A DNA stretch of 64,000 nucleotides from Actinomycetes bacterium (GTDB taxonomy: Bacteria > Actinomycetota > Acidimicrobiia > Acidimicrobiales > Acidimicrobiaceae), in assembly GCA_021823045.1 (NCBI GenBank), contig JAKAPB010000001.1, positions 1-64,000 of the forward strand, read 5' to 3'. Every line of letters starts with the position of its first letter. Position 1 is the first letter of the stretch. Positions 1 to 64,000 of the stretch are shown in pieces. The position numbers and the translations under genes are program-made. The notes under the pieces are model-generated. The model did not search any database and was not told the origin of the DNA. It saw only the letters and a list, made by a program, of their open reading frames with translations.

Positions 1-25
1 CCTGGTTGCGAGGGTGCTTTAGTGG

Positions 26-2302
26 TCACCTTTCAATGTTCCTGCTGGGTTTTGGGTTGACTATTCCATAAAGGGTGTTCCTCTGAAAGAGCGGGCGGTT
101 AGCGCGTTTTGCGATTTCTAAAAAATCCTCGACCTCTAATGATCGCCCGTGCTCTGATCCCGCGGCGTGTGAGATGTTTTCATCCATCAGTGTTCCGCCA
201 AGGTCGTTACACCCTGAACGAAGCAGAATGTCGGTTCCCTTCGGGCCCATCTTCACCCAACTTGCCTGGATATTATCGATTGCACCACTATAAGCGAGCC
301 TTCCAACGGCATGCATGAGCAGAGTCTCTCGAAAGGTCGGGCCTTTCCTGGAGCGATGCTGGAGGAATATCGGCGATCCCATGTGGACAAACGGGAGTGG
401 CACGAATTCAGTGAAACCCGACGTCTTGCGTTGTAGGTTCCTCGTGGCCAGGATGTGCTTGACCCAGTGCCGTGGCTCTTCGATAGACCCAAACATAATT
501 GTTACGTTTGAGTTCAGACCTACTTCGTGGGCGACACTATGTACTTCCAACCAAGTGTCGGTATCGATCTTGTCGGGGCACAAGACGGACCTCACCTCGT
601 CATCGAGTATTTCGGCTGCTGTGCCGGGCAGTGTTCTTAATCCAGCATCTTTTAGCATGGTCAGATACTTTCGTAATGGGAGACCTGCTCTGGTGGCCCC
701 TTGATATACCTCCAGTGCAGAGAACGCATGGATATGGATGGTGGGCGATACTGACCTAATGGACTTGACTAGGCTCAGGTAGTACTCTGCATCAAAGCTC
801 GGATGTATGCCGCCCTGCAGACATACTTCGGTAGCCCCGTGAGCTTCGGCTTCCAGTACGCGCCTTTGGACTTCTTCAAGTTCGAGTAGGTAGGGGTTTC
901 CCCTCAGATTCAGAGACAATGGCCCTTTCGAAAAGGCACAAAACCTGCACTTGAAGGTGCAGATATTCGTGTAATTGATGTTCCGGTTATTTACGAAGGT
1001 GATGGCTTCACCACTAATTTTTTGACGCATCTGATCGGCGGCCTCACAGACCTGGTCTACCTCTGAACCACGAGCAGAAAACAGCGTGAGGATTTCGTCC
1101 TCGCCTGGTATCTCTCCAGAGGTGATTCCATCTAACACCTCATTGACTGCGCCCTTGATGATTTTGGTACCGTTAGACCTTATTGAAGGTGGGTCGATTG
1201 CTCCTCCCGAGACCCAGTCGTCCTCCCTGGCGAGCCCGGCAGATTCGGACGCTGCCAGCACTCGGAAGTGTAGGGCAGGGTCTATCCAGCGCTTTGGAGC
1301 TAAGGAAAAGGCGGGCTGTATTGCAAGCCTTGGCACAAGGGAAAATCCAATCGATTCGAGCTCCTTGGCTAGGATCTCGATGTGGGGCCAAGGACGCTCC
1401 GGATTAACGTGATCGACGGTAATTGGGGAGATACCACCAAAATCGGAGACTCCGGCATCTAATAGCGCCGAAGCGTCTTCGCTCAAATTCGGTGGGGCTT
1501 GAACGACGATATCCTCTGGAAGTATCAACCTGGCTAGGGCAATTGCCCTTTGATAGGTATCCAACGAGGGAGGAGGGAGTTCTGCCATGCTGGTTCGTGG
1601 CTTGGGAAGAAAGTTTTGGACGATCACCTCTTGGATATGGCCAAACTCATTGTGCAAGTTAGCGATGACTTCTAGGGACCTCACCCTATCCGCTTCGTCC
1701 TCTCCTATGCCAACAAGTATTCCGGTCGTAAATGCGATGCCATACCTTCCTGCGGAACGAAGTGTGCTAAGCCGGCGATCGACCGATTTGTCCGGAGCTA
1801 GCTTGTGACAAGCCAGAGAATCGTTGGTGCTTTCCAGCATCATCCCCTGTGAAACCGCCACTTCGCGCAACTTGGAGAGTTCGTCGGGACCAATTGCGCC
1901 CGCGTTGGTATGAATGAGCAATGAAGTGTTTTCGTTGATAGCTTTAGCGGCTGCATAGAGATAGTCGGTGGTGGACTCGTATCCTCGCTGGTGAAGCCAA
2001 CCGCGTGCGGCGGCGTATTTGAGCTCCGGTTTTTCACCCAGAGTGAATAGTGCTTCTCTAACACCTATGTGCTCAGACCGTCTCGCCAATTCAACTACTT
2101 CATCGAGATCCATGTATGCGGACTCAGTTTTTCTGGGGGGCCTGGCGAAGGTGCAGTATCCGCATCTGTTTTGGCAAAGCATTGTAAGTGGGAAAAATGC
2201 TTTAGGCGAATAGGTGATTCGGGTTCCAGAGATCGAATAGCGCTTCTCGGCGGCCGCAAGTAGTAACTCGCTCGTGGGCAATTTCGTTAGTGTTTGACTC
2301 AT
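26..2302 (-). CDS. fbiC: FO synthase FbiC (CofG-CofH fusion)
   Basis: Makes 7,8-didemethyl-8-hydroxy-5-deazariboflavin (FO), the chromophore of coenzyme F420, from tyrosine and the flavin precursor 5-amino-6-ribitylamino-uracil. Two radical-SAM halves are visible: an N-terminal CofG half with the cluster motif CQNRCGYC and a C-terminal CofH half with CTFKCRFC. The length (758 aa from this start) fits the fused actinobacterial form; archaea and cyanobacteria use two separate proteins. I chose the ATG at 2302 (MSQTLTK). An ATG at 2344 in the same frame adds 14 residues and has no better ribosome site. The F420-dependent npdG at 57.2 kb in this window fits an F420-using organism. The identification is firm. 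Confidence 0.95.
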   Translation of the reverse strand: MSQTLTKLPTSELLLAAAEKRYSISGTRITYSPKAFFPLTMLCQNRCGYCTFARPPRKTESAYMDLDEVVELARRSEHIGVREALFTLGEKPELKYAAARGWLHQRGYESTTDYLYAAAKAINENTSLLIHTNAGAIGPDELSKLREVAVSQGMMLESTNDSLACHKLAPDKSVDRRLSTLRSAGRYGIAFTTGILVGIGEDEADRVRSLEVIANLHNEFGHIQEVIVQNFLPKPRTSMAELPPPSLDTYQRAIALARLILPEDIVVQAPPNLSEDASALLDAGVSDFGGISPITVDHVNPERPWPHIEILAKELESIGFSLVPRLAIQPAFSLAPKRWIDPALHFRVLAASESAGLAREDDWVSGGAIDPPSIRSNGTKIIKGAVNEVLDGITSGEIPGEDEILTLFSARGSEVDQVCEAADQMRQKISGEAITFVNNRNINYTNICTFKCRFCAFSKGPLSLNLRGNPYLLELEEVQRRVLEAEAHGATEVCLQGGIHPSFDAEYYLSLVKSIRSVSPTIHIHAFSALEVYQGATRAGLPLRKYLTMLKDAGLRTLPGTAAEILDDEVRSVLCPDKIDTDTWLEVHSVAHEVGLNSNVTIMFGSIEEPRHWVKHILATRNLQRKTSGFTEFVPLPFVHMGSPIFLQHRSRKGPTFRETLLMHAVGRLAYSGAIDNIQASWVKMGPKGTDILLRSGCNDLGGTLMDENISHAAGSEHGRSLEVEDFLEIAKRANRPLFQRNTLYGIVNPKPSRNIER

Positions 2303-2399
2303 TAACCAACAACCTAACCGAAACTGGCCCGTTTGGCTAGGCATCCAGACAAGGCAGATCGAACAGGTAGGAATTGGATCTTGGGCGGAAGTGGAACCC

Positions 2400-2567
2400 C
2401 TACATCGTGGCGGCTTGCTCCAAGCTAGGAGGTGCCTTGTGGCTTAGGGCAAAATTTTCCAATCTCTCGTACCAAAGTGGGCGGGTGTCATTTCTGCCTT
2501 CTTGGCCTGTAGTTCCTTCTTGTTGGAGATCGGCGCATGCCTGGAGGGTGGTGGCTAGGCGATCCAC
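2400..2567 (-). CDS. Possible small protein coupled to transaldolase (55 aa)
   Basis: A 55-codon frame starts at a GTG inside the last codons of tal and overlaps it by 13 bases, an arrangement typical of translational coupling. The predicted peptide is soluble and mixed in composition (segments such as RPLWYERLENF and LSHKAPPSLEQ) and does not look like random low-complexity translation. I do not recognise the family. No strong ribosome site is visible, so it would depend on coupling. It fills most of the gap between tal and fbiC. It could also be a chance open frame. Confidence 0.3.
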   Translation of the reverse strand: MDRLATTLQACADLQQEGTTGQEGRNDTRPLWYERLENFALSHKAPPSLEQAATM

Positions 2568-3637
2568 TGCTCGAGGGTTGACAGAATCTGCTCGTGGGAT
2601 GCTGCAAATGCCTCTAAGCCCTCTGATTCAAGTTGCTTGAAGACCTGATCTAGGTTGATACCAAATTCACCAATTTCTCGAAGTAGCGATCTCGCATCTT
2701 CCACACCATCGGTAAGTCCGGGTCTTAGCTCGCCGTGATCTAAGAATGCTTCTAGTGTCGCTGGTGGCATCGTATTGACCGTGTCCGGCCCGATCAGGTT
2801 ATCAACATAGAGGAGGTCCGGGTATTGGGGATTTTTGGTAGACGTAGAGGCCCACAGGGGCCGCTGGGGGACACCCCCAATATTTTTTAGCTTCATCCAC
2901 TCCTCGGCGACTGTAAATCCGCAATAGAAGTCGTATGCCAATTTGGCGGAAGCCAGCGCCGCCCCACCTTTCAAATGCTTTGGGCCACCCTTCGAATCCA
3001 ATAGTGCATCGACTAGCGTGTCGGTTCGACTGACAAAGAAGGAAGCAACTGAATGAGTCGACTTTAGCTTGGATGGATACCTCTCGGCAAGTTTCTGAAT
3101 TCCGGCTAGGTGAGCCTGGCAGACTTCTCTATAGCGCTCTAGGCCAAAAATTAGCGTCGCATTTACCGATATCCCTTTTCCAATTACCTCGGTAATCGCC
3201 GGTAGGCATTTCTTGGTGGCCGGTATTTTTATCATAACGTTTGGCATCGCGATGCGCTCATAAATCTCCACAGCTGATTTGATGGTCGCTGCTGGGTCTA
3301 AGGCGAATTTAGGATCCACTTCTACAGAAACAAAGCCGTCCCGTCCCCCGGACGCATAGTAGAGGTCTAAAAGCTGGTCAGCCGCTCCTTCAATATCCGT
3401 CAAAACCAGTTCCCAATACAAGGACTGAGCCGACAGAGACGACAGCTTCTCAATCTGTTCCTGATAGCCTTCACCATTTTTGATAGCCTTCGCCATTATC
3501 GAAGGGTTCGAAGTCAGTCCCCTGACCCCTTGGTCTACCAGAGACGATAAAGTTCCGTCACCAAGCCAGGATCGCTCGAGGTTGTCTATCCATGGACTTT
3601 GGCCGAAGTCGCCGTAAAGGGCATGAAGCTTTGTCAA
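2555..3637 (-). CDS. tal: Transaldolase
   Basis: Transfers a dihydroxyacetone unit between sugar phosphates in the non-oxidative pentose phosphate pathway; cytosolic. The 360-aa length and the N-terminal signature around GLTSNPSIMAKAI match the actinobacterial/cyanobacterial long transaldolase family. The Schiff-base lysine region is the IKIPATKKCLPAI segment, and SFFVSRTD also matches the family. The start is a TTG at 3637 because no in-frame ATG precedes the conserved N-terminus. It is transcribed toward fbiC, with a small ORF overlapping its 3' end. No other pentose phosphate genes are adjacent. Confidence 0.95.
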   Translation of the reverse strand: MTKLHALYGDFGQSPWIDNLERSWLGDGTLSSLVDQGVRGLTSNPSIMAKAIKNGEGYQEQIEKLSSLSAQSLYWELVLTDIEGAADQLLDLYYASGGRDGFVSVEVDPKFALDPAATIKSAVEIYERIAMPNVMIKIPATKKCLPAITEVIGKGISVNATLIFGLERYREVCQAHLAGIQKLAERYPSKLKSTHSVASFFVSRTDTLVDALLDSKGGPKHLKGGAALASAKLAYDFYCGFTVAEEWMKLKNIGGVPQRPLWASTSTKNPQYPDLLYVDNLIGPDTVNTMPPATLEAFLDHGELRPGLTDGVEDARSLLREIGEFGINLDQVFKQLESEGLEAFAASHEQILSTLEQWIA

Positions 3638-3667
3638 CTGATGCTCGCCTTTTTTCGAGATTAGACC

Positions 3668-4843
3668 TCATAACCTAGTAGCAATGTCCTGTGAGTGCCA
3701 AACGGCGGCGGCGGAGGTTGAGATCGCCTCTTTGAAGCCCCCGGATTGCACCTTAATTCGGTCAACGAGAATCCTGTAAAGTCCTTCGTTAGGGCTACTA
3801 TTCGGAGATTCAACCACGGCCTGGTTCGACAGAGCCGCTTGATCTCGCCTTTGGGTTTTGGAGAAGACGATTCCTTGTCTTTTCAGCACTTCACCAGTTG
3901 TTGAGGGCGAAATCGATGTCGCATATACCATGAATTGAACCGCCGAACCTAGCGCCAGCTCGTCAGTGGTGGTTATGGCTTCGGATGCCAGATCAATGTC
4001 GACAATTGAGCAGATGTCAAAGTCTCCAGTCCCGTAATCGAAGAGGTACGGATTCTGGGGTATCCCGAGTGCGATGTCTGACAGTTGGGGGATGTCCTCG
4101 GGTACAGCGAGCTCGTGTGCGCACTGAGTGGCCGCTTTCATCAATTGCAGGGCGGCCGGTCGCCCTGCAACTTCGAGTAAATTGCGCCCCTCAACTTTGG
4201 TGACAACCATAGGTACTCCAAGCGGTATCACGCTTTGGCGTGTTGGCGAAATAGCTTCGAATCTCAGTGGGTTTGTTCCCCAAAGCAGGACTAGTGCGGA
4301 GGGGGGATTTGGATCTTGGAAACCCAAACGACCCCAACTAGTTTTTCGCTGTCCCTTAGCCCCGACCACGATGAGCTTCGATCCAGGAAATATGCTATTC
4401 CAGAGGGTCAGGAAGTGATCATCAAAGTTCTCATCTGAAAAGCTGAACAACATTCCTGTGGGATCTACCCCCTTATGGGCGAGCCTTTCCGCTTTAAGGC
4501 TTTTCATCCAGGGGCTTTCGGTATTAACTTCTAGGTTGAGATCTTCAATAATAGAGACTGGGACCCCGGTTATGTTCAGTATCAGGGAAGTTGGTGGTTG
4601 GGGGTCGGTAGAGGTCATTCCCGGCAGCGTATCGACGGTAAATCCGAGTAGATTCTTCGGAGCAAGCAGTTGGTCAATAGTTTTAATGCATAGCTTTCCC
4701 TTGGACGCGAACCGCCTCGGCATGACCAACAAGGTGAAGTCGGGGGATTTGTCCGATCCAGCTATGGACTCACCAACTAATTCACCCACTGCCCCGGCCG
4801 CATCATGGTCAAAGGAGTAATAGGTGTTCATTATCGGGCTCAT
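3668..4843 (-). CDS. FIST-domain sensory protein
   Basis: The 391-aa protein resembles the FIST N plus FIST C arrangement, a ligand-binding module thought to sense small molecules such as amino acids. The C-terminal part contains the GRPAALQLMKAA and LGIPQNPYLFDYGTGDFDICSIVDID blocks typical of FIST_C. There is no transmembrane segment and no output domain, so it would be a stand-alone cytosolic protein. The ATG at 4843 is preferred because GGA lies seven bases upstream; a TTG at 4858 and an ATG at 4831 are alternatives. It sits 30 bases before tal on the same strand and may be cotranscribed with it. The family call is moderately sure and the ligand unknown. Confidence 0.65.
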   Translation of the reverse strand: MSPIMNTYYSFDHDAAGAVGELVGESIAGSDKSPDFTLLVMPRRFASKGKLCIKTIDQLLAPKNLLGFTVDTLPGMTSTDPQPPTSLILNITGVPVSIIEDLNLEVNTESPWMKSLKAERLAHKGVDPTGMLFSFSDENFDDHFLTLWNSIFPGSKLIVVGAKGQRKTSWGRLGFQDPNPPSALVLLWGTNPLRFEAISPTRQSVIPLGVPMVVTKVEGRNLLEVAGRPAALQLMKAATQCAHELAVPEDIPQLSDIALGIPQNPYLFDYGTGDFDICSIVDIDLASEAITTTDELALGSAVQFMVYATSISPSTTGEVLKRQGIVFSKTQRRDQAALSNQAVVESPNSSPNEGLYRILVDRIKVQSGGFKEAISTSAAAVWHSQDIATRL

Positions 4844-5084
4844 TGAATGTTCCAACAATTGATCCTAAAGAAGCTACGACACGAAAAGTACAATGATACG
4901 ATCGGCCGAATGAGTGACCACATTAAACCATTGCAACGAATTTACGGAAGTTTGATTTTCATCGGCAATAGTTAAAGCTGCGTGTCGCCCCAAATAGGAA
5001 GGAGTAGCAACGACTCTTGCATACTCGCTAAATAATTAGGTCCTGGTCGAATGAGGCGTATCGAAAAAGTGAGGGAGGCTAGGG

Positions 5085-5825
5085 CTAAGCGGCTGGCTGT
5101 TTCTTGAACTTTGGGGCCGATAGACGAACGGTGGCCAAATGGAGCTTGACGAGCAGCGAAATTATCGGCCATGCTGGGTCGATCTGTCCCTTTAGGAAGG
5201 ATAGTTTTGCCGCAGTTGGGGCGGCATGATGGTTATTATGCAGTCCCTCACCGCAGGTCATTAATGCCAACCAAGTGTTGTTAGTCGCGAGATTTTCATA
5301 TGGCCTTTTGCCAAAACTGTGTCCGATGGCATTTATTGCCCCTGATAGGCCAAGGTAGGCCACAAGGTGGACTATTGAGGCCACGAGGGCAATTTTCCAA
5401 CCACCTACGAGGGCGAGGATCGAAATTCCTATGGCTAGGCCGACAAATGAACGGTCAAAAAGCAACTCGTCCCAACGATCAGGCAGAAGGTCCCTAGCGT
5501 ATTTAGCGACAGTATCTCCGTTGAGAGCTTCTTTGCGGTAGTAGCAGACGTTTCCAAACTGGACCCTGTAAAACCCCAAAAGCACCGGTGAATGTGGATC
5601 CCCGGGTACATCGGTGAATGCATGATGTTTTCTATGCACTGCAACCCATTGGCGTGGCCTTATTCCGGTGGTTATCCACAGAACGATTCGAAAGAGCAGT
5701 GCTACGCGACGGTTAAATATGACCGCCTTGTGAGAGAGGGACCTATGGAGATAGACCGTGGTGATCAGGATTGATACCTGAGTGATCGCAAGCCCTGCAA
5801 TCACGCCGACTATTGCAGAGTGCAT
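5085..5825 (-). CDS. Membrane acyl-CoA/acyl-lipid desaturase
   Basis: A membrane di-iron desaturase of the stearoyl-CoA/delta-9 type that introduces a double bond into fatty acyl chains. All three histidine boxes are present: HRSLSH near residue 27, HRKHHAFTD near 65 and HNNHHA near 200. Hydrophobic stretches between the boxes fit the membrane topology. At 246 aa it is shorter than most family members and begins almost directly before the first box, so the usual first N-terminal helix pair is reduced. The start is the ATG at 5825. It is monocistronic by position. The exact position of desaturation and carrier (CoA, ACP or lipid) cannot be read from sequence. Confidence 0.88.
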   Translation of the reverse strand: MHSAIVGVIAGLAITQVSILITTVYLHRSLSHKAVIFNRRVALLFRIVLWITTGIRPRQWVAVHRKHHAFTDVPGDPHSPVLLGFYRVQFGNVCYYRKEALNGDTVAKYARDLLPDRWDELLFDRSFVGLAIGISILALVGGWKIALVASIVHLVAYLGLSGAINAIGHSFGKRPYENLATNNTWLALMTCGEGLHNNHHAAPTAAKLSFLKGQIDPAWPIISLLVKLHLATVRLSAPKFKKQPAA

Positions 5826-6020
5826 TATCCAACGCTAGCTGTTCATGCTAGAAATCTAGCGATTTTGGAAATATGCCTCTCAGCTGAACTGAGGATTCAG
5901 GTCGTGTTTCTAGACCCTTTTGAGGAGCGAGGCCCCCTATCGGATTATGACTTGCGTTGCTAATTTACCTAACCCGGTGCGCTCCCACAATTCTTCGCCT
6001 TCAGGATCACCCATTAAGCT

Positions 6021-6132
6021 TGACCTATGTGACGTGACCTATGTGACGTGACCTATGTGACGTGACCTATGTGACGTGACCTATGTGACGTGACTCATGC
6101 TGCGTGACTCATGCTGCGTGACTTATGTGGCG
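6021..6132. repeat. Eight tandem 14-bp repeats in a 650-bp gene-free stretch
   Basis: Five identical copies of tgacctatgtgacg (6021-6090) are followed by two copies of tgactcatgctgcg and one of tgacttatgtggcg. Each unit holds the pentamer GTGAC spaced alternately by 9 and 5 bases. The array lies between the divergent desaturase and the small membrane-protein genes; otherwise I see no gene in 5826-6477. The unit length is not a multiple of three and no frame is maintained, so it is non-coding. It could be a set of protein-binding sites or a slippage product. Confidence 0.95.
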
Positions 6133-6477
6133 TGGATAGCCATCTTCGAAATGTGGATTCTTTGATAGAAAGTTCGTTCGGATTTAGGTGATGTCGACAC
6201 TCTTTGCCACTAGTTGAGATCTGTTCGGATGTCTCGAACCTTCATCTCGGTGCGTTGAACCGCCTAGGCATAGTTTCTCATTTCTAGTTCGATGCACGAA
6301 GGGAAGTGAAATTGCCATTAGCAAAACTCTTTATGGAGCAGCTTTCCAGTAGTTCGGACTGCTGAAAGGTATCCTTGATTGCAGAGCCGATGGATCTTTC
6401 GTAATATTTGTCTCGGCGACTTTGTAATTGCTTTTCAGATTAGATTTTTGATAGCAACTTTTCTGGAAGTGCTAGGT

Positions 6478-6840
6478 ATGTCCCTGCCGGGGAATCGGAG
6501 GGTCAGTTGGGAGTTTGCAGTGTGGCGCAAAGCTGCTAGTAATCCTAAGTCTTTGGCTGCTGAAGTCAAAGACTTGGTGGTCGCTTACCTCAAGCAGGAG
6601 ACCATAGGGCCCTTAAAAGGGATTGGACGTTACCTGGGCTTCGGTGTAGCGGGTTCAGTTTTGGTAGCAGTTGGACTACTGATGCTGATAATTGGTATTT
6701 TGCGCCTACTTCAGAGTGAGACGGGGTCGACCTTCACCGGAAACCTTTCGTGGCTTCCGTATTTAATTACGGCGGCAATTGCAACGGTATTTTTGGCAAT
6801 CACTGCAATTGCGATTCGGCGACAGCCCAAGCGATTTTAG
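6478..6840 (+). CDS. Holin-X-like small membrane protein
   Basis: An N-terminal amphipathic stretch (SLAAEVKDLVVAYLKQE) is followed by two strongly hydrophobic segments and an arginine-ending tail (RRQPKRF). This matches the general plan of the actinobacterial putative holin-X family, which despite its name is mostly chromosomal and of unknown role. The start is taken as the ATG at 6478, with GGAAG eight bases upstream; a GTG at 6520 with GGGAG six bases upstream is equally credible. It is first of three small membrane genes leading into trmI with gaps of 17 bases or overlaps, so they are likely one transcript. Confidence 0.6.
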   Translation: MSLPGNRRVSWEFAVWRKAASNPKSLAAEVKDLVVAYLKQETIGPLKGIGRYLGFGVAGSVLVAVGLLMLIIGILRLLQSETGSTFTGNLSWLPYLITAAIATVFLAITAIAIRRQPKRF

Positions 6841-6857
6841 GAAAGGGAGGTCGGAAA

Positions 6858-7070
6858 ATGGACCATTTTGAAAAAAAGATATCTCCTAGTGATATCGAGG
6901 CCAAGCTTAGGGAACTCCAAGGCGGGCTTGACAGGGCGAAGGAGACTGCGAGACCGGCGTTGAATTCAATCGGGGCTATCGCAGCGACGGCGGTAGTAGT
7001 AATGGTGTTTTTGGTTGGTGTTAAATTTGGCAGGCGCAAAAACGCTACCGTCGAGGTTAGGCGGATATGA
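6858..7070 (+). CDS. Small single-span membrane protein, DUF3618-like
   Basis: 70 aa. The N-terminal third is a charged helix (SPSDIEAKLRELQGGLDRAKE) resembling the start of DUF3618 proteins, which often sit next to holin-X-type genes in actinobacteria. One transmembrane helix (residues about 42-57) is followed by a basic stop-transfer FGRRKN. The ATG at 6858 is preceded by GGGAGG. The stop overlaps the next start by four bases (ATGA), indicating translational coupling. Function is not established for the family. Confidence 0.65.
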   Translation: MDHFEKKISPSDIEAKLRELQGGLDRAKETARPALNSIGAIAATAVVVMVFLVGVKFGRRKNATVEVRRI

Positions 7071-7348
7071 GCCAGATGATGAACATATTCATGAGTGTTT
7101 TTCCCAAGGCTGGCGGCGGGGGAGGACCCAAAGCTAAAAGAGGTGTTCGAGGAGGTTTTACCCTTGATACCTTGCTCAGACGGGGTAGTCGATCTACCTG
7201 GTCACCGGTAGCGGCGATTTCAATGTCGATAATTGCCATCAGATGGTTGAAGAAGAGAATGGGGCCCAAAACCATATCCATGACGGTTAGACCAGGCGAA
7301 AGTTACATCGTGTCCTCAATCCCTAAATCAAGGGGCACGAATCGCTAG
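7067..7348 (+). CDS. Small basic membrane-associated protein of unknown function
   Basis: 93 aa, not recognised. It contains a glycine-rich, basic N-terminal region (GGGGGPKAKRGVRGG), one weak hydrophobic segment (SPVAAISMSIIAIRWL) and a basic loop. Its start overlaps the upstream gene by four bases and its stop overlaps the trmI GTG by one base, so it is embedded in a compact operon. A role in the cell envelope is only a guess from the hydrophobic segment and its neighbours. Confidence 0.5.
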   Translation: MSQMMNIFMSVFPKAGGGGGPKAKRGVRGGFTLDTLLRRGSRSTWSPVAAISMSIIAIRWLKKRMGPKTISMTVRPGESYIVSSIPKSRGTNR

Positions 7349-8250
7349 TGTCTCACCAAGAGCCGGAGGGCACTGACGAAATCGTTTTGGATGGTTCGGA
7401 TAGTAACTCAGATAGATCCGGGGAGACCACGATCGTTTCTGAGGGGGAAGTTTCTGAGGGGGAAATAGTAGTTCTGGTCGACTCCAGACAGAGGAAAACC
7501 ATGTCTAGGGTAAAGTCGGGGGGATCGTCTCATACTCATTGGGGGACCATACGCCACGACGACCTTATTGGAATCGGCTATGGCCAACAGGTGCTTTCCA
7601 GTAAGAATAAACCGTATCGTGTTTTTAAGGCGACCCTGTCGGAGTTTATCTATGCAATGCCCAGAGGGGCCCAGGTCATCTACCCGAAGGATCTTGCTCA
7701 GATCTTGTTCAACCTCGACCTATTTCCCGGAGCGAGAGTTTTGGAATCTGGAGTAGGTTCGGGTGCTCTTTCGACCTCCTTGGTGCGAGCCGGAGCTCTG
7801 GTTGACGGCGTCGAATTACGGGAAGAGTTTGCCTCAATCGCCATGAAGAATCTCCGTTCGCTAGTGACTCCCGACCTGTGGAACAATTATCGAATTCGAC
7901 TAGGCAACGCATATGAAGACGACCTGGGATCTGGCTACGATCGAGCGGTACTCGACTTACCGGAACCTTGGAAGGCGCTGGATGGTGTGAGGTCAGCGAT
8001 CTCGCAGACGGGAATTCTTTGTTGCTTCGTGACAAACATCACCCAACTCATGGAGTTGCATGAGGCTCTGCCACGAGCGGGCTTTACTTTGGTCACCTCA
8101 TCAGAGACCTTGGAGCGAGAGTGGTACTTAAACGGAAGAATCGCTAGGCCGCAGCATAGAATGACCGCTCACAGCGGCTTTATTACTACGGCTAGGGTGG
8201 CGCCACCAAGGATAAAGGTTGCCGGCCAACCGATACTTGATTTGTCATAG
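7348..8250 (+). CDS. trmI: tRNA (adenine-N1)-methyltransferase TrmI
   Basis: Class I SAM-dependent methyltransferase that makes m1A58 in the T-loop of tRNA. An N-terminal beta domain (from about residue 54, HTHWGTIRHDDLIG) precedes the Rossmann fold with SAM motif I LESGVGSGALS and the acidic end of strand 2, VDGVELREE. The catalytic-region motif appears as DLPEPWKAL. In many actinobacteria trmI lies just upstream of the proteasome ATPase gene, as here. The GTG at 7348 gives about 50 extra acidic residues ahead of the conserved domain; a downstream start is possible. Confidence 0.9.
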   Translation: MSHQEPEGTDEIVLDGSDSNSDRSGETTIVSEGEVSEGEIVVLVDSRQRKTMSRVKSGGSSHTHWGTIRHDDLIGIGYGQQVLSSKNKPYRVFKATLSEFIYAMPRGAQVIYPKDLAQILFNLDLFPGARVLESGVGSGALSTSLVRAGALVDGVELREEFASIAMKNLRSLVTPDLWNNYRIRLGNAYEDDLGSGYDRAVLDLPEPWKALDGVRSAISQTGILCCFVTNITQLMELHEALPRAGFTLVTSSETLEREWYLNGRIARPQHRMTAHSGFITTARVAPPRIKVAGQPILDLS

Positions 8251-8339
8251 AGGACAAAGGGCCCCAGGCGAGCTGAACTACAAAAGCACTACGACTGCCT
8301 GTGGCGGGAATCCCCCGGATTAAACCGTGGGGAGGCCCA

Positions 8340-8393
8340 ATGAAAGTTGAATTAAAGCTCAAGGAAACTTATCGAGAAATCGGTGCGCCATGA
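8340..8393 (+). CDS. Possible 17-aa leader-like ORF
   Basis: An ATG preceded by GGGGAGG four bases upstream opens a 17-codon frame (MKVELKLKETYREIGAP). The stop sits at the edge of a perfect inverted repeat (8392-8406, seven-base arms). There is no gene directly downstream on this strand, so it is not an obvious attenuation leader. Support is only the strong ribosome site. Confidence 0.2.
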   Translation: MKVELKLKETYREIGAP

Positions 8394-8487
8394 ACCCCCG
8401 GGGTTCCTCCATGGATTTACTGGCTCCAATTGGGGTCTAGGTCCTGACCGGAAATGGAGGGTCCACGGGGGAGGAAGCGGAGAGCGA

Positions 8488-8724
8488 CTAGAGGTCCTCA
8501 ACGAATATACATTCACCTGGACATTCTTCAGAGGCTTCTACGACTGCATCTTGCAAATCGTCAGGTACATCCGCCATTTGTGCACTACCACCCGGTTCGT
8601 TTAGGACGGTCGTCCCCTCCTTCACGTAGGCCAACCCGTCGTCCAAAAGGGTAAAAACGGCCGGCGCAATCTCTTCGCAGAGTCCATCTCCGGTGCAGAG
8701 ATCCTGGTCAATCCAGACCTTCAT
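8488..8724 (-). CDS. 3Fe-4S / 4Fe-4S ferredoxin (P450-partner type)
   Basis: A 78-aa single-cluster ferredoxin. The first half has the C-x2-DGLC pattern CTGDGLC (the middle position is an Asp in place of Cys, as in 3Fe-4S ferredoxins), and the last ligand is in EECPGECIF. This class usually passes electrons to cytochromes P450 or related oxygenases, but no oxygenase is encoded nearby. The ATG at 8724 has GAGGAA six bases upstream. It lies on the opposite strand, between trmI and the proteasome operon; similar ferredoxin genes accompany this locus in some actinobacteria. Confidence 0.85.
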   Translation of the reverse strand: MKVWIDQDLCTGDGLCEEIAPAVFTLLDDGLAYVKEGTTVLNEPGGSAQMADVPDDLQDAVVEASEECPGECIFVEDL

Positions 8725-8922
8725 CAAAAATTCCTCTCATGAATCAGTCAGCGGCTAGTCAACTATGTCGAGCCATAGGGCCTGAGCCGTTCAACAGTAA
8801 TTAGTGAATCTAATCTGACTCTGAAAATATGGTGTTGCGAAGTCCAAGAGAAGCTAAAGCCATAGTTGCAATGTTGCAGATCTGGTGTAGCGTGAGGGTT
8901 AGCAGAGGCTCGGGAGGTGTTG

Positions 8923-10683
8923 ATGTCAGACGGTTTTGACCAAGGTGATCGCCTTGAAGCATCAGAAGGCTTGACGTCGGAGGAGCGGGTAAGGCTCCTC
9001 GAAGCTGACGTCTTGGAACTGAGGAGACGACTCCAAGACGCGCCAATGAAAGTTAGAGCCCTTGAGGAGAAACTGCTTGAGGTGTCGGGTCAACTGGCCC
9101 AGGCCGTGGCGAAGAACGAAAAGCTGACGTTTACCCTCCAACAGGCTCGGGAACACATAGCAACCCTACGGGAAGAGGTAGAAAAGCTCACTCAGCCACC
9201 TTCCGCCTATGGGGTGTTCGTTGGATCTAACGATGATGACACTGTCGATATCATCACCTCCGGCAGGAAGATGCGAGTCGCCCTCCATCCGGATCTTGAG
9301 CCCTCGGAATTGCGGCCAGGGCAGGAGGTAGTACTTAATGAATCCTTTTCGGTGATACTGGCGAGGAATCCCGATCTTTCCGGTGAGGTCGTCACCGTAA
9401 AAGAGGTGATGGAGGATGGGAAGAGGGTACTGGTCGTAGGAAGGGCCGACGAGGAGCGGGTGGCTGAGATAGCCGGGGATTTACTAGGTACTAAGCTCCG
9501 CTCTGGGGATAGCGTTTTGTTTGATTCGCGTACAAACCTCATCCTTGAAAAGCTCCCTCGTCCTGAGGTCGAGGAGCTTGTCTTAGAGGAGGTTCCTGAT
9601 GTTACTTACGAAGACGTAGGTGGCTTGGATCGGCAGATCGAGGAGATCACCGACGCGGTCGAGCTTCCGTTTTTGCATCGCCATCTCTTTGCTAACTACC
9701 GACTCCCAGCGCCCAAGGGCATTCTCCTGTACGGACCGCCAGGCTGTGGCAAGACGCTGATAGCTAAGGCGGTTGCAAACTCATTGGCAAAGAAGGTCGC
9801 CGCCCTTACAAACAACGCTGCGGTTCGATCCTATTTCTTGAATGTAAAGGGCCCCGAGCTACTAAATAAGTACGTTGGTGAAACCGAAAGGCAGATTCGA
9901 TTAATCTTTCAGAGAGCTAGGGAAAAGGCCGAAGAAGGGGTTCCAGTTATCGTCTTTTTTGACGAGATGGACTCCTTGTTTAGGACTAGGGGAACAGGAA
10001 TCAGTTCCGATATGGAGTCGACGATCGTTCCACAGCTCTTGGCCGAGATTGATGGCGTCGAAGCCCTTAGAAACGTCATAGTAATTGGTGCTTCCAACAG
10101 AGAAGACCTTATTGATCCGGCGATACTCCGTCCTGGTCGACTGGACGTGAAGATAAAGATCGAGAGGCCCGACGAATCAGCGGCCGCCTCGATCTTCTCA
10201 CGCTACCTAACTCCCGATCTCCCATACGGCGCTTCGGAGATTGCGTCTCTTGGGGGTGGGGAGGTAGAAAAGGCCATTCGGGTAATGATTGAAAAGACCG
10301 TGAGGGAGATGTATCGAACCGACGAGGACAACAGGTTCCTCGAGGTGACTTACCAAGGTGGCGACAAAGAAATCCTCTATTACAAGGACTTCTCTTCGGG
10401 AGCGATGATAGAAAATATCGTGAGGAGGGCAAAGAAGCTGGCCATCAAACGTGAGATCGCAGGCCAAGTGGGTGGAATTACGACTGATGATCTCATTCAA
10501 TCGATTGCCAAAGAGTACAAAGAGCATGAAGATTTGCCGAACACCACCAATCCTGACGACTGGGCAAAAATTTCAGGCAAGAAGGGTGAGAGGATCATTT
10601 ACGTCCGAACGCTTGTTACACAAGGTAAGGAAGCAAAGGGTGGTCGATCCATCGAGAGGGTTGGAACCGGACAGTATCTATAG
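8923..10683 (+). CDS. arc: Proteasome-associated AAA ATPase ARC/Mpa
   Basis: Hexameric unfoldase that recognises Pup on tagged proteins and threads them into the 20S core. The order is an N-terminal coiled coil (about residues 15-90) that binds Pup, then OB-fold interdomain, then the AAA module with Walker A GPPGCGKT at 271-278 and Walker B with D347-E348. The protein ends in GQYL, the gate-opening tail with a penultimate tyrosine that docks into the proteasome alpha ring. I chose the ATG at 8923 with GGGAGG five bases upstream; GTG and TTG codons just before it are alternatives. First gene of the pupylation operon. Confidence 0.96.
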
Positions 10684-10712
10684 CCACTGGTTGCGAATGT
10701 AGATGGAGAGGG

Positions 10713-12212
10713 GTGAGCTTGTCGATTCCAAAGGTTTGTGGGATTGAAACTGAATATGGCATTACGATGCCCAAGACGGCAGATGCAAATCCCATTACTG
10801 CGTCTTCGATGCTTATCAATGCCTTTGTAAATGAGATATCGGGAAAGGTGGGCTGGGATTTCGAGGATGAAGCTCCCGGGCACGACGCTAGGGGCTTCAA
10901 TCTCGAGGGATCATTGCCTCCTGAAGTCGAGACCCACTTGGTAAATACCGTGCTTACCAACGGGGCAAGGTTTTACGTAGACCATGCACATCCCGAGTAC
11001 TCCTCGCCTGAGTGTCTCAATCCAAAAGAAGCCGTGCTCTACGACAAAGCTGGCGAGTTGGTCCTCAGGAAGGCAATGTCCGCTGCAAAGAGGGCGCTAC
11101 CTAATGAGCAGGAAATTGTGGTCTACAAGAATAACTCCGACCGAAAGGGCAACTCGTATGGTTGCCACGAGAACTACATCATGGATCGACAGGTACCATT
11201 CAACAAGATTGCCAAACAGGTAACCCCATTTTTTGTTACCAGGCAGATATTTTGCGGTTCAGGCAAGGTGGGCAGTGAATTCCAAAATATTGCGAAATGG
11301 GAAGTACCATTCCAGATTTCCCAACGGGCAGACTTTTTTGAAGAGGTAGTTGGCCTAGAGACCACCCTTAAAAGACCGATTGTCAATACTCGGGATGAGC
11401 CTCACGCAGACGCCACGCGATATCGCAGACTTCACGTGATATTGGGTGACGCAAATATGTCCCAGTTCTCAAGCTATTTAAAGCTCGGGACGACGGCCCT
11501 TGTGCTTTCGATGATCGAGGATTCCTTTTTGGATGAGGCCGATTTGGCGATCGAGGATCCAGTTGGGTCGCTACGAAAGGTCTCTTGGGACCTATCTTTG
11601 TCGACCCAGCTTTCCAGAGTGAGTGGCGGAAGTATATCCGCCCTCGATCTCCAGTGGGAGTTTTTGCGACTAGCGCAGAAGTATGCAATCCAAAGAGGAA
11701 CTGAAGTCATAGGGGGCGACGAGTTTGGAGAAGAAATTCTGCTTAATTGGGAAGAGACCCTTCAGGCCCTTGAGGCGGATCCAATGTCTTTAGCAGACCG
11801 GCTCGACTGGGTTGCCAAATATCAACTAGTTTTAGGATACATGGACAGACATGGTCTGGAGTGGGATGACCCCAAGCTTGCAGCGATTGATCTTCAATAC
11901 CACGACATCAGGCCTGAGAAGTCGCTGTTTTATCGTCTAGGGATACGATCAATTTGGAGTGATTCGGAAGCCGAACTGGCCACCCACTCTCCGCCCAGGG
12001 GGACGCGGGCTTACTTTAGAGGTAAGTGTCTTGAGAAGTACCCGAGAAATGTTGCCGCCGCCAACTGGGACTCGATAATCTTTGACCTTGGACGAGATCC
12101 CCTTAGGAGAGTTCCGATGATGGATCCCCTCAGAGGGACGGCGAAACATGTCGATGAATTAATTGATAGATGTGATACCGCACAGGAGTTATTGGACGCT
12201 CTAGGAACTTAG
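10713..12212 (+). CDS. dop: Depupylase / Pup deamidase Dop
   Basis: Glutamine-synthetase-fold enzyme that removes Pup from substrates and, in species with Pup ending in Gln, deamidates it. The N-terminal block GIETEYGITMP binds ATP-Mg, and the insertion after it (DANPITASSM) is the Dop-loop region that separates Dop from PafA. Length of 499 aa is close to the mycobacterial enzyme. Position directly ahead of pup is the usual one for dop. The start is a GTG at 10713; a TTG at 10719 is also possible. In this organism Pup already ends in Glu, so only the depupylase role is needed. Confidence 0.94.
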   Translation: MSLSIPKVCGIETEYGITMPKTADANPITASSMLINAFVNEISGKVGWDFEDEAPGHDARGFNLEGSLPPEVETHLVNTVLTNGARFYVDHAHPEYSSPECLNPKEAVLYDKAGELVLRKAMSAAKRALPNEQEIVVYKNNSDRKGNSYGCHENYIMDRQVPFNKIAKQVTPFFVTRQIFCGSGKVGSEFQNIAKWEVPFQISQRADFFEEVVGLETTLKRPIVNTRDEPHADATRYRRLHVILGDANMSQFSSYLKLGTTALVLSMIEDSFLDEADLAIEDPVGSLRKVSWDLSLSTQLSRVSGGSISALDLQWEFLRLAQKYAIQRGTEVIGGDEFGEEILLNWEETLQALEADPMSLADRLDWVAKYQLVLGYMDRHGLEWDDPKLAAIDLQYHDIRPEKSLFYRLGIRSIWSDSEAELATHSPPRGTRAYFRGKCLEKYPRNVAAANWDSIIFDLGRDPLRRVPMMDPLRGTAKHVDELIDRCDTAQELLDALGT

Positions 12213-12222
12213 GAGACAGGTT

Positions 12223-12426
12223 ATGGCTGAAAGAGAGATGAAGAAAAGATCAGCTCCTTCGGCACGCGAGTCTGAAGAGGCACAGCCGCAGGAAGCATCG
12301 GGCAAGAACAAAGAGGGTGAGGATCTCAAAGCTAAACTCGATGCAGTGCTGGATGAGATTGATGAGGTCTTGGAGGACAATGCCGAGGAGTTTGTTAGAA
12401 ACTATGTGCAAAAAGGCGGCGAGTAG
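12223..12426 (+). CDS. pup: Prokaryotic ubiquitin-like protein Pup
   Basis: 67-aa tag protein, disordered and highly charged. The C-terminal half (LKAKLDAVLDEIDEVL) is the helix that forms on ARC binding, followed by the conserved NAEEFVRNYVQKGG block. The last residue is Glu (codon GAG before the TAG stop), so the tag is made in its ligation-ready form. It lies 10 bases after dop and about 90 bases before prcB. Confidence 0.97.
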   Translation: MAEREMKKRSAPSARESEEAQPQEASGKNKEGEDLKAKLDAVLDEIDEVLEDNAEEFVRNYVQKGGE

Positions 12427-12518
12427 AACACTTCAATTGTGACTTGATACCATTTTTGCCGAATCGATTAGGCCAAATTGAAATGAATAGATTGAATTGA
12501 AAGGAAGATGAGGAGATC

Positions 12519-13349
12519 TTGAGCCTGCCTATGTTCTCGCCCTCGGAAGATCCGGGTCCGAGTTTTGTTGAGGTAATTTCGCGAATATTGCCGGAAAAGT
12601 CGGCACTCCCTCGGCTAATTTCCGGTCCTGAAACAGTGAATTATCACCCCGGATCTCCAATCTCCGTACCCCACGGAACGACCATAGCGGCCGTTAGATA
12701 CGCCGATGGTGTGATTATGGCGGGCGACCGCAGGGCGACCGAAGGCAATTTTATCGCCCATCGGAGGATTGAGAAGGTTTTTGCCGCCGACAGGCATTCA
12801 GCGGTAGCGATTGCCGGAGCTGCTGGCCCGGCCGTCGAGATGGTGAAACTCTTTCAAGTGCAACTTGAGCATTATGAGAAAGTGGAGGGCTCGGTACTGT
12901 CCTTGGAAGGCAAAGCGAACCAACTTTCACAGATGATTAGGGCAAATCTCCCTATGGCCATGCAGGGCTTGGCGGTCGTTCCGCTTTTCGCTGGTTGGGA
13001 CATCTTAAGGCGCAAAGGACGGATTTTTACCTACGACATTACTGGCGGCCGATATGAAGAGGTTGATTATCATGCCACCGGTTCGGGGGGTCGAGATGCA
13101 AAGGCTACGATCAAGCTAGGATACCGAGATCAGCTGGATGAGACTTCGGCGGTGAAGTTGCTCATCTCGGCGCTCTTGGAAGCTGCTGAAGAGGATTCGG
13201 CTACCGGCGGACCAGATCCGGTGCGAGGTATATATCCGGTCATTGCGACGGTTTCTGAGCCGGGCTTTAAACGTGTTACCGATGAGGAGATCGCAGAATT
13301 GACACAGCAGGTGCTGGCGGATAGGGCCGATAGGGGCGTTGCACAGTGA
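12519..13349 (+). CDS. prcB: 20S proteasome beta subunit
   Basis: Catalytic subunit of the 20S core. A propeptide of 53 residues ends in Gly, followed by the N-terminal nucleophile Thr54 (HG/TTIAAVRY) exposed on autoprocessing. The conserved GDRRATEG and the lysine region after it match the family. The TTG at 12519 has GAGGAG just upstream; an ATG four codons on is the alternative. Its 3' end overlaps prcA by four bases (GTGA), so the two subunits are translationally coupled. Confidence 0.96.
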   Translation: MSLPMFSPSEDPGPSFVEVISRILPEKSALPRLISGPETVNYHPGSPISVPHGTTIAAVRYADGVIMAGDRRATEGNFIAHRRIEKVFAADRHSAVAIAGAAGPAVEMVKLFQVQLEHYEKVEGSVLSLEGKANQLSQMIRANLPMAMQGLAVVPLFAGWDILRRKGRIFTYDITGGRYEEVDYHATGSGGRDAKATIKLGYRDQLDETSAVKLLISALLEAAEEDSATGGPDPVRGIYPVIATVSEPGFKRVTDEEIAELTQQVLADRADRGVAQ

Positions 13350-14023
13350 CGATGCCGTTTTACGTAGCCCCTGAGCAAGTGATGAAGGATAGGGCTGACT
13401 ATGCCCGCAAGGGCATCGCCCGCGGCAGGGCCCTAATAGGTACCGTCTACCAGGGGGGAGTGCTGCTTTGTGCTGAAAACCCATCGAAGTCTCTCCACAA
13501 GATATCCGAGATTTATGATCGAATTGCCTTTGCGGGCGTGGGCAAATACAACGAGTTTGACCAGCTCCGGGTCGCAGGGGTGAGGCATGCTGACACCAAG
13601 GGGTATGCGTACTCTAGGGATGATGTCGACGCAAGGAGCCTTGCCAACATCTACGCACAGTATTTGGGCCAGGTCTTTACTCACGAGATGAAGCCTATGG
13701 AGGTGGAAATTCTCGTTGCTGAGCTGGCACCTTTGACCCAAGTCGGTGAGCTCTACCATATTCTTTACGATGGTACGGTCATGGACGAGAGCAATTTTTC
13801 GGTCATCGGTGGCGATTCAGAGACGATTTCAGAAAGATTCTCGGCGACCTTTAAAAAGGATTGGAACCTGAAGGAAGCTTTGAGAGCGAGTGTCGCCGCG
13901 CTAGCAGGACCAGAACGGAAGATACCAGTCTCGGAACTTGAAGCGGCAGTGCTGTCAGAATCCAATGGAAGGCGGGCATTTTCACGACTCGGTCAGTCTC
14001 AACTTGACGAACTACTGGCATAG
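13346..14023 (+). CDS. prcA: 20S proteasome alpha subunit
   Basis: Non-catalytic outer-ring subunit that gates entry and binds the ARC tail. The N-terminus ([21 protein letters not shown]) matches actinobacterial PrcA, with the gating residues ahead of the first helix. 225 aa is on the short side because the charged C-terminal tail found in many relatives is reduced. The start is GTG at 13346 overlapping prcB; ATG at 13352 is possible. Confidence 0.96.
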
Positions 14024-14031
14024 GGACCTCG

Positions 14032-15417
14032 GTGAGCGATATTTCCGAGGTGCGGCCTCCGGATAGAAGGATCTTCGGGTTAGAGAACGAGTACGGAGTT
14101 ACATGCACCCTGAGGGGTCAGAGGCGTCTTTCGCCAGACGAAGTAGCCAGGTATCTTTTTCGCAAAGTGGTCTCCTGGGGTAGGTCGTCGAATGTGTTCC
14201 TAGAGAATGGTGCGCGTCTTTACCTCGACGTTGGTTCGCATCCTGAATATGCCACCCCGGAATGTGACAAAGTGGTAGACCTTGTCACACATGACAAGGC
14301 CGGCGAGAGGATCCTAGCTTCACTGGTTGATTCTGCGGAAGCAAGGATGAGGGGAGAGGGGATTAGGGGCACTATTTACCTCTTCAAAAATAACACTGAT
14401 TCGGCAGGAAACTCCTACGGTTGCCATGAAAACTACCTCACCACAAGGGGAGATGAGTTTGCCAGGTTCGCCGAGGTTCTAATTCCCTTTTTTGTATCAC
14501 GCCAGATATACGCTGGCGCCGGAAAGGTTCTTGTCACGGCGAGGGGCCCGATTTTCTGTATCTCCCAGAGGGCCGAACACATATGGGAGAGTGTCTCATC
14601 TGCGACCACCAGGTCAAGGCCCATCATAAACACCCGTGACGAACCCCATGCCGACGCAGAGCGTTTTAGGAGACTGCATGTCATCGTCGGAGATTCGAAC
14701 ATGAGCGAGTACACCACGTTTTTAAAGATTGGTGCCGCTGCGATCATGCTCCGCATGCTTGAGGACCCATCGGTAGTCCTTAGGGACTTGACCTTAGAGA
14801 ATCCGATTAGGGCCATAAGAGAAATCTCTCACGATACTACCTGTTCGCGAAAGGTCAGGTTGGCCAATGGTAGGGAGTTAAGTGCCCTTGAGATTCAGAG
14901 CGAATACCTTGAAAGGGCCATTCGATATTCAGATTCGCAAGGTCTACCACCAGAAGAAATGAAGGCCCTTTCGATGTGGAGGGAGTGCGTAGAAGGCCTA
15001 GCGAGTGATCCAGGAAAACTCTCGGGAAAGGTCGATTGGGTTATCAAGCAGAACCTCATCGATTCCTACAGGGTCAAGAATTCAGTTTCACTCGCACATC
15101 CTCAGGTAGCTCTTTTAGATCTCCAGTACCATGATATTTCTAGGGAGCGAGGTATTTTCTATCGACTTCAGAGGGCTGGCCTTTGTGAGCGTCTGACCGA
15201 TGATGATTCGATAGATAAAGCGATGGAGTTTGCTCCCGAGACCACTCGAGCCAAACTTCGGGGAGAATTTATACGACAAGCAAAGGAGAAGAGGCGCGAC
15301 TTTACTGTTGACTGGGTTCATCTGAAACTGAACGATCAGGCCCAACGTACTGTAATGCTAAAAGACCCCTTCAAGAGTGAAGACGAAAGAGTAGACAGGT
15401 TAATTGAAAGCCTGTAG
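14032..15417 (+). CDS. pafA: Pup-protein ligase PafA
   Basis: Ligates the C-terminal Glu of Pup to substrate lysines using ATP. It shares a glutamine-synthetase fold with Dop; the two paralogues here align over their whole length (both have the [15 protein letters not shown] or equivalent block). PafA is told apart by the direct run from [10 protein letters not shown] into [16 protein letters not shown] without the Dop-loop insertion. The start is GTG at 14032, nine bases after prcA. It completes the pupylation set in one operon. Confidence 0.95.
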
Positions 15418-15425
15418 GAGACGTT

Positions 15426-16139
15426 TTGAATCAACCACCAGAAAGCTCATCCCCAGAGGAACAGAATCCGGCCGATTCGAACCCAGCAGATACATATCAG
15501 CCGTTAGTTGAAAAAGAAGCCGTCGGCGATTCTGCGACCCGGGATCGGCCACTTGGAGACGGTTCTACGAATACGTCCGGAGTTCGTACTCACCGGGTGA
15601 CAAGAAAGTCGAATCGCTCGAGAGTCATCAAAGAGTGGACAGCCCTCGTTATCGTCGCAGCTGTCGTAGCCCTTGGGGTTCGGGCATTTGTGTTTCAGGC
15701 CTTTTTCATTCCTTCCGGCTCCATGTTACCTACCCTTCAGATAGGGGATCGGATTCTCGTAGACAAGCTGAGCTACGACCTTCACAAGGTAAATCGTGGC
15801 GACATGATCGTTTTTCGGACTCCGCCCGCCGATACCGGCGACCCTGGCATCAAGGACCTCGTGAAGAGGGTTATAGGGTTACCTGGTGAAAGGATTTCTT
15901 CTTCTGGGGGATCGGTTTACATAAATGGGAAAAAGTTGCCCGAGCCGTGGCTCCCACCGGATACCAAGACTTTCGGCATCACGCCTCAAACAATTCCGGC
16001 TGGCGAAGTATTTGTGATGGGAGACAATCGTGGCAACTCTAAGGACTCCCGAGTATTTGGCCCGATATCTGAAAAGCTTATAGTGGGAAGGGTGGAACTC
16101 ATTTTTTATCCTCTTTCCCAGTTCCACCTCTACTGGTAG
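15426..16139 (+). CDS. lepB: Signal peptidase I
   Basis: Membrane serine protease that cleaves signal peptides of exported proteins. A long disordered cytoplasmic N-terminus (about 65 residues) leads to one transmembrane helix (about 71-90). The catalytic Ser99 lies in PSGSMLPT and the general base Lys147 in VKRVIGLPG; box E is GDNRGNSKDSR. Starts at a TTG nine bases after pafA, so it probably shares the proteasome operon transcript, and it precedes the tat genes on the same strand. Confidence 0.95.
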   Translation: MNQPPESSSPEEQNPADSNPADTYQPLVEKEAVGDSATRDRPLGDGSTNTSGVRTHRVTRKSNRSRVIKEWTALVIVAAVVALGVRAFVFQAFFIPSGSMLPTLQIGDRILVDKLSYDLHKVNRGDMIVFRTPPADTGDPGIKDLVKRVIGLPGERISSSGGSVYINGKKLPEPWLPPDTKTFGITPQTIPAGEVFVMGDNRGNSKDSRVFGPISEKLIVGRVELIFYPLSQFHLYW

Positions 16140-16248
16140 GGACGCACAAGATGGTCCTTCGGGTTGTTAGGAGAAATCCCTAAAAAAATCGTCGATTCTG
16201 CCGATACAGATAATGGATTTAGGATGATGCAAAGCGAAGGGAGTCGCA

Positions 16249-16608
16249 ATGCCAATAATTAGGGCGACCTGTCCTACCTGTGGCGACGTGGAGTTTTCTC
16301 CGAGGCTGCTGAAGGTCATGGTCTGTTCTACCACTGGCGAAGCTTCTTACGGCTTTAAATGCCCCGCTTGTGAGTTACTGGTATCGAAGCAGACCGACAA
16401 GCAAGTAGTAGAGCTACTCGTAAGCACTGGGGTGGCGGTCTCCTTCTGGTCACTTCCCGAGGAGCTCTACGAGCAGCATGCTGGTGCGCCGATCGGATTC
16501 GATGACCTGATTGAATTTCATTATCAACTACATTCCGGTAACTGGAGCGAGCAACTCGTGAGCGAAATGAAGAATCTCACCCGTCACTTCGGCTCCGAAG
16601 GTGAGTAG
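16249..16608 (+). CDS. Small zinc-ribbon protein of unknown function
   Basis: 119 aa. Two CxxC pairs (CPTC near residue 8 and CPAC near 39) form a probable zinc ribbon, followed by a helical C-terminal half with acidic patches. GGGAG precedes the ATG at 16249. I do not recognise a named family, although zinc-ribbon proteins of this size beside the tat genes occur in related actinobacteria. A DNA, RNA or RNA-polymerase contact role is only an inference from the fold. Confidence 0.7.
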   Translation: MPIIRATCPTCGDVEFSPRLLKVMVCSTTGEASYGFKCPACELLVSKQTDKQVVELLVSTGVAVSFWSLPEELYEQHAGAPIGFDDLIEFHYQLHSGNWSEQLVSEMKNLTRHFGSEGE

Positions 16609-16649
16609 CTTTTCGGGCGTAAATGCTTATTTGTATCTTCCCAAATCTA

Positions 16650-16687
16650 AGTAGACCTGAATTCGGGACCGCATTGGGGGGTCTACT
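16650..16687. other. Inverted repeat upstream of tatB
   Basis: Perfect eight-base arms agtagacc and ggtctact are separated by 22 bases, in the 170-base gap between the zinc-ribbon gene and tatB. No run of T follows on the plus strand, so it is not a standard terminator. It could be a regulator site or an mRNA hairpin. Confidence 0.5.
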
Positions 16688-16779
16688 CCTTGAACTGGTG
16701 AGTATGTGACTGACTGACCAGAAAGTTAAAGTGCCTCAACGCATCGGCTGTGGAGATCAGCAGTGGTTAAGATGATTTT

Positions 16780-17307
16780 GTGAGCTTCGATCCCAGCAAA
16801 TTATTGATAGTGCTCGTGGTAGCCCTCATAGTATTGGGGCCAGAGAAGCTACCACACTTCATGAGGCAGGCTGGCAAGTATCTAAATGAGTTCCGGTCGA
16901 TGAGAGATCGCCTAAAATCCGAAGTGGACAATGCCTTGGGCGGTATAACTGGGGTGTCTACTGGGATAACAAGTCAGATAACGCAGCAGATCGATCCAAT
17001 AAAGGATGTATTCGGGCAGTTCAGGGGACAGACCTCCAACCCCTTTTCAATCGGTGGAGCCGTAGGATCGATATTTGGTGGTTCTCCGGCGCAATCTGCC
17101 CAAAAGCCGAACGGGCTATTTTCCGGTCAAAGCATGGGTAACCCCCAAGAGCAGCCCTCGGAAGTATTGCCAAACACTTTCTATCAAGCGCAGAGACAGA
17201 TAGCGGAGCACAAAGCGGCTAGCGTTGGCTCCAATGACTTTGTTCGGAGATGGTGGGACGTTTCTGGTGAAGAAGGCTTCTGGGACGGTAATCCAGTTCT
17301 GAATTGA
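16780..17307 (+). CDS. tatB: Twin-arginine translocase subunit TatB (TatA/B family)
   Basis: Component of the Tat system that exports folded proteins. One N-terminal membrane helix (residues about 7-19) ends at the hinge GPEKLP, followed by an amphipathic helix and a long polar tail of about 120 residues rich in Gly, Ser and Gln. The long tail and the position directly before tatC favour TatB over TatA. The start is GTG at 16780. A separate TatA would be expected elsewhere in the genome. Confidence 0.85.
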   Translation: MSFDPSKLLIVLVVALIVLGPEKLPHFMRQAGKYLNEFRSMRDRLKSEVDNALGGITGVSTGITSQITQQIDPIKDVFGQFRGQTSNPFSIGGAVGSIFGGSPAQSAQKPNGLFSGQSMGNPQEQPSEVLPNTFYQAQRQIAEHKAASVGSNDFVRRWWDVSGEEGFWDGNPVLN

Positions 17308-17314
17308 GTTATCG

Positions 17315-18103
17315 TTGACGATTAAGATATGGAAAAAACAGAAGTCGCCTGATCGATCCCTTGAGTCAAAGGGATCGATGCCGCTGCTCGAACACCTGGC
17401 AGAGCTTCGCAGGCGGCTCGTAATATCTGCTGTCGCCGTAACCGTGCTTGCTATCGCAAGTTATGGCTTTTATGGTCATATGCTCGCTTTCCTGCTTCAC
17501 CCGCTTTGCATTGCAGAGCCAAAGAATCAGTGCAAACTCTACGTTACGTCGCCACTGGATGGGTTCGCACTTCGAATCAAGGTCGCCGGTTACGCTGGAC
17601 TCTTTTTTGCGTCACCGGTCGTGTTACTTCAAATTTGGCGTTTTATTGCGCCAGGACTCAAAAACTCTGAACGAAAGTACTCCCTTATCTTTGTTTCATC
17701 GTCGATATCGCTGTTTACGCTCGGGGGGTTTGTGGCCTATACCGCATTCCCTCATGCACTTCAGTTTTTGCAAGGAGCGGCTGGTACTTATGTACATCCG
17801 ATCTACACGCCACAAAGTTATCTCAATCTTCTGCTAGCTCTGATGGCAGCTTTTGGGGCGGCTTTTGAATTTCCCGTGGTTTTGATCTCCCTCGAATTGC
17901 TTGGCGCCGTAACACCAAAGAAACTGGCGCAGTCGCGTAGATGGGCTATCGTAATTATCTTTGCCGTAGCAGCGGTGTTTATTCCAAGTTCAGACCCGTT
18001 TTCACTCTTTGCCCTAGCTTTGCCGCTGATTTTCTTTTATGAAATCTCGATCTTGATAGGTAGATTGGTGCTTAGAAGGCGGGCGTCTCCTTTAGCAAGT
18101 TAG
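17315..18103 (+). CDS. tatC: Twin-arginine translocase subunit TatC
   Basis: Six-helix membrane receptor for twin-arginine signal peptides. The N-terminal cytoplasmic signature MPLLEHLAELRRRL and the first-loop region RIKVAGYAGLFFASP are typical. The start is a TTG seven bases after tatB. Followed 10 bases later by the helicase gene on the same strand, the same gene order (tatC then helY) known in mycobacteria. Confidence 0.95.
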   Translation: MTIKIWKKQKSPDRSLESKGSMPLLEHLAELRRRLVISAVAVTVLAIASYGFYGHMLAFLLHPLCIAEPKNQCKLYVTSPLDGFALRIKVAGYAGLFFASPVVLLQIWRFIAPGLKNSERKYSLIFVSSSISLFTLGGFVAYTAFPHALQFLQGAAGTYVHPIYTPQSYLNLLLALMAAFGAAFEFPVVLISLELLGAVTPKKLAQSRRWAIVIIFAVAAVFIPSSDPFSLFALALPLIFFYEISILIGRLVLRRRASPLAS

Positions 18104-18113
18104 GTTCGAAATT

Positions 18114-20816
18114 TTGGATTCAGGCTTCCGCGAAGTATTTATGGGCCAGGTCGGTTTTGAACTGGACGATTTCCAGCTTTCAGCTTTCGACCTAATAGAC
18201 CGAGGGGAGTCGGTCTTGGTGGCTGCTCCCACTGGTTCAGGAAAGACGCTGGTAGGACTCTACGCAATTGGACGAGTGCTTAAACAGGGGGCTAAGGCGT
18301 ACTACACGACGCCTCTTAAAGCCCTATCGAATCAGAAATATGTCGAATTTTGCTCTGCATTTGGTAGCGCAAACGTAGGTTTGCTGACTGGCGATAATTC
18401 AATTCGCCCAGACGCCGATGTAGTGGTCATGACGACAGAAGTTCTGAGAAATATGCTTTATGCAGGTTCTTCCGAAATTGACAAGCTGGGTCTGGTCGTG
18501 TTGGACGAAGTCCACTACTTGCAGAATCCCTACAGAGGTGGTGTATGGGAAGAGGTGATTATCCACCTTCCGCCCACGGTATCGCTGGTGTGCCTTTCGG
18601 CGACCGTTTCTAACGCCGAGGAGTTTGCGTCATGGATGAAGACCGTCCGAGGTTCGATGGAAGCGGTTATCGAGGAGCGCCGACCCGTTGAGCTCAAGCA
18701 TCTCTACATAGTAGGCGACAAGAGAAGCGGAGCGACGGAGTTATTGCCGACATTTGTGGATGGAAAGCCGAATCCTGAGGGACATTCCTATGATGCACCT
18801 TGGCTTAGTGAAGAGATCTTCAAAAGGCGATCAAGGCCCAGGGCTTACCCGCCGAGCAGGGTGGACGTACTCGCGAAGCTCGCATCGGTGGAGGCACTTC
18901 CCGCAATCTACTTCATCTTCTCTCGCAACGGCTGCGACGAAGCGGTAAGGAGTGTCAAGCTTTCTGGATTGCGATTCACCAACCAAGCCGAGCGAAGCGA
19001 GATTAGGGAAATAGTTTCCGAAAGGACCCAGAATATTGACCCAGCTGACTTGGAAGTCTTAGGTTTTAGTGCTTGGCTTGATGCGCTGGAAGCGGGCATT
19101 GCGGCTCATCACGCCGGGATGGTGCCACCATTCAGGGAAGCAGTGGAGGCCTGTTTCGAGAGATCCCTCGTCAGGGTTGTTTTCGCTACGGAGACTTTGA
19201 GCCTCGGAGTCAATATGCCAGCTAGATCCGTTGTGATCGAGAAATTGACAAAGTTCAACGGCGAGCGCCACGACCTACTATCTCCTGGTGAATATACTCA
19301 GCTTTCGGGGAGGGCGGGTCGAAGGGGTATAGACGAAGTAGGACATTGTGTTGTGGTGTGGTCACCGGCGACAACTTTCTCTCAAGCGGCATCTCTGGCT
19401 TCGACACGGTCATATCCGATTACCTCTTCGTTCCGTCCAAACTACAACATGGCAACAAATTTGGTAAAGGGATTCGCTCCCGACACCGTCAGACACCTAC
19501 TCAACCTTTCCTTTGCGCAGTTCAGATCGGATTCAGAAGTAGTCGAGATTGAAGCAGAACTCGCCCGCTTGAGGCGACGCGTCGATGAAGCACGACGTGA
19601 AGCGGAATGTGGATTCGGGGATATTTGGGATTACCTCGACAGAAAGGTTAAGAGACACCCTCCGCAGGTGGCCGAACGGCAGTTAACGATTCCTCCTCGG
19701 GTGAGGCTCGACAGATTGCGCCCAGGGGATGTTCTTGCGATTGACGACGGAAACTCGGCAAAGCTTCCACTGGTGGTTGTGTTATCCACGGGAGTCCGAT
19801 CCAATCAGCGCGTAAAGATATTGGCAGTATCCGGCGTTGGCAGGGTACACCGTCTCACTGGCGTTCATGAGGAGTTACTCCAAATGGTCGGTTCGGTGGC
19901 CTTGCCTCGCCCATATGCGCCGAGCGACACCACATACAAGAAGAAGCTGTCCGGACTGCTTACTCCATTTGCATCTCCTGTATATTCGCTGGTCGAACCG
20001 AAGATCGAAAGGCCCAACAGAAATCGACCTATCGTGGATGAAGAGCTCTTGCGACTGGAGGCCAATCTCCAAGAGTGTGATGATTTCAAGACCCACCTCA
20101 ATTCGGCAAAGAAGGCAGAAAGGATCCAAGGACGTATATCTGAGCTCTCAAGACGGGTTAGGTCAAAGCTAGAGTCATTGGCAATACAGTTCGATCGAGT
20201 AGTAGAGATACTCGAGGACCTAGGTTACGTTGAGAATTGGCAGCTCAGTGAGAAGGGGGAGAGGCTTTCACGCCTTTATGCCGAGAGCGACCTACTCTGC
20301 TCAATGGCTATGGAGGAGGGTCTTTTTGACGGACTCGGGCCAGAAAGCCTTGCTGCGCTAGTTTCGACCCTAACCTATGAAGCCCGGCCGCAATTTCGAG
20401 GAGACCCGGGTTTGCCCACCAACGCCGTTGCTGTCAGATTTAGGCGCATTCTGGAATTGAGAAAGTCCTTAGTTGCCATGGAAGGGAAGGCCAGAATACC
20501 CCTTACCCGAGAGCCAGACGCAGGATTTTCTCGGATGATTTTCCGATGGGTGCAGGGAAAGCCTTTGCTGGAAGTATTGGGACCCGAGAGGCTTCCGGCG
20601 GGCGATTTTATTCGAAACGCAAAGCAGCTTTTGGATCTCCTTCGGCAAATTAGAGATGTCGCTCCGACTCAAGAGGTTCGCCTTTGTGCAGACAAGGCGT
20701 GTCGAATGATTTTTAGGGGCGTGGTAGCGGCTTCTTCGCAGGTTTACTTTGACGTGAAGTCACTCGAACGACAGGGTAACCTGCCGGAACAGGCGGCAAA
20801 CTCAGAGCTTAACTAA
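18114..20816 (+). CDS. helY: Ski2/Mtr4-like DEAD/DEAH-box RNA helicase HelY
   Basis: ATP-dependent superfamily 2 helicase. Walker A is APTGSGKT at residues 38-45, the DEVH box at 131-134, motif III is SAT, and motif VI is QLSGRAGRRGID. The C-terminal half has the winged-helix and DSHCT-type helical domain of the Mtr4/Ski2 group. 900 aa fits actinobacterial HelY. A role in RNA turnover is expected from the family but not shown here. The start is a TTG at 18114. Confidence 0.92.
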   Translation: MDSGFREVFMGQVGFELDDFQLSAFDLIDRGESVLVAAPTGSGKTLVGLYAIGRVLKQGAKAYYTTPLKALSNQKYVEFCSAFGSANVGLLTGDNSIRPDADVVVMTTEVLRNMLYAGSSEIDKLGLVVLDEVHYLQNPYRGGVWEEVIIHLPPTVSLVCLSATVSNAEEFASWMKTVRGSMEAVIEERRPVELKHLYIVGDKRSGATELLPTFVDGKPNPEGHSYDAPWLSEEIFKRRSRPRAYPPSRVDVLAKLASVEALPAIYFIFSRNGCDEAVRSVKLSGLRFTNQAERSEIREIVSERTQNIDPADLEVLGFSAWLDALEAGIAAHHAGMVPPFREAVEACFERSLVRVVFATETLSLGVNMPARSVVIEKLTKFNGERHDLLSPGEYTQLSGRAGRRGIDEVGHCVVVWSPATTFSQAASLASTRSYPITSSFRPNYNMATNLVKGFAPDTVRHLLNLSFAQFRSDSEVVEIEAELARLRRRVDEARREAECGFGDIWDYLDRKVKRHPPQVAERQLTIPPRVRLDRLRPGDVLAIDDGNSAKLPLVVVLSTGVRSNQRVKILAVSGVGRVHRLTGVHEELLQMVGSVALPRPYAPSDTTYKKKLSGLLTPFASPVYSLVEPKIERPNRNRPIVDEELLRLEANLQECDDFKTHLNSAKKAERIQGRISELSRRVRSKLESLAIQFDRVVEILEDLGYVENWQLSEKGERLSRLYAESDLLCSMAMEEGLFDGLGPESLAALVSTLTYEARPQFRGDPGLPTNAVAVRFRRILELRKSLVAMEGKARIPLTREPDAGFSRMIFRWVQGKPLLEVLGPERLPAGDFIRNAKQLLDLLRQIRDVAPTQEVRLCADKACRMIFRGVVAASSQVYFDVKSLERQGNLPEQAANSELN

Positions 20817-20882
20817 TCGGATCACTTTTAATAGTGATAAATTGGCGGCTACTTTGATGCTTGCGCCTAGTATGGCGCGACT

Positions 20883-22496
20883 ATGCACGAGGGGACGAGC
20901 GACAACAGATCTGAAGAATTTTCCGAGGATGAGCGGGAGGTTTTGGATCACTATTTTACCAACTTTGATGGCTCGGTTTTCTGCCTGCGTAATTTGAATG
21001 AGACCGTGAAGGCGGCACTATTTAGTCGGTATTCGCGTTCAAAGAATTCGATGCGTAGGGTGTTTTTGGACGAGTTCTATCACCAGATCGACCACAGTGG
21101 TGATCGAAGCCAACTTGAAATGGGTGGAGAACGAGCCAATAAATTGTTTCGGCGAGTTATAGCGGAGTACGGAGACGATTCGGTTGCCCAGTTGGCAGGT
21201 GTTCATATCGCTTTTGAAGGGGTCTCAAACGTCCTGACGAAGGTGATTGAAAGGCCAAGGTTGATGTCCTACCTCGAACAGTCTACGAGGTACCTCAGCT
21301 TTGGGAAGCGGGCCGACGGAACCTACCCCTTTAGTGTTCCGCCCGAATTGAGCCCCGAGGATTCCCTCACCTACTCGAGGTCGATGAATGAGGTGTTTGG
21401 CCTCTATGAAATCACAGCGGCCAAGGTACGAGGATACCTTGAAGCAAATTTGTCGGATAAGAGTGACTTGGATATGGTGCGCGCGGCACAGGCTGCGTCG
21501 TTCGACGCAGCGAGGGGTGTGCTTCCCGCCAGTGTAATTTCCAATGTCGGGGTATTTGGCTCCCCTCAATCGCTTGAGAGTTTGATAATGCACTTGCGGG
21601 CATCGGAGCTTAGTGAAGCCAAGATTCTTGCCGAAAGGGCCAAGGCAGAGCTAGAAAAGGTAGTTCCCGCCTTTATATCTCGCTTGGACCAGCCTGACCG
21701 GGGACTTCGATGGGTCGAATATCTTTCGTTGACTAAGGCTGCCACGAGGGAATTTGTCGGCAGGCTGGTTGGAAAGGAAGAAGCGTATGGTAGTACGGTC
21801 GAAGTCTCTCTCTACAGCTTCGATCCCGATGGCGAAGCCCGGATTGCCCGAGACATAATCTGTGCCGAAAGCCGACTCTCCATGGACCAAGCACGAGAAG
21901 TGGTGTCACGGCTGAACGCTATCCAGCTAGATGAACTATTTTCTGTCTACGCCGGTGATAGGGCGAACAGGAGACACAAACCAGGTCGGGCTTTTGAAGC
22001 GACCCAATATGGCTTTGACGTGGTTTCAGACTACGGGTCTTTCCGGGACATGCAGCGCCATCGACTTTTGTCGATAGAGTGGCAGACTCTCGACACTTCT
22101 TTGGGTTACAACGTTCCAAGTTTGGTGAACGAAGCAGGCGCTGGGGATGATTTTTGTCGTGCTATGGAGATTTCCCGTGAAGCCAATGAGGAGTTGAGTC
22201 TTCGTTACCCCAAGGCGGTAGCTAGCTATGCGGTGTGTATGGCGTACCGAATTAGATATCAGATGCTGATGTCGGCACGAGAAGCGATGCACGTGTGCGA
22301 ACTCAGATCGCAGCCGTCCGGCCATCCCAGTTACCGCAGGATTGCCCGAGAAATGCATCGGTTGATAGCCGAGGAGGCGAAGCATTATCGAGTTGCGGCG
22401 TCGATGATATTCGTCGACGGCAATGATGAAAAGTTGGGTCGATTGGAACAAGAGAGGCGAATTTCTGAGAAAAAGCGCCTATTTCTACCAGAATAA
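20883..22496 (+). CDS. Double ThyX-like protein (tandem flavin-dependent thymidylate synthase fold)
   Basis: 537 aa that read as two ThyX-like domains in a row. In the first half the ThyX motif region is RPRLMSYLEQSTRY (residues 124-137): the QSTRY end is kept but the middle His of RHR is Pro125. It is followed by ARGVLP and the SLESLIMHLR helix typical of ThyX. In the second half RHR is present at 392-394 but the downstream STRY part has become TLDTSLGY; the AREAMHVCELR block matches the ThyX C-terminal dUMP-binding helix. Homologues of this length are seen in actinobacteria, often annotated as ThyX. Whether it makes dTMP is doubtful from the split motifs. Confidence 0.8.
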   Translation: MHEGTSDNRSEEFSEDEREVLDHYFTNFDGSVFCLRNLNETVKAALFSRYSRSKNSMRRVFLDEFYHQIDHSGDRSQLEMGGERANKLFRRVIAEYGDDSVAQLAGVHIAFEGVSNVLTKVIERPRLMSYLEQSTRYLSFGKRADGTYPFSVPPELSPEDSLTYSRSMNEVFGLYEITAAKVRGYLEANLSDKSDLDMVRAAQAASFDAARGVLPASVISNVGVFGSPQSLESLIMHLRASELSEAKILAERAKAELEKVVPAFISRLDQPDRGLRWVEYLSLTKAATREFVGRLVGKEEAYGSTVEVSLYSFDPDGEARIARDIICAESRLSMDQAREVVSRLNAIQLDELFSVYAGDRANRRHKPGRAFEATQYGFDVVSDYGSFRDMQRHRLLSIEWQTLDTSLGYNVPSLVNEAGAGDDFCRAMEISREANEELSLRYPKAVASYAVCMAYRIRYQMLMSAREAMHVCELRSQPSGHPSYRRIAREMHRLIAEEAKHYRVAASMIFVDGNDEKLGRLEQERRISEKKRLFLPE

Positions 22497-22575
22497 GTTG
22501 GAATGAAGCGATTATATGTAGGTGTTTGGATCGAGGCAGTTAGTATTCGGTCGAACAGTTTGTGCAGAGGTTGAG

Positions 22576-23175
22576 ATGGCCAGGAAAAAAAAGAGCGAAG
22601 AATTAGTAGATGAGGTCGAGGAAGTTGGCAAAGGGCTTGATCCTCTGGCCGAAGACCACGTATTCGAAGACGAAGAGGATGACGAGACCGAAGGTTTTGG
22701 CGAGGAGCCAGATTTTATTTCAGAAGAGGATTTCGAGGAAGAGGAAGTCGAATTCGACGACGATATTGATTTCGACGACGACGTAGATTTTGTAGATGTC
22801 CTTGAAGATGATCTCGTAGACGACATCGATGACGTCCTTGTAGACGACGAGGTAGAAGACGATGAGGACGATGAACTCGAGACAGACGATGACGAATCGG
22901 CACTTGAAGACTCGGCTGAATCCGACGAAGATGATGATGATTTTGACGATATCGATGAAGACGAAGTCGAAGCGAGCCTCGACGACATACTTCGCGAGCG
23001 CCTGGTAGTCATTGACGACGACGATGACGATCTAGAAGCCGATGATCGAGGAGAAACGATAACGAGGGTGCTCCCGAGGCAGCCCGATGAATTCGTATGT
23101 CAGTCATGCTTTCTTGTGAAGAAAAGAAGCCAGTTGGCCGATCCAAAGCGCTCATTCTGTCGGGATTGCGTCTAG
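22576..23175 (+). CDS. DUF4193-type zinc-finger protein with very long acidic region
   Basis: 199 aa. The C-terminal part (DEFVCQSCFLVKKRSQLA, then CRDC) is the hallmark of actinobacterial DUF4193 proteins, with four cysteines for one zinc. Between a short basic N-terminus (MARKKKSEE) and this finger lies about 140 residues made mainly of Asp and Glu, much longer than the usual family member of about 100 aa. I chose the ATG at 22576 because GAGG lies just before it and the ORF's earlier ATG lacks a ribosome site. Function of the family is unknown; a nucleic-acid mimic or RNA-polymerase contact is conceivable. Confidence 0.75.
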   Translation: MARKKKSEELVDEVEEVGKGLDPLAEDHVFEDEEDDETEGFGEEPDFISEEDFEEEEVEFDDDIDFDDDVDFVDVLEDDLVDDIDDVLVDDEVEDDEDDELETDDDESALEDSAESDEDDDDFDDIDEDEVEASLDDILRERLVVIDDDDDDLEADDRGETITRVLPRQPDEFVCQSCFLVKKRSQLADPKRSFCRDCV

Positions 23176-23185
23176 GTTTTCTTCC

Positions 23186-23731
23186 ATGACTCAAGAGGAA
23201 GGCCCGACCTACGGTCCCGAAGGTTTTGACCCTAGAAGTTTTGTCAAGGATGTCGTCTATTTTTCGGTTGGAGTAACGTCAGCCTTGGCAAAGGCGGTCC
23301 CTACCGCGGCCAAAGACGGCGAGAGAATAGTTGCTGAAAAGATTCAGTCGGCGGAGATGGTAGGTAGGCTCACCGTCGGCTTTCTGAGACATAGCTATGG
23401 ACCGAAGGTCGATGAAGTAGTCTCTGGTGTGAAGAAGCTCTTTGGAGGAGCTTCAGGCGGTAATAAAGAAGATAGAAGCCGAGATAACGCAGCGGACAGA
23501 ACTGCTGGGGAAGCTAAGCCATCGCAATCGGCAGGTAATTCTGGAGTGGTCGGAACGATTGCCAACTACGATCAATTGACTGCTGCTCAGGTAATACGAC
23601 ACCTCGAACTTCTCGGCGAAGAGGAGCTCGCCGAAGTTGAGGGATACGAACTAGCTGGCAGGAGACGAAGAACTATCCTGAATCGCCTTTCTGAGATTCG
23701 TGAAAATCGCATTGCGCAACAAGGCGATTAG
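23186..23731 (+). CDS. Actinobacterial protein with C-terminal helical YE-RRT motif
   Basis: 181 aa. The N-terminal half is a mildly amphipathic helix-rich region (VVYFSVGVTSALAKAVPTA), then a polar linker, then the conserved tail: ANYDQLTAAQVIRHLELL, EELAEVEGYE and RRTILNRLSEI. This tail pattern (Y-D-L-T-A, then a helix, then Y-E with a basic patch) recurs in several actinobacterial proteins of unknown function. It starts 10 bases after the DUF4193 gene and is probably cotranscribed with it. Confidence 0.6.
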   Translation: MTQEEGPTYGPEGFDPRSFVKDVVYFSVGVTSALAKAVPTAAKDGERIVAEKIQSAEMVGRLTVGFLRHSYGPKVDEVVSGVKKLFGGASGGNKEDRSRDNAADRTAGEAKPSQSAGNSGVVGTIANYDQLTAAQVIRHLELLGEEELAEVEGYELAGRRRRTILNRLSEIRENRIAQQGD

Positions 23732-23894
23732 CTGCTATCCTCCGTTTATTCAACTTTGCGGGTCAATGCCGTATGCTGTTTCGGTGAGTATTGATGGGTG
23801 GATAGAAGTCCGTAATTTTAGAGTTGTCTTCGGGTGGCTTGACTTTGCGGGCATGGAGGCTTCTGACTCTTGAAGGTTTTGTCTGGGTTTAATA

Positions 23895-24365
23895 GTGACT
23901 TCAAGTGAGTTCCCCCATTTGGTCGTGAGACGCCAAGTTTCGGAGGACAAACCCGCGGTCAAAGATTTACAGATGCATTTCCTGTCCGAGGTGTCGAACC
24001 TCCGAGGAGGCGAGGAGCTTGTGCGAACCGTTGGCGCTGCATCTGAAGTCGAAGAAAGCACGGTTTTGGTAGTCGGCGAAATCGATGGGTGTATAGTTGG
24101 CTACTGTTCGGTGGTTTTTGGACCTAACGATACTGGAACAGTGGATCAAATCTATGTGGAACCAGGAGCTAGGCGAATAGGTGTTGGCGAGGCATTGCTT
24201 GAGGCGGTTGTCAAGTTGGCTTTTTCCCGGGGTTTAAAGAGTCTCGATGCGCTTGCCCTGCCTGGCGCACGTGAAGTGAAGAATCTGCTCGAGGGGCTTG
24301 GTTTTAAAGCCAGGCTGCTGGTGCTGAAACTATCGCTGGCTGGTTTCGACAGCCGGAGCGGGTAG
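23895..24365 (+). CDS. GNAT-family N-acetyltransferase
   Basis: 156 aa. The acetyl-CoA pyrophosphate-binding motif A is visible as VEPGARRIGVGEALLEAV, preceded by the strand-4 region GTVDQIYVEP. The substrate cannot be predicted. The start is a GTG at 23895 without a strong ribosome site; other GTG codons lie close by. The stop is seven bases before the NUDIX gene, so the two are probably cotranscribed. Confidence 0.8.
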   Translation: MTSSEFPHLVVRRQVSEDKPAVKDLQMHFLSEVSNLRGGEELVRTVGAASEVEESTVLVVGEIDGCIVGYCSVVFGPNDTGTVDQIYVEPGARRIGVGEALLEAVVKLAFSRGLKSLDALALPGAREVKNLLEGLGFKARLLVLKLSLAGFDSRSG

Positions 24366-24372
24366 GGGACCA

Positions 24373-24792
24373 ATGGACCTCAAAATAGCGGTTGCGGCGA
24401 TTGTCGTTTGTGATGGAAAAATCCTTTTGGTGCAGCGGGGCAGGGGCATCGGGATAGGCAAGTGGGCACCACCAGGAGGCAAACTGGAACCAGGGGAGAC
24501 CCTGCAAGAAGCGGTAGAACGCGAACTCCTTGAAGAGACAGGTGTATTAGCAAGGGCGACTACACCTGCGGGCTGGGTTGAAGTTCACAATGAGGAAAGC
24601 AGATACTTGATCATTGATTACTATGTGGAACTCGTCAACCCGGATCTTTCGGGGAACTTACCTGTTGCCGGTGATGACGCTAAGGATGCCCGATGGTTCG
24701 AAATAACAATGGTGGGTGGTTTGGATCTGGCGGACGGTGTAGTTGGTCTGCTTCGTGAAATTAATCTCTTCCCACCAGCCAAGACGGCCTGA
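24373..24792 (+). CDS. NUDIX hydrolase
   Basis: 139-aa pyrophosphohydrolase of the MutT/ADP-ribose class. The NUDIX box is intact: GGKLEPGETLQEAVERELLE continuing into ETGV, with the RE-x2-EE metal ligands. The preceding GKWAPPGGK and the NADH-pyrophosphatase-like spacing suggest a nucleoside-diphosphate substrate, but the exact one is unknown. GTAGGGG lies just before the ATG. Confidence 0.9.
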   Translation: MDLKIAVAAIVVCDGKILLVQRGRGIGIGKWAPPGGKLEPGETLQEAVERELLEETGVLARATTPAGWVEVHNEESRYLIIDYYVELVNPDLSGNLPVAGDDAKDARWFEITMVGGLDLADGVVGLLREINLFPPAKTA

Positions 24793-24950
24793 CCCGCTAG
24801 CACGAGTTGAATTAACGCTGAAGAAGTATCACTCCATCGACCTACGTTGATTCCATTGGCATACGCGTGGGTCTATTTCCCCTTGTTCAAGGGTCGGCCG
24901 TCATGGTATGTCAAGATTCAGCCCCAATGCCGATCGATGTCATTTGTCGG

Positions 24951-25721
24951 TCACTTCCCGACCCATTTGGGGGGACGTTTTTCTATGAACGCTTGGAGAC
25001 CTTCGTTTAAGTCGTCGGAATTCATTACGTTCATCAGGGCATCGCTGGATGCTTTGAAGAGTTCTGAGTCGCGGTGTCTCTGAGCGAACTGCATTACTCC
25101 AAGCGATTCCCAAACGGAAAGCGGTGCATTTTCGCAGATTTGCCTAGCAAGGCCGAGAGCGGTTTCTAGGGCAGTTCCATCTTGGCAAAGTCGATTTATC
25201 ATCCCGTGTTGGGTTGCCATGGCTGCGGTGATCGGATTTCCAGTCAGAACCATTTCGGTAGCGATACTCGCTGGAAGTCGGTCAAAGAGTCGAAAGAGTC
25301 CGCCTGCCCCCGCTACCAACGATCGTTTTACTTCTGGTAATCCGAAGGTGGCTTGGTTGCTGGCCACGATCAGGTCGCAGGCAAGGACTATTTCGCAGCC
25401 TCCTGCTAGTGCGGGACCCTCCACCGCGGCGATAAGGGGCTTTCTCCGTTGCCTTCTGGCAATTCCGGCAAATCCTCCCTTTGTAGTGGACAGCTTGTCG
25501 CCATTTCCTGCGGCAATTTCCTTTAAATCGGCCCCGGCAGAGAAGACTGGCGGGGAACCAGTGAGTATTCCGATCCATAGATTTTGATCCAGTTCCAGTC
25601 GATCAAGCTGACCTTCAATCTCCTGTGCTACCTTTGGGTTAATAGCGTTTCTAGCTTCGGGTCTATCGATGGTGATGATCAGCACATGATCAATAGTTTC
25701 CGCCCTAAGAACTTCTTCCAC
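24951..25721 (-). CDS. Enoyl-CoA hydratase/isomerase (crotonase family)
   Basis: 256-aa crotonase-fold enzyme. The oxyanion-hole segments are SAGADLKEI and AGGCEIVLACDL, and the catalytic-glutamate region is FGLPEVKRSLVAGAGG. The most likely role is hydration of enoyl-CoA in fatty-acid beta-oxidation. GTG start at 25721 with GGGGAG three bases upstream. It stands alone on this strand. Substrate class cannot be set without comparison. Confidence 0.88.
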   Translation of the reverse strand: MEEVLRAETIDHVLIITIDRPEARNAINPKVAQEIEGQLDRLELDQNLWIGILTGSPPVFSAGADLKEIAAGNGDKLSTTKGGFAGIARRQRRKPLIAAVEGPALAGGCEIVLACDLIVASNQATFGLPEVKRSLVAGAGGLFRLFDRLPASIATEMVLTGNPITAAMATQHGMINRLCQDGTALETALGLARQICENAPLSVWESLGVMQFAQRHRDSELFKASSDALMNVMNSDDLNEGLQAFIEKRPPKWVGK

Positions 25722-25911
25722 TGACTCCCCTTTATCCTTGCCTTGATATGACCTTAGCCTTGTTTATCATTCCAAGTCGGGCGGCAATGGAGCTGAATTT
25801 GAAGCGCAGCAGTTACTTAAGACGCTGCGACTGGCGTCACTTGTGAATCACCTAACACTTTCATAATGATTTAGTAATAGCTCACTTACATAGCCATACC
25901 ATACTGATGAT

Positions 25912-26475
25912 ATGAAATTTGCAACTTTTATCACTAAAAAACGCTTAAGCTTTGCCGTAGGTGGAGTTGCCATGATGGGCGGCTTAGCCGCTTTGGGATT
26001 GTCACCTGCTATGTCGAATGTGTCGTCAACCGGTCCGACCAGCATCGTAGCGCCGGTAGCTCTAAATCGTGCAACTACGACGGTAAAAGGTGCCGGCAAG
26101 GGCTGGTTACCCTGGCTAATGCGAGGTCAAGAGGTGACGGTGGCCAGGACAAGTCATTCTGGAAAGACGATTACGTTTTCCTTTGACAGGGGGTTGGTGA
26201 CTGGGCTTTCGCCTACTTCCATTACTATCGCGGGTCCAGCTGGCGTTAGTATTACGGAAAGTATCAGCCAGAGCACTAAGTTTGGGAAGCTTTCCCTACA
26301 ACAAATGCAGACCGACTTTGGCGCAGGAATCAAACTTCATGCCCGGTTAATTGAGAAGAATAACGTCTTGACTAGGGTTGTCGCTTTTCAATCCGGACCA
26401 GGAAGTAAGGGTCAAGGTAATTCTGCGCCTAATTCTCAGCCTGGAATTGCTTCGAAAAGTGGTGTAACTGCTTGA
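25912..26475 (+). CDS. Secreted protein of unknown function
   Basis: 187 aa. An N-terminal signal sequence (basic KKRLSF, then a hydrophobic stretch to about residue 33) leads to a Thr/Ser-rich segment, a beta-rich core (GQEVTVARTSHSGKTITFSF and repeated hydrophobic strands) and a disordered Gly/Ser/Asn tail. The core resembles small beta-barrel repeats seen in DUF5666-type exported proteins, but the match is weak. Monocistronic, ending ahead of a strong bidirectional hairpin. Confidence 0.6.
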   Translation: MKFATFITKKRLSFAVGGVAMMGGLAALGLSPAMSNVSSTGPTSIVAPVALNRATTTVKGAGKGWLPWLMRGQEVTVARTSHSGKTITFSFDRGLVTGLSPTSITIAGPAGVSITESISQSTKFGKLSLQQMQTDFGAGIKLHARLIEKNNVLTRVVAFQSGPGSKGQGNSAPNSQPGIASKSGVTA

Positions 26476-26678
26476 AAGTACCTATACCGAAGTTTTGCTT
26501 AGTCTCCCAGGTGCCAGGGCTTTTACTCGCCTTCCAATGTTTTTGCTCGGCGTAAGCGGTTTTCGGGTACCGTGGAAATCTATGCCCGAAGTGCTGATGC
26601 CAATCGATGACTACAAGCAAACTAGAAGGTGTTTGTAGCTCCTATCCATAGCTGGGTGGCAGTTGTGCCATAAAATAC

Positions 26679-26709
26679 GATTCGAGGGGCCACTCCGGCC
26701 CCTCGAATC
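26679..26709. terminator. Strong hairpin between convergent genes
   Basis: A 13-base perfect stem (gattcgaggggcc and its complement) with the five-base loop actcc. The minus-strand flank (tattttat) is T-rich and the plus-strand flank is AT-rich, so it can serve both convergent genes as a bidirectional terminator. The remaining bases between 26476 and 26828 hold nothing else I recognise. Confidence 0.85.
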
Positions 26710-26828
26710 AATTAATAATCCCAGCGAGGGATCGGAGCGGTCTCCTTAGATGAATCATATCTAAATGAGGTTACGGACGGGCATTTTACCGACTTCGGCG
26801 GCCGCTTCTCGATCAAGATGATCGCGTA

Positions 26829-28334
26829 CTACGGAGCCTCAGTAACGGGAGCCTCAGTAACGGGAGCCTCAGTAACGGGAGCCTCAGTAACGGGAGCCTC
26901 AGTAACGGGAGCCTCAGTAACGGGAGCCTCAGTAACGGGGGAGATATTCGACCGGCCCTTTGCCTGGCCAACTTTAGGCGATCCAGGCCTTGCTGGTCGC
27001 GGCCGAGGAGGTGGAGGCATAGATATACCCAGCATCTCCGTAAGTGCTGGGATCCTGCTACTGGCCTGTTTTACGATGTCGAGTTGTTCTGGCGTGGCAC
27101 CATCGGGCAGCGCTATCGGCTTTACCTGTCTGCGGATTGGCGATTCGGAAAGCGCATCCATAACGGAGAGCCATCTTTCAGGCGGAGTATCCGCGGCCAT
27201 CGCTGCGTTGGTTGATTCAACCAATCTCGATGCAAGGTCCGCCGGAAACTTTGCCGTGGGCTCTGGTGGGCGGGAGGCGAGTCTAAGGGCCCGAATCAGC
27301 CGATTCTCGTCGAGAGAATCTGAAATGGATTTCAACCAGTCGGTGACGGTCTTTTCGGACATCTCCTTCCAAAGGGCCTTCAGCGCTTCCGCCTGTTCCC
27401 GAACTCGATCGTCTTTCGAAAGTGGTTCGGCTGCGGCAACGACTGATCGAATGTCGCGTAGTGAAACCTTTGAGACATCTTTATTGATTGCGTCTGCACG
27501 GTCGAACCAGTAGGCCAGTTTCATTTGGGGATCAAGCTGTTCTGCAATTTTTAGGACTGGGCCTTCCTGGGCCTCAGGTTTCCCATCGCTTCTCGCCTTA
27601 TCATTGGCGGCTGCTAACGCGCTTCTTACCGCCGAAAGTCCACCTTTTGAAAGCTGCTCCGCAATAATTCGGTGCTCTTCAGGGAGAGAATTGATCAGTG
27701 CAATTCGATGCCGATTTCCAACTTGTAACTTTGCGGACCTATCGGCAAGTTGTCTTGACGGCCTGTCCGCCTGGGACCTGGCTGTACGCGTAGAGCGCTG
27801 ATCTGGAGCAGTTTGCGAAGCTGAATTTCCTGACGGTCGCTCTTGCCGTGGACCGCGATCCTGAGGCGGCCTTCTATCTCCACGTGGCCTTTCAGATCTT
27901 TGGCGCTCGCCTGCCGCAGATGTCGCGTTTCTTTCGGAAGTGCCGCCAGAATCCTTGACCTCGGTTCTTGGCCTTCTATCCCTGCGGTCGTCTCGTTGCC
28001 CTTCACCTCTTGGCGGGCGCCTCGCATCGTCACCACGACGTTCGTTTCCTCTACGTTTTGATACGTTAGAGGTGATTAGCTCTCTGGGTTCTTTTGAAAT
28101 AACGGTGATAATATTTTCCGGCTGGGCCTTCGATTTAGGCGGATAAACCGCTTCAACCTCTATGCCATCCATTGCGAAAACAACTTCAGCCTTTACGATG
28201 TCCCCTATCTTTGCCCCTTGATAGAGCAAAGCTGTACTTAACGTTCCCTTTGGTGCCTTGGCGCCTGCTGCGCGCCAAGTCCAGGTTCCATCCTGTCGAT
28301 CGCTAGTCAGCTCGACTTCAATCTTTGACGACAT
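26829..28334 (-). CDS. Arg-rich protein with C-terminal VTEAP repeats
   Basis: 501 aa, family not recognised. Residues about 1-75 look like a small beta-barrel (GTWTWRAAGAKAPKG then GAKIGDIVKAEV), suggestive of an OB or cold-shock-like nucleic-acid fold. About 90-210 is a low-complexity Arg/Asp/Gly/Pro region (RRDRRPRTE, GDRRPPQDRG) typical of RNA-binding tails. About 210-430 is alpha-helical. The protein ends with seven copies of VTEAP encoded by a 15-bp perfect tandem repeat. An RNA- or ribosome-linked role is inference from composition. Confidence 0.7.
   Translation of the reverse strand: MSSKIEVELTSDRQDGTWTWRAAGAKAPKGTLSTALLYQGAKIGDIVKAEVVFAMDGIEVEAVYPPKSKAQPENIITVISKEPRELITSNVSKRRGNERRGDDARRPPRGEGQRDDRRDRRPRTEVKDSGGTSERNATSAAGERQRSERPRGDRRPPQDRGPRQERPSGNSASQTAPDQRSTRTARSQADRPSRQLADRSAKLQVGNRHRIALINSLPEEHRIIAEQLSKGGLSAVRSALAAANDKARSDGKPEAQEGPVLKIAEQLDPQMKLAYWFDRADAINKDVSKVSLRDIRSVVAAAEPLSKDDRVREQAEALKALWKEMSEKTVTDWLKSISDSLDENRLIRALRLASRPPEPTAKFPADLASRLVESTNAAMAADTPPERWLSVMDALSESPIRRQVKPIALPDGATPEQLDIVKQASSRIPALTEMLGISMPPPPRPRPARPGSPKVGQAKGRSNISPVTEAPVTEAPVTEAPVTEAPVTEAPVTEAPVTEAP
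26836..26940. repeat. Seven tandem 15-bp repeats encoding VTEAP
   Basis: Seven copies of gcctcagtaacggga, identical except for the last base of the seventh. The unit is a multiple of three, so each copy adds one VTEAP pentapeptide to the C-terminus of the minus-strand gene; the stop codon follows straight after the array. A plus-strand frame through the array (ASVTG repeats) is a by-product. Confidence 0.97.
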
Positions 28335-28632
28335 GACCTACTCTTGTCCGGCCTCTGTTGGCTCTTTTCCCTGAGAATGGCGGAACTCTTACATTTCTAT
28401 GTGAAATCAGAGTTACCGCCCAAATGAGACTAGTGCCTAATTGGTTGTTTGCTGTTATTGCCGTAGAACTGGAAGCCCTACTTTTGATCTCTACGCCAAT
28501 TTACTACTTTTGGAAAAAGTCGATCGATAGTGTTGAGGTCGATGTCCAGTTTACCCTTTTAGTGGTCGAGTCTCGCATGATCGACGGTTGAGGGAGTAGG
28601 TTCATGATGGAGTGCGCTGATGGGGAGGCAAG

Positions 28633-29478
28633 TTGAGAGTTGGCGGTCATGTGTCGTCCGCTGGGGGATTGGCAAAATCTCTTCAGCGTGGATCAGATAT
28701 TGGTGCGGATGTTGTCCAGTTTTTTATATCGAGTCCAAGGTCATGGGCATTTAGGGCACCGTCCGCTGCTGAAACCATGGCATTTCGAGCCGAAATGGAA
28801 GCCAGCGGGACCCTGGCAGTAGTACATGCTTCTTATCTCATTAACCTTGCCTCTCCAGACGAGGAGATTCGAGGAAAATCTGTTGACCTGCTCCTCGCCA
28901 CAATGCGCTCGGCTAGGTTGGCTGGAATTCCATACGTAGTGTTGCACACTGGAAGTCATAGGGGTGAGGGGCTGGAAAGGTTAGCTGGCGAGTTGATCGA
29001 TTCCATTTCTACCGCCGCTGAGGCTGGTGCAGGTGAAGCGAAACTCCTGTTGGAAAATACAGCTGGAGCCGGTGGTACCATCGGAGCTACTTTACAAGAG
29101 TTGGCCTGGTTGATGCAAGAAGTAGGCAAAAGGGCTGCGATTGGCGTGTGTATGGATTCACAGCACCTTTTTGCAGCAGGATACGACTTTTCTTCTCCAA
29201 GTCTTGCTGGAGATTTGGCCAAGGATATCGTCAGAACGATTGGAAGTCCCGAAGTTGTCCATCTCAACGACTCAAAGGTCCCCCTTGGAAAAGGAACCGA
29301 TAGGCATGCGAACCTCGGTGAGGGACTCATCGGATTGACTGGACTACGAAACTTGATGAGCCAAGACGTCTTTAGGAATGCGAATGTTGTTCTTGAAGTG
29401 CCGGGATCCGGGGAAGGGCCGAGACTTGCGGACGTCCAGCTGGCTCGGAATGAGGTCCTACTGGATCACCTGAGATAG
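28633..29478 (+). CDS. nfo: Endonuclease IV (AP endonuclease)
   Basis: TIM-barrel zinc endonuclease that nicks DNA at abasic sites in base-excision repair. Metal-ligand motifs are visible: GGHVSSAGG at the N-terminus, VLHTGSHRG, LLENTAG, VCMDSQHLFAAGYD, LNDSK and DRHANLGEG. Length of 281 aa fits the family. The start is a TTG at 28633 with GGGGAGG upstream. Its 3' end overlaps the convergent thioesterase gene by 21 bases. In the 298 bases before it I see no convincing gene. Confidence 0.94.
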   Translation: MRVGGHVSSAGGLAKSLQRGSDIGADVVQFFISSPRSWAFRAPSAAETMAFRAEMEASGTLAVVHASYLINLASPDEEIRGKSVDLLLATMRSARLAGIPYVVLHTGSHRGEGLERLAGELIDSISTAAEAGAGEAKLLLENTAGAGGTIGATLQELAWLMQEVGKRAAIGVCMDSQHLFAAGYDFSSPSLAGDLAKDIVRTIGSPEVVHLNDSKVPLGKGTDRHANLGEGLIGLTGLRNLMSQDVFRNANVVLEVPGSGEGPRLADVQLARNEVLLDHLR

Positions 29479-30189
29479 TTCAATTATTGATTTTGTAGCT
29501 TCATTTTGGACAAGTGCTAACAGGGTGGAACTATCAGAGTCCCGAAGCTCAATGACAACAGGTGCTTTCGGCTCGATTTCAGCTAGGAACTCTATCCGAT
29601 AGCTAAATTCATCGAGGAGTTTCAGATCGAGCTGATAGAGCGACTCTTCTACTAAGGCTAGGTGGACAGCGTTATTCATGTGACCCATGATGTCAAGATC
29701 GCAAAAGCGTAAGGGGATTACAAGCTTTTCTGAAGGCTTGGAATCATTCAGGCGTTGTAGAAGGCGGAGTCTCGGGCTCGATGTCCTACCATTCGCCGAC
29801 GGACCGTAAAGAGATAGAAACTCTTCGGAAAGCCGAATTGGAGACCTTCCAAGATCATCGAGCAGAACCCAGTTGGCAGTCGCCCTGACCGAGGCGGACC
29901 TGGATTTTATAACGGTTGACCTTTCGGCCCAAGCCCTCCCCAAACCTGAACAGTAGGTTTCTATCGCCAACTCATCCAAGTATCGGGGCAGGCCATGTGC
30001 GGTCATTTCCATCCACCTGATGACCCAGGGGCCTTTTTTGGTCAGGCTGGTACTTTCGACATCCAAAGTCGCTGCGTCCTGAAGGACTCGAGATACAGCA
30101 TCTAGGCGCATCCGACCGTTTGGATCAGTGTCGGCGAGCAGTACCCGGTCTTCAATCTGAAAAACTCTACCCATATCTTCTATGTCCAT
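29458..30189 (-). CDS. Acyl-ACP thioesterase
   Basis: Double hot-dog thioesterase that releases fatty acids from acyl carrier protein. The first domain begins with VLLADTDPNGRMRLDAVSRV and includes GPWVIRWMEMTAHGLP; the second has the CDLDIMGHMNNAVHLALVEE block with the catalytic Asn/His region. The start at 30189 is an ATG; another ATG at 30174 would fit the domain edge. It lies 24 bases downstream of the acyl-CoA ligase on the same strand, which could activate the released acids. Confidence 0.88.
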   Translation of the reverse strand: MDIEDMGRVFQIEDRVLLADTDPNGRMRLDAVSRVLQDAATLDVESTSLTKKGPWVIRWMEMTAHGLPRYLDELAIETYCSGLGRAWAERSTVIKSRSASVRATANWVLLDDLGRSPIRLSEEFLSLYGPSANGRTSSPRLRLLQRLNDSKPSEKLVIPLRFCDLDIMGHMNNAVHLALVEESLYQLDLKLLDEFSYRIEFLAEIEPKAPVVIELRDSDSSTLLALVQNEATKSIIELSQVIQ

Positions 30190-30212
30190 GCAAGGTCATT
30201 CTAGAATACGAT

Positions 30213-31817
30213 TCAATCGCCAAACTTAGACCTCAGCACCTTCTTGTCGAACTTTCCAACCGACGTCCTTGGAACCATGTCGATGATTTCTAGACGGTCT
30301 GGAAGCTGCCACTTTGCAAAGCCTGCCTTTGTAAGGTGTGAATGGACGTCCTCTAAGGTAATGGTCGCTCCTTCCCTTGGGACGACGGCTGCGAGGGGCC
30401 GCTCTTGCCACTTCGGGTCGGGAATTGCAATCACGCACGCTTCAAGGACGTTTGGCATTCCCATTATGGCGCCCTCCATCTCAACTGAGGAGATCCACTC
30501 TCCACCGGACTTTATCATGTCCTTGGTTCTATCAGCGATGCTGAAGTAGCCGTCTGGTGTTCCTATGGCGACGTCTCCAGTGGCGAACCAACCATCAGGG
30601 GTAAAGGATTCTGGACTCCGTCCCGAGAGGTAGCTATCTATGACCCATGCGCCTTTTACATAGAGTTGACCCATTGTTTTAGAGTCCCAGGGCGCCTCAT
30701 CCCCGTTTGCATCGCGGATCGACACCGATATACCAGGAACGGGTAGGCCAGCCATGGTTTCAATTCTGTTAAGCCGCTCTTCGCTGCCAAGACCTTTCAA
30801 GGAGTGTTTCGGTCGCGCCATGGATGCCAGAGGTGAGGTTTCGGTCATTCCCCAAGCCTGAGTGATTGGAATACCGAATTCTTCCCGATACCTCTCGATG
30901 AGGGGCCTCGGTGGTTGCGACCCCCCGGAGACGATTTCTCTCAGCATCGGTAATTTCGCTTTGCGGCGCGTAAGTTCTTCGGCTAGCTGGATCCAAACCG
31001 TTGGTACGCCGGCGGCTAAGGTCACCTCTTCTTCAGTTAAGAAATCTACGAGGCTTGCTGGGTCAAGAGGAGTAGCTGCGAAGACAATCTTGGCTCCAAC
31101 TATTACCGAGGCATGGACGCAGCCCCAGGCGTTAGCATGGAACATTGGCACGATTGGGAGCACTGCATCGCTGGGCGAGATGCCCATTCCGCTAGGCAGG
31201 GCCACTCCGAGAGCGTGGAGGTACGTTGACCGGTGGGTATATAGCGCTCCCTTGGGTCTTCCTGTGGTGCCAGACGTGTAGCAGAGGCTAGAGGGCGTGT
31301 CTTCGGGGATATCTAAGACGGAGTGGGTCGCCTCCTCGCCCGCAATAAGTTCCTCGTAGGATATTGCCCCCCGCAAGGTAGTTTCTGGAAGCTTGTCGCA
31401 TAAAACAACGAAACTCTTTACCGTAGGTATTTCATCCTGAATGGCTTCTAGCAGTGGCAATAGGTCAGGAGCAGCAAATATTACTTCATCGTTGGCATCG
31501 TTGATAATGAAAACTAGGTCGGCGGGAGAGAGTCTTGAATTCAGCGTATGAAGTACGTACTTTAGTGACGGTATCGCAAAGTAGCACTCGAGGTGGTAGT
31601 AGCCGTTCCAGGCCATTGTAGCAATCCGTGATCCGGGCTCCAATCCCATCTTTTCGATGGCGTTCATGAGTTTGAAACAACGCTCGACCATGTCGCTGTA
31701 GGTGTATCGATGGGTCGAAGTAGGAGAAAGTTGAGTGACGATCTCTACCTCTCCAAAGTGCTTCTTAGCGTGATCCAGCATCAGCCAGGTATTTAGCTGT
31801 GTGTTCATTATTGCCAT
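30213..31817 (-). CDS. Long/medium-chain acyl-CoA synthetase (AMP-binding)
   Basis: Adenylate-forming enzyme that makes acyl-CoA from a fatty acid, ATP and CoA. The P-loop motif CYTSGTTGRPKGALYTH, the A5 motif AWGMTETSPLA, the A7 core GWFATGDVA and the A10 lysine region RTSVGKFDKK are all present. Length of 534 aa is normal. The ATG at 31817 is chosen because a GGGGGG run lies four bases upstream; the frame stays open another 23 codons. Closest in layout to FadD3/AlkK-like ligases. Confidence 0.9.
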   Translation of the reverse strand: MAIMNTQLNTWLMLDHAKKHFGEVEIVTQLSPTSTHRYTYSDMVERCFKLMNAIEKMGLEPGSRIATMAWNGYYHLECYFAIPSLKYVLHTLNSRLSPADLVFIINDANDEVIFAAPDLLPLLEAIQDEIPTVKSFVVLCDKLPETTLRGAISYEELIAGEEATHSVLDIPEDTPSSLCYTSGTTGRPKGALYTHRSTYLHALGVALPSGMGISPSDAVLPIVPMFHANAWGCVHASVIVGAKIVFAATPLDPASLVDFLTEEEVTLAAGVPTVWIQLAEELTRRKAKLPMLREIVSGGSQPPRPLIERYREEFGIPITQAWGMTETSPLASMARPKHSLKGLGSEERLNRIETMAGLPVPGISVSIRDANGDEAPWDSKTMGQLYVKGAWVIDSYLSGRSPESFTPDGWFATGDVAIGTPDGYFSIADRTKDMIKSGGEWISSVEMEGAIMGMPNVLEACVIAIPDPKWQERPLAAVVPREGATITLEDVHSHLTKAGFAKWQLPDRLEIIDMVPRTSVGKFDKKVLRSKFGD

Positions 31818-31969
31818 TTTCCCCCCAAAAAAACTCGGCCTAAACCACGCTAATGATATCCTCGTTTCGCTCTGTTGGCATGGCAATTAGGGGATTTGGC
31901 AAAGAACTACCCCAGTGCCATAGGGTTCCGACCCGGGCATCAGGGTGTGACACCCAGCCACTGGCTTAG

Positions 31970-32842
31970 CTAGTTACCACCCCGAAATGAAATTGGATGG
32001 CGATATATGCAGATATCGCAGCTCATAAGTATGGGAACTCGAGAAGCCTGAGCAATTCTCTCAATTAGGACCTGGGTTACACTGTCGTCGATCCCGATCT
32101 CTTTTCCTAGCGAAATTGTGCAATCCGGGTGATTAGTGACCCATTGATTTGCTTGAGCGTAGATCCGATCCAATAGGGCACCGCGGTAGAGGAAGTAAGG
32201 CTGAACGACTATGTCTCGGCGACCCAAGGCGTATAAGCGATCTAATCCTTCTATTACCGATGGAAGGGCGAGGGAAATAAAACTCGTTTCGACCTCGATG
32301 AAGCCTCCGAACTCTTTAACCAGCCGTGAAATCTTGAAGAGTTCGGAATTGGCGTCAGGGTCTGATGATCCCCTCCCTACCAGCAGGACCGCCGCATCGG
32401 GACCGCCATTGGCCGCTTGGATACGGGCCGTAATGGTATCAAGTATCGAGCGGTGGGCGCCAAGATCTCGGGAGTATGCCACATCTACCTGAGGCGACTT
32501 CGTGCGCACGTAGTTGACCAGTTCGGCGCCATCGTCCTTCAGGTGGCCAGCCGGAAGGAGGATAAGTGGTGCGACAACGATGGATTCTGGATTCGTTGCT
32601 AGAAGTTCATCCATCGCCGGATACATATTTGGCTCACAAAGCTCGATAAAGCCCGAAAATACTGGTTGTTTGATTGACGCCCGTAGGCATTCAACCGCTT
32701 CGAGAAACTGGCTTCTGCCATCAACGGACTTAGTGCCGTGCCCCATGACGAAAATAGCCTCCACGTCGTCTGGAATTAGGCTAGATCGGTCCGAGTTCGC
32801 TAGGTTGAAATTAGCTGGTGCTGAATTAGTTCCCCAGTTCAT
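31970..32842 (-). CDS. cbiX: Sirohydrochlorin cobaltochelatase, CbiX long form
   Basis: Inserts cobalt (or iron) into sirohydrochlorin at the start of the early-cobalt route to B12. Two CbiX half-domains are present. The N-terminal half keeps the metal histidines in VMGHGTKSV and LLPAGHLKDD; in the C-terminal half the equivalent site reads LLVGRGSSDP, without His. The ATG at 32842 has CGGAG six bases upstream and overlaps the 3' end of cobH; a TTG at 32878 would add 12 residues. Last gene of the minus-strand cobalamin arm. Confidence 0.88.
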   Translation of the reverse strand: MNWGTNSAPANFNLANSDRSSLIPDDVEAIFVMGHGTKSVDGRSQFLEAVECLRASIKQPVFSGFIELCEPNMYPAMDELLATNPESIVVAPLILLPAGHLKDDGAELVNYVRTKSPQVDVAYSRDLGAHRSILDTITARIQAANGGPDAAVLLVGRGSSDPDANSELFKISRLVKEFGGFIEVETSFISLALPSVIEGLDRLYALGRRDIVVQPYFLYRGALLDRIYAQANQWVTNHPDCTISLGKEIGIDDSVTQVLIERIAQASRVPILMSCDICIYRHPISFRGGN

Positions 32843-33470
32843 TGGATACTCCGTTTGTAGTTTGATATGGTCCAACAATGCGACCGCCCTTGATGTATCG
32901 CTGGCCGTTAGAGATGCGGATCAACGCATTCATTGCAGCGGCTGCGGCTGCGGAACCACCTCTTTCGCCACTGTTTGTAACAAACTCAAGTTTCGAATTT
33001 CTCAGGCGTAGTTTTGATTCGGCCGCCCCTACAAACCCAACTGGCATACCAATTACCACCGAGCCTTCAAGTAGCTCGGCGCGGTCAAGTAATGCCTCCA
33101 GGGAGGTCGGTGAGCAACCGACCACGAATATTGCGGGGGCAAATTTGGTCACTGCTTTGAACATTGAGGAGTAGCTTCGAGTTCTATTTTCCAAGAGGTC
33201 AAACTGTTCCGCAATTGCTGAGATCGACTCCTTGGAGCTAATACCAAATTTTGTCATCGAGACGTCAGCCACAATTGGTTTGTGATCCTGGAGCAACTTT
33301 AGTGAAGAGGTGACTAAATCGCTGGTAATAGCCATAGTCCTGGCAAAGTCCAAATCTGCAGTCGAATGGACCACTCGTGCAACGATCTCTGCACTGTCGT
33401 CATCGAGTGGAGCGAAATCGAGACGGTTCCCGAGTATTTGGTACGACTGCTCCTCTATTGGATGTGGCAT
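32826..33470 (-). CDS. cobH: Precorrin-8X/cobalt-precorrin-8 methylmutase
   Basis: Moves the C11 methyl to C12 to give (hydrogeno/cob)yrinate. 214 aa with the signatures VHSTADLDFARTM, ADVSMTKFGIS and the catalytic-region GMPVGFVGAAESK. The sequence alone does not tell the CbiC (cobalt) from the CobH (metal-free) substrate. It ends inside the cbiX start region and follows the ferredoxin gene by 19 bases. Confidence 0.93.
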   Translation of the reverse strand: MPHPIEEQSYQILGNRLDFAPLDDDSAEIVARVVHSTADLDFARTMAITSDLVTSSLKLLQDHKPIVADVSMTKFGISSKESISAIAEQFDLLENRTRSYSSMFKAVTKFAPAIFVVGCSPTSLEALLDRAELLEGSVVIGMPVGFVGAAESKLRLRNSKLEFVTNSGERGGSAAAAAAMNALIRISNGQRYIKGGRIVGPYQTTNGVSNELGN

Positions 33471-33489
33471 GGCATTTGCTTTCTAGGTT

Positions 33490-33729
33490 TCAATTGATAC
33501 TTATGGAGCCCCGTGGGCACACCTCTAGGCAGTAAAGGCAACCGGTGCAGTTTTCGGCTAGGAACCCTGGTCGATACGGCGACGGCTGGAGCGCCCTGGT
33601 CGGGCAGGTCAGGATGCATAAGCCACAAGCGGTGCAGGAGTCTGCGATGGCAATTTCAAAGATCGGCATTGCACGAATTGCCTGAATTGCCTGAATTGCC
33701 TGAATCGAATCCATCAGTGGTCTGGTCAC
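33490..33729 (-). CDS. 2x[4Fe-4S] ferredoxin within the cobalamin operon
   Basis: 79 aa with two full cluster motifs, CTACGLCILTCP and CTGCLYCLEVCP, so two 4Fe-4S clusters of the bacterial ferredoxin type. The N-terminus carries an IQA repeat (IQAIQAIQAI) from a 9-bp tandem repeat. The start is unsure: GTG at 33729, ATG at 33714 or ATG at 33669, the last after the repeat. Its place between cobJ and cobH suggests it donates electrons in corrin synthesis, perhaps to a reductase encoded elsewhere. Confidence 0.85.
   Translation of the reverse strand: MTRPLMDSIQAIQAIQAIRAMPIFEIAIADSCTACGLCILTCPTRALQPSPYRPGFLAENCTGCLYCLEVCPRGSISIN
33675..33701. repeat. 9-bp in-frame tandem repeat at ferredoxin N-terminus
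   Basis: Three copies of gaattgcct and a partial fourth. On the minus strand they encode Ile-Gln-Ala units near the start of the ferredoxin. The unit is a multiple of three and keeps the frame. Confidence 0.85.
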
Positions 33730-33751
33730 AACTTCTTAGGCATCTGTGAGT

Positions 33752-35455
33752 TCATTTCTTCTCGCTATATCCTCGTGGGGTGTACGCCCGTATCCCAGCG
33801 AAGGTTGATGTCGTTGAACCGACGATCACTAGGGTTTCCATATCCACTTCGTCACTTCGAAAGTCTCCAAGTCGGACAATCTTTACCGATTGGTGATCTC
33901 GTCCTACCGCCCTTGCTATCACGACTGGCGTTGTTGCGGGCCTAAATCCAGCAATGATTCCGATCGCCTTGTCGAGCTGCGAGATTCTTCGACTTGATTT
34001 TGGGTTATAGAATGCCGCAACGAGGTCCGCCCGGGCCACTGCACTAACCCTTTCTTCGATGACTTTCCACGGAGTCATTAGATCAGAAAGGGAAATATAC
34101 GCGTGATCGTGCCCAAGGATGGCCCCCACGACCGCAGAAGCCGCTAGGGCCGCAGTTACCCCAGGCACCACGGTAATTAGAGTTGGATCGAAGCCGAGGA
34201 TTTCTGCCCTCTCGAAGGCGAGGCTAGCCATCGCGAATACCCCCGGGTCCCCGGAGCAAACCAGTGCTACTTCGTAACCGGCGATGGCCGAGTCGATGGC
34301 AAAGTCCACTCGGTGAGTTTCTTCGCCAATCGGAAACCTTTTGACCTTCTGGTTGGGACTTAGAAGGTCACTACAGAGGTCAACATATGGTCCGAAGCCG
34401 GTAACTACTTCGACGTGGCTTATGGTCTTTGCGGCCTGCAATGTCCTAAGGTCGGGATTGCCCGGACCTAGGCCAACTACGAACAATCGACCGGGCTTAG
34501 CTGATCGCTGGGCCACGGCTACGGTGACCGCCCGGAACTTTCTTTTTGAAACAATCAAGCCGTCGGGCGATCCAGACCCAAGGATTGCAGCTGCCTCAGC
34601 AACGGAGGCGCTTCCAACCGCACCAAGCACTGCACTACTCGGATTGGGGACTACTACTTGGGCTAACTGGGAGCTATCGAAGAAAATGGTTGGGTGCTTT
34701 AGGGCGACAATGGCCGGGTGATCTTTGCGAATATCAATTGTCGCGAAGGCGGAGATAGCTTCGTTGGCCAGATTTGACTCGATCATCGTTGCCTCTAGGG
34801 CCGAGGCGACTTCTTCCGGGGTCGCGTCGCTGGAGCACCCGATTCCCACCACCAGTAACTCGGGGATGAGTTGGACCGATCCAACCAGCCTAAGGTGCGC
34901 TAAGTCGGGCCTGGCGATTGAAATTAGGATCTCTGGACCGTCGACCGAGGTGGCTGAATCGGCTAATGCCGCGGGGAGTGGCCACCCTGTCGAATTTGTG
35001 ACTTTCGGGCGAATCCCGGAGTTCAGCTGCGCCTGAAAGTGAGGTATATCGCCGACAGCATGGTATCCGGCAAAACTGTTCAAGGTGTAGGTGTCGCTTC
35101 GGTCGGATGGGTTTGTAATGACTGGCTCTCCTCCAATAGTCGCCGCAATTGTTTTGGCAAGTGCGTTTGCTCCCCGATGACCACCGAGCAGTGGTATGGC
35201 GTAGTAGCCATCTTCATCAACACATACCACCGAAGGGTCCGTAGCCTTTGAGCTAATGTGCGGGGCAATTGACCTAACTGCAATCGCCGCCGTAGTTACA
35301 AATACGATCTGGTCGAAGCTGGTGAAGACCTCACCAATTTTCACTTCGGACAGTGGTAGGGTCGTGGGAGATATCCTATTAGCTAAAACTCGCCCCTTTT
35401 CGGAAAGATAAAGGCAAATCAACCTGGGTTTCCCAGCGGTGTTCTTATGTGTCAT
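33752..35455 (-). CDS. cobJ: CbiG-CobJ fusion: cobalt-precorrin-5A hydrolase and precorrin-3B C17-methyltransferase
   Basis: 567 aa with two activities. The N-terminal third is CbiG: GEVFTSFDQIVFVTTAAIAV, then the core GGHRGANALA, then the C-terminal CbiG subdomain (LVVGIGCSSDATPEEV). From about residue 320 it is a SAM methyltransferase of the CobJ/CbiH type (LFVVGLGPGNPDL, CSGDPGVFAMA, ISLSDLMTPW, AFYNPKSSRR). CbiG acts in the early-cobalt route, so the fusion supports that chemistry. It overlaps cobL by 11 bases. Confidence 0.93.
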   Translation of the reverse strand: MTHKNTAGKPRLICLYLSEKGRVLANRISPTTLPLSEVKIGEVFTSFDQIVFVTTAAIAVRSIAPHISSKATDPSVVCVDEDGYYAIPLLGGHRGANALAKTIAATIGGEPVITNPSDRSDTYTLNSFAGYHAVGDIPHFQAQLNSGIRPKVTNSTGWPLPAALADSATSVDGPEILISIARPDLAHLRLVGSVQLIPELLVVGIGCSSDATPEEVASALEATMIESNLANEAISAFATIDIRKDHPAIVALKHPTIFFDSSQLAQVVVPNPSSAVLGAVGSASVAEAAAILGSGSPDGLIVSKRKFRAVTVAVAQRSAKPGRLFVVGLGPGNPDLRTLQAAKTISHVEVVTGFGPYVDLCSDLLSPNQKVKRFPIGEETHRVDFAIDSAIAGYEVALVCSGDPGVFAMASLAFERAEILGFDPTLITVVPGVTAALAASAVVGAILGHDHAYISLSDLMTPWKVIEERVSAVARADLVAAFYNPKSSRRISQLDKAIGIIAGFRPATTPVVIARAVGRDHQSVKIVRLGDFRSDEVDMETLVIVGSTTSTFAGIRAYTPRGYSEKK

Positions 35456-36812
35456 GTTGGTTTAGCTCTCTCCAGGAGATAAAGACCGGGTTATCGGAGA
35501 CTAAACGCAGTGTCCCGTCGGCCAGGCTTACAGAATGAGAAACTGACACTTGGCAGAGATTTCCCAAGAGTGCCCCGGCCCTGTTTGCGTGTTCTAATGA
35601 GGCGGAGGCAACAGCGAAACTGGAATTATGCGGGACGAGTGACTCAACCCTTTCGAAGTCAGAGGAACCTCCACCCAGGAAGATAGCTTCGGAGTTCGAG
35701 ATAACTTCAGGAAATTCGCAATTGTCACCTTGGATTAAGTTTCCGGTAAAGCCGAACAGGTCGAGATTTCTGCGAATGATGTCCAGCCTGTGGGGATTTT
35801 TCTCGACGAAGGTGACATTGAGGTCAGGTCTCAAGGCTAATGCTGATATCCCGACCGTCCCGACTCCGGCACCCAGGTCTACTAGCTGGGCGTTCGGTTC
35901 AAGCCAATCGATGCGGAGCTTTGAAAGTATCACCGCTCTGACCTCGGGTTTAGTAAAAGGATTGTCTTGGGTTATAAACGCTCTGGAGGAAAAAGCCGAC
36001 GGGCGATTAAGGTGTGAAATCCTTTGAAGAGGGGAAGAAGTCGTTGGCCTCCGAGGGACTTTGTCGTAGCGATCCGATTTTCTGATCGCTACGACCACTG
36101 CGAAATCCAGATTTTTCCCCGCTAGTTGACTTTCCAGTTCCTGGGGGCTGCTCTTGGTAGAATTGGCCCTTGTAGAATAGGCCCTTGTAGAATAGGCCCT
36201 TGTAGAATAGGCGAAGTGGCTCTCTTGCTCTGAAAGTAAGTCAGAAAAGATGTGGATTTCCCACTCATCAGTTGCCATGGTGGCAATTGTCTGGCCTAAA
36301 GCCCGGCCGTCGTAGGTTGGTGAGGAGATGAGGGCGAGCTTCATAGTGCTCGGGTTATTTAGTACGTTGGCTAGCTCATCGAGTGAGTCATTCTGATTTC
36401 TTCCATGAAATGAAATCACCCTGGCGTCTTCCCAGTTGGTTCCGAGTCGGGCAAAGGCCCATGCCACGGAGGATGCGCTTGGAAATACTTCAAATGAGTT
36501 TTTTGGGAGCCGTTCTCCTGCCAATCGAACTATTCCGAAATACCCCGGATCTCCTGAGGCGAGGACCACTACTGGTTTAGCCATCGTCGGGATCTGATCA
36601 AAAATATCGACCATAGGCGATGGAAATTCGAAGACTTCCTGATCCGGCTCTATTAGCCACGAAAGCTTGGCAATCTTGCTGCTCGAACCGACTATCGATT
36701 TCGCCTGACGGATTTTTTCCATTACCGCCGGCTGGATCCACTTGCCGTCAGAGGAAGCGAGTCCGACTATGGAAATTTCCGTTCCACCTATTTCGTTGGA
36801 TGTTTCTGTCAA
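35445..36812 (-). CDS. cobL: Precorrin-6Y C5,15-methyltransferase (CbiE-CbiT)
   Basis: 455 aa. The N-terminal CbiE half is a cobalamin methyltransferase fold (ISIVGLASSDGKW, VLASGDPGYFGI, VISFHGRNQNDSL). The C-terminal CbiT half is a Rossmann methyltransferase (VDLGAGVGTVGISALAL, FVEKNPHRLDIIRRN) that methylates C15 and decarboxylates the acetate chain. A tandem YSTRA repeat sits at the end of the CbiE part. The start is TTG at 36812, 15 bases after cbiD. Confidence 0.92.
   Translation of the reverse strand: MTETSNEIGGTEISIVGLASSDGKWIQPAVMEKIRQAKSIVGSSSKIAKLSWLIEPDQEVFEFPSPMVDIFDQIPTMAKPVVVLASGDPGYFGIVRLAGERLPKNSFEVFPSASSVAWAFARLGTNWEDARVISFHGRNQNDSLDELANVLNNPSTMKLALISSPTYDGRALGQTIATMATDEWEIHIFSDLLSEQESHFAYSTRAYSTRAYSTRANSTKSSPQELESQLAGKNLDFAVVVAIRKSDRYDKVPRRPTTSSPLQRISHLNRPSAFSSRAFITQDNPFTKPEVRAVILSKLRIDWLEPNAQLVDLGAGVGTVGISALALRPDLNVTFVEKNPHRLDIIRRNLDLFGFTGNLIQGDNCEFPEVISNSEAIFLGGGSSDFERVESLVPHNSSFAVASASLEHANRAGALLGNLCQVSVSHSVSLADGTLRLVSDNPVFISWRELNQHDT
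36151..36210. repeat. 15-bp in-frame tandem repeat inside cobL
   Basis: Three perfect copies of gcccttgtagaatag (36166-36210) with one diverged copy before them (36151-36165). On the minus strand they encode repeated A-Y-S-T-R units in the linker at the end of the CbiE domain. The frame is kept. Confidence 0.93.
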
Positions 36813-36827
36813 TGTAAGGCGTCCAAT

Positions 36828-37949
36828 TTATTTTTCGACCTGTCCTTTTAGGGCCGGTGAGGTCGAAATTGCTCTATTTGCATCAAAGTCGACCATGGTG
36901 ACGTCAATAGTGGAGGAACTTGATAGGTTGGCGCTAAGTGTTTGTGCCGCCCACAATGTGAGAAATTCCATTGGTTTGAAATCGCCCATCGCCTCACAGA
37001 CCTCATAGAAGTGTCTGGCGGTAGTTGTCTCGTGGGCGGATTGGACTATCCGAGGGTTGGCCGACGCCTCCCTCGCTGCGCTTTCTAACACGGTGGTGTC
37101 AAGGTTGGATCGATGAAAATGGGTCATCGTAGTACCTTCAGCGAGCTTGGAGACCTTTCCAACCATCCCGATCCAGTGAAGGGTTGGAAGTTGATTTTTA
37201 TTGGCTCTTTTTATGGCGACGCCGGTAAAGTCACCAACCTCTACTACCTCCGTATCACTCAAACTTGGATAGTTTCTTAGTGCGAATTCTTCGGAGCGTG
37301 AGCCAGTGACAAAGGCGATCTCCTTGGAGCCCTGAGCCGATGCTACATCTATCTGTTGGACGACCGACGCCCTAAAAGATGCGGTTGAGAATGGCTTTAC
37401 AACACCTGTTGTACCCAGAATTGAAATTCCACCCAGGATTCCAAGTCGAGCATTAGTCGTCTTTTTGGCCATCTCTTCCCCGCCAGGAACGACGATGGTA
37501 ACCTTGACCTTTAGGTCGGTCACCTCGGAGATCGCTTGTCGAATCATCTTCTGCGGCACGGGATTGATTGCCGGCGAGCCGACTTCAAGCCCTAGACCCG
37601 GCTTGGTAACCTGGCCAACACCCGAACCTCCAAGGATGACTACTTCACCTGGGTGGTCAAGCACTTCAACCGAAGCCGTGATATGGGCACCGTGAGTACA
37701 GTCGGGATCGTCGCCAGCGTCTTTGATGACGTAGCAACGACCAAATTCGTCCTGAAATACTTCGAAGGGTACTTTTATGCCTGACGGAAGGGTAACTTCT
37801 ACGGCCTTTGGGGCCAGACCGGTGACCTGTCTTATTAGATCGGCTTTCGCTGCGGCGGCGGCGCAAGTTCCTGTCGTCCAGCCGCTCCTTAGCTTGCCGG
37901 CGGGTTTAGGGCCGAGACCCTCTTCGTCTGGGGGAGAAATTGGATCCAT
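36828..37949 (-). CDS. cbiD: Cobalt-precorrin-5B C1-methyltransferase
   Basis: Methylates C1 in the early-cobalt pathway. The N-terminal signature LRSGWTTGTCAAAAAKA and the GGSGVGQVTKPGL and GGEEMAKKT motifs are diagnostic for CbiD. 373 aa. The ATG at 37949 overlaps the cobM stop (TGATG), a classic coupled pair, with GGTGG upstream. CbiD is unrelated to the aerobic C1 enzyme CobF, so it is a good marker of pathway type. Confidence 0.95.
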   Translation of the reverse strand: MDPISPPDEEGLGPKPAGKLRSGWTTGTCAAAAAKADLIRQVTGLAPKAVEVTLPSGIKVPFEVFQDEFGRCYVIKDAGDDPDCTHGAHITASVEVLDHPGEVVILGGSGVGQVTKPGLGLEVGSPAINPVPQKMIRQAISEVTDLKVKVTIVVPGGEEMAKKTTNARLGILGGISILGTTGVVKPFSTASFRASVVQQIDVASAQGSKEIAFVTGSRSEEFALRNYPSLSDTEVVEVGDFTGVAIKRANKNQLPTLHWIGMVGKVSKLAEGTTMTHFHRSNLDTTVLESAAREASANPRIVQSAHETTTARHFYEVCEAMGDFKPMEFLTLWAAQTLSANLSSSSTIDVTMVDFDANRAISTSPALKGQVEK

Positions 37950-38764
37950 CAATCTACCACCCTCTTGCTCCTTCCGGTCGGCCTCCCGGCGGTATCACCC
38001 TGCTTTGAGCGCTTTCTATAGCGATGGGCGAAAGTCGGGTTGTACAGGTGACTTCTCTTTTCGCCTTGACCCGCTAACGCCTCACCCACAAGCACCAGGA
38101 CAGTTCTAGTTGCACCTACCATTTTCATGGTCTTGCTCAACTCCCCTAACGTGGTCTCGACGATCTGTTGGTCGGGCCAACTCACCCTTACAACGACGTA
38201 AGCGGGTGTGTTTGGGTTATAGACCGAATCCGGACCCAAGAGCTCTGCTTGGAGTTTTTCCGGCATTGCACCAGAGAGGAATATGGCTAGCGTGCCCCCA
38301 ACCTTCGAATAGTTTTCAACCGTTTCACCTGGAGGTATGGAGGCGCTGGTTTTGCCTTCGATTCGGGTGAAAACGACGCTTTGTGCCTTGCCCGGTACCG
38401 TGAACTCCCTAGCGATCACCGCAGAAGCCGCCGATGCGGAGGTTACGCCGGGGATAACTTCGAATTCGATGTTGTTTTTTTCTAGAAAATCTATCTGTTC
38501 GGCGATAGCCCCATATATCGACGGATCTCCTGAGTGGAGACGTACGATGTCGGCTTCTGGACGGGTGGCATAGATCGCAAGGACATCTTCGAGTGTCATT
38601 CCTGACGAGTCGAAGAGTTCTACATCTTCGCTGCAATGGATGAGGAGCTCTTGCGGGATAAGCGAAGAGGCCCAAATCACAATATCAGCGTCGGCAAGCC
38701 GCTTCTGACCACGCAAAGTTATCAGGTCTATAGCCCCGGGCCCCGCACCAACAAAACTGATCAC
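37949..38764 (-). CDS. cobM: Precorrin-4 C11-methyltransferase
   Basis: SAM methyltransferase acting at C11 (CbiF in the cobalt route). 271 aa with the glycine-rich start FVGAGPGAIDLITLRG, the DIVIWASSLIPQELL block and LHSGDPSIYGAI. The GTG at 38764 has GAGGAG six bases upstream. 153 bases separate it from the upstream cobI gene, so a second promoter could lie there; I see no clear one. Confidence 0.94.
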   Translation of the reverse strand: MISFVGAGPGAIDLITLRGQKRLADADIVIWASSLIPQELLIHCSEDVELFDSSGMTLEDVLAIYATRPEADIVRLHSGDPSIYGAIAEQIDFLEKNNIEFEVIPGVTSASAASAVIAREFTVPGKAQSVVFTRIEGKTSASIPPGETVENYSKVGGTLAIFLSGAMPEKLQAELLGPDSVYNPNTPAYVVVRVSWPDQQIVETTLGELSKTMKMVGATRTVLVLVGEALAGQGEKRSHLYNPTFAHRYRKRSKQGDTAGRPTGRSKRVVD

Positions 38765-38917
38765 ATCAAACTCCTCGAGGGGTGTACATCACTACCGATT
38801 CTCAATCGTAGGTGATAAAAATTAATATGTTTCCATTAGCCAACACCGGGCTTCAAAGCATGCCTAGTGCACCAGCTCTAATCGCTCGGACGGCCCTTTT
38901 TGGCTAAGAAGCCGAAG

Positions 38918-39646
38918 CTAGTGCCGTTTTGGAGGAAAAATGACGGTCGAGAGGTATCCCACAGGTCCATCACCTACGCTCTGCAAGGTGGCAACTTCTG
39001 ACTCTTCGAGACCTATCTTCACACCGATCCAACCCTCGGCGAGTCGACCTGTTTTTTTGGCCAGCTCGACAATCGCGGACAGGTTGCTGCCGCCTTTGTA
39101 GATTACTACCGCAGACGAGTCATCCATTAGTGCTTCCTCGACCTTAGAGTCCACTTGTAGGCCGACGAGCAGCCTCAGTGATTCCTCTTCGTCGAGAAGG
39201 GTCATTCCCGTTCTGCTTACTAGGTCCTGAAATGCCATGATTCCCGGTATTGACGATATCACTACCCCTGGATCGATAGTTAATACCGAGTTGGCTAAGA
39301 GGTTGAAAGTAGAGAAGACATTTGGGTCCCCAATGGTGAGAAAGGCCGCCTTTTCCCCCGGCTGAAGCAGAGTGACAATTTCTTTGGCGGCGATCAAGGC
39401 AGCTGATTTCCTAAGTTCGATGCCGCTTTTACCTTTGGTCATATCGAACAAAATTCTCCGTATGGGGATGTTGCCGATAGCCTTTTTGACAATTTCTTCC
39501 GCCCTGCCAGGTTCGTCCTTGTGCGAAGTGGGTGCAAGTACTAGGTCGGCCGTCCTGATCGTCTCGGCGGCGGCCAGAGTAAGTAACTTGGGATCTCCAG
39601 GTCCTACGCCAACTCCACAGAGATACTTCTTGCCCTCAGATTCCAT
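38918..39646 (-). CDS. cobI: Precorrin-2 C20-methyltransferase
   Basis: SAM methyltransferase acting at C20 (CbiL in the cobalt route). Core motifs are CGVGVGPGDPKLLTLAA, TIGDPNVFSTF and SSIPGIMAFQDL. The ATG at 39646 puts the conserved motif about nine residues from the start, as in the family, and gives 242 aa. The frame is open to a TTG at 39769, and ATGs at 39712 and 39667 are further options. Confidence 0.93.
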   Translation of the reverse strand: MESEGKKYLCGVGVGPGDPKLLTLAAAETIRTADLVLAPTSHKDEPGRAEEIVKKAIGNIPIRRILFDMTKGKSGIELRKSAALIAAKEIVTLLQPGEKAAFLTIGDPNVFSTFNLLANSVLTIDPGVVISSIPGIMAFQDLVSRTGMTLLDEEESLRLLVGLQVDSKVEEALMDDSSAVVIYKGGSNLSAIVELAKKTGRLAEGWIGVKIGLEESEVATLQSVGDGPVGYLSTVIFPPKRH

Positions 39647-39831
39647 ATCTTGTTCCACATCTCGCATTCTCGGCGGGAATGGCAGTTGTACTGCCAATCG
39701 GCCTTCCCGCATTTCTCCACCGACCGACAATAGTAAGCGCCCAGTTGGGCAACCTCCGAAGTAATTCAACTACTCCACTGGATTGAGACTCTATATCATC
39801 GCTTCGTTTAACTGACGATCGTCAGTATTTG

Positions 39832-41232
39832 CTAGCTATTCCGTTTTGCCTCATTGAAGGCGAGTGCCCTGGATAGGAAGCGATCAGCGGAGGATGGATC
39901 GTATCCCAGGTGAAAATGGAGATATGAAGAGACCAAGTTGGCCTCGGCGATACCGGATGAAGTTTTGCCGCTTCGACCGAGGCACTCAAAGTCATTGCCG
40001 TCATCTGACATTTTTGAGTAGTGATATTCGTGAGCGCGGAATATTGTGCCCTTGTCGAAGAGGGGATTCGACTTTTGTGTCGACACGAACCGGTAGCCGA
40101 GGGTGACTCGTTTCCCCATCGTCGAATGGCCTCGATGAACAGAGGCCGTTTTTATCTTTTCTATAGTCGCCCCCAGTACCATATGACCGGCGCACTCTGC
40201 CCAGATCGGCCCCCCTCGGAGGTAGAAAGAGGCTATTTGCGACAACAGTTTCTGATTCTGGACGATTTCGGTCAAATAGACCTCGGGGTAACCCCCTCCG
40301 ATTATCAAGGCGTCAGTCTCTACAGGAAGGGCTTCTTCCGTCGTCGGGTCGAAGCCGACAAGTTGGGCACCGGCCTCTTCGAGCAGGTCAAAGTTCTCCT
40401 GATAGAAAAAGGTGAAGGCTTTGCCCGTGGCAAAAGCGATGGTCGGACGGGTTCGGTTTACTTTGACCTCTCTGGTTTCGGTCGGTACGGAAAGCGGTAT
40501 TCGACGGGCCAGCATAAGTATCTTTTCGACATCCAGGTGGGCTTGAACCGCACTTCGAATGGATTCCAGCTTTTTGGTGGCATGGGACAAGTCTTCTGAT
40601 GCGGGAATTAGGCCTAGGTGGCGGGAGTCTACTTCGGCCGAAGACTCTTTTGGGATGGCACCAAGCAGCGGTATTCCGCTGGCAGTAAGTGCCCTGGCTA
40701 TTTGGGTGGCATGTTCCTCGCTTGCTACTCGATTTAAGATGACTCCGGCGATCAGCAGGGAAGGATTTGAGTTTTTAATGCCGATGACGCTTGCTACGAG
40801 TGACTCCGTGGTACCTTTTGAATCGAGTACCAGGACGATTGGCGCTCCCAGTAGCATTGCCACCTCGGCGGTGGAGCCGGTGGGGAAGCGCCAGTTTCCG
40901 GGCTGCGGCTCAGGATTTAGCCTGTCGCTAGTTGTATCGAGCGCCGTTCCGTCGAAGATTCCCATTACGCCTTCAATGATCAAGTAGTCGGCCCCCTTTG
41001 CGGCGCGGCCGACGCTGGCTATTGCCCCACTTCGGCCGGTCAAGAAGGTGTCGATGTTGTATGAAGGGCGACCGGTTGCAATCCTGTGAAAGGTTGGATC
41101 GATGTAGTCGGGCCCGACCTTGGCGGAGGTGATCGAGATACCCCGTTTGCGCACCGCCGCCATTATTCCAGACGATATGGTCGTTTTACCTGCTCCGGAA
41201 TTTAGGGCCGAAATGATAATGGCTCTGGTCAA
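39832..41232 (-). CDS. cobB: Cobyrinate a,c-diamide synthase
   Basis: ATP- and glutamine-dependent amidation of the a and c side chains. An N-terminal dethiobiotin-synthetase-like domain begins with IISALNSGAGKTTISSG and a C-terminal class I glutamine amidotransferase has the nucleophile Cys in IWAECAGHMVLG. The TTG at 41232 puts the P-loop where it sits in relatives, with AAGGA 10 bases upstream. The frame is open a further 72 codons to 41448 and would fill most of the 238-base gap to cobO, so a longer N-terminus is possible. Confidence 0.92.
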   Translation of the reverse strand: MTRAIIISALNSGAGKTTISSGIMAAVRKRGISITSAKVGPDYIDPTFHRIATGRPSYNIDTFLTGRSGAIASVGRAAKGADYLIIEGVMGIFDGTALDTTSDRLNPEPQPGNWRFPTGSTAEVAMLLGAPIVLVLDSKGTTESLVASVIGIKNSNPSLLIAGVILNRVASEEHATQIARALTASGIPLLGAIPKESSAEVDSRHLGLIPASEDLSHATKKLESIRSAVQAHLDVEKILMLARRIPLSVPTETREVKVNRTRPTIAFATGKAFTFFYQENFDLLEEAGAQLVGFDPTTEEALPVETDALIIGGGYPEVYLTEIVQNQKLLSQIASFYLRGGPIWAECAGHMVLGATIEKIKTASVHRGHSTMGKRVTLGYRFVSTQKSNPLFDKGTIFRAHEYHYSKMSDDGNDFECLGRSGKTSSGIAEANLVSSYLHFHLGYDPSSADRFLSRALAFNEAKRNS

Positions 41233-41470
41233 CTTATGGGTTTCCTTGAACTGTGGTTTTTCATCGGCAGCGCCGAGTCGCCGTTTTGTTGAGTGTAGCG
41301 ATGGCGGGCGTAGCGGATTGGATAGGGACGGCTCTATCTGTTGATTCAAGGGCGTGTCATCTGATGCGAATGGCGTAGTCAAGTTGCGAAGTTCGATTCG
41401 GCCGTTGGGTATATTTCGCCAAGGTGAGCTTGGGTTGAAATAGCACAAACACCCCTGAGGTTTCGCAGAA

Positions 41471-41995
41471 TTAGTATTCGATTCCTTTTTTGGCCGTGAT
41501 GCCTTGATCGTAAGCGTGTTTGATCTTGCGCATCTCAGTTACCGTGTCAGCTAGCTCGACGATCTCCTGCGGGCAATCTCTTCCCGTGATGATCACGTTG
41601 GTCTTCGGCGATCGTGACCGCAGTCCATCTAGGACGACCTCTATAGGTACCCAACCGTATTTGACGGCGTAGGTCAGTTCATCGAAAATAAGCATGTCAT
41701 AGTCGCCGCTTCTTAGCATCTGATCGGCAACTTGCCAAGCGTGTCTGCCTTTGGCTGCGGTCTCGTCAAGGTCGGTGGATTCCCAGGTGAAGCCGTCACC
41801 AAGGGTGTGCCATTCGATTTCCAGGTGGTCGGCTAGTTTTTTTTCACCGACTTTCCATTTTCCGCTTTTGATGAATTGGACTACTCCGACCCTCCACCCC
41901 CTGGCCCATCCCCGTGCCATGACGCCAAATGCCGCCGAAGACTTTCCCTTGCCGTACCCAGTGTTCACTAAAATGATCGAATCTGCCCGTGTCAT
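41471..41995 (-). CDS. cobO: Cob(I)yrinate a,c-diamide adenosyltransferase
   Basis: Adds the 5'-deoxyadenosyl group to cobalt. 174 aa of the CobA/CobO/BtuR family. The modified P-loop is NTGYGKGKSSAAFG, with the Walker-B-like LIFDELTYAVKYGW. First gene of the minus-strand cobalamin arm. Its start codon lies only a few bases from the 5' edge of the cobalamin riboswitch on the other strand, so its leader must run antisense to that riboswitch. Confidence 0.95.
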   Translation of the reverse strand: MTRADSIILVNTGYGKGKSSAAFGVMARGWARGWRVGVVQFIKSGKWKVGEKKLADHLEIEWHTLGDGFTWESTDLDETAAKGRHAWQVADQMLRSGDYDMLIFDELTYAVKYGWVPIEVVLDGLRSRSPKTNVIITGRDCPQEIVELADTVTEMRKIKHAYDQGITAKKGIEY

Positions 41996-42000
41996 ATTAA

Positions 42001-42160
42001 TCAGGGTAGTATGAAATCAGACGACGGGGAACTCGGTGTAAATCCGGGACTGGTCCGCAACTGTAAGTAGGGAGTTTAACCCATTTTTGTCACGGTCTCG
42101 CAGGACCGGAAGGCAGGGTGAGGCGTTGATCTATGAGTCAGGAGACCCGGGTCTATGACT
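42001..42160 (+). promoter_or_regulatory. Cobalamin riboswitch
   Basis: Conserved elements are in order on the plus strand: ggggaactcggtgtaaatcc, ggactggtccgcaactgtaa, the later segment gcagggtgaggcg, and the B12 box gagtcaggagaccc. A 12-base palindrome agacccgggtct (42143-42154) overlaps the end of the B12 box. The cobU ribosome site GAGGAG (42169-42174) and GTG start follow within 20 bases, so control of translation initiation is more likely than termination; no T-run is present. Confidence 0.93.
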
Positions 42161-42178
42161 GCGAATTAGAGGAGATGC

Positions 42179-42697
42179 GTGAGATCCGTCGGAGGTACCC
42201 TTGTACTGGGTGGAACCAGGTCGGGGAAGTCAAGTTTTGCAGAATCACTTTTGGCCGGACTCGGTAAGCCAGATTACCTCGCCACCTTGGGCTTTGATCC
42301 TACTGACGTTGATGCCTTGGCGAGGGTAGCTTCGCATAGGGACCGTCGTGCAAACAGCTTCGAGACTAGAGAACTTTCCGTGCCAGCGGAATTGCTCCGC
42401 TTCATCAAGGGTACTACGAAACCCTTTTTACTGGATTCGATAGGTACTTTCATCTCTTCTTCACTCAGTCGGAATGTCGATTTGGATTCCGAGTTAGTCG
42501 AAGAACTATCCCACAAAGGGCAGAAGTTCGTCGTAGTTTCTGAAGAGGTCGGCCTGAGCGTTCACCCAGAATCCAAAATTGGTCGTATTTTTATCGACCG
42601 AATGGGAGCCATAAACCAAAAATTGGCCCTTGCCTTGGATTGTGTCTATTTTGTACATGCTGGAATACCCGTCTTATTGAGGGGCACAGATGGCTGA
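42179..42697 (+). CDS. cobU: Adenosylcobinamide kinase / guanylyltransferase
   Basis: Phosphorylates adenosylcobinamide and transfers GMP to it. 172 aa. The P-loop LVLGGTRSGKSSFAE is at the N-terminus, and the SEEVGLSVHPESKIGRIF block is typical. The GTG at 42179 has GAGGAG four bases upstream and is directly after the riboswitch. It overlaps cobS by eight bases. Confidence 0.94.
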   Translation: MRSVGGTLVLGGTRSGKSSFAESLLAGLGKPDYLATLGFDPTDVDALARVASHRDRRANSFETRELSVPAELLRFIKGTTKPFLLDSIGTFISSSLSRNVDLDSELVEELSHKGQKFVVVSEEVGLSVHPESKIGRIFIDRMGAINQKLALALDCVYFVHAGIPVLLRGTDG

Positions 42698-43436
42698 GCA
42701 AGTTGATGCGCTACTGTCGTCGGTCGGCTTTCTGAGCTCATTTCCCACTAAAGCGTCGCCGTCGAAGCTAACTCCTCGCTATTTCGGGGTTGCTGGAATG
42801 CTCTTAGGACTGCTTCTGGGGTTGATATGGAGTCTCACCTCGACTTTATTTTCGCCAGCGCTAGCCGCGGTATTCGTTGTTTGCGCGGATGTTTTGCTGA
42901 CCTATGGACTGCATTATGACGCTATCGCCGATTGCGGTGACGGGCTTTTCGCACATATGAAAACTGAACGGCGGCTGGAAGTTATGAGGCAGCCAACCAT
43001 CGGGAGTTTTGGGGCTATAGCCATTTTGCTCGTCGTCCTGCTAAGGGTGACGTCTTTGGCCGAAGTAAGACCCAGCACGTTCCTCTTGATCGGACTATTA
43101 GGTATATCTCGATCCTTGATGGCGCTGGGGATCGGGAGGGGAAATTACGCCCGTCCAAACGGCGGAATGGCGAGCATCTTCCTCGGGTCCATGTCGGAGG
43201 GAGCCGACTTCTTAGTAGTTGTTCCGGTTCTGATACTTTGCGCAGCCTTAGTCGTGGTTGGCGTCGGGATCTTTGCCGGCGTAGTAGCGATAGTGGTGGC
43301 TTTTGGGACAACGGTTTACTTTTACCGACGGGGCGTTTTACTCCTTGGTGGCTTCACCGGCGACTTGTTGGGAGGCTCTGGGATCCTCTTCGAAACCGTC
43401 GCCCTTCTTGTGCTGAGTGCCAAGGCCCTGAGATGA
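42690..43436 (+). CDS. cobS: Adenosylcobinamide-GDP ribazoletransferase (cobalamin synthase)
   Basis: Membrane enzyme joining adenosylcobinamide-GDP and alpha-ribazole. 248 aa with multiple hydrophobic helices and the active-site block HYDAIADCGDGLFAHMKTERRLEVMRQ (metal-binding acidic residues), followed by PTIGSFG. Overlaps cobU and precedes cobD by about 40 bases. Confidence 0.93.
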   Translation: MAEQVDALLSSVGFLSSFPTKASPSKLTPRYFGVAGMLLGLLLGLIWSLTSTLFSPALAAVFVVCADVLLTYGLHYDAIADCGDGLFAHMKTERRLEVMRQPTIGSFGAIAILLVVLLRVTSLAEVRPSTFLLIGLLGISRSLMALGIGRGNYARPNGGMASIFLGSMSEGADFLVVVPVLILCAALVVVGVGIFAGVVAIVVAFGTTVYFYRRGVLLLGGFTGDLLGGSGILFETVALLVLSAKALR

Positions 43437-43475
43437 AGCTGATGCGAGTTGGGATGGATCTGGGATGATGTCGAG

Positions 43476-44447
43476 GTGACCAATACGAGAAATTACCGAC
43501 GAGGAGTCAAGGCTTCGAACCAAATTCTTGGGGCGGCTGCGGGCCTTTTGCTCGACCGAGTCCTCGGAGAGCCGTCAACCCGCTATCATCCAGTGGCCCT
43601 TTTCGGTCGACTCGCCGGTGGTATCGAGCCGCATTTCTGGGAAGACACGAGGCGTTCTGGAGGGTATTTCTGGACGTCACTTTTGATACCAATTTGGATT
43701 CTGGGAGAACTCTTTGAAGGTTCCTTCATCGCTACCGCAGTTTCCAGTTATCTGGCAATTGCCGAAAAGTCCCTATTTGAAGCGGCTGGTTCGGTCCATA
43801 GCTCATTGGCACTTCCAGATCTTGACTTGGCGCGAAGCGAGCTGTTGTCGTTGGTTGGAAGGGACAGGTCTCACCTGGAAGAGGACGACATAGCCCGGGC
43901 GACCGTCGAGTCGGTAGCCGAAAATAGTGTCGATGCGGTGGTGGGTGTACTTTTTTGGGGGTCACTCCTCGGGGCAAAGGGAGCGTTGGCATATCGGAGT
44001 ATCAATACCCTGGATTCGATGTTTGGGAATTTTTCGGATCGATATTCAAATTTCGGATGGACTTCAGCAAAATTGGACGACGTAGCAAATTTCATCCCGG
44101 CTCGTTTGACTACTCTGATGATCTCTTTGCTATCTCGAACTGACCTCGGGACCCTTCGGAGGACGTTTAGGCAGGCTAGACCGCATCCTTCGCCCAATGC
44201 CGGACTCGTTGAGGCGGCATACGCCGAAGCACTAGGTATTGAACTCGGCGGTGAACTGAGCTACCAAGGAGTTGGCGAGTTTCGTCCGCTAGTCGGAAAA
44301 TTGGGCAATGACGTCGTCTCGGAGGACATCCGGCAAGCCGTCTCGTTGGCTCGCAAGGTCGACTCAGTTTTCGTCACCGCACTGCTGTTATTGGGCGTCT
44401 CCATAAGGTGTTTTGCCTATTTCAAAGGGCTAGGAGAAGAGGGTTAA
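43476..44447 (+). CDS. cobD: Adenosylcobinamide-phosphate synthase (CbiB/CobD)
   Basis: Membrane protein that attaches aminopropanol (or its phosphate) to adenosylcobyric acid. Signatures: LLLDRVLGEPSTRYHPVALFG at the N-terminus, ATVESVAENSVDAVVGVLFW, and RSINTLDSMFG. The GTG at 43476 is chosen because it leaves a normal short N-terminus; a TTG at 43449 adds nine residues. The stop shares a base with the cobQ ATG. Confidence 0.92.
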   Translation: MTNTRNYRRGVKASNQILGAAAGLLLDRVLGEPSTRYHPVALFGRLAGGIEPHFWEDTRRSGGYFWTSLLIPIWILGELFEGSFIATAVSSYLAIAEKSLFEAAGSVHSSLALPDLDLARSELLSLVGRDRSHLEEDDIARATVESVAENSVDAVVGVLFWGSLLGAKGALAYRSINTLDSMFGNFSDRYSNFGWTSAKLDDVANFIPARLTTLMISLLSRTDLGTLRRTFRQARPHPSPNAGLVEAAYAEALGIELGGELSYQGVGEFRPLVGKLGNDVVSEDIRQAVSLARKVDSVFVTALLLLGVSIRCFAYFKGLGEEG

Positions 44448-45940
44448 TGCGTCCAAAAATGATCGTTGGAACCTCCTCTGATGCCGGAAAGTCGACCCTG
44501 GTGTCGGCGATATGTCGGGTACTTTCGGACAGAGGAATCTCAGTAGCCCCCTTCAAGGCTCAGAATATGGCACTAAATTCGGCGGTCACGGAGGATGGCT
44601 ATGAGATAGGTAGAGCTCAAGCGGCGCAGGCCTTTGCCGCCAGAACTACAGCGACGTACAACATGAACCCTATTCTGCTAAAGCCGGAGTCAGAACAGAG
44701 GTCGCAGTTGGTGCTTAAGGGGGAGGTGGTCGGCTCCTTTAGTGCTAAGGAGTATCAAAAACTCAAGCCCAAACTCTTTGACGAAGTACTTTCAAGCTTT
44801 CGCGAACTATCTGAGTCCTACGACTTGGTGGTGCTAGAGGGAGCTGGATCCCCGGCGGAAATCAACCTTCTCAAAGACGAACTAGTTAACTTGAAGCTGG
44901 CGAGAGAGGTGGGAGCTCGAGCGCTACTTGTTGCCGACATCGACAGGGGAGGGATGTTCGCCCACATCTTTGGAACCATTAAAATACTCCCTAATGATTT
45001 GGCCGCTTTAATCGACGGCTACATGATCAACAAGTTTCGCGGCGATTCATCTCTTCTTGAGTCCGGTATTGACCAGCTATCTGCACTTATTGACGCAAAG
45101 CCCTTTGGCCTGCTCCGTTACTTCGGCGACACGAGGTTCGATTCAGAAGATTCACTTGCCATCCCGTTTGGAAAGAGCTCAAACTCCGGAGCGCCTCTCA
45201 AGGTCGGTATCGTTGCCTTTCCCCACCTATCTAACTACACAGATTTTGATCCTCTTTTGACCGAGCCATTTGTCGAAGTTGCTTATCTCACAAAAAAGGC
45301 TGACATCCACGGGTGTGACCTCGTGGTCCTGCCAGGAACCAAGTCCACTATTGACGATCTTGCCTGGTTGAGGGCCAATTTTGATACCTCAATTCGAAGA
45401 TACGTCGACGGGGGAGGTTACCTGCTAGGGATATGCGGAGGATACCAGATGCTGGGCCACGTGATAGAGGATGGGATTGAGTCGGAGGTCAAAACCACTT
45501 CGGGCCTTGGTCTTCTAGATATTTCTACGAAGTTTGAGCGACGAAAACTGACGCTTACCAGATCTGGACGGTTGATCGACGGCGACGTCGCTATCGATGG
45601 ATATCAGATTCACAATGGAAGGGTCGTGTACAAAGGCGAGGTCGAAGGACTCTTTAGCCTCGATGAGTCTCCTGTGAGGCATCGTTTTGGCGACAATGAC
45701 GGCTCCAGCGGGCCAGAGGGTGCAATACGAGCAAATGTTTTAGGTACCACGCTGCACGGTGTTTTGGAGTCAGATGGTTTTCGAAGGTGGCTATTGAGGC
45801 TCGTCGCATCGAATAAAGACAAGGATTACTCACCGGGGCCGTCCTACTTGGACCTGAAGGAGGAGTACTACAACGGGCTCGCTGAGTGGCTCATCGCAGC
45901 CACCATGCACACAGAGATGCTCGATTGGCTCAGGAGTTAG
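44447..45940 (+). CDS. cobQ: Cobyric acid synthase
   Basis: Amidates the b, d, e and g side chains of adenosylcobyrinate diamide. 497 aa: an N-terminal P-loop domain (VGTSSDAGKSTLVSAICR, then FKAQNMALNS) and a C-terminal amidotransferase domain with the nucleophile in LGICGGYQMLG. ATG at 44447 with AGGAG upstream and a one-base overlap with cobD. Confidence 0.95.
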   Translation: MRPKMIVGTSSDAGKSTLVSAICRVLSDRGISVAPFKAQNMALNSAVTEDGYEIGRAQAAQAFAARTTATYNMNPILLKPESEQRSQLVLKGEVVGSFSAKEYQKLKPKLFDEVLSSFRELSESYDLVVLEGAGSPAEINLLKDELVNLKLAREVGARALLVADIDRGGMFAHIFGTIKILPNDLAALIDGYMINKFRGDSSLLESGIDQLSALIDAKPFGLLRYFGDTRFDSEDSLAIPFGKSSNSGAPLKVGIVAFPHLSNYTDFDPLLTEPFVEVAYLTKKADIHGCDLVVLPGTKSTIDDLAWLRANFDTSIRRYVDGGGYLLGICGGYQMLGHVIEDGIESEVKTTSGLGLLDISTKFERRKLTLTRSGRLIDGDVAIDGYQIHNGRVVYKGEVEGLFSLDESPVRHRFGDNDGSSGPEGAIRANVLGTTLHGVLESDGFRRWLLRLVASNKDKDYSPGPSYLDLKEEYYNGLAEWLIAATMHTEMLDWLRS

Positions 45941-46104
45941 CGATGCCAAGTTATAGCCCGAAAAGCCGATAATGGACAAAAACAAAATTTGCAATAAGGA
46001 TCCCTCCTGATGGGTCACTCCCTCTTTGAGCTGAACTTTTCGCACCGATGGGTATTCAATTTCAACCACGACATTTATTCAAGAGATCGACTAGATAGGT
46101 AAAT

Positions 46105-49100
46105 TTGGATTTGGACAGGATCTACTACTTCACGAACGCCGACACTGAAGTAATTACCATGCGCAGCGTCTGGGAAGGGCTTCCGGAAGACTTTCCGGAG
46201 CTAATCGTCAGGAAGACTTCTGATTATGCTTCGATAGCCGCCGAGGAGACAGCAACCGACTCTCGGACGGTAGTTGTTGCTCGACTTTTGGGTGGGCAAG
46301 ACACACAGTCTCTCGCCCAAGACATGTCTCTTTGGGCAAGGAGCATTGGAGGAGTATTTATAGCTTTTCCAGGGGAAGCTACGTTTGACGAGGATCTCGG
46401 GTTTATGTCGGAGATACCCGGAGGTTCATATAAATATGCCCTTGAGTACCTGATCAAAGGTGGCCTCGAGAACTTCACGAACTTCCTGCTCTTTCTGGCA
46501 GACACCCTCCTCGGATACGGATTTGGCTTTGAAGAACCAAAAGTCGTGCCAAATAGTGGTGTGTACTTGTCGCAAAAAAGCGGTGATCCGCTCGCTCCCA
46601 AGGCGGTAGTGGTCTTTTACCGGGCGCACCTTATATCTTCCAACACTCGATTTATTCGCGATCTAGTTGACAAGTTGGTCCTTTTGGGAATGAGCGTAGA
46701 CGCCTATTTCTGCTACTCACTTCGATCAGCCCCCAACGAAGAAGGATTGACACCCGCTAAAGAGATTCAGAGGCTCAACCCGGACGTCGTAGTTACCACG
46801 GTCCTCGCATCAGGGAGCTTTGACGATGACGAGCTCAGTTGGGATGCGGGAGAGATGTCGAAAATAGGAGTCCCAATAGTACAAGCGTTGGTATCTACGA
46901 ACTCCCAATCGAGCTGGGACGAATCCGATTTTGGACTCGGACCGATGGATGTGGCTATGAACGTCGCCATCCCCGAGTTTGACGGCCGGATCATCTCGGT
47001 GCCTTTCAGCTTCAAGGAAGTTGTCGACGATGACCAGCACTTTGGTACTGCGATTTCGGCCTACCGAACCTCGGAGGCAGGAACCTTTTCTGTGGCGGGA
47101 CTGGCGCATAGGCTCGCCCGTTTGCGGCAGAAGTCCAATCAGTCTAAAAGGGTTGCCATCGTCCTTAGCGCTTACCCAACTAGGCGGTCGAGACTAGGAA
47201 ACGCTGTCGGGCTTGATACCCCACAGAGTGCAGTCGATCTTCTCGTCGAGCTTCGACGAGCCGGATACCATACGGGAGAATTTCCCACAGATCCGGTTTT
47301 GCTCATGGAACTTCTCGGGGAACTTGTAGATTACGACTCGACCGAGGTACTCCCTCGTGGTAGATACGAGGTGACCTGGCCGACTGAGAAGTATCTGGAG
47401 GAGTTCTCGAAGATCTCAACGAAGGTAAAGGGAGAGTTAACTAAGACCTGGGGTGAGGCGCCGGGTGACGCATTTGTCGCCGATGGAATGTTCCATTTTC
47501 CGGCATTGAGGTTTGGAAACGTTATCGTAGCCATCCAACCCTCTCGTGGATTTGGGGAGAATCCGATAGCGATTTATCATTCAGCGGAGTTAGCTCCTAT
47601 GCACCATTACATCGCTTTCTACCGTTACCTTGACGTTGAGTTCCAAGCGGACGCAATCATTCACCTTGGCAAGCATGGTACCTTGGAGTGGCTTCCGGGC
47701 AAGAGTGTTGGGCTCTCTTCCGACTGCTATCCACAGCTTGCATTGGGTGATGTTCCTTTTATCTACCCCTTCGTAGTGAATGATCCTGGGGAGGGTACCC
47801 AAGCGAAGCGGCGGACCCATGCGATCATCATCGACCATATGGTTCCCCCGCTGACAAGGGCGGGAAGTTATGGTTCGACTACGCAGCTCGAAGACCTACT
47901 GGATGAGCATCAAAAACTTACCGCCCTAGATCCTTCGAAACTTCCCAGGATCAGGGAACAGATTTGGCGACTCCTCGAAGAGTGCAAGATCGATCAGGAC
48001 CTCAATTTGAACCTTCCGAGCGGGGGTTTTATAGATCCAGACTTTGATTCGATGGTATCGCATATCGATGGCTACCTTTGTGAACTTAAAGATGCCATCA
48101 TCCGTGGTGGCCTTCACATCTTGGGAAAACCTCCCGAGGGTGACCTGCTTATTGACACCGTGAGCGCAATTACTCGGGTGGCGCAAGGAAATGTGGCTTC
48201 ACTTCGGTCATTGTTGGCTAAAAGGATCGGAATTGACCCAGGATCTGCGAGCATACGGGATTCGGATTTGCTGGACCAGGCGACACAGGACCTGCTAAGG
48301 GAACTGGCCGAGCGGGACTGGCCGATAGACGGACCAGAGGAATTTACCGGGGGCGAGCTTGGCGACGTTATCAATTGGATATCTGGATCGCTAGTTCCAA
48401 GGATTAGGCAGACTACAGATGAGATCGAGTCAATAGTTCACGCGTTGTCGGGTGGGTTTGTCGAGCCTGGACCGTCGGGGGCCCCCAGCAGAGGAATGGC
48501 ACACGTGCTCCCGACGGGTAGGAATTTCTATTCGATTGATCCGAGGGCGATCCCTTCGCGTCTCTCTTATGAAGTCGGGAGAAAACTGGCCGAATCCCTA
48601 GTCGGGAGGTTCGTTGAGGACAAAGGTAGGTATCCAAAATCGGTCGGTGTGGTCATTTGGGGAACGGCGGCCATGCGGACAGGTGGAGATGACATCTCGC
48701 AAGTATTGGCACTGCTAGGGGTTCGCCCAACATGGGACCAAGACTCCTCGCGGGTCATAGGTCTCGAGGTAGTGCCACTAGCGGAGCTCGGCAGACCTAG
48801 GGTAGATGTCACCTGCCGGATATCGGGTTTTTTTCGTGACGCCTTTCCACAGTCGATCAAACTGCTCGACGAGGCGTTCGAGATGGTGGCGAAGCTGGAT
48901 GAGATTGTCGAAGCCAATCCGCTGGTTGGTGGTTTTTCAACCCCAAGGATATTTGGACCTCCTCCAAGGGCCTACGGTTCGGGGCTGCTCCCGCTATTGA
49001 TCTCGAAGGATTGGAGGGGAGATGAGGATCTGACCGAGGTATACCTGAATTGGAGCGGCTTCAGCTATACCAGGTCCGGTTTCGGTCTTCCCGCCAAAGA

Positions 49101-49653
49101 TGCCCTATCTGCGAGACTGCGAGTTACCGAAGTAGCGTCCAAGAATCAGGACAACCGTGAGCATGATATTTTCGATTCAGACGATTACATGCAAGATCAC
49201 GGCGGGATGATTGCAGCTATCCGGACCCTCTCTGAAAAGGACCCGCTGGCGTATTTTGGAGATTCATCAAGTGTTGAAATTCCTAGAGTTCGCAGTCTCG
49301 AGGAGGAGGCGGCGAGGGTCTTTAGGTCGAGGGTTGTGAATCCAAAGTGGATTTCTGCCATGATGCGCCATGGATATAAAGGTGCATTTGAGATGGCGGC
49401 GACTGCGGACTATCTCTTCGGATACCAAGCCACAGCGAGGGTGGTCAAAGACTGGATGTTCGATGCATTGACACAAAGCTATGTAGTCGATGAACAGGTA
49501 TCGGAGTTTTTCAGGCTGAACAACCCCGACGCTTTGGCATCTATTTGCGAACGGCTAATCGAGGCGAATGCGCGTGGCCTCTGGCGAGCAGCTGAAGTTG
49601 ACCTTCAGCTCCTGCGTAAAAAACTAATGGAGGTGGAAGGTTGGAAAGAGTAG
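46105..49653 (+). CDS. cobN: Cobaltochelatase CobN subunit
   Basis: Large catalytic subunit of the ATP-dependent chelatase that inserts Co2+ into hydrogenobyrinate a,c-diamide in the late-cobalt route. 1182 aa; motifs HLGKHGTLEWLPGKSVGLS and YPFVVNDPGEGTQAKRR match the CobN/ChlH family. The cobalamin neighbours favour CobN over magnesium chelatase ChlH. The start is a TTG at 46105, 164 bases after cobQ. Its end overlaps the next chelatase gene by 13 bases. Confidence 0.92.
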   Translation: MDLDRIYYFTNADTEVITMRSVWEGLPEDFPELIVRKTSDYASIAAEETATDSRTVVVARLLGGQDTQSLAQDMSLWARSIGGVFIAFPGEATFDEDLGFMSEIPGGSYKYALEYLIKGGLENFTNFLLFLADTLLGYGFGFEEPKVVPNSGVYLSQKSGDPLAPKAVVVFYRAHLISSNTRFIRDLVDKLVLLGMSVDAYFCYSLRSAPNEEGLTPAKEIQRLNPDVVVTTVLASGSFDDDELSWDAGEMSKIGVPIVQALVSTNSQSSWDESDFGLGPMDVAMNVAIPEFDGRIISVPFSFKEVVDDDQHFGTAISAYRTSEAGTFSVAGLAHRLARLRQKSNQSKRVAIVLSAYPTRRSRLGNAVGLDTPQSAVDLLVELRRAGYHTGEFPTDPVLLMELLGELVDYDSTEVLPRGRYEVTWPTEKYLEEFSKISTKVKGELTKTWGEAPGDAFVADGMFHFPALRFGNVIVAIQPSRGFGENPIAIYHSAELAPMHHYIAFYRYLDVEFQADAIIHLGKHGTLEWLPGKSVGLSSDCYPQLALGDVPFIYPFVVNDPGEGTQAKRRTHAIIIDHMVPPLTRAGSYGSTTQLEDLLDEHQKLTALDPSKLPRIREQIWRLLEECKIDQDLNLNLPSGGFIDPDFDSMVSHIDGYLCELKDAIIRGGLHILGKPPEGDLLIDTVSAITRVAQGNVASLRSLLAKRIGIDPGSASIRDSDLLDQATQDLLRELAERDWPIDGPEEFTGGELGDVINWISGSLVPRIRQTTDEIESIVHALSGGFVEPGPSGAPSRGMAHVLPTGRNFYSIDPRAIPSRLSYEVGRKLAESLVGRFVEDKGRYPKSVGVVIWGTAAMRTGGDDISQVLALLGVRPTWDQDSSRVIGLEVVPLAELGRPRVDVTCRISGFFRDAFPQSIKLLDEAFEMVAKLDEIVEANPLVGGFSTPRIFGPPPRAYGSGLLPLLISKDWRGDEDLTEVYLNWSGFSYTRSGFGLPAKDALSARLRVTEVASKNQDNREHDIFDSDDYMQDHGGMIAAIRTLSEKDPLAYFGDSSSVEIPRVRSLEEEAARVFRSRVVNPKWISAMMRHGYKGAFEMAATADYLFGYQATARVVKDWMFDALTQSYVVDEQVSEFFRLNNPDALASICERLIEANARGLWRAAEVDLQLLRKKLMEVEGWKE

Positions 49654-51605
49654 GTAGGGCTATTCGCTATCCATTCGTAGCGGTGGTCGGTCAAAGCAGA
49701 CTAAAGCTTGCGCTGCTACTTTTGGCGATCGACCCTCGAATTGGCGGTCTGTTGATAATTGGGGAGAAAGGATCGGCCAAGTCTACCCTTGCAAGAGGCG
49801 TGGCGGATCTACTTGAAGATGGAGCTCCTTTTGTCGAACTACCTGTTGGAGCTACCGAAGATCGTGTCATCGGGACGCTGGACCTCTCGGGCGTAATCAA
49901 CAATCGGAGTGAAGTTTTCAAGCCGGGCCTCTTAGTGCAAGCTAATTCGGGAGTTTTGTACGTAGACGAGGTCAACCTCTTACAGGATCACATCGTCGAC
50001 GTGATGCTGGATGCTGCGGCCTCAGGGACGGTGAGGATTGAGCGAGAAGGTTTTTCAATCGTCAGGGATGCCAGGTTTGTTCTATGCGGTTCTATGAACC
50101 CCGAAGAGGGAGAGTTGCGCCCACAGCTTCTAGATCGTTTTGGATTCGCCGTCAATGTGGATGCACTTAGCAGCGTGGAGGAGCGGGCGGAGGCGGTGAC
50201 CAGACGAGTCGAATATGAGGCTGATCCCGAGTTGTTCATAGTTAATTTCAAAGATGAAACCGATACGCTAAGGGAAAAGGTCGTAACTGCTAGAAGGTTG
50301 CTGAACGGCGAAGGTCGGTCTAGGAAGGATCTTTTGGAGTTGGCTAAGTTTGCCGCTCAGGTCTCTATCGCACACGGCGCAGAGGGTTTGCGTTCCGACT
50401 TAGCTCTGGTGCGAGGGGCGGTGGCATACGCTGCTCTCTGTGGCAGGAGTGAAGCGACCGAAGAGGATTTGATCGAAATATCCAGTCTTGCGCTGCTTCA
50501 TCGCTCTCGACGTAGCAGCGAGGATCATTCTCAAAATCATGCTCGTTCGTACCAATTCGAAGGCCAAAAGAGTGACCAACAACTTACGGGTGGAGGGTCA
50601 TCGGAAGAGCGAGGTACTTCGCTGAATTCTCCAGAGGTTTTAGATGGCCCTGGGAGGGTCCCGAGCGAGGAGGGCGGTGGGATTTCTGCCAACAACCCCC
50701 ACGGCGTAGAGGATGCCAATGCTATGGACGACTCTCTAAGTTCAGACTCCTCGGGACAAAGAGGCAGATCCGGCTCTGAAGCTGACCGACAAGAAATCGG
50801 TAATACCAGTGACATGAGCAATCCTCCAAAAGGGGAGCCTGGTCTAGCCAATGGGGATTCCCAAAGCACACTCCCAGAAACATTTCCACCGCCCGGTCGC
50901 GTAATGGTAGCCGGATCCAGGAACAGGCCAACTCAATTCGCCCCTCGGGTCGACGCTGAGAGAAAAGGCGGATCTCCTCTGGCGGTACGGGAAACCGTTG
51001 CAAACAGTTTGCGACGTTTGGCGGATGACGGCCAGCTAGTTGCTGGGACCGATATCAACTTTGCCAGCTCCGACCTGGTTTTCAAAAGGTTGCTTTTACT
51101 TGAAGAGAGGTGCGTTGTCTTCCTGGTGGACACTTCTGGATCGATGGGTTCAATAAAGCGTGTCGAAGCAGCGAAGCTAACGATAGAAAAGTTGCTCGGT
51201 GACGCCTACCTAAAGCGGCATAGCGTGGCGATGATAACCTTCCAGGGGGCGATTGCTGAGACAATTTTAATGCCGACTCGAAGCATCGAAGTAGCGAACT
51301 CTCGACTAGGTCAAATCAAGAGGGGGGGTAAGACGCCCTTACACCTGGGTCTGCGGAAAGTGGCAGAGCTTTCGAAAAGGTTGCGTGCCAAAGGGACCGA
51401 ACCATTCGTCGTCGTAATGACAGACGGTATGGTGTCAACTTCGCAGGCTGGCATTGACCCAGTTGGGGCCACACTTGAGGCTTCGAGAGAGATTGCCGAG
51501 GCAAGGATCGAAGGTATCATCGTAGATTTCGACCTAAGTGATCCAAAGGTAGGGATAGCGACTGAAGTTGCTAAGACAGCAAAACTGTCCTATGTCGCAG
51601 CTTGA
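49641..51605 (+). CDS. Chelatase AAA+ / VWA subunit (ChlI-ChlD fusion)
   Basis: 654 aa combining both accessory subunits of the chelatase. The N-terminal ChlI-like AAA+ domain has Walker A IGEKGSAKSTLARG and Walker B VLYVDEVNLL. A disordered acidic Ser/Gly/Pro linker (about 290-440) leads to a C-terminal von Willebrand A domain with the MIDAS motif VDTSGSMG. Overlap with cobN indicates that this protein, rather than CobS/CobT, powers CobN here. TTG start. Confidence 0.9.
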   Translation: MERVGRAIRYPFVAVVGQSRLKLALLLLAIDPRIGGLLIIGEKGSAKSTLARGVADLLEDGAPFVELPVGATEDRVIGTLDLSGVINNRSEVFKPGLLVQANSGVLYVDEVNLLQDHIVDVMLDAAASGTVRIEREGFSIVRDARFVLCGSMNPEEGELRPQLLDRFGFAVNVDALSSVEERAEAVTRRVEYEADPELFIVNFKDETDTLREKVVTARRLLNGEGRSRKDLLELAKFAAQVSIAHGAEGLRSDLALVRGAVAYAALCGRSEATEEDLIEISSLALLHRSRRSSEDHSQNHARSYQFEGQKSDQQLTGGGSSEERGTSLNSPEVLDGPGRVPSEEGGGISANNPHGVEDANAMDDSLSSDSSGQRGRSGSEADRQEIGNTSDMSNPPKGEPGLANGDSQSTLPETFPPPGRVMVAGSRNRPTQFAPRVDAERKGGSPLAVRETVANSLRRLADDGQLVAGTDINFASSDLVFKRLLLLEERCVVFLVDTSGSMGSIKRVEAAKLTIEKLLGDAYLKRHSVAMITFQGAIAETILMPTRSIEVANSRLGQIKRGGKTPLHLGLRKVAELSKRLRAKGTEPFVVVMTDGMVSTSQAGIDPVGATLEASREIAEARIEGIIVDFDLSDPKVGIATEVAKTAKLSYVAA

Positions 51606-51962
51606 TCCTTGGCCGACCGGGGTCGCCTGACCAATCGTGGATGGTTTTTCGCACCGGTTCTTCGTGGGAGTCAATCCCAAATAGCAAAGACCAGTGGCTT
51701 GTACTGGGCTGGAGCCAGAACGAGAGATGTTTGCTAGCGCAGCCAAAGGCGCAAAGTTTTAGAGTTACAGGTTTCAATGAAAGTTAAAAGGACTCACTGT
51801 TAGGTCGCGACTTAATGGGTCGGCAGGTTTATGGCATTTCAAGCTCACTACGAATGGGTCTAGGCAGATTCACTCCTCGGCGACCTCCAGATACGATACC
51901 AATTGGCCGATACTTTTCGGTGCCTAAGGGATTAGGTGGAGCATTCACTGGAAGGTAAGACG
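51606..51962. other. Gap after the cobalamin operon, no gene seen
   Basis: 357 bases between the chelatase gene and the Fic-like gene. Open frames on both strands are short and lack ribosome sites. No hairpin terminator or repeat stands out. Confidence 0.6.
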
Positions 51963-53456
51963 ATGGTGGCAAGTCTGTTTTTTCCTGGCGATAAGCCGCC
52001 TGCGACTATTCACGGGTTGCACAAAGCTGGTTCAATTGTGAGGATTGCTCCAGGCATCTATACCGATGAAGTATCGGATCCAGTTGCGGTAGTACTGCGG
52101 GAATGGCAGGCGATACTGGGACATATGCTGCCGAATTCTGTGGTGACAGATAGGTCCGTTCTCAGTGGTGGTCCTGACGATGGTGTTCTTTTCCTCGCGA
52201 GGGCTGCCAAGGCACGACAGATTGTGCTCCCCGGTTTAGTCGTTTCAGTGCGTCAAGGCCTTGGACCCGTTGAGGGCGATATTGCGCTGCCGGGTGGTCT
52301 CTTTCTAGCCTCTCCGCTTCGGGCGGTTTTGGACAACCTCCTTCCTAGCCGGGCTGTCAGAGGAAAACCGGCGAGAACACTGTCCGACCTTGAATTGTCA
52401 AACTTCGTGCTAGGGAAATTTGCTGGTAGTGATGGGAATCGGCTTGCTGAGTTGATGGGAGGGGTCCCTCGGCTGATTAAAGTCCTTGGACTTCATGATG
52501 ATCTGATTCCGAGAGCCGAGCTACTGCTTAAGCGGATCCTGGTCACCGATTTTAATGATGATGTCCAAGGGGTATCCTTCATGGGACCAGTCGGCGTGGG
52601 GATGCCGAATGCACTCGAGGGTCCACGGCGAGGAGTGGGAGGAAATTCAGAATCCAGTCCCAACACCGAAAGGGAGTTGTTGGATCTATTACATTCAATT
52701 TCAGAAGGGATTAGTAAACTCCAACCAGATGTTTTTGTGGTTGATGAGTCCGAGCCAAAATGGACCTATAGGCCATTTGTAGAGGCTTTCTATATGTCGG
52801 GGATTCTGGATGGAAAGACTCCTAATAGCTTGCTTTTGAAAAAGGCATTACGTTCTGTGATGTTGACGGAGGGAGGCGTAGATGATTCATTATTCATAAG
52901 GTATTATTCTTTAGTTTCAGACCGTATAGACGTGACGAGAGATATTAACACTTCTACGGAATTTATAGCTAGACTGCGGGATCTCCATTCAAAGATCCTC
53001 GGGGGGTCAATTGAGGCGTTTGCAGGAGTGTTCAAAGATGAAAGTTACGCTCCTGTAGCCGTTGCGGCAGAAAGTGGTGCTTCAATAAGCGACCTCCTGT
53101 CGATAGGATTTGAATCAATTGTAGGGTTGAACTCCAACTTAGGATTTGCGATCGGCCTCTATATTTTGATCTCTTTCATCAGGCCCTTTGAATTTGCAAA
53201 TGAGCAGGTTGCAAGTATTGCATTAAATTCAGCACTCTGTAGCGTTGGCGAGTGCAGAATAATCTTTCCGGTTGTAGACGACAAAAGTGAATTTTCAAAG
53301 TTGCTCTCGAGTCGGGGCCATATCGATTCCGTCACCTTGATAAATCGGTTTATTGCTCGACAGGAATCTACTGTGGCATCACACTACCAAGACCTCGGAC
53401 TAGCGCTAAAGGAAATTCGAGCAGATCTTGCTGAATTAGAGTCAAATCCACATTAA
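51963..53456 (+). CDS. AbiEi-like N-terminus with degenerate Fic domain
   Basis: 497 aa. The first about 150 residues (LHKAGSIVRIAPGIY, then VVTDRSVLSGGPDDG and LPGGLFLASPLRAVLDNL) match the winged-helix/AbiEi-like module that precedes many Fic proteins. The C-terminal half follows the Fic layout: a segment like YRPFVEAFY, then a helical block, then the catalytic region. There the HPFxxGNGRxxR motif reads RPFEFANEQVAS (from Arg407): His is Arg, and the phosphate-loop Gly, Gly and Arg are Ala, Glu and Gln. So it is likely inactive as an AMP transferase. The ATG at 51963 has GGAAGG seven bases upstream; a GTG at 51936 is the longer option. Confidence 0.75.
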   Translation: MVASLFFPGDKPPATIHGLHKAGSIVRIAPGIYTDEVSDPVAVVLREWQAILGHMLPNSVVTDRSVLSGGPDDGVLFLARAAKARQIVLPGLVVSVRQGLGPVEGDIALPGGLFLASPLRAVLDNLLPSRAVRGKPARTLSDLELSNFVLGKFAGSDGNRLAELMGGVPRLIKVLGLHDDLIPRAELLLKRILVTDFNDDVQGVSFMGPVGVGMPNALEGPRRGVGGNSESSPNTERELLDLLHSISEGISKLQPDVFVVDESEPKWTYRPFVEAFYMSGILDGKTPNSLLLKKALRSVMLTEGGVDDSLFIRYYSLVSDRIDVTRDINTSTEFIARLRDLHSKILGGSIEAFAGVFKDESYAPVAVAAESGASISDLLSIGFESIVGLNSNLGFAIGLYILISFIRPFEFANEQVASIALNSALCSVGECRIIFPVVDDKSEFSKLLSSRGHIDSVTLINRFIARQESTVASHYQDLGLALKEIRADLAELESNPH

Positions 53457-54171
53457 TAGTTCGCCATGTGGCCGGAGAGATCCACCTTTTGGCAAGCTAA
53501 GCAGTTATAAATTCCAGATTTAGGATGGCATAAAGTTTTTCCCGGTTACATCGTGTGTTAGCCAAATAATTTACGCAAATGCCCTTGAAGGGAGCCAGAG
53601 TATTAGGTAACATAGCGACTTTTATGGATAATTATTTGGGTTGCTAGCTCTGAACATTGTTTCTAGGTGTCGTGATCTTGTTAGTTGATCTGAGATTTGT
53701 ACACAGAACTCTGTTTGTGATCCGTAGCGTGACTTGGAATGTGTATGGAGTTCAAACGGTATGAGCATCCATCGAGCTTGAATGTATAACGGCGAGCGCG
53801 CGTCAGTAATTGGTTTCGTTGTCATGACGGTAATACTGCGTGGTCTCGCCACCTTAGGAGGGAGGAGTGATTTCAACTCGTGATAATGACTAACTGTTTT
53901 CAAAGTTTTGCTTTACGGGCCATTAGGTAATTACTGAGCTTTGCTATTCACTATCGGTGGGTTTATGTACCGTTTTCTATGGCGGGTGGTGAGCGCCGGC
54001 AATTGCGACTTGGTACGGTGAGGCGCTGGGGAGGGTTGCGACCCCGTCACAAAAGGGTGTTTGAGCAAGACGTATTAGACCAGCGAGAGTGAGCATTGTC
54101 ATCCCTAGGCACACGTCCTCAAAACGGCGTAAAAGTGATATCTTGGCGGTAAATGACCCGCGCTAATAAGC
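53457..54171. other. AT-rich gene-poor stretch
   Basis: About 715 bases with no supported gene. A 93-codon frame on the minus strand begins at TTG without a ribosome site and has no recognisable features. No tRNA or clear hairpin is seen. It may be degraded DNA linked to the IS21 fragment that follows. Confidence 0.55.
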
Positions 54172-54246
54172 AAGGAGGGACAATTAATGACCGAGGAATT
54201 CGGGTTGGTGCTGACGCAGCTCCTCCAACCATGCCGGGGCCTTTAA
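54172..54246 (+). pseudogene. Orphan gene start cut off by the IS21 fragment
   Basis: AAGGAGGG at 54172-54179 lies seven bases before an ATG at 54187, the best ribosome site in this region. The frame encodes only MTEEFGLVLTQLLQPCRGL and then stops inside DNA that belongs, on the other strand, to the istA fragment. The simplest reading is the first codons of a gene truncated by insertion or deletion. Confidence 0.4.
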
Positions 54247-54429
54247 GCGTCTTGCCTCATCTTCCAGCGGCCAGCTGAGACCAGCTGCTTTAGCTCTCTT
54301 GGCCAAATCCGCCACGGTGGTAAATGGCATCGAAAGTGACGAGGCGGTTTGGCGGAGGCTCAAGCCCTCAGAATAGTGCAAGCGAAGTACACCACGATTC
54401 TTACGCATGGTCGAATGGGGACGGGGCAT
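54184..54429 (-). pseudogene. IS21-family transposase IstA, N-terminal fragment
   Basis: The 81-codon frame starts with MPRPHSTMRKNRGVLRLHYS and continues into a helix-turn-helix (GLSLRQTASSLSMPFTTVADL) ending AGLSWPL, the typical IstA N-terminus. The family protein is about 500 aa; here everything after residue about 60 is lost and the remainder reads into unrelated sequence. GAGGAGG precedes the ATG at 54429. No istB is present, so the element is dead. Confidence 0.8.
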
Positions 54430-54518
54430 CGGTACCTCCTCTGATTGTGGATAATCAAAGAAGTGTTGCCGATGCCCTGCCACTCACGCAAATGTCACAA
54501 AGCCGACCCCGGCTGAGG

Positions 54519-54575
54519 TGTACGAAAACCGCGGAACGGGTGTACGAATTCAATCGGAACGGCTGTACGAAAACC
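54519..54575. mobile_element. Remnant IS21 end with repeated tgtacgaa boxes
   Basis: Three boxes begin tgtacgaa: tgtacgaaaacc at 54519 and 54564 and tgtacgaattc at 54541, spaced 22 and 23 bases. IS21-family ends carry multiple repeated transposase-binding boxes of this sort, and the array lies upstream of the istA start as expected for the left end. I see no matching right end. Confidence 0.6.
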
Positions 54576-55292
54576 ATCGGGATACTCGCACAGCTCGTAT
54601 TTATCGGCTACTTGAGGTCACAACCACCTGCGTCTAAGTCTGCCGCCGCATGTGCACGGATGGGCCCTTTGGATCAAAAACCCAGACGTAGATTGTCAAG
54701 TGGCTATAGCTCTAAATTGGGCCACCGAGCCTGGATACTTGCTCCATCGCGAAGTGGCCGAGTTGACCCAGCACTCGGTGCTTACCGGCGCAAGTTTCTG
54801 GCGCTTTTAAGCGATCCGCAAGTCGGGACTAGTTTGATCCAGCATCGTGACCGTTTTAGTTGAATTGGGGCTGGTTACGTTGGGGCTGCGTTGGCCGCAC
54901 AATCGAGGCGTGTTGAGGTGGCCGAGTGAGAATCAAGTCCAAGACGGAACCTTGGAACAGGTGCATCTAAATGAGCGGACTCACTGCCAGCCACTCAGAT
55001 GCAACGGTGACAAGCTGAAGGCGAGGAGTGGCGAGAGGTCTTCGTGAAGTTTAATTTACAGACGGGGGACGCTTTATATCGCTGATAGCTGAGCAAGTTA
55101 TTTGCTGCCATTTAACGGGTAAATGCAGGCGATTTGTAGCGTCAAAGGGCCCAGCGAAGCGAGTTTGCTCGCATTGACCAACAAACAAGTGGCTACACCG
55201 TTTGAAATAGTGCTACGACTGGAGTAAGAATAATCTGGTGTCGGGGCTTGGCCTCCTGTCGGAAGTCTTTGGTTGTGCATTGGAGTTCGGTG
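54576..55292. other. Gene-poor stretch beyond the IS remnant
   Basis: About 715 bases. A plus-strand frame ending at 54863 and another at 54847-55047 have no ribosome sites or family features and cross the IS fragment, so I do not call them. Nothing else is recognisable. Confidence 0.5.
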
Positions 55293-56192
55293 GTGAAAAG
55301 GCATAGAGGCGCTGTAATTGAGGGATTCGGCCGCTTAGTGACACGCGGGCTACTGGCATTTTGTGCCACCTCTGCTCTATTGGCAGGCACTGGAAGTACG
55401 GGCCTACCTTCAGGTCGACTTCTGGGTTCGAGGACTTCGTACGTGAAAGTTGCCAAAGGGAACGACCCCGGTCAGATCATAGTCAATATAGGTGGGGGTG
55501 GAGAAACGGTCAAGGGTGGAAAGTCAAATTCCAGTTCGTCAAGGAACGTAAGTTTAGGATCGCCGGGAGGGGCTTTGGTAGGGGGTCCTACCCAACCGGC
55601 TCCTTTGAATCCTTGCGTTCTTGATACGGCCGCACAGAAGGATCCATTTGGGTCGGATCTCCTCGGTCTCGCCGCCGCTGAGGTGGTAAGTAGGTACTTG
55701 AGCAACGTTGTTGGAATCTGCAAGTCTGGAGGGGGGAGCAAGACGAACCTCCCCACCCCTTCCGAAGTTGCAGACAGCGAGTGGTCGACACAGCTGGTCA
55801 AGCAGCTGCCGATTCCATTGCCGACGATCCCCCCTGGGTACGGAGTTGTCGGCATAACCTCTTATTTGCTGACCGGTGACGCTACGCACTGCTCCTTATC
55901 GAGTTCGAGCGCCCTCGGCGAACTGACCATATCTGCGAAGTCCAGTTATGAAGTGTCATTTGATGGCGGCGATCAGTACTCTGGGCCATTCCAAACTAGC
56001 GGCGCACCTTGGCCGCTAGGAGGAATTGATCACATGTGGCTTAATCCGGGAGCGCGCTCGGTGGTGGTGGTTCAAAATTGGACCGGAACCTGGTATTTGG
56101 ATGGTCAATCGGGCCAGCTGCCAACTCTTCAAACAAGAGGTGAAATCGCGAACTATGTAGTTTTAGGACTAGTCGCGCTTAGGACATCTTGA
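55293..56192 (+). CDS. Secreted protein of unknown function
   Basis: 299 aa from the GTG at 55293, chosen because GGAG lies seven bases upstream and it gives a proper signal sequence: basic KRHRG, then the hydrophobic RGLLAFCATSALLAG. A Gly/Ser-rich linker follows, then two cysteines (LNPCVLDTAA and NVVGICKSG) and a beta-rich C-terminal domain (TSYLLTGDATHCSLS, SYEVSFDGGDQ, SVVVVQNWTGTWYLDGQ). Family not recognised. Longer starts in the same frame (55248) are possible. Confidence 0.6.
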   Translation: MKRHRGAVIEGFGRLVTRGLLAFCATSALLAGTGSTGLPSGRLLGSRTSYVKVAKGNDPGQIIVNIGGGGETVKGGKSNSSSSRNVSLGSPGGALVGGPTQPAPLNPCVLDTAAQKDPFGSDLLGLAAAEVVSRYLSNVVGICKSGGGSKTNLPTPSEVADSEWSTQLVKQLPIPLPTIPPGYGVVGITSYLLTGDATHCSLSSSSALGELTISAKSSYEVSFDGGDQYSGPFQTSGAPWPLGGIDHMWLNPGARSVVVVQNWTGTWYLDGQSGQLPTLQTRGEIANYVVLGLVALRTS

Positions 56193-56298
56193 AAACTTGA
56201 ATTAGCTAAGGAAAGTTTCAGCCTTGCCTGCTGTTCAGCCTCTGCTCCGCAGACTCAGTATCTGCCCACCTAGTCGTAGCTGGTCAATCGAGATAAGC

Positions 56299-57072
56299 TC
56301 ACGCGCCCACGGCATGGAAACCTCCGTCGACGTGTATGACCTCCCCCGTTGTAGAAGGGAAGAAGTCAGAAAGTAATGCGACAGTAGATCTGGCTACTGC
56401 CAGGTTACTCTTTGGGTCCCAGCCCAAGGGCGCCTTTTCTCCCCAGCTGTCTTGAAAGCTGGAGAAACTTCCTACCGACTTCGCTGCGATTGTCCTGATG
56501 GGCCCTGCGCTAATCAGGTTGACTCTGATGCCTTTTGGTCCGAGATCTCGCGCTAAGTACCTGCACAAAGATTCCAAGCCTGCCTTGGCGACTCCCATCC
56601 AGTTATATCCTGGCCATGCCACGGTGGCGTCAAAGTCGAGTCCAACCACTGAAGGGCTTTCGCCTGATTCCAGCAGCCCTAAGGTTGCCTTTGTCAATGA
56701 GGCGAAGGAGTAGGTAGAGACCTCAATCGCTGTAGCAACGTCGGGCCATGCTGCGTCGAACATCTCTCCGTCAATGCACGTTGATGGCGCAAATCCAATT
56801 GAATGGACTACACAATCGAGGCCGCCGATTTGATCGGATATTTTGTTGGGCAGATCGTCAAGGTCTTGTTGGTTCATGACGTCTAGCTCTATAACTGGCG
56901 GGACTGGGTCAAGCTTCTTTGCGGCGCGCTGCGTGATAGACAGCCCCCTACCGAACCCGCTCAGAATTACTTTGGCGCCCTCTTTTTGGGCTTGATCAGC
57001 AATTCCAAATGCAATAGATGATTCGGTTAGGACTCCTGTAACCAAGATCCGTTTGTTGTTGAGAATCCCCAC
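56299..57072 (-). CDS. fabI: Enoyl-ACP reductase (NADH), FabI/InhA type
   Basis: Last reductive step of type II fatty acid synthesis. 257-aa short-chain dehydrogenase fold: ILVTGVLTESSIAFGIA at the N-terminus (FabI-style cofactor loop), the VVHSIGFAP region, and the catalytic Tyr-x6-Lys as YNWMGVAK. GTG at 57072 with GGGAGG four bases upstream. Closer to InhA-like than to FabG by the start motif. Confidence 0.93.
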   Translation of the reverse strand: MGILNNKRILVTGVLTESSIAFGIADQAQKEGAKVILSGFGRGLSITQRAAKKLDPVPPVIELDVMNQQDLDDLPNKISDQIGGLDCVVHSIGFAPSTCIDGEMFDAAWPDVATAIEVSTYSFASLTKATLGLLESGESPSVVGLDFDATVAWPGYNWMGVAKAGLESLCRYLARDLGPKGIRVNLISAGPIRTIAAKSVGSFSSFQDSWGEKAPLGWDPKSNLAVARSTVALLSDFFPSTTGEVIHVDGGFHAVGA

Positions 57073-57160
57073 TTCGCCTCCCGTGTCTAGACTTCACAAA
57101 AGTTAGCGTCTATTTCGTCATAACCTGGCATTAACGCGCCATTTTGAGAGAAGGTAGAAG

Positions 57161-57817
57161 GTGGATATAGGTATTCTCGGCGGTACGGGTCCCGCTGGAA
57201 GTTCACTTGCGTTGCGGCTTGCTAGCGCGGGTCACAGGGTATGGATAGGTTCGAGGGATGAATCAAGAGCATCACAGGTGGTAGTAGACGCCCTTCAGGG
57301 TACCGAAAGAACTGACCTACAACTTTTTGGTGGGACAAATCTACGAGCGGCGCAATGCGAGCTAGTAGTGGTAGCGACACCATGGGACACGATGCTAAAG
57401 GCCGTTGAGCCGCTTGAGGGATCCCTTGCCGGCAAAACGGTGATATCAATGGCAAATGCCCTGATGAGGGTTGGCTCCGAACTTCAGGCGGTAATTCCAG
57501 TTAGGGGATCGGCGGCCCAGACTCTTCAGGCAGCTCTTCGCTATTCCAGGGTGGTCGCCGCCCTACATCACGTGCCCGCAAAGGAACTTGGAAGGATTTC
57601 TGCTCCGATAGAAGCCGATGTTTTAGTTTGCTCGGATTTTGAACAGGCAGGATACGAAGTGGTAGATCTTTTGGGTAGCTTGCCTGGAATGAATAGCTTC
57701 TTTGCCGGTTCTTTGGCTCAGGCTGGACCAATAGAGGCCATGACCGCAGTTCTAGTTAATTTGAATATTCGTTACAAGACTAGGGTTGCAATTAGAGTCA
57801 TTGGAATTCCGAAGTAG
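57161..57817 (+). CDS. npdG: F420H2:NADP+ oxidoreductase
   Basis: Transfers hydride between F420 and NADP. The N-terminal Rossmann motif is IGILGGTGPAGSSLALRLASAG with GSRDESRAS binding the NADP 2'-phosphate. The mid-region VVATPWDTMLKAVEPL and the F420-side loop HHVPAKEL match the NpdG/Fno family. 218 aa; GTG start. It pairs with fbiC in this window as evidence for active F420 use. Followed by mshC on the same strand. Confidence 0.92.
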   Translation: MDIGILGGTGPAGSSLALRLASAGHRVWIGSRDESRASQVVVDALQGTERTDLQLFGGTNLRAAQCELVVVATPWDTMLKAVEPLEGSLAGKTVISMANALMRVGSELQAVIPVRGSAAQTLQAALRYSRVVAALHHVPAKELGRISAPIEADVLVCSDFEQAGYEVVDLLGSLPGMNSFFAGSLAQAGPIEAMTAVLVNLNIRYKTRVAIRVIGIPK

Positions 57818-57830
57818 TAGGGCAGAGAAA

Positions 57831-58946
57831 TTGATCCACATATTTGATACGGCGGCGCAAGAGAAAGTTCCCTTAGAAGTAGGCCCGGTTGTCAAGATGT
57901 ACACCTGTGGCATCACACCGTACGACGCAGCCCATATTGGTCATGCTGCGGTTTACCTTACTTTTGATATTTTGCAGAGGCGATTGCGTGATATGGGTCA
58001 TAAGACCTCTTGCGTAAGAAACGTAACTGACGTTGATGACGACATTCTGAGAAAAGCTAAGGAACTCGGCGTCTTTTACCTCGACCTAGCTGCATCGGAG
58101 ATGGCTAAATTTGACCGAGATATGGGCGCCCTTGGATTGGTCCAGCCGCACTCGGAACCGAGGGCAACGTCGGCGATTGCGGAGATTTTGAATCTTGTAG
58201 ATGCTCTAATGGACAAGGGCCATGCATATCAGAGCAACGGATCGGTTTATTACGATGTCACAACCGCCAAGGATTTCGGGAAGATAAGCCATTACTCGTA
58301 CGAAGAGATGATCGAACTTGCTCGGGAACGAGGCGGGAATCCAGAAGATCCTGCAAAGAGAAATAAACTCGACTTCTTGCTGTGGCAAGCTCCAGAGGAT
58401 GGCGAGCCCTTTTGGGAATCCAGATGGGGGAGGGGTCGGCCCGGATGGCACATCGAGTGTTCTGCACTAGCCATGCGGGAGCTGGGCACAACTATTGATA
58501 TCCATGGTGGCGGCTCGGACCTTATCTTTCCTCATCACGAATGCGAAGCCGCTCAGGCGGAATCTGCATCCGAGGAGGTATTTTCAAAATACTGGATGCA
58601 CGTTGGAATGGTGAATCTTGACGGCGTGAAGATGTCAAAATCCCTTGGAAACCTAGTATTCGTAGGTGACCTTCTGCATGAGCACGATCCACGTGTTGTT
58701 CGAATGGCGATTATTTCGAATCATTACAGGCATTCTTGGGAGTGGAGCGACGATCTGCTCGAAGTTGCGACATCGAGGTTGGCGAGTTACCAAAAAGCCG
58801 GTGAAGGTGAAGGTGCGCTGGCGGAGGTGCGGGCAGCCCTCGATGACGATCTAGACGTTCCGACCGCCCTCTCGGCGATGGACGAAGCGGTGGGGCGTGG
58901 AGAGGGTGTTTCGCTAGCCGCCTCACTATTAGGAATAGTGATCTAA
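57831..58946 (+). CDS. mshC: Cysteine ligase, MshC type (mycothiol biosynthesis)
   Basis: Joins cysteine to glucosaminyl-inositol in mycothiol synthesis; homologous to cysteinyl-tRNA synthetase. The HIGH-like motif is MYTCGITPYDAAHIGHAAVYL, where CGITPYD with HIGH is closer to MshC than to CysS (CGPTVYD). The KMSKS loop is KMSKSLGNLVFVGDL. The protein stops shortly after the catalytic domain, without the anticodon-binding domain of CysS. The TTG at 57831 avoids overlap with npdG and has AGGG upstream; the frame is open to 57786. A CysS-like activity cannot be fully excluded. Confidence 0.78.
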   Translation: MIHIFDTAAQEKVPLEVGPVVKMYTCGITPYDAAHIGHAAVYLTFDILQRRLRDMGHKTSCVRNVTDVDDDILRKAKELGVFYLDLAASEMAKFDRDMGALGLVQPHSEPRATSAIAEILNLVDALMDKGHAYQSNGSVYYDVTTAKDFGKISHYSYEEMIELARERGGNPEDPAKRNKLDFLLWQAPEDGEPFWESRWGRGRPGWHIECSALAMRELGTTIDIHGGGSDLIFPHHECEAAQAESASEEVFSKYWMHVGMVNLDGVKMSKSLGNLVFVGDLLHEHDPRVVRMAIISNHYRHSWEWSDDLLEVATSRLASYQKAGEGEGALAEVRAALDDDLDVPTALSAMDEAVGRGEGVSLAASLLGIVI

Positions 58947-58998
58947 TCTGGACTAGTCGCTGTGGACTATTCGCGCGACAGGGAAATTTGCGGAGTCG

Positions 58999-60972
58999 AT
59001 GTTGACAAAGATTAGTGTTCTGGGCGAGAGCGTCCATGAGTTTGAGGGTGCCGTAACCGTGCTGGACGTACTCAGGTCTATTGACCCGCGTCCGGCGGGG
59101 GTGATTTCGGCAAAAGTTAACGGCACGCTGACTGACCTTTCGACATTGGTCTCAGACGGCTCGGTGGTCGAGTTTGTCTCGGCTGGCTCGCCAGATGGAC
59201 TATCTGTAATCAGACATTCAACGGCGCACGTCATGGCGCAAGCAGTCTTGGAGCTATATCCAGGCGCAAAGTACGCTATTGGACCATCGATCACCGACGG
59301 TTTTTATTATGACTTTGAGCTGCCGGAGAACCAGAGATTTACCGATGACGATCTTTTAACGGTCGAATCCAAAATGCGTGAGATTATGTCCGCAAAGCAA
59401 CCATTTACCAGGGAAGAACTCAGTTATGAGTCGGGCTTAGAGATCTTTAGCGATCAGCCTTTTAAGACTGAAATAATCAAGCAGGTTCAGGACCTGGCGG
59501 ATGAAGCGTTGGCGGAAGGTGTTAGCGACAAAGGGGTCTCGGTATATCGAAATGCCGACAAGTTCGTCGATCTGTGCAGGGGACCACACGTTGGTCATAC
59601 TGGCCAACTCGGTCATTTCAAGCTTTTAAGAGTCGCGGGAGCTTATTGGCGGGGGGACGAAAAAAAAGAGCAGCTACAGAGAATCTATGGAACCGCTTGG
59701 AGTTCAAAGGCCCAGCTTGAGGAGCATCTTCACAGGCTCAAAGAGGCTGAGAAGCGAGATCATCGCAGGATAGGCTCAGAACTGGATCTATTTCATTTTC
59801 CAGTTGAGATAGGTGGCGGGCTACCAGTTTTCCACCCAAAGGGTGCCTTCATTCGCTATCAGATGGAGGAGATGTCCCGCAAGGCACACATTAAGGCTGG
59901 ATATCAATTGGCCTGGACACCCCATATCGCCAAGTCCACTCTTTATGAAATTTCAGGTCACCTTGGTTGGTATAAAGACGGGATGTACCCTCCGATGGAG
60001 ATGGAAGGGGCAACGTACTACCCCAAGCCCATGAACTGTCCTATGCACATCTTGATATTCCGCTCCCAGCTCAGATCTTATAAAGAGTTGCCGCTTCGCC
60101 TCTTCGAATTTGGTACCGTCTATCGATTCGAAAGATCTGGGGTCCTCCATGGTCTGGCGCGGGTGCGTGGACTTACCCAGGACGATTCGCACATCTTTTG
60201 TGCACCTTCGCAGCTCGCCGAGGAGCTAACTAGATTGCTCAAGTTTGTGCTCGCAATGCTCAGGTCATTTGGCCTGAAGGACTTTGAGGCAGAGCTTGCC
60301 ACCAGGCCGGACAAATCCGTAGGCGAGGACGCTGAGTGGGAGGAGGCGACTTTGGCACTTCAAAGTGCGCTTGAGGCTTCCGGGATACCATATGTCGTTG
60401 CGGAGGGCGAGGGGGCTTTCTATGCTCCAAAGATTGACGTGCATCTAAAGGACGCTATCGGCCGACGTTGGCAGGTCTCCACGCTGCAGGTTGACCTCCA
60501 GATGCCACAGAGATTTGACATGAATTTTGTGGATCATGATAACCAAAGACGTCGACCATACATGATTCATAGAGCGCTGTTTGGCTCCGTTGAGAGATTT
60601 TTCGCTATCCTGCTCGAACACTATGCTGGTGCACTTCCGATGTGGCTACTCATGTCGCAGATTCAGGTACTGCCAGTGCGTAAGGACCATGAAGATTACG
60701 CCCAGGAAATCGTGGGCAGGCTGGCAGCCGTTGGCGCCAGGGCGGAGGTTGTTGATGCAACCGAGCCACTTGGCTCGAGGATCCGAAAGGCAAAACTGGA
60801 TAAGATTCCGTACATTTTGGTTGTCGGTGACGACGACGTGAGTGCAGGGACGGTCGGTGTCAACAGAAGAGGTTCAGAGACCCCCAATCGCGGGGTACCA
60901 GTGGAGGCTTTCGTCGAGTCGATCAAGGAGGAAATTCTCCCGCCCGACCTTCTGCTAGAGACTGAGGTCTAG
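58999..60972 (+). CDS. thrS: Threonyl-tRNA synthetase
   Basis: 657-aa class II synthetase with the usual order: TGS domain (1-60), the HxxxH editing-domain motif in VIRHSTAHVMAQAV, the catalytic core with the motif 2 region RFERSGVLHGLARVRG, MNCPMH, and the C-terminal anticodon-binding domain (IQVLPVRKDHEDYA). ATG at 58999; a TTG three bases later has better spacing to GGAG. No T-box leader is seen in the 52-base gap upstream. Confidence 0.96.
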   Translation: MLTKISVLGESVHEFEGAVTVLDVLRSIDPRPAGVISAKVNGTLTDLSTLVSDGSVVEFVSAGSPDGLSVIRHSTAHVMAQAVLELYPGAKYAIGPSITDGFYYDFELPENQRFTDDDLLTVESKMREIMSAKQPFTREELSYESGLEIFSDQPFKTEIIKQVQDLADEALAEGVSDKGVSVYRNADKFVDLCRGPHVGHTGQLGHFKLLRVAGAYWRGDEKKEQLQRIYGTAWSSKAQLEEHLHRLKEAEKRDHRRIGSELDLFHFPVEIGGGLPVFHPKGAFIRYQMEEMSRKAHIKAGYQLAWTPHIAKSTLYEISGHLGWYKDGMYPPMEMEGATYYPKPMNCPMHILIFRSQLRSYKELPLRLFEFGTVYRFERSGVLHGLARVRGLTQDDSHIFCAPSQLAEELTRLLKFVLAMLRSFGLKDFEAELATRPDKSVGEDAEWEEATLALQSALEASGIPYVVAEGEGAFYAPKIDVHLKDAIGRRWQVSTLQVDLQMPQRFDMNFVDHDNQRRRPYMIHRALFGSVERFFAILLEHYAGALPMWLLMSQIQVLPVRKDHEDYAQEIVGRLAAVGARAEVVDATEPLGSRIRKAKLDKIPYILVVGDDDVSAGTVGVNRRGSETPNRGVPVEAFVESIKEEILPPDLLLETEV

Positions 60973-60975
60973 GTT

Positions 60976-61488
60976 TTGGAGAGGATCTGGGCAGGATGGA
61001 GAGGGGCCTATCTCTCTGGAGAGCTATCGAAGGATAAGCTAGAGCCGGAGTGTGTGCTTTGTGAAATAGCCGCCCCCGCCCAAGTTGGCGATGTTGAATG
61101 CGTAGACGATGAGTTGTTGGTCGTGTTTCGCGGTAAAACGGCTGTGGTGGCGCTCAATTTATACCCTTATACATCGGGCCATTTATTGATTGTCCCAAAG
61201 ACTCATACGGCGGAGTTAGATCTACTTAGCGCTGAATCCCGATGCGAGCTCCTTGAACTGGCCAATCATGCGGTGAAGGCGTTGAGGGCCAGCCATGGAG
61301 CATCTGGATTCAACATTGGGATGAACCTAGGTCAGGCAGGTGGGGCCGCCATAGTCGATCACATACACCTGCATGTGGTTCCTCGTTTCATCGGTGATGC
61401 AAACTTCATGACGGCAACGGCTGATGTGCGAGTTATCCCTGAGGCGCTTGGTGATACCTTGACTAAGATACGCGAAGGATGGTCTTAG
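60976..61488 (+). CDS. HIT-family nucleotide hydrolase
   Basis: 170 aa with the histidine-triad motif HIHLHVVPR and the upstream LYPYTSGHLLIVPKTH. Similar genes lie between thrS and pgsA in mycobacteria, where they act on dinucleoside polyphosphates (AP4A phosphorylase-type). TTG start four bases after thrS, so cotranscribed with it. Confidence 0.92.
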   Translation: MERIWAGWRGAYLSGELSKDKLEPECVLCEIAAPAQVGDVECVDDELLVVFRGKTAVVALNLYPYTSGHLLIVPKTHTAELDLLSAESRCELLELANHAVKALRASHGASGFNIGMNLGQAGGAAIVDHIHLHVVPRFIGDANFMTATADVRVIPEALGDTLTKIREGWS

Positions 61489-61523
61489 TCCGACCAAAAG
61501 GCGAGTCGCACAAAAAGACTAGC

Positions 61524-61547
61524 CCTAAAGTCTGATGTACTTTTAGG
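61524..61547. terminator. Probable hairpin between convergent HIT and EF-G-like genes
   Basis: Arms cctaaagt and acttttagg pair with one bulged base over a seven-base loop. It lies in the 170-base gap between two convergent genes. A T-run is weak on both strands, so efficiency is unsure. A pair of diverged 15-bp direct repeats (ggttccttgctcgcc, 61584-61616) follows in the same gap. Confidence 0.4.
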
Positions 61548-61659
61548 ATCGAGTGAATACATTGCGGGCAAAGGCTCGCTCTTGGTTCCTTGCTCGCCAT
61601 GGGTTCCTTGCCCGCCTTCCGTCAATGGCAAAGCATTCACCCAATAGAAGTGCAAGTCA

Positions 61660-63687
61660 CTATCCGTTCGGCTTATCCTTCCTTGGCTGCAGTTTTGAAA
61701 CTACAGTGGGCGGTGCAATCTCATAATGAGACTCGCGTAGGGTAAATCGGCCTTGGCCTGAGGTTATTGCGCGTAGGTCAGTTGCATAACGCTTCATTTC
61801 GGACCTCGGAACCAAGGCAATCAAGGTCGCACGTTTGGTTTCGGGATCAAGATCAGTTTTGGAGACCTTCGCCCTTTTCGAATTCAGGTCGCCGAGGATG
61901 TCTCCTTGGAATTTAGCGGGGGCAATCACGGTGATTTCATCGATTGGCTCTAGAACTACCGGTGACGATTGGGCGAATGCTTCGTGAAAAGCCAAGGAAC
62001 CGGCCATTTTGAAGCTCATTTCGGACGAATCAACGGGATGGTACTTTCCGTCGACGAGATGTACAGCGACGTCAACCACAGGGAAGCCAAAGTTTCCCCC
62101 GTGAGTCATCGCCTCTAGGATACCTTTTTCTACCGCTGGAATGAAGTTTCGCGGTATAGCTCCGCCAACAATCTCGTCCAAAAAGCTGAAGCCTTCTCCA
62201 CGCGCCAATGGTCGAATTCTGATGTTGGCTACCCCGTACTGACCATGTCCGCCGGTCTGCTTCTTATATTTGCCCTCGGCGGTTGCTTCGGCGGTGATCG
62301 ATTCCAAGTAGGGGATTTCCGGCTCAGAATAGGTGGCTTCTACGCCAAACTTTCTAGCTGCTCTCTCCAAGGCTATGGAAATATGTGCCTCCCCCTGTCC
62401 GGCGACAAGGGCTTTGTGACTACGAGGATCCCTGCTGATACTTAGTGTTGGATCCTCCTCTGCGAGCTTGAGAAGTGCTGAGAAGAGCTTCTCGTCATCC
62501 TTCGAATTTACGGGCGTAACGGCTACCACGAGAAGGGAAGGCTCGAAGGTAATGCCCACAGCGTCGGAGGATCTATTTTTCGATAGCACGTCGGCTGTTT
62601 TCGCACCAGAAAGCTTGGAGAGGGCTACAATGTCGCCACGCTGGGCGTATTCGAGCGGAAGATGCTCTTTGCCTAAGAGGGTGAATAGCTGCCCGATTCT
62701 TTCATCAGATTGTGTACGAAGGTTGGTAAGTGTCGATGATGGACGCAAGACCCCCGACCTAACCTTTGCAAGCGAGAGTTTTCCCATAAAGGGGTCGGCA
62801 AAGGTTTTGAAGATCTGAATTTCAGGGTCCTCTTTGGGGTCCTCAGAAGCCTCTGGTCCCGGCCCAATTTCAGCGATGAAATCTACGAGACGGTCGATTC
62901 CAATCTCTTTTACCGCCGAGCCAACAATTACCGGGAAGACGGTTGCATCTTTGACCCCTTTTGCCATGGCCATTTCCAATTCTTGAAAACTGAGCGTCTC
63001 GCCACCTAGATACCGTTCCATCAGTGCATCGTCGGCGACAACTATTCCCTCTACCAGCTGTTCGTGAACAGAATGCTCTAAGTCTTCTATCTCCTCGGGG
63101 ACTGCTACTTCTTCTGCTACCGGCGTGTTTTGGTAGACCAGAGCCCTGTCGGAAAGAATGTCAACCACCCCCCTAAAGGAGGATTCGATTCCAATTGGCA
63201 ACTCCAAGGGTGCAACACCGGCCCCGAAGTGTTCCTTAAGTGTGTCCACCGTGGCGAAGTAGTCAGCCCTTTCTCTATCTGCTTTGTTTACAAATATGAG
63301 CCTTGGAATGGCGGCTTGATCTAAAAGCTCCCAAATTCGATCAGCGTCAGGGCCGATAGGTTCGGCCGCAGAGACTACGAATATGCACATCTCAACTGCG
63401 GATAAGGCGCTTTGAACCTCGCCAATAAAGTCGGCTACGCCTGGAGTGTCCAAGACATTGAGCGCAAGATCCTGCCTTGAGAGTGCTAGCAAGGTCAGTG
63501 CGATCGAATGCTTATGCTTGATCTCCTCAGGGTCAGAGTCCGACAGGGTGTTGCCGTCTTCAATTCTACCTATTCGTTTGCTCGCCTTGAAGAGGAAGGC
63601 CAGGGAGTCAGCCAGGAGGGTCTTACCCGAACCCGCCTGGCCCACTAAGGCCACGTTGCGAATAGACCTCGAACCAACTTGAGCCAT
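61660..63687 (-). CDS. EF-G-like translational GTPase (FusA2/EF-G2 type)
   Basis: 675 aa. The GTPase domain has the P-loop GQAGSGKT at 16-23, G3 DTPGVADF and G4 NKAD, followed by the usual EF-G domains II to V. It lacks the typical fusA neighbours (rpsL, rpsG, tuf) and its G domain differs from main EF-G, so it is the second, EF-G2-like copy of unknown role found in many actinobacteria. The ATG at 63687 has GGGGAGG five bases upstream; the longer frame adds ten residues. Confidence 0.88.
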   Translation of the reverse strand: MAQVGSRSIRNVALVGQAGSGKTLLADSLAFLFKASKRIGRIEDGNTLSDSDPEEIKHKHSIALTLLALSRQDLALNVLDTPGVADFIGEVQSALSAVEMCIFVVSAAEPIGPDADRIWELLDQAAIPRLIFVNKADRERADYFATVDTLKEHFGAGVAPLELPIGIESSFRGVVDILSDRALVYQNTPVAEEVAVPEEIEDLEHSVHEQLVEGIVVADDALMERYLGGETLSFQELEMAMAKGVKDATVFPVIVGSAVKEIGIDRLVDFIAEIGPGPEASEDPKEDPEIQIFKTFADPFMGKLSLAKVRSGVLRPSSTLTNLRTQSDERIGQLFTLLGKEHLPLEYAQRGDIVALSKLSGAKTADVLSKNRSSDAVGITFEPSLLVVAVTPVNSKDDEKLFSALLKLAEEDPTLSISRDPRSHKALVAGQGEAHISIALERAARKFGVEATYSEPEIPYLESITAEATAEGKYKKQTGGHGQYGVANIRIRPLARGEGFSFLDEIVGGAIPRNFIPAVEKGILEAMTHGGNFGFPVVDVAVHLVDGKYHPVDSSEMSFKMAGSLAFHEAFAQSSPVVLEPIDEITVIAPAKFQGDILGDLNSKRAKVSKTDLDPETKRATLIALVPRSEMKRYATDLRAITSGQGRFTLRESHYEIAPPTVVSKLQPRKDKPNG

Positions 63688-63916
63688 ATTGACCTCCCCA
63701 GGGACAAATCCGGGCATCTGTTACTCGGTTAACGATAAAGTTACGCGACTATTGAGTAATTTCCAACTATCAGGGCCAAATGAGGCCTTTGGTTGGTACT
63801 AAAAAGCTATTTGCCCCCTGCGGATACTTATCGTGCTAGATTTAACACTGTGTGTGCGGTCCAGCTGAGTAGACCCTTGGAGGGTAAGTAATTTTCTGGA
63901 CCACGAGGAGATCTCA

Positions 63917-64000
63917 TTGTTCGATGGTCATTTGAGGGAGGGTGTCGATAAGCGTACCGGCCCGTTAGGTCTGGCGCTTTCGTCAATTGGGGTTACGGCT
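63917..64000 (+). CDS. pgsA: CDP-alcohol phosphatidyltransferase, 5' end only (pgsA-like)
   Basis: The first 28 codons run off the window end. GAGGAG lies six bases before the TTG start. The peptide MFDGHLREGVDKRTGPLGLA followed by LSSIGVTA resembles the N-terminus of actinobacterial phosphatidylinositol-phosphate synthases. The thrS-HIT-pgsA order known from mycobacteria supports this, although an EF-G-like gene on the other strand is inserted between HIT and pgsA here. Confidence 0.6.
   Translation, partial: MFDGHLREGVDKRTGPLGLALSSIGVTA

What the first reader, a model, noticed from the sequence alone, without database searches (positions are those of the whole stretch)
51963..53456. AbiEi-like protein with a destroyed Fic active site
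The C-terminal half keeps the Fic layout, but the catalytic HPFxxGNGRxxR motif is RPFEFANEQVAS. The catalytic His is Arg and three of the phosphate-binding residues are changed, while the flanking helices look conserved and the frame is intact for nearly 500 codons. An intact but dead enzyme fused to an antitoxin-like winged helix suggests a repurposed role, such as a binding or regulatory protein. It sits alone in a gene-poor patch next to an IS21 remnant.
Basis: partly seen in the sequence, partly recalled or inferred. Interest (0 to 1): 0.75.

Follow-up and report, generated by a model that had tools for sequence, protein, structure and literature searches.

The report
Dead Fic enzyme kept by selection
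A bacterial protein descended from a protein-modifying enzyme appears to have lost the parts needed for the reaction, yet natural selection still preserves it, so it probably works by binding something rather than by catalysis.

Summary
ORF 51963-53456 (+) encodes a 497-aa AbiEi-like/Fic fusion with RPFEFANEQVAS where relatives have HPFxDGNGRxxR. Of 72 named loci, 65 have HPFxDGNGRxxR, 2 HPYxDGNGRxxR, 2 end before the motif and 3 are degenerate like the window. Degenerate rows form one clade. Four of five held genomes of the genus carry the gene in one slot after cobalamin genes; in the fifth the slot is empty. Catalytic His, both glycines and both arginines of the motif, and the inhibitory Ser/Glu, are replaced in 8 of 8 rows. 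The Fic half changed far more than the AbiEi half on the stem branch but is now under purifying selection (dN/dS 0.20-0.28). The model shows Fic and AbiEi folds, resting on intact relatives. So this is a retained pseudo-Fic, not a decaying gene. Most likely it acts by binding; the partner is unknown. Non-catalytic Fic domains have precedents (BepC, AvrB).

The parts
51963..53456 (+). Gene for the degenerate AbiEi-Fic protein (497 aa plus stop)
   Evidence: ATG present in 4 genomes
51963..52541 (+). Residues 1-193: AbiEi-like domain (one helix plus wing, then the AbiEi C-terminal core)
52542..52664 (+). Residues 194-234: variable, low-confidence linker
   Evidence: pLDDT under 50 at 196-231; highest dN/dS point estimate of the three parts in both species pairs, with wide intervals
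52665..53453 (+). Residues 235-497: predicted Fic fold without the key catalytic residues
52761..52814 (+). Residues 267-284 (WTYRPFVEAFYMSGILDG): remodelled former inhibitory-helix segment; holds the most invariant 12 residues of the Fic half
53181..53216 (+). Residues 407-418 (RPFEFANEQVAS): former catalytic motif
51886..51922 (+). Conserved non-coding 37-base block 41-77 bases before the start codon, with a short CCGA-N6-TCGG inverted repeat; candidate promoter or operator
   Evidence: 27 of 37 columns identical in 4 species; elsewhere upstream the best 37-base match of window and L026 is 12-18
42179..51605 (+). Cobalamin cluster (CobU, CobS, CobD/CbiB, CobB/CobQ-like, CobN, AAA-VWA chelatase-type subunit) directly upstream; same order beside the gene in G005, G003 and G004

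Best explanation
The gene descends from a stand-alone, self-inhibited AbiEi-Fic protein, probably an AMP transferase. Shown by sequence: in one clade, limited so far to this genus, the Fic half has lost the catalytic His, both glycines and both arginines of the motif, and the inhibitory Ser and Glu, with a burst of change on the stem; it is under purifying selection now, and the AbiEi-like half is conserved. Inferred: the protein no longer transfers AMP and works by binding. The Fic shell, with the remodelled former inhibitory helix near the former active-site loop, would be an interaction surface, and the AbiEi-like half the other docking or sensing module. It would act as a stoichiometric regulator or adaptor, made from its own conserved promoter next to the cobalamin genes. 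The partner (protein, small ligand or DNA) is not known.
For: Motif intact in 67 of 72 named loci, degenerate in 3, not reached in 2. One clade in both half-trees, support 100. His407, Gly412, Gly414, Arg415 and Arg418 in 57 of 57 other rows and 0 of 8 degenerate rows. 14 of 16 family-conserved positions kept in residues 1-150, 26 of 77 in residues 251-488. Fic-half dN/dS 0.28 (bootstrap 95% interval 0.19-0.42) and 0.20 (0.13-0.29) in two species pairs. No internal stop in the four genome copies. Same slot in 4 of 5 genomes of the genus, empty in G002. Fic and AbiEi folds in the model. Conserved upstream block. Precedent: BepC's Fic domain acts without catalysis (passages of PMC7842960).
Against: No experiment. 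The Fic fold in the model depends on intact relatives; degenerate rows alone gave pLDDT 31.3. Loss of AMP transfer is inferred from residues: Pro408, Phe409 and Asn413 remain, and position 411 is still acidic (Glu) in 5 of 8 rows, Phe in 3; PMC4454073 mentions residual activity after His-to-Ala in IbpA (passage). Within the clade the Fic half evolves about twice as fast as the AbiEi half, and its dN/dS exceeds the 0.05 of an intact pair, whose dS is near saturation, so some relaxation remains. Nothing identifies a partner.
Confidence: 0.75

Rival explanations
1. It is still an enzyme with altered chemistry: the invariant Ala-Asn-Glu-Gln and the remodelled helix form a new active site, as some Fic-fold proteins use other donors or mechanisms.
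For: A412, N413, E414, Q415 and S418 are fixed in 8 of 8 rows, and an acidic residue remains at 411 in 5 of 8, as one might expect of a working pocket.
Against: His, both Gly and both Arg of the motif are lost in 8 of 8, and the region I take for the flap is degraded. The most invariant stretch is the former inhibitory helix, not the motif loop. Position 407 is Arg or Ala.
Confidence: 0.12
2. It is a DNA-binding autorepressor, perhaps also acting on the cobalamin cluster: the AbiEi-like half binds the conserved block before the gene and the dead Fic half only dimerises.
For: Conserved 37-base block with a CCGA-N6-TCGG repeat before the gene in 4 species. AbiEi and the Fic-HTH protein CccR repress their own promoters (passages of PMC7319586 and PMC9755527). 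The cobalamin neighbours are shared.
Against: Only 12 residues precede the single helix before the wing, where AbiEi has three helices. Residues 1-40 carry net charge -1 to +1 in degenerate rows against a median of +3 in the others; residues 41-150 do not differ clearly. Outside the gene's own site, pattern matches in 8 genomes number 19 against 14 for the reversed control; of 11 such sites in the four carriers, 8 were examined and 8 lie in reading frames. The repeat is short.
Confidence: 0.2
3. It neutralises active Fic toxins, or an AbiEii toxin, of the same cell by pairing with them (for Fic, as Fic1 does for Fic2 in Campylobacter fetus).
For: G004 has an intact AbiEi-Fic paralogue; G001, G003 and G004 have other Fic-domain proteins and AbiEii matches, that of G001 below cut-off. 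Precedent in passages of PMC5651007.
Against: G005, 84% complete, has the dead gene but no Pfam-detectable Fic or AbiEii protein. None of nine neighbouring proteins scanned is Fic or AbiEii. An intact close paralogue was found in 1 of 4 carriers.
Confidence: 0.08
4. It is a decaying gene that has merely not broken yet.
For: Fic-half dN/dS is above that of neighbours such as CobN and the ThrS-like gene (0.02-0.08), and most family-conserved Fic positions are changed.
Against: Open frames of 491-497 aa in four genomes plus P0006, dN/dS intervals well below 1, one genomic slot and fixed new residues.
Confidence: 0.03

Closest known systems
Fic/Doc family PF02661 (class II: (S/T)xxxE(G/N) helix before the core)
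   Same: Predicted fold of residues 235-497; homology to intact AbiEi-Fic proteins of class II type
   Different: Catalytic His, Gly, Arg and inhibitory Ser/Glu replaced; no Pfam hit
AbiEi antitoxins (type IV toxin-antitoxin AbiE; 6y8q)
   Different: No room for helices 1 and 2 of the winged helix; fused to Fic; none of nine neighbouring proteins scanned is AbiEii
BepC of Bartonella (Fic domain acting without catalysis)
   Same: A Fic domain that works by binding (passages of PMC7842960)
   Different: Keeps HxFxKGNGRxxR, is an injected effector, has no AbiEi part
AvrB and Doc clade D2 (Qx[F/Y])
   Same: Fic-fold proteins without the canonical motif (passages of PMC4454073)
   Different: AvrB is a plant effector; [quoted passage not shown]
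CccR of Yersinia (Fic plus HTH autorepressor)
   Same: A Fic domain joined to a regulatory module (passages of PMC9755527)
   Different: Catalytically active; HTH domain at the C terminus

Membership tests
Fic enzymes (AMP transferases) | HxFx(D/E)GN(G/K)R motif with catalytic His | tested here: not met
   His407, Gly412, Gly414, Arg415 absent in 8 of 8 degenerate rows; Phe409, Asn413 kept, Glu411 in 5 of 8
Fic enzymes (AMP transferases) | Fic fold | tested here: met
Fic enzymes (AMP transferases) | AMP-transfer activity | not testable with these tools
   Needs a biochemical assay
Class II Fic | (S/T)xxxE(G/N) inhibitory helix before the core | tested here: not met
   Ser278 and Glu282 replaced in 8 of 8 rows; a one-residue register shift would read S-GIL-DG in the window, Glu replaced by Asp
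AbiEi antitoxin | Complete N-terminal winged helix (three helices plus sheet) | tested here: not met
   One helix (13-21) before the wing and only 12 residues before it; AbiEi_4 aligned from profile position 24 or later in each match seen
AbiEi antitoxin | AbiEi C-terminal core fold | tested here: met
AbiE type IV toxin-antitoxin | AbiEii toxin gene adjacent | tested here: not met
   Nine neighbouring proteins scanned, none AbiEii; AbiEii matches lie elsewhere in 4 of 5 genomes of the genus, 3 of 5 over cut-off
Pseudoenzyme | Key catalytic residues lost in a clade under purifying selection | tested here: met
Pseudoenzyme | Measured absence of the ancestral activity | not testable with these tools

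The most novel reading that the evidence does not exclude
A stand-alone AbiEi-Fic AMP transferase was converted in one burst into a non-catalytic regulator dedicated to the adjacent cobalamin cluster, with the former inhibitory helix and nucleotide pocket rebuilt into a new ligand-sensing or partner-binding site.
Probability: 0.15. Interest if true: 0.7.

Novelty: new variant of a known kind. Interest (0 to 1): 0.5.

Why it matters
The non-catalytic or motif-less Fic domains met in the papers seen here are few, and several are injected effectors. This clade offers a clean before-and-after: intact relatives in several phyla, a loss placed within one genus, one genomic slot, an empty-slot sister, and a rebuilt segment under selection. 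It makes the question of how a modifying enzyme becomes a binding protein testable outside pathogens. The intact AbiEi-Fic family itself may be little described: no paper on that fusion appeared in the listings (5 papers) or (10 listed of 6,401).

Tried and rejected
Regulon search: the repeat pattern was sought in 8 genomes with up to one mismatch. A variant site shared by all four carriers looked promising, but lies inside a reading frame that I take for nadD from its GGTFDPIHFGHL stretch (name recalled), so it is not a likely regulatory site. Three of the 11 non-own sites in carriers were not examined.

Control fold: AlphaFold2 on the 8 degenerate rows alone gave mean pLDDT 31.3; it neither supports nor refutes. 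The AbiEi part could not be folded by itself (both jobs used).

The second protein search, with a 16-row alignment, found the same 7 proteins; both searches scored only about 8,000 candidates and missed known intact relatives, so they are not exhaustive. PADLOC, NCBIfam and PDB sequence searches with the window protein gave nothing relevant; residues 1-193 alone gave no PDB sequence hit at E up to 10. Promoter scan of 51560-52060: 0 found.

Recurrent neighbours of non-degenerate loci: the largest shared neighbour group covered 3 of 69 loci, by BLASTP within 2.5 kb, many loci having short flanks. Pseudogene decay rejected on dN/dS.

Rows dropped: G018's weak hit (E 0.0053) lies in an ORF that looks like a different protein; G002's match is a 231-aa AbiEi-like ORF without a Fic part. 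Seven minus-strand loci were read in the wrong orientation and redone. Of 64 loci listed, five (L033, L055, L060, L068, L080) were left out of alignment A5 with no special reason, L033, L060, L068 and L080 have HPF motifs and L055 HPY. Linker dN/dS is uncertain.

Full report
What is there. The frame 51963-53456 (+) is a single open reading frame of 497 aa. The ATG at 51963 is present in all four genomes compared. Scanned alone, the protein gives no accepted family: AbiEi_4 at E 0.051 under its cut-off, nothing in NCBIfam or PADLOC. Relatives resolve it. A search of about 5.8 billion proteins, of which only 7,997 candidates were scored, gave 7 matches: one near-identical to the window (P0002), four with the same degenerate motif (P0003-P0006), one 362-aa protein that ends before the motif (P0007), and P0008, whose HPFDDGNGRVAR aligns column for column with RPFEFANEQVAS.

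The family. A scan of GTDB species genomes gave 72 named loci, by their titles from Actinomycetota, Acidobacteriota, Verrucomicrobiota, Pseudomonadota, Chlamydiota and one Thermodesulfobacteriota. By motif: 65 HPFxDGNGRxxR, 2 HPYxDGNGRxxR, 3 degenerate, 2 cut off before it. Of the 69 others, 68 carry SN(F/Y)IEG and one SNFIDG, so the ancestor was most likely a class II, self-inhibited Fic protein. No neighbour recurs in more than 3 of 69 loci, so it looks like a stand-alone gene.

What changed. In a 65-row alignment (8 degenerate, 57 others), His407, Gly412, Gly414, Arg415 and Arg418 are invariant in 57 of 57 and replaced in 8 of 8. Pro408, Phe409 and Asn413 are kept in 8 of 8. Asp411 (57 of 57) is Glu in 5 of 8, which the general motif allows, and Phe in 3 of 8, the window included. 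The inhibitory Ser278 and Glu282 are replaced in 8 of 8. Positions 362, 365 and 369, in what I take for the flap (placed from recall of the family), are mostly lost. Of positions conserved in at least 85% of the others, 14 of 16 are kept in residues 1-150 but 26 of 77 in residues 251-488. The 8 rows hold three close pairs (92.9-99.2% identical), so they stand for 5 lineages. Matched apart from the AbiEi half, 8 of 8 C-terminal halves hit the profile of the other rows at E 1.3e-17 to 6.4e-24, and 0 of 200 shuffles did.

History. Trees of each half put the 8 rows on one side of a branch with support 100, which fits a single origin without proving it. The branch leading to them is about 1.0 change per column in the AbiEi half and about 8.9 in the Fic half; I regard the latter as saturated, meaning only 'very large'. 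Inside the clade the Fic half evolves about twice as fast as the AbiEi half (0.37 against 0.16 from window to L027; 1.21 against 0.59 to P0005); between intact L029 and L032 it is slower (0.28 against 0.47). A burst followed by renewed constraint fits a change of function. The gene sits in the same slot in G001, G003, G004 and G005. In G002, the fifth held genome of the genus, the flanking genes adjoin without it. These are MAGs, 76-95% complete. G004 also holds an intact paralogue elsewhere.

Selection. dN/dS for the Fic half is 0.28 (0.19-0.42) for window against G005 and 0.20 (0.13-0.29) for G003 against G004; for residues 1-193 it is 0.22 and 0.23. Neighbours range from 0.02 to 0.25. An intact pair, L017 and L006, gave 0.05 overall with dS near saturation. 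So the gene is constrained, though less than most neighbours and probably less than intact members. The most invariant 12 residues of the Fic half are PFVEAFYMSGIL, the rebuilt inhibitory-helix segment, rather than the motif loop.

The AbiEi part. PMC7319586 (passages) describes AbiEi as a three-helix winged N-terminal domain plus a C-terminal domain that suffices for antitoxicity. Here one helix precedes the wing, after only 12 residues. In the 9 proteins where an AbiEi_4 match was shown in full, it begins at profile position 24 or later of 49, intact members included. The 1-40 stretch is less basic in degenerate rows than in the others; 41-150 does not differ clearly. 'Winged helix' is therefore half right, and DNA binding is a hypothesis.

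Surroundings. Upstream lies a cobalamin cluster: CobU, CobS, CobD/CbiB, a CobB/CobQ-like amidotransferase, CobN and an AAA-VWA subunit of chelatase type. Between the last of these and the gene is a 357-base gap holding a 37-base block (51886-51922) with 27 of 37 columns identical in four species; other upstream stretches that do not overlap it reach 12-18 of 37 between window and L026. The pattern CCGATAYTTTTCGG matches exactly once per carrier genome before this gene, plus once inside a reading frame in G005. Six intact loci inspected have no CGATA in the 170 bases before the start or match. The block may be a promoter, an operator or both; a sigma-70 scan found nothing. Names such as FabI, CysS and ThrS for genes further downstream are recalled.

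Reading. The gene is best read as a pseudo-Fic: enzyme lost, fold and surface kept for binding. Precedents are BepC, whose Fic domain works without catalysis (PMC7842960, passages), AvrB and the Qx[F/Y] Doc clade (PMC4454073, passages), and Fic2 of Campylobacter fetus, degenerate at the active site yet toxic and bound by Fic1 (PMC5651007, passages), which warns that a degenerate motif need not mean an inert protein. None of the papers seen describes this architecture; the searches were made, in an open-licence library, seen as listings and passages. The antitoxin model is weakened by G005, which has the gene but no Pfam-detectable Fic or AbiEii protein at 84% completeness.

Noticed in passing
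window 53457-55247: Gene-poor stretch with a 99-aa minus-strand ORF (54184-54483) that looks like a transposase start (only a weak sigma-70 region 4 match, E 0.0056); the overlapping plus-strand ORF 54324-54863 has no match in the three sister regions. IS21 identity not tested.
   Followed up: partly
window 55248-56192: 314-aa protein without a Pfam family, matched in 31 of 45 genomes of the genus, family and order.
   Followed up: no
L085:1900-3387: An Acidobacteria AbiEi-Fic with intact HPFxDGNGR but SNFIDG instead of SNFIEG in the inhibitory helix.
   Followed up: no
L049, L091, L095: AbiEi-Fic loci with intact motif whose frame is split in two, possibly frameshifts or assembly errors.
   Followed up: no
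L010 (G085:C3) and P0007: AbiEi-Fic proteins that end before the catalytic motif (372 and 362 aa): truncations or assembly errors.
   Followed up: no
G001-G004: Other Fic-domain and AbiEii-like proteins elsewhere in genomes of the genus; none of either found in G005.
   Followed up: no
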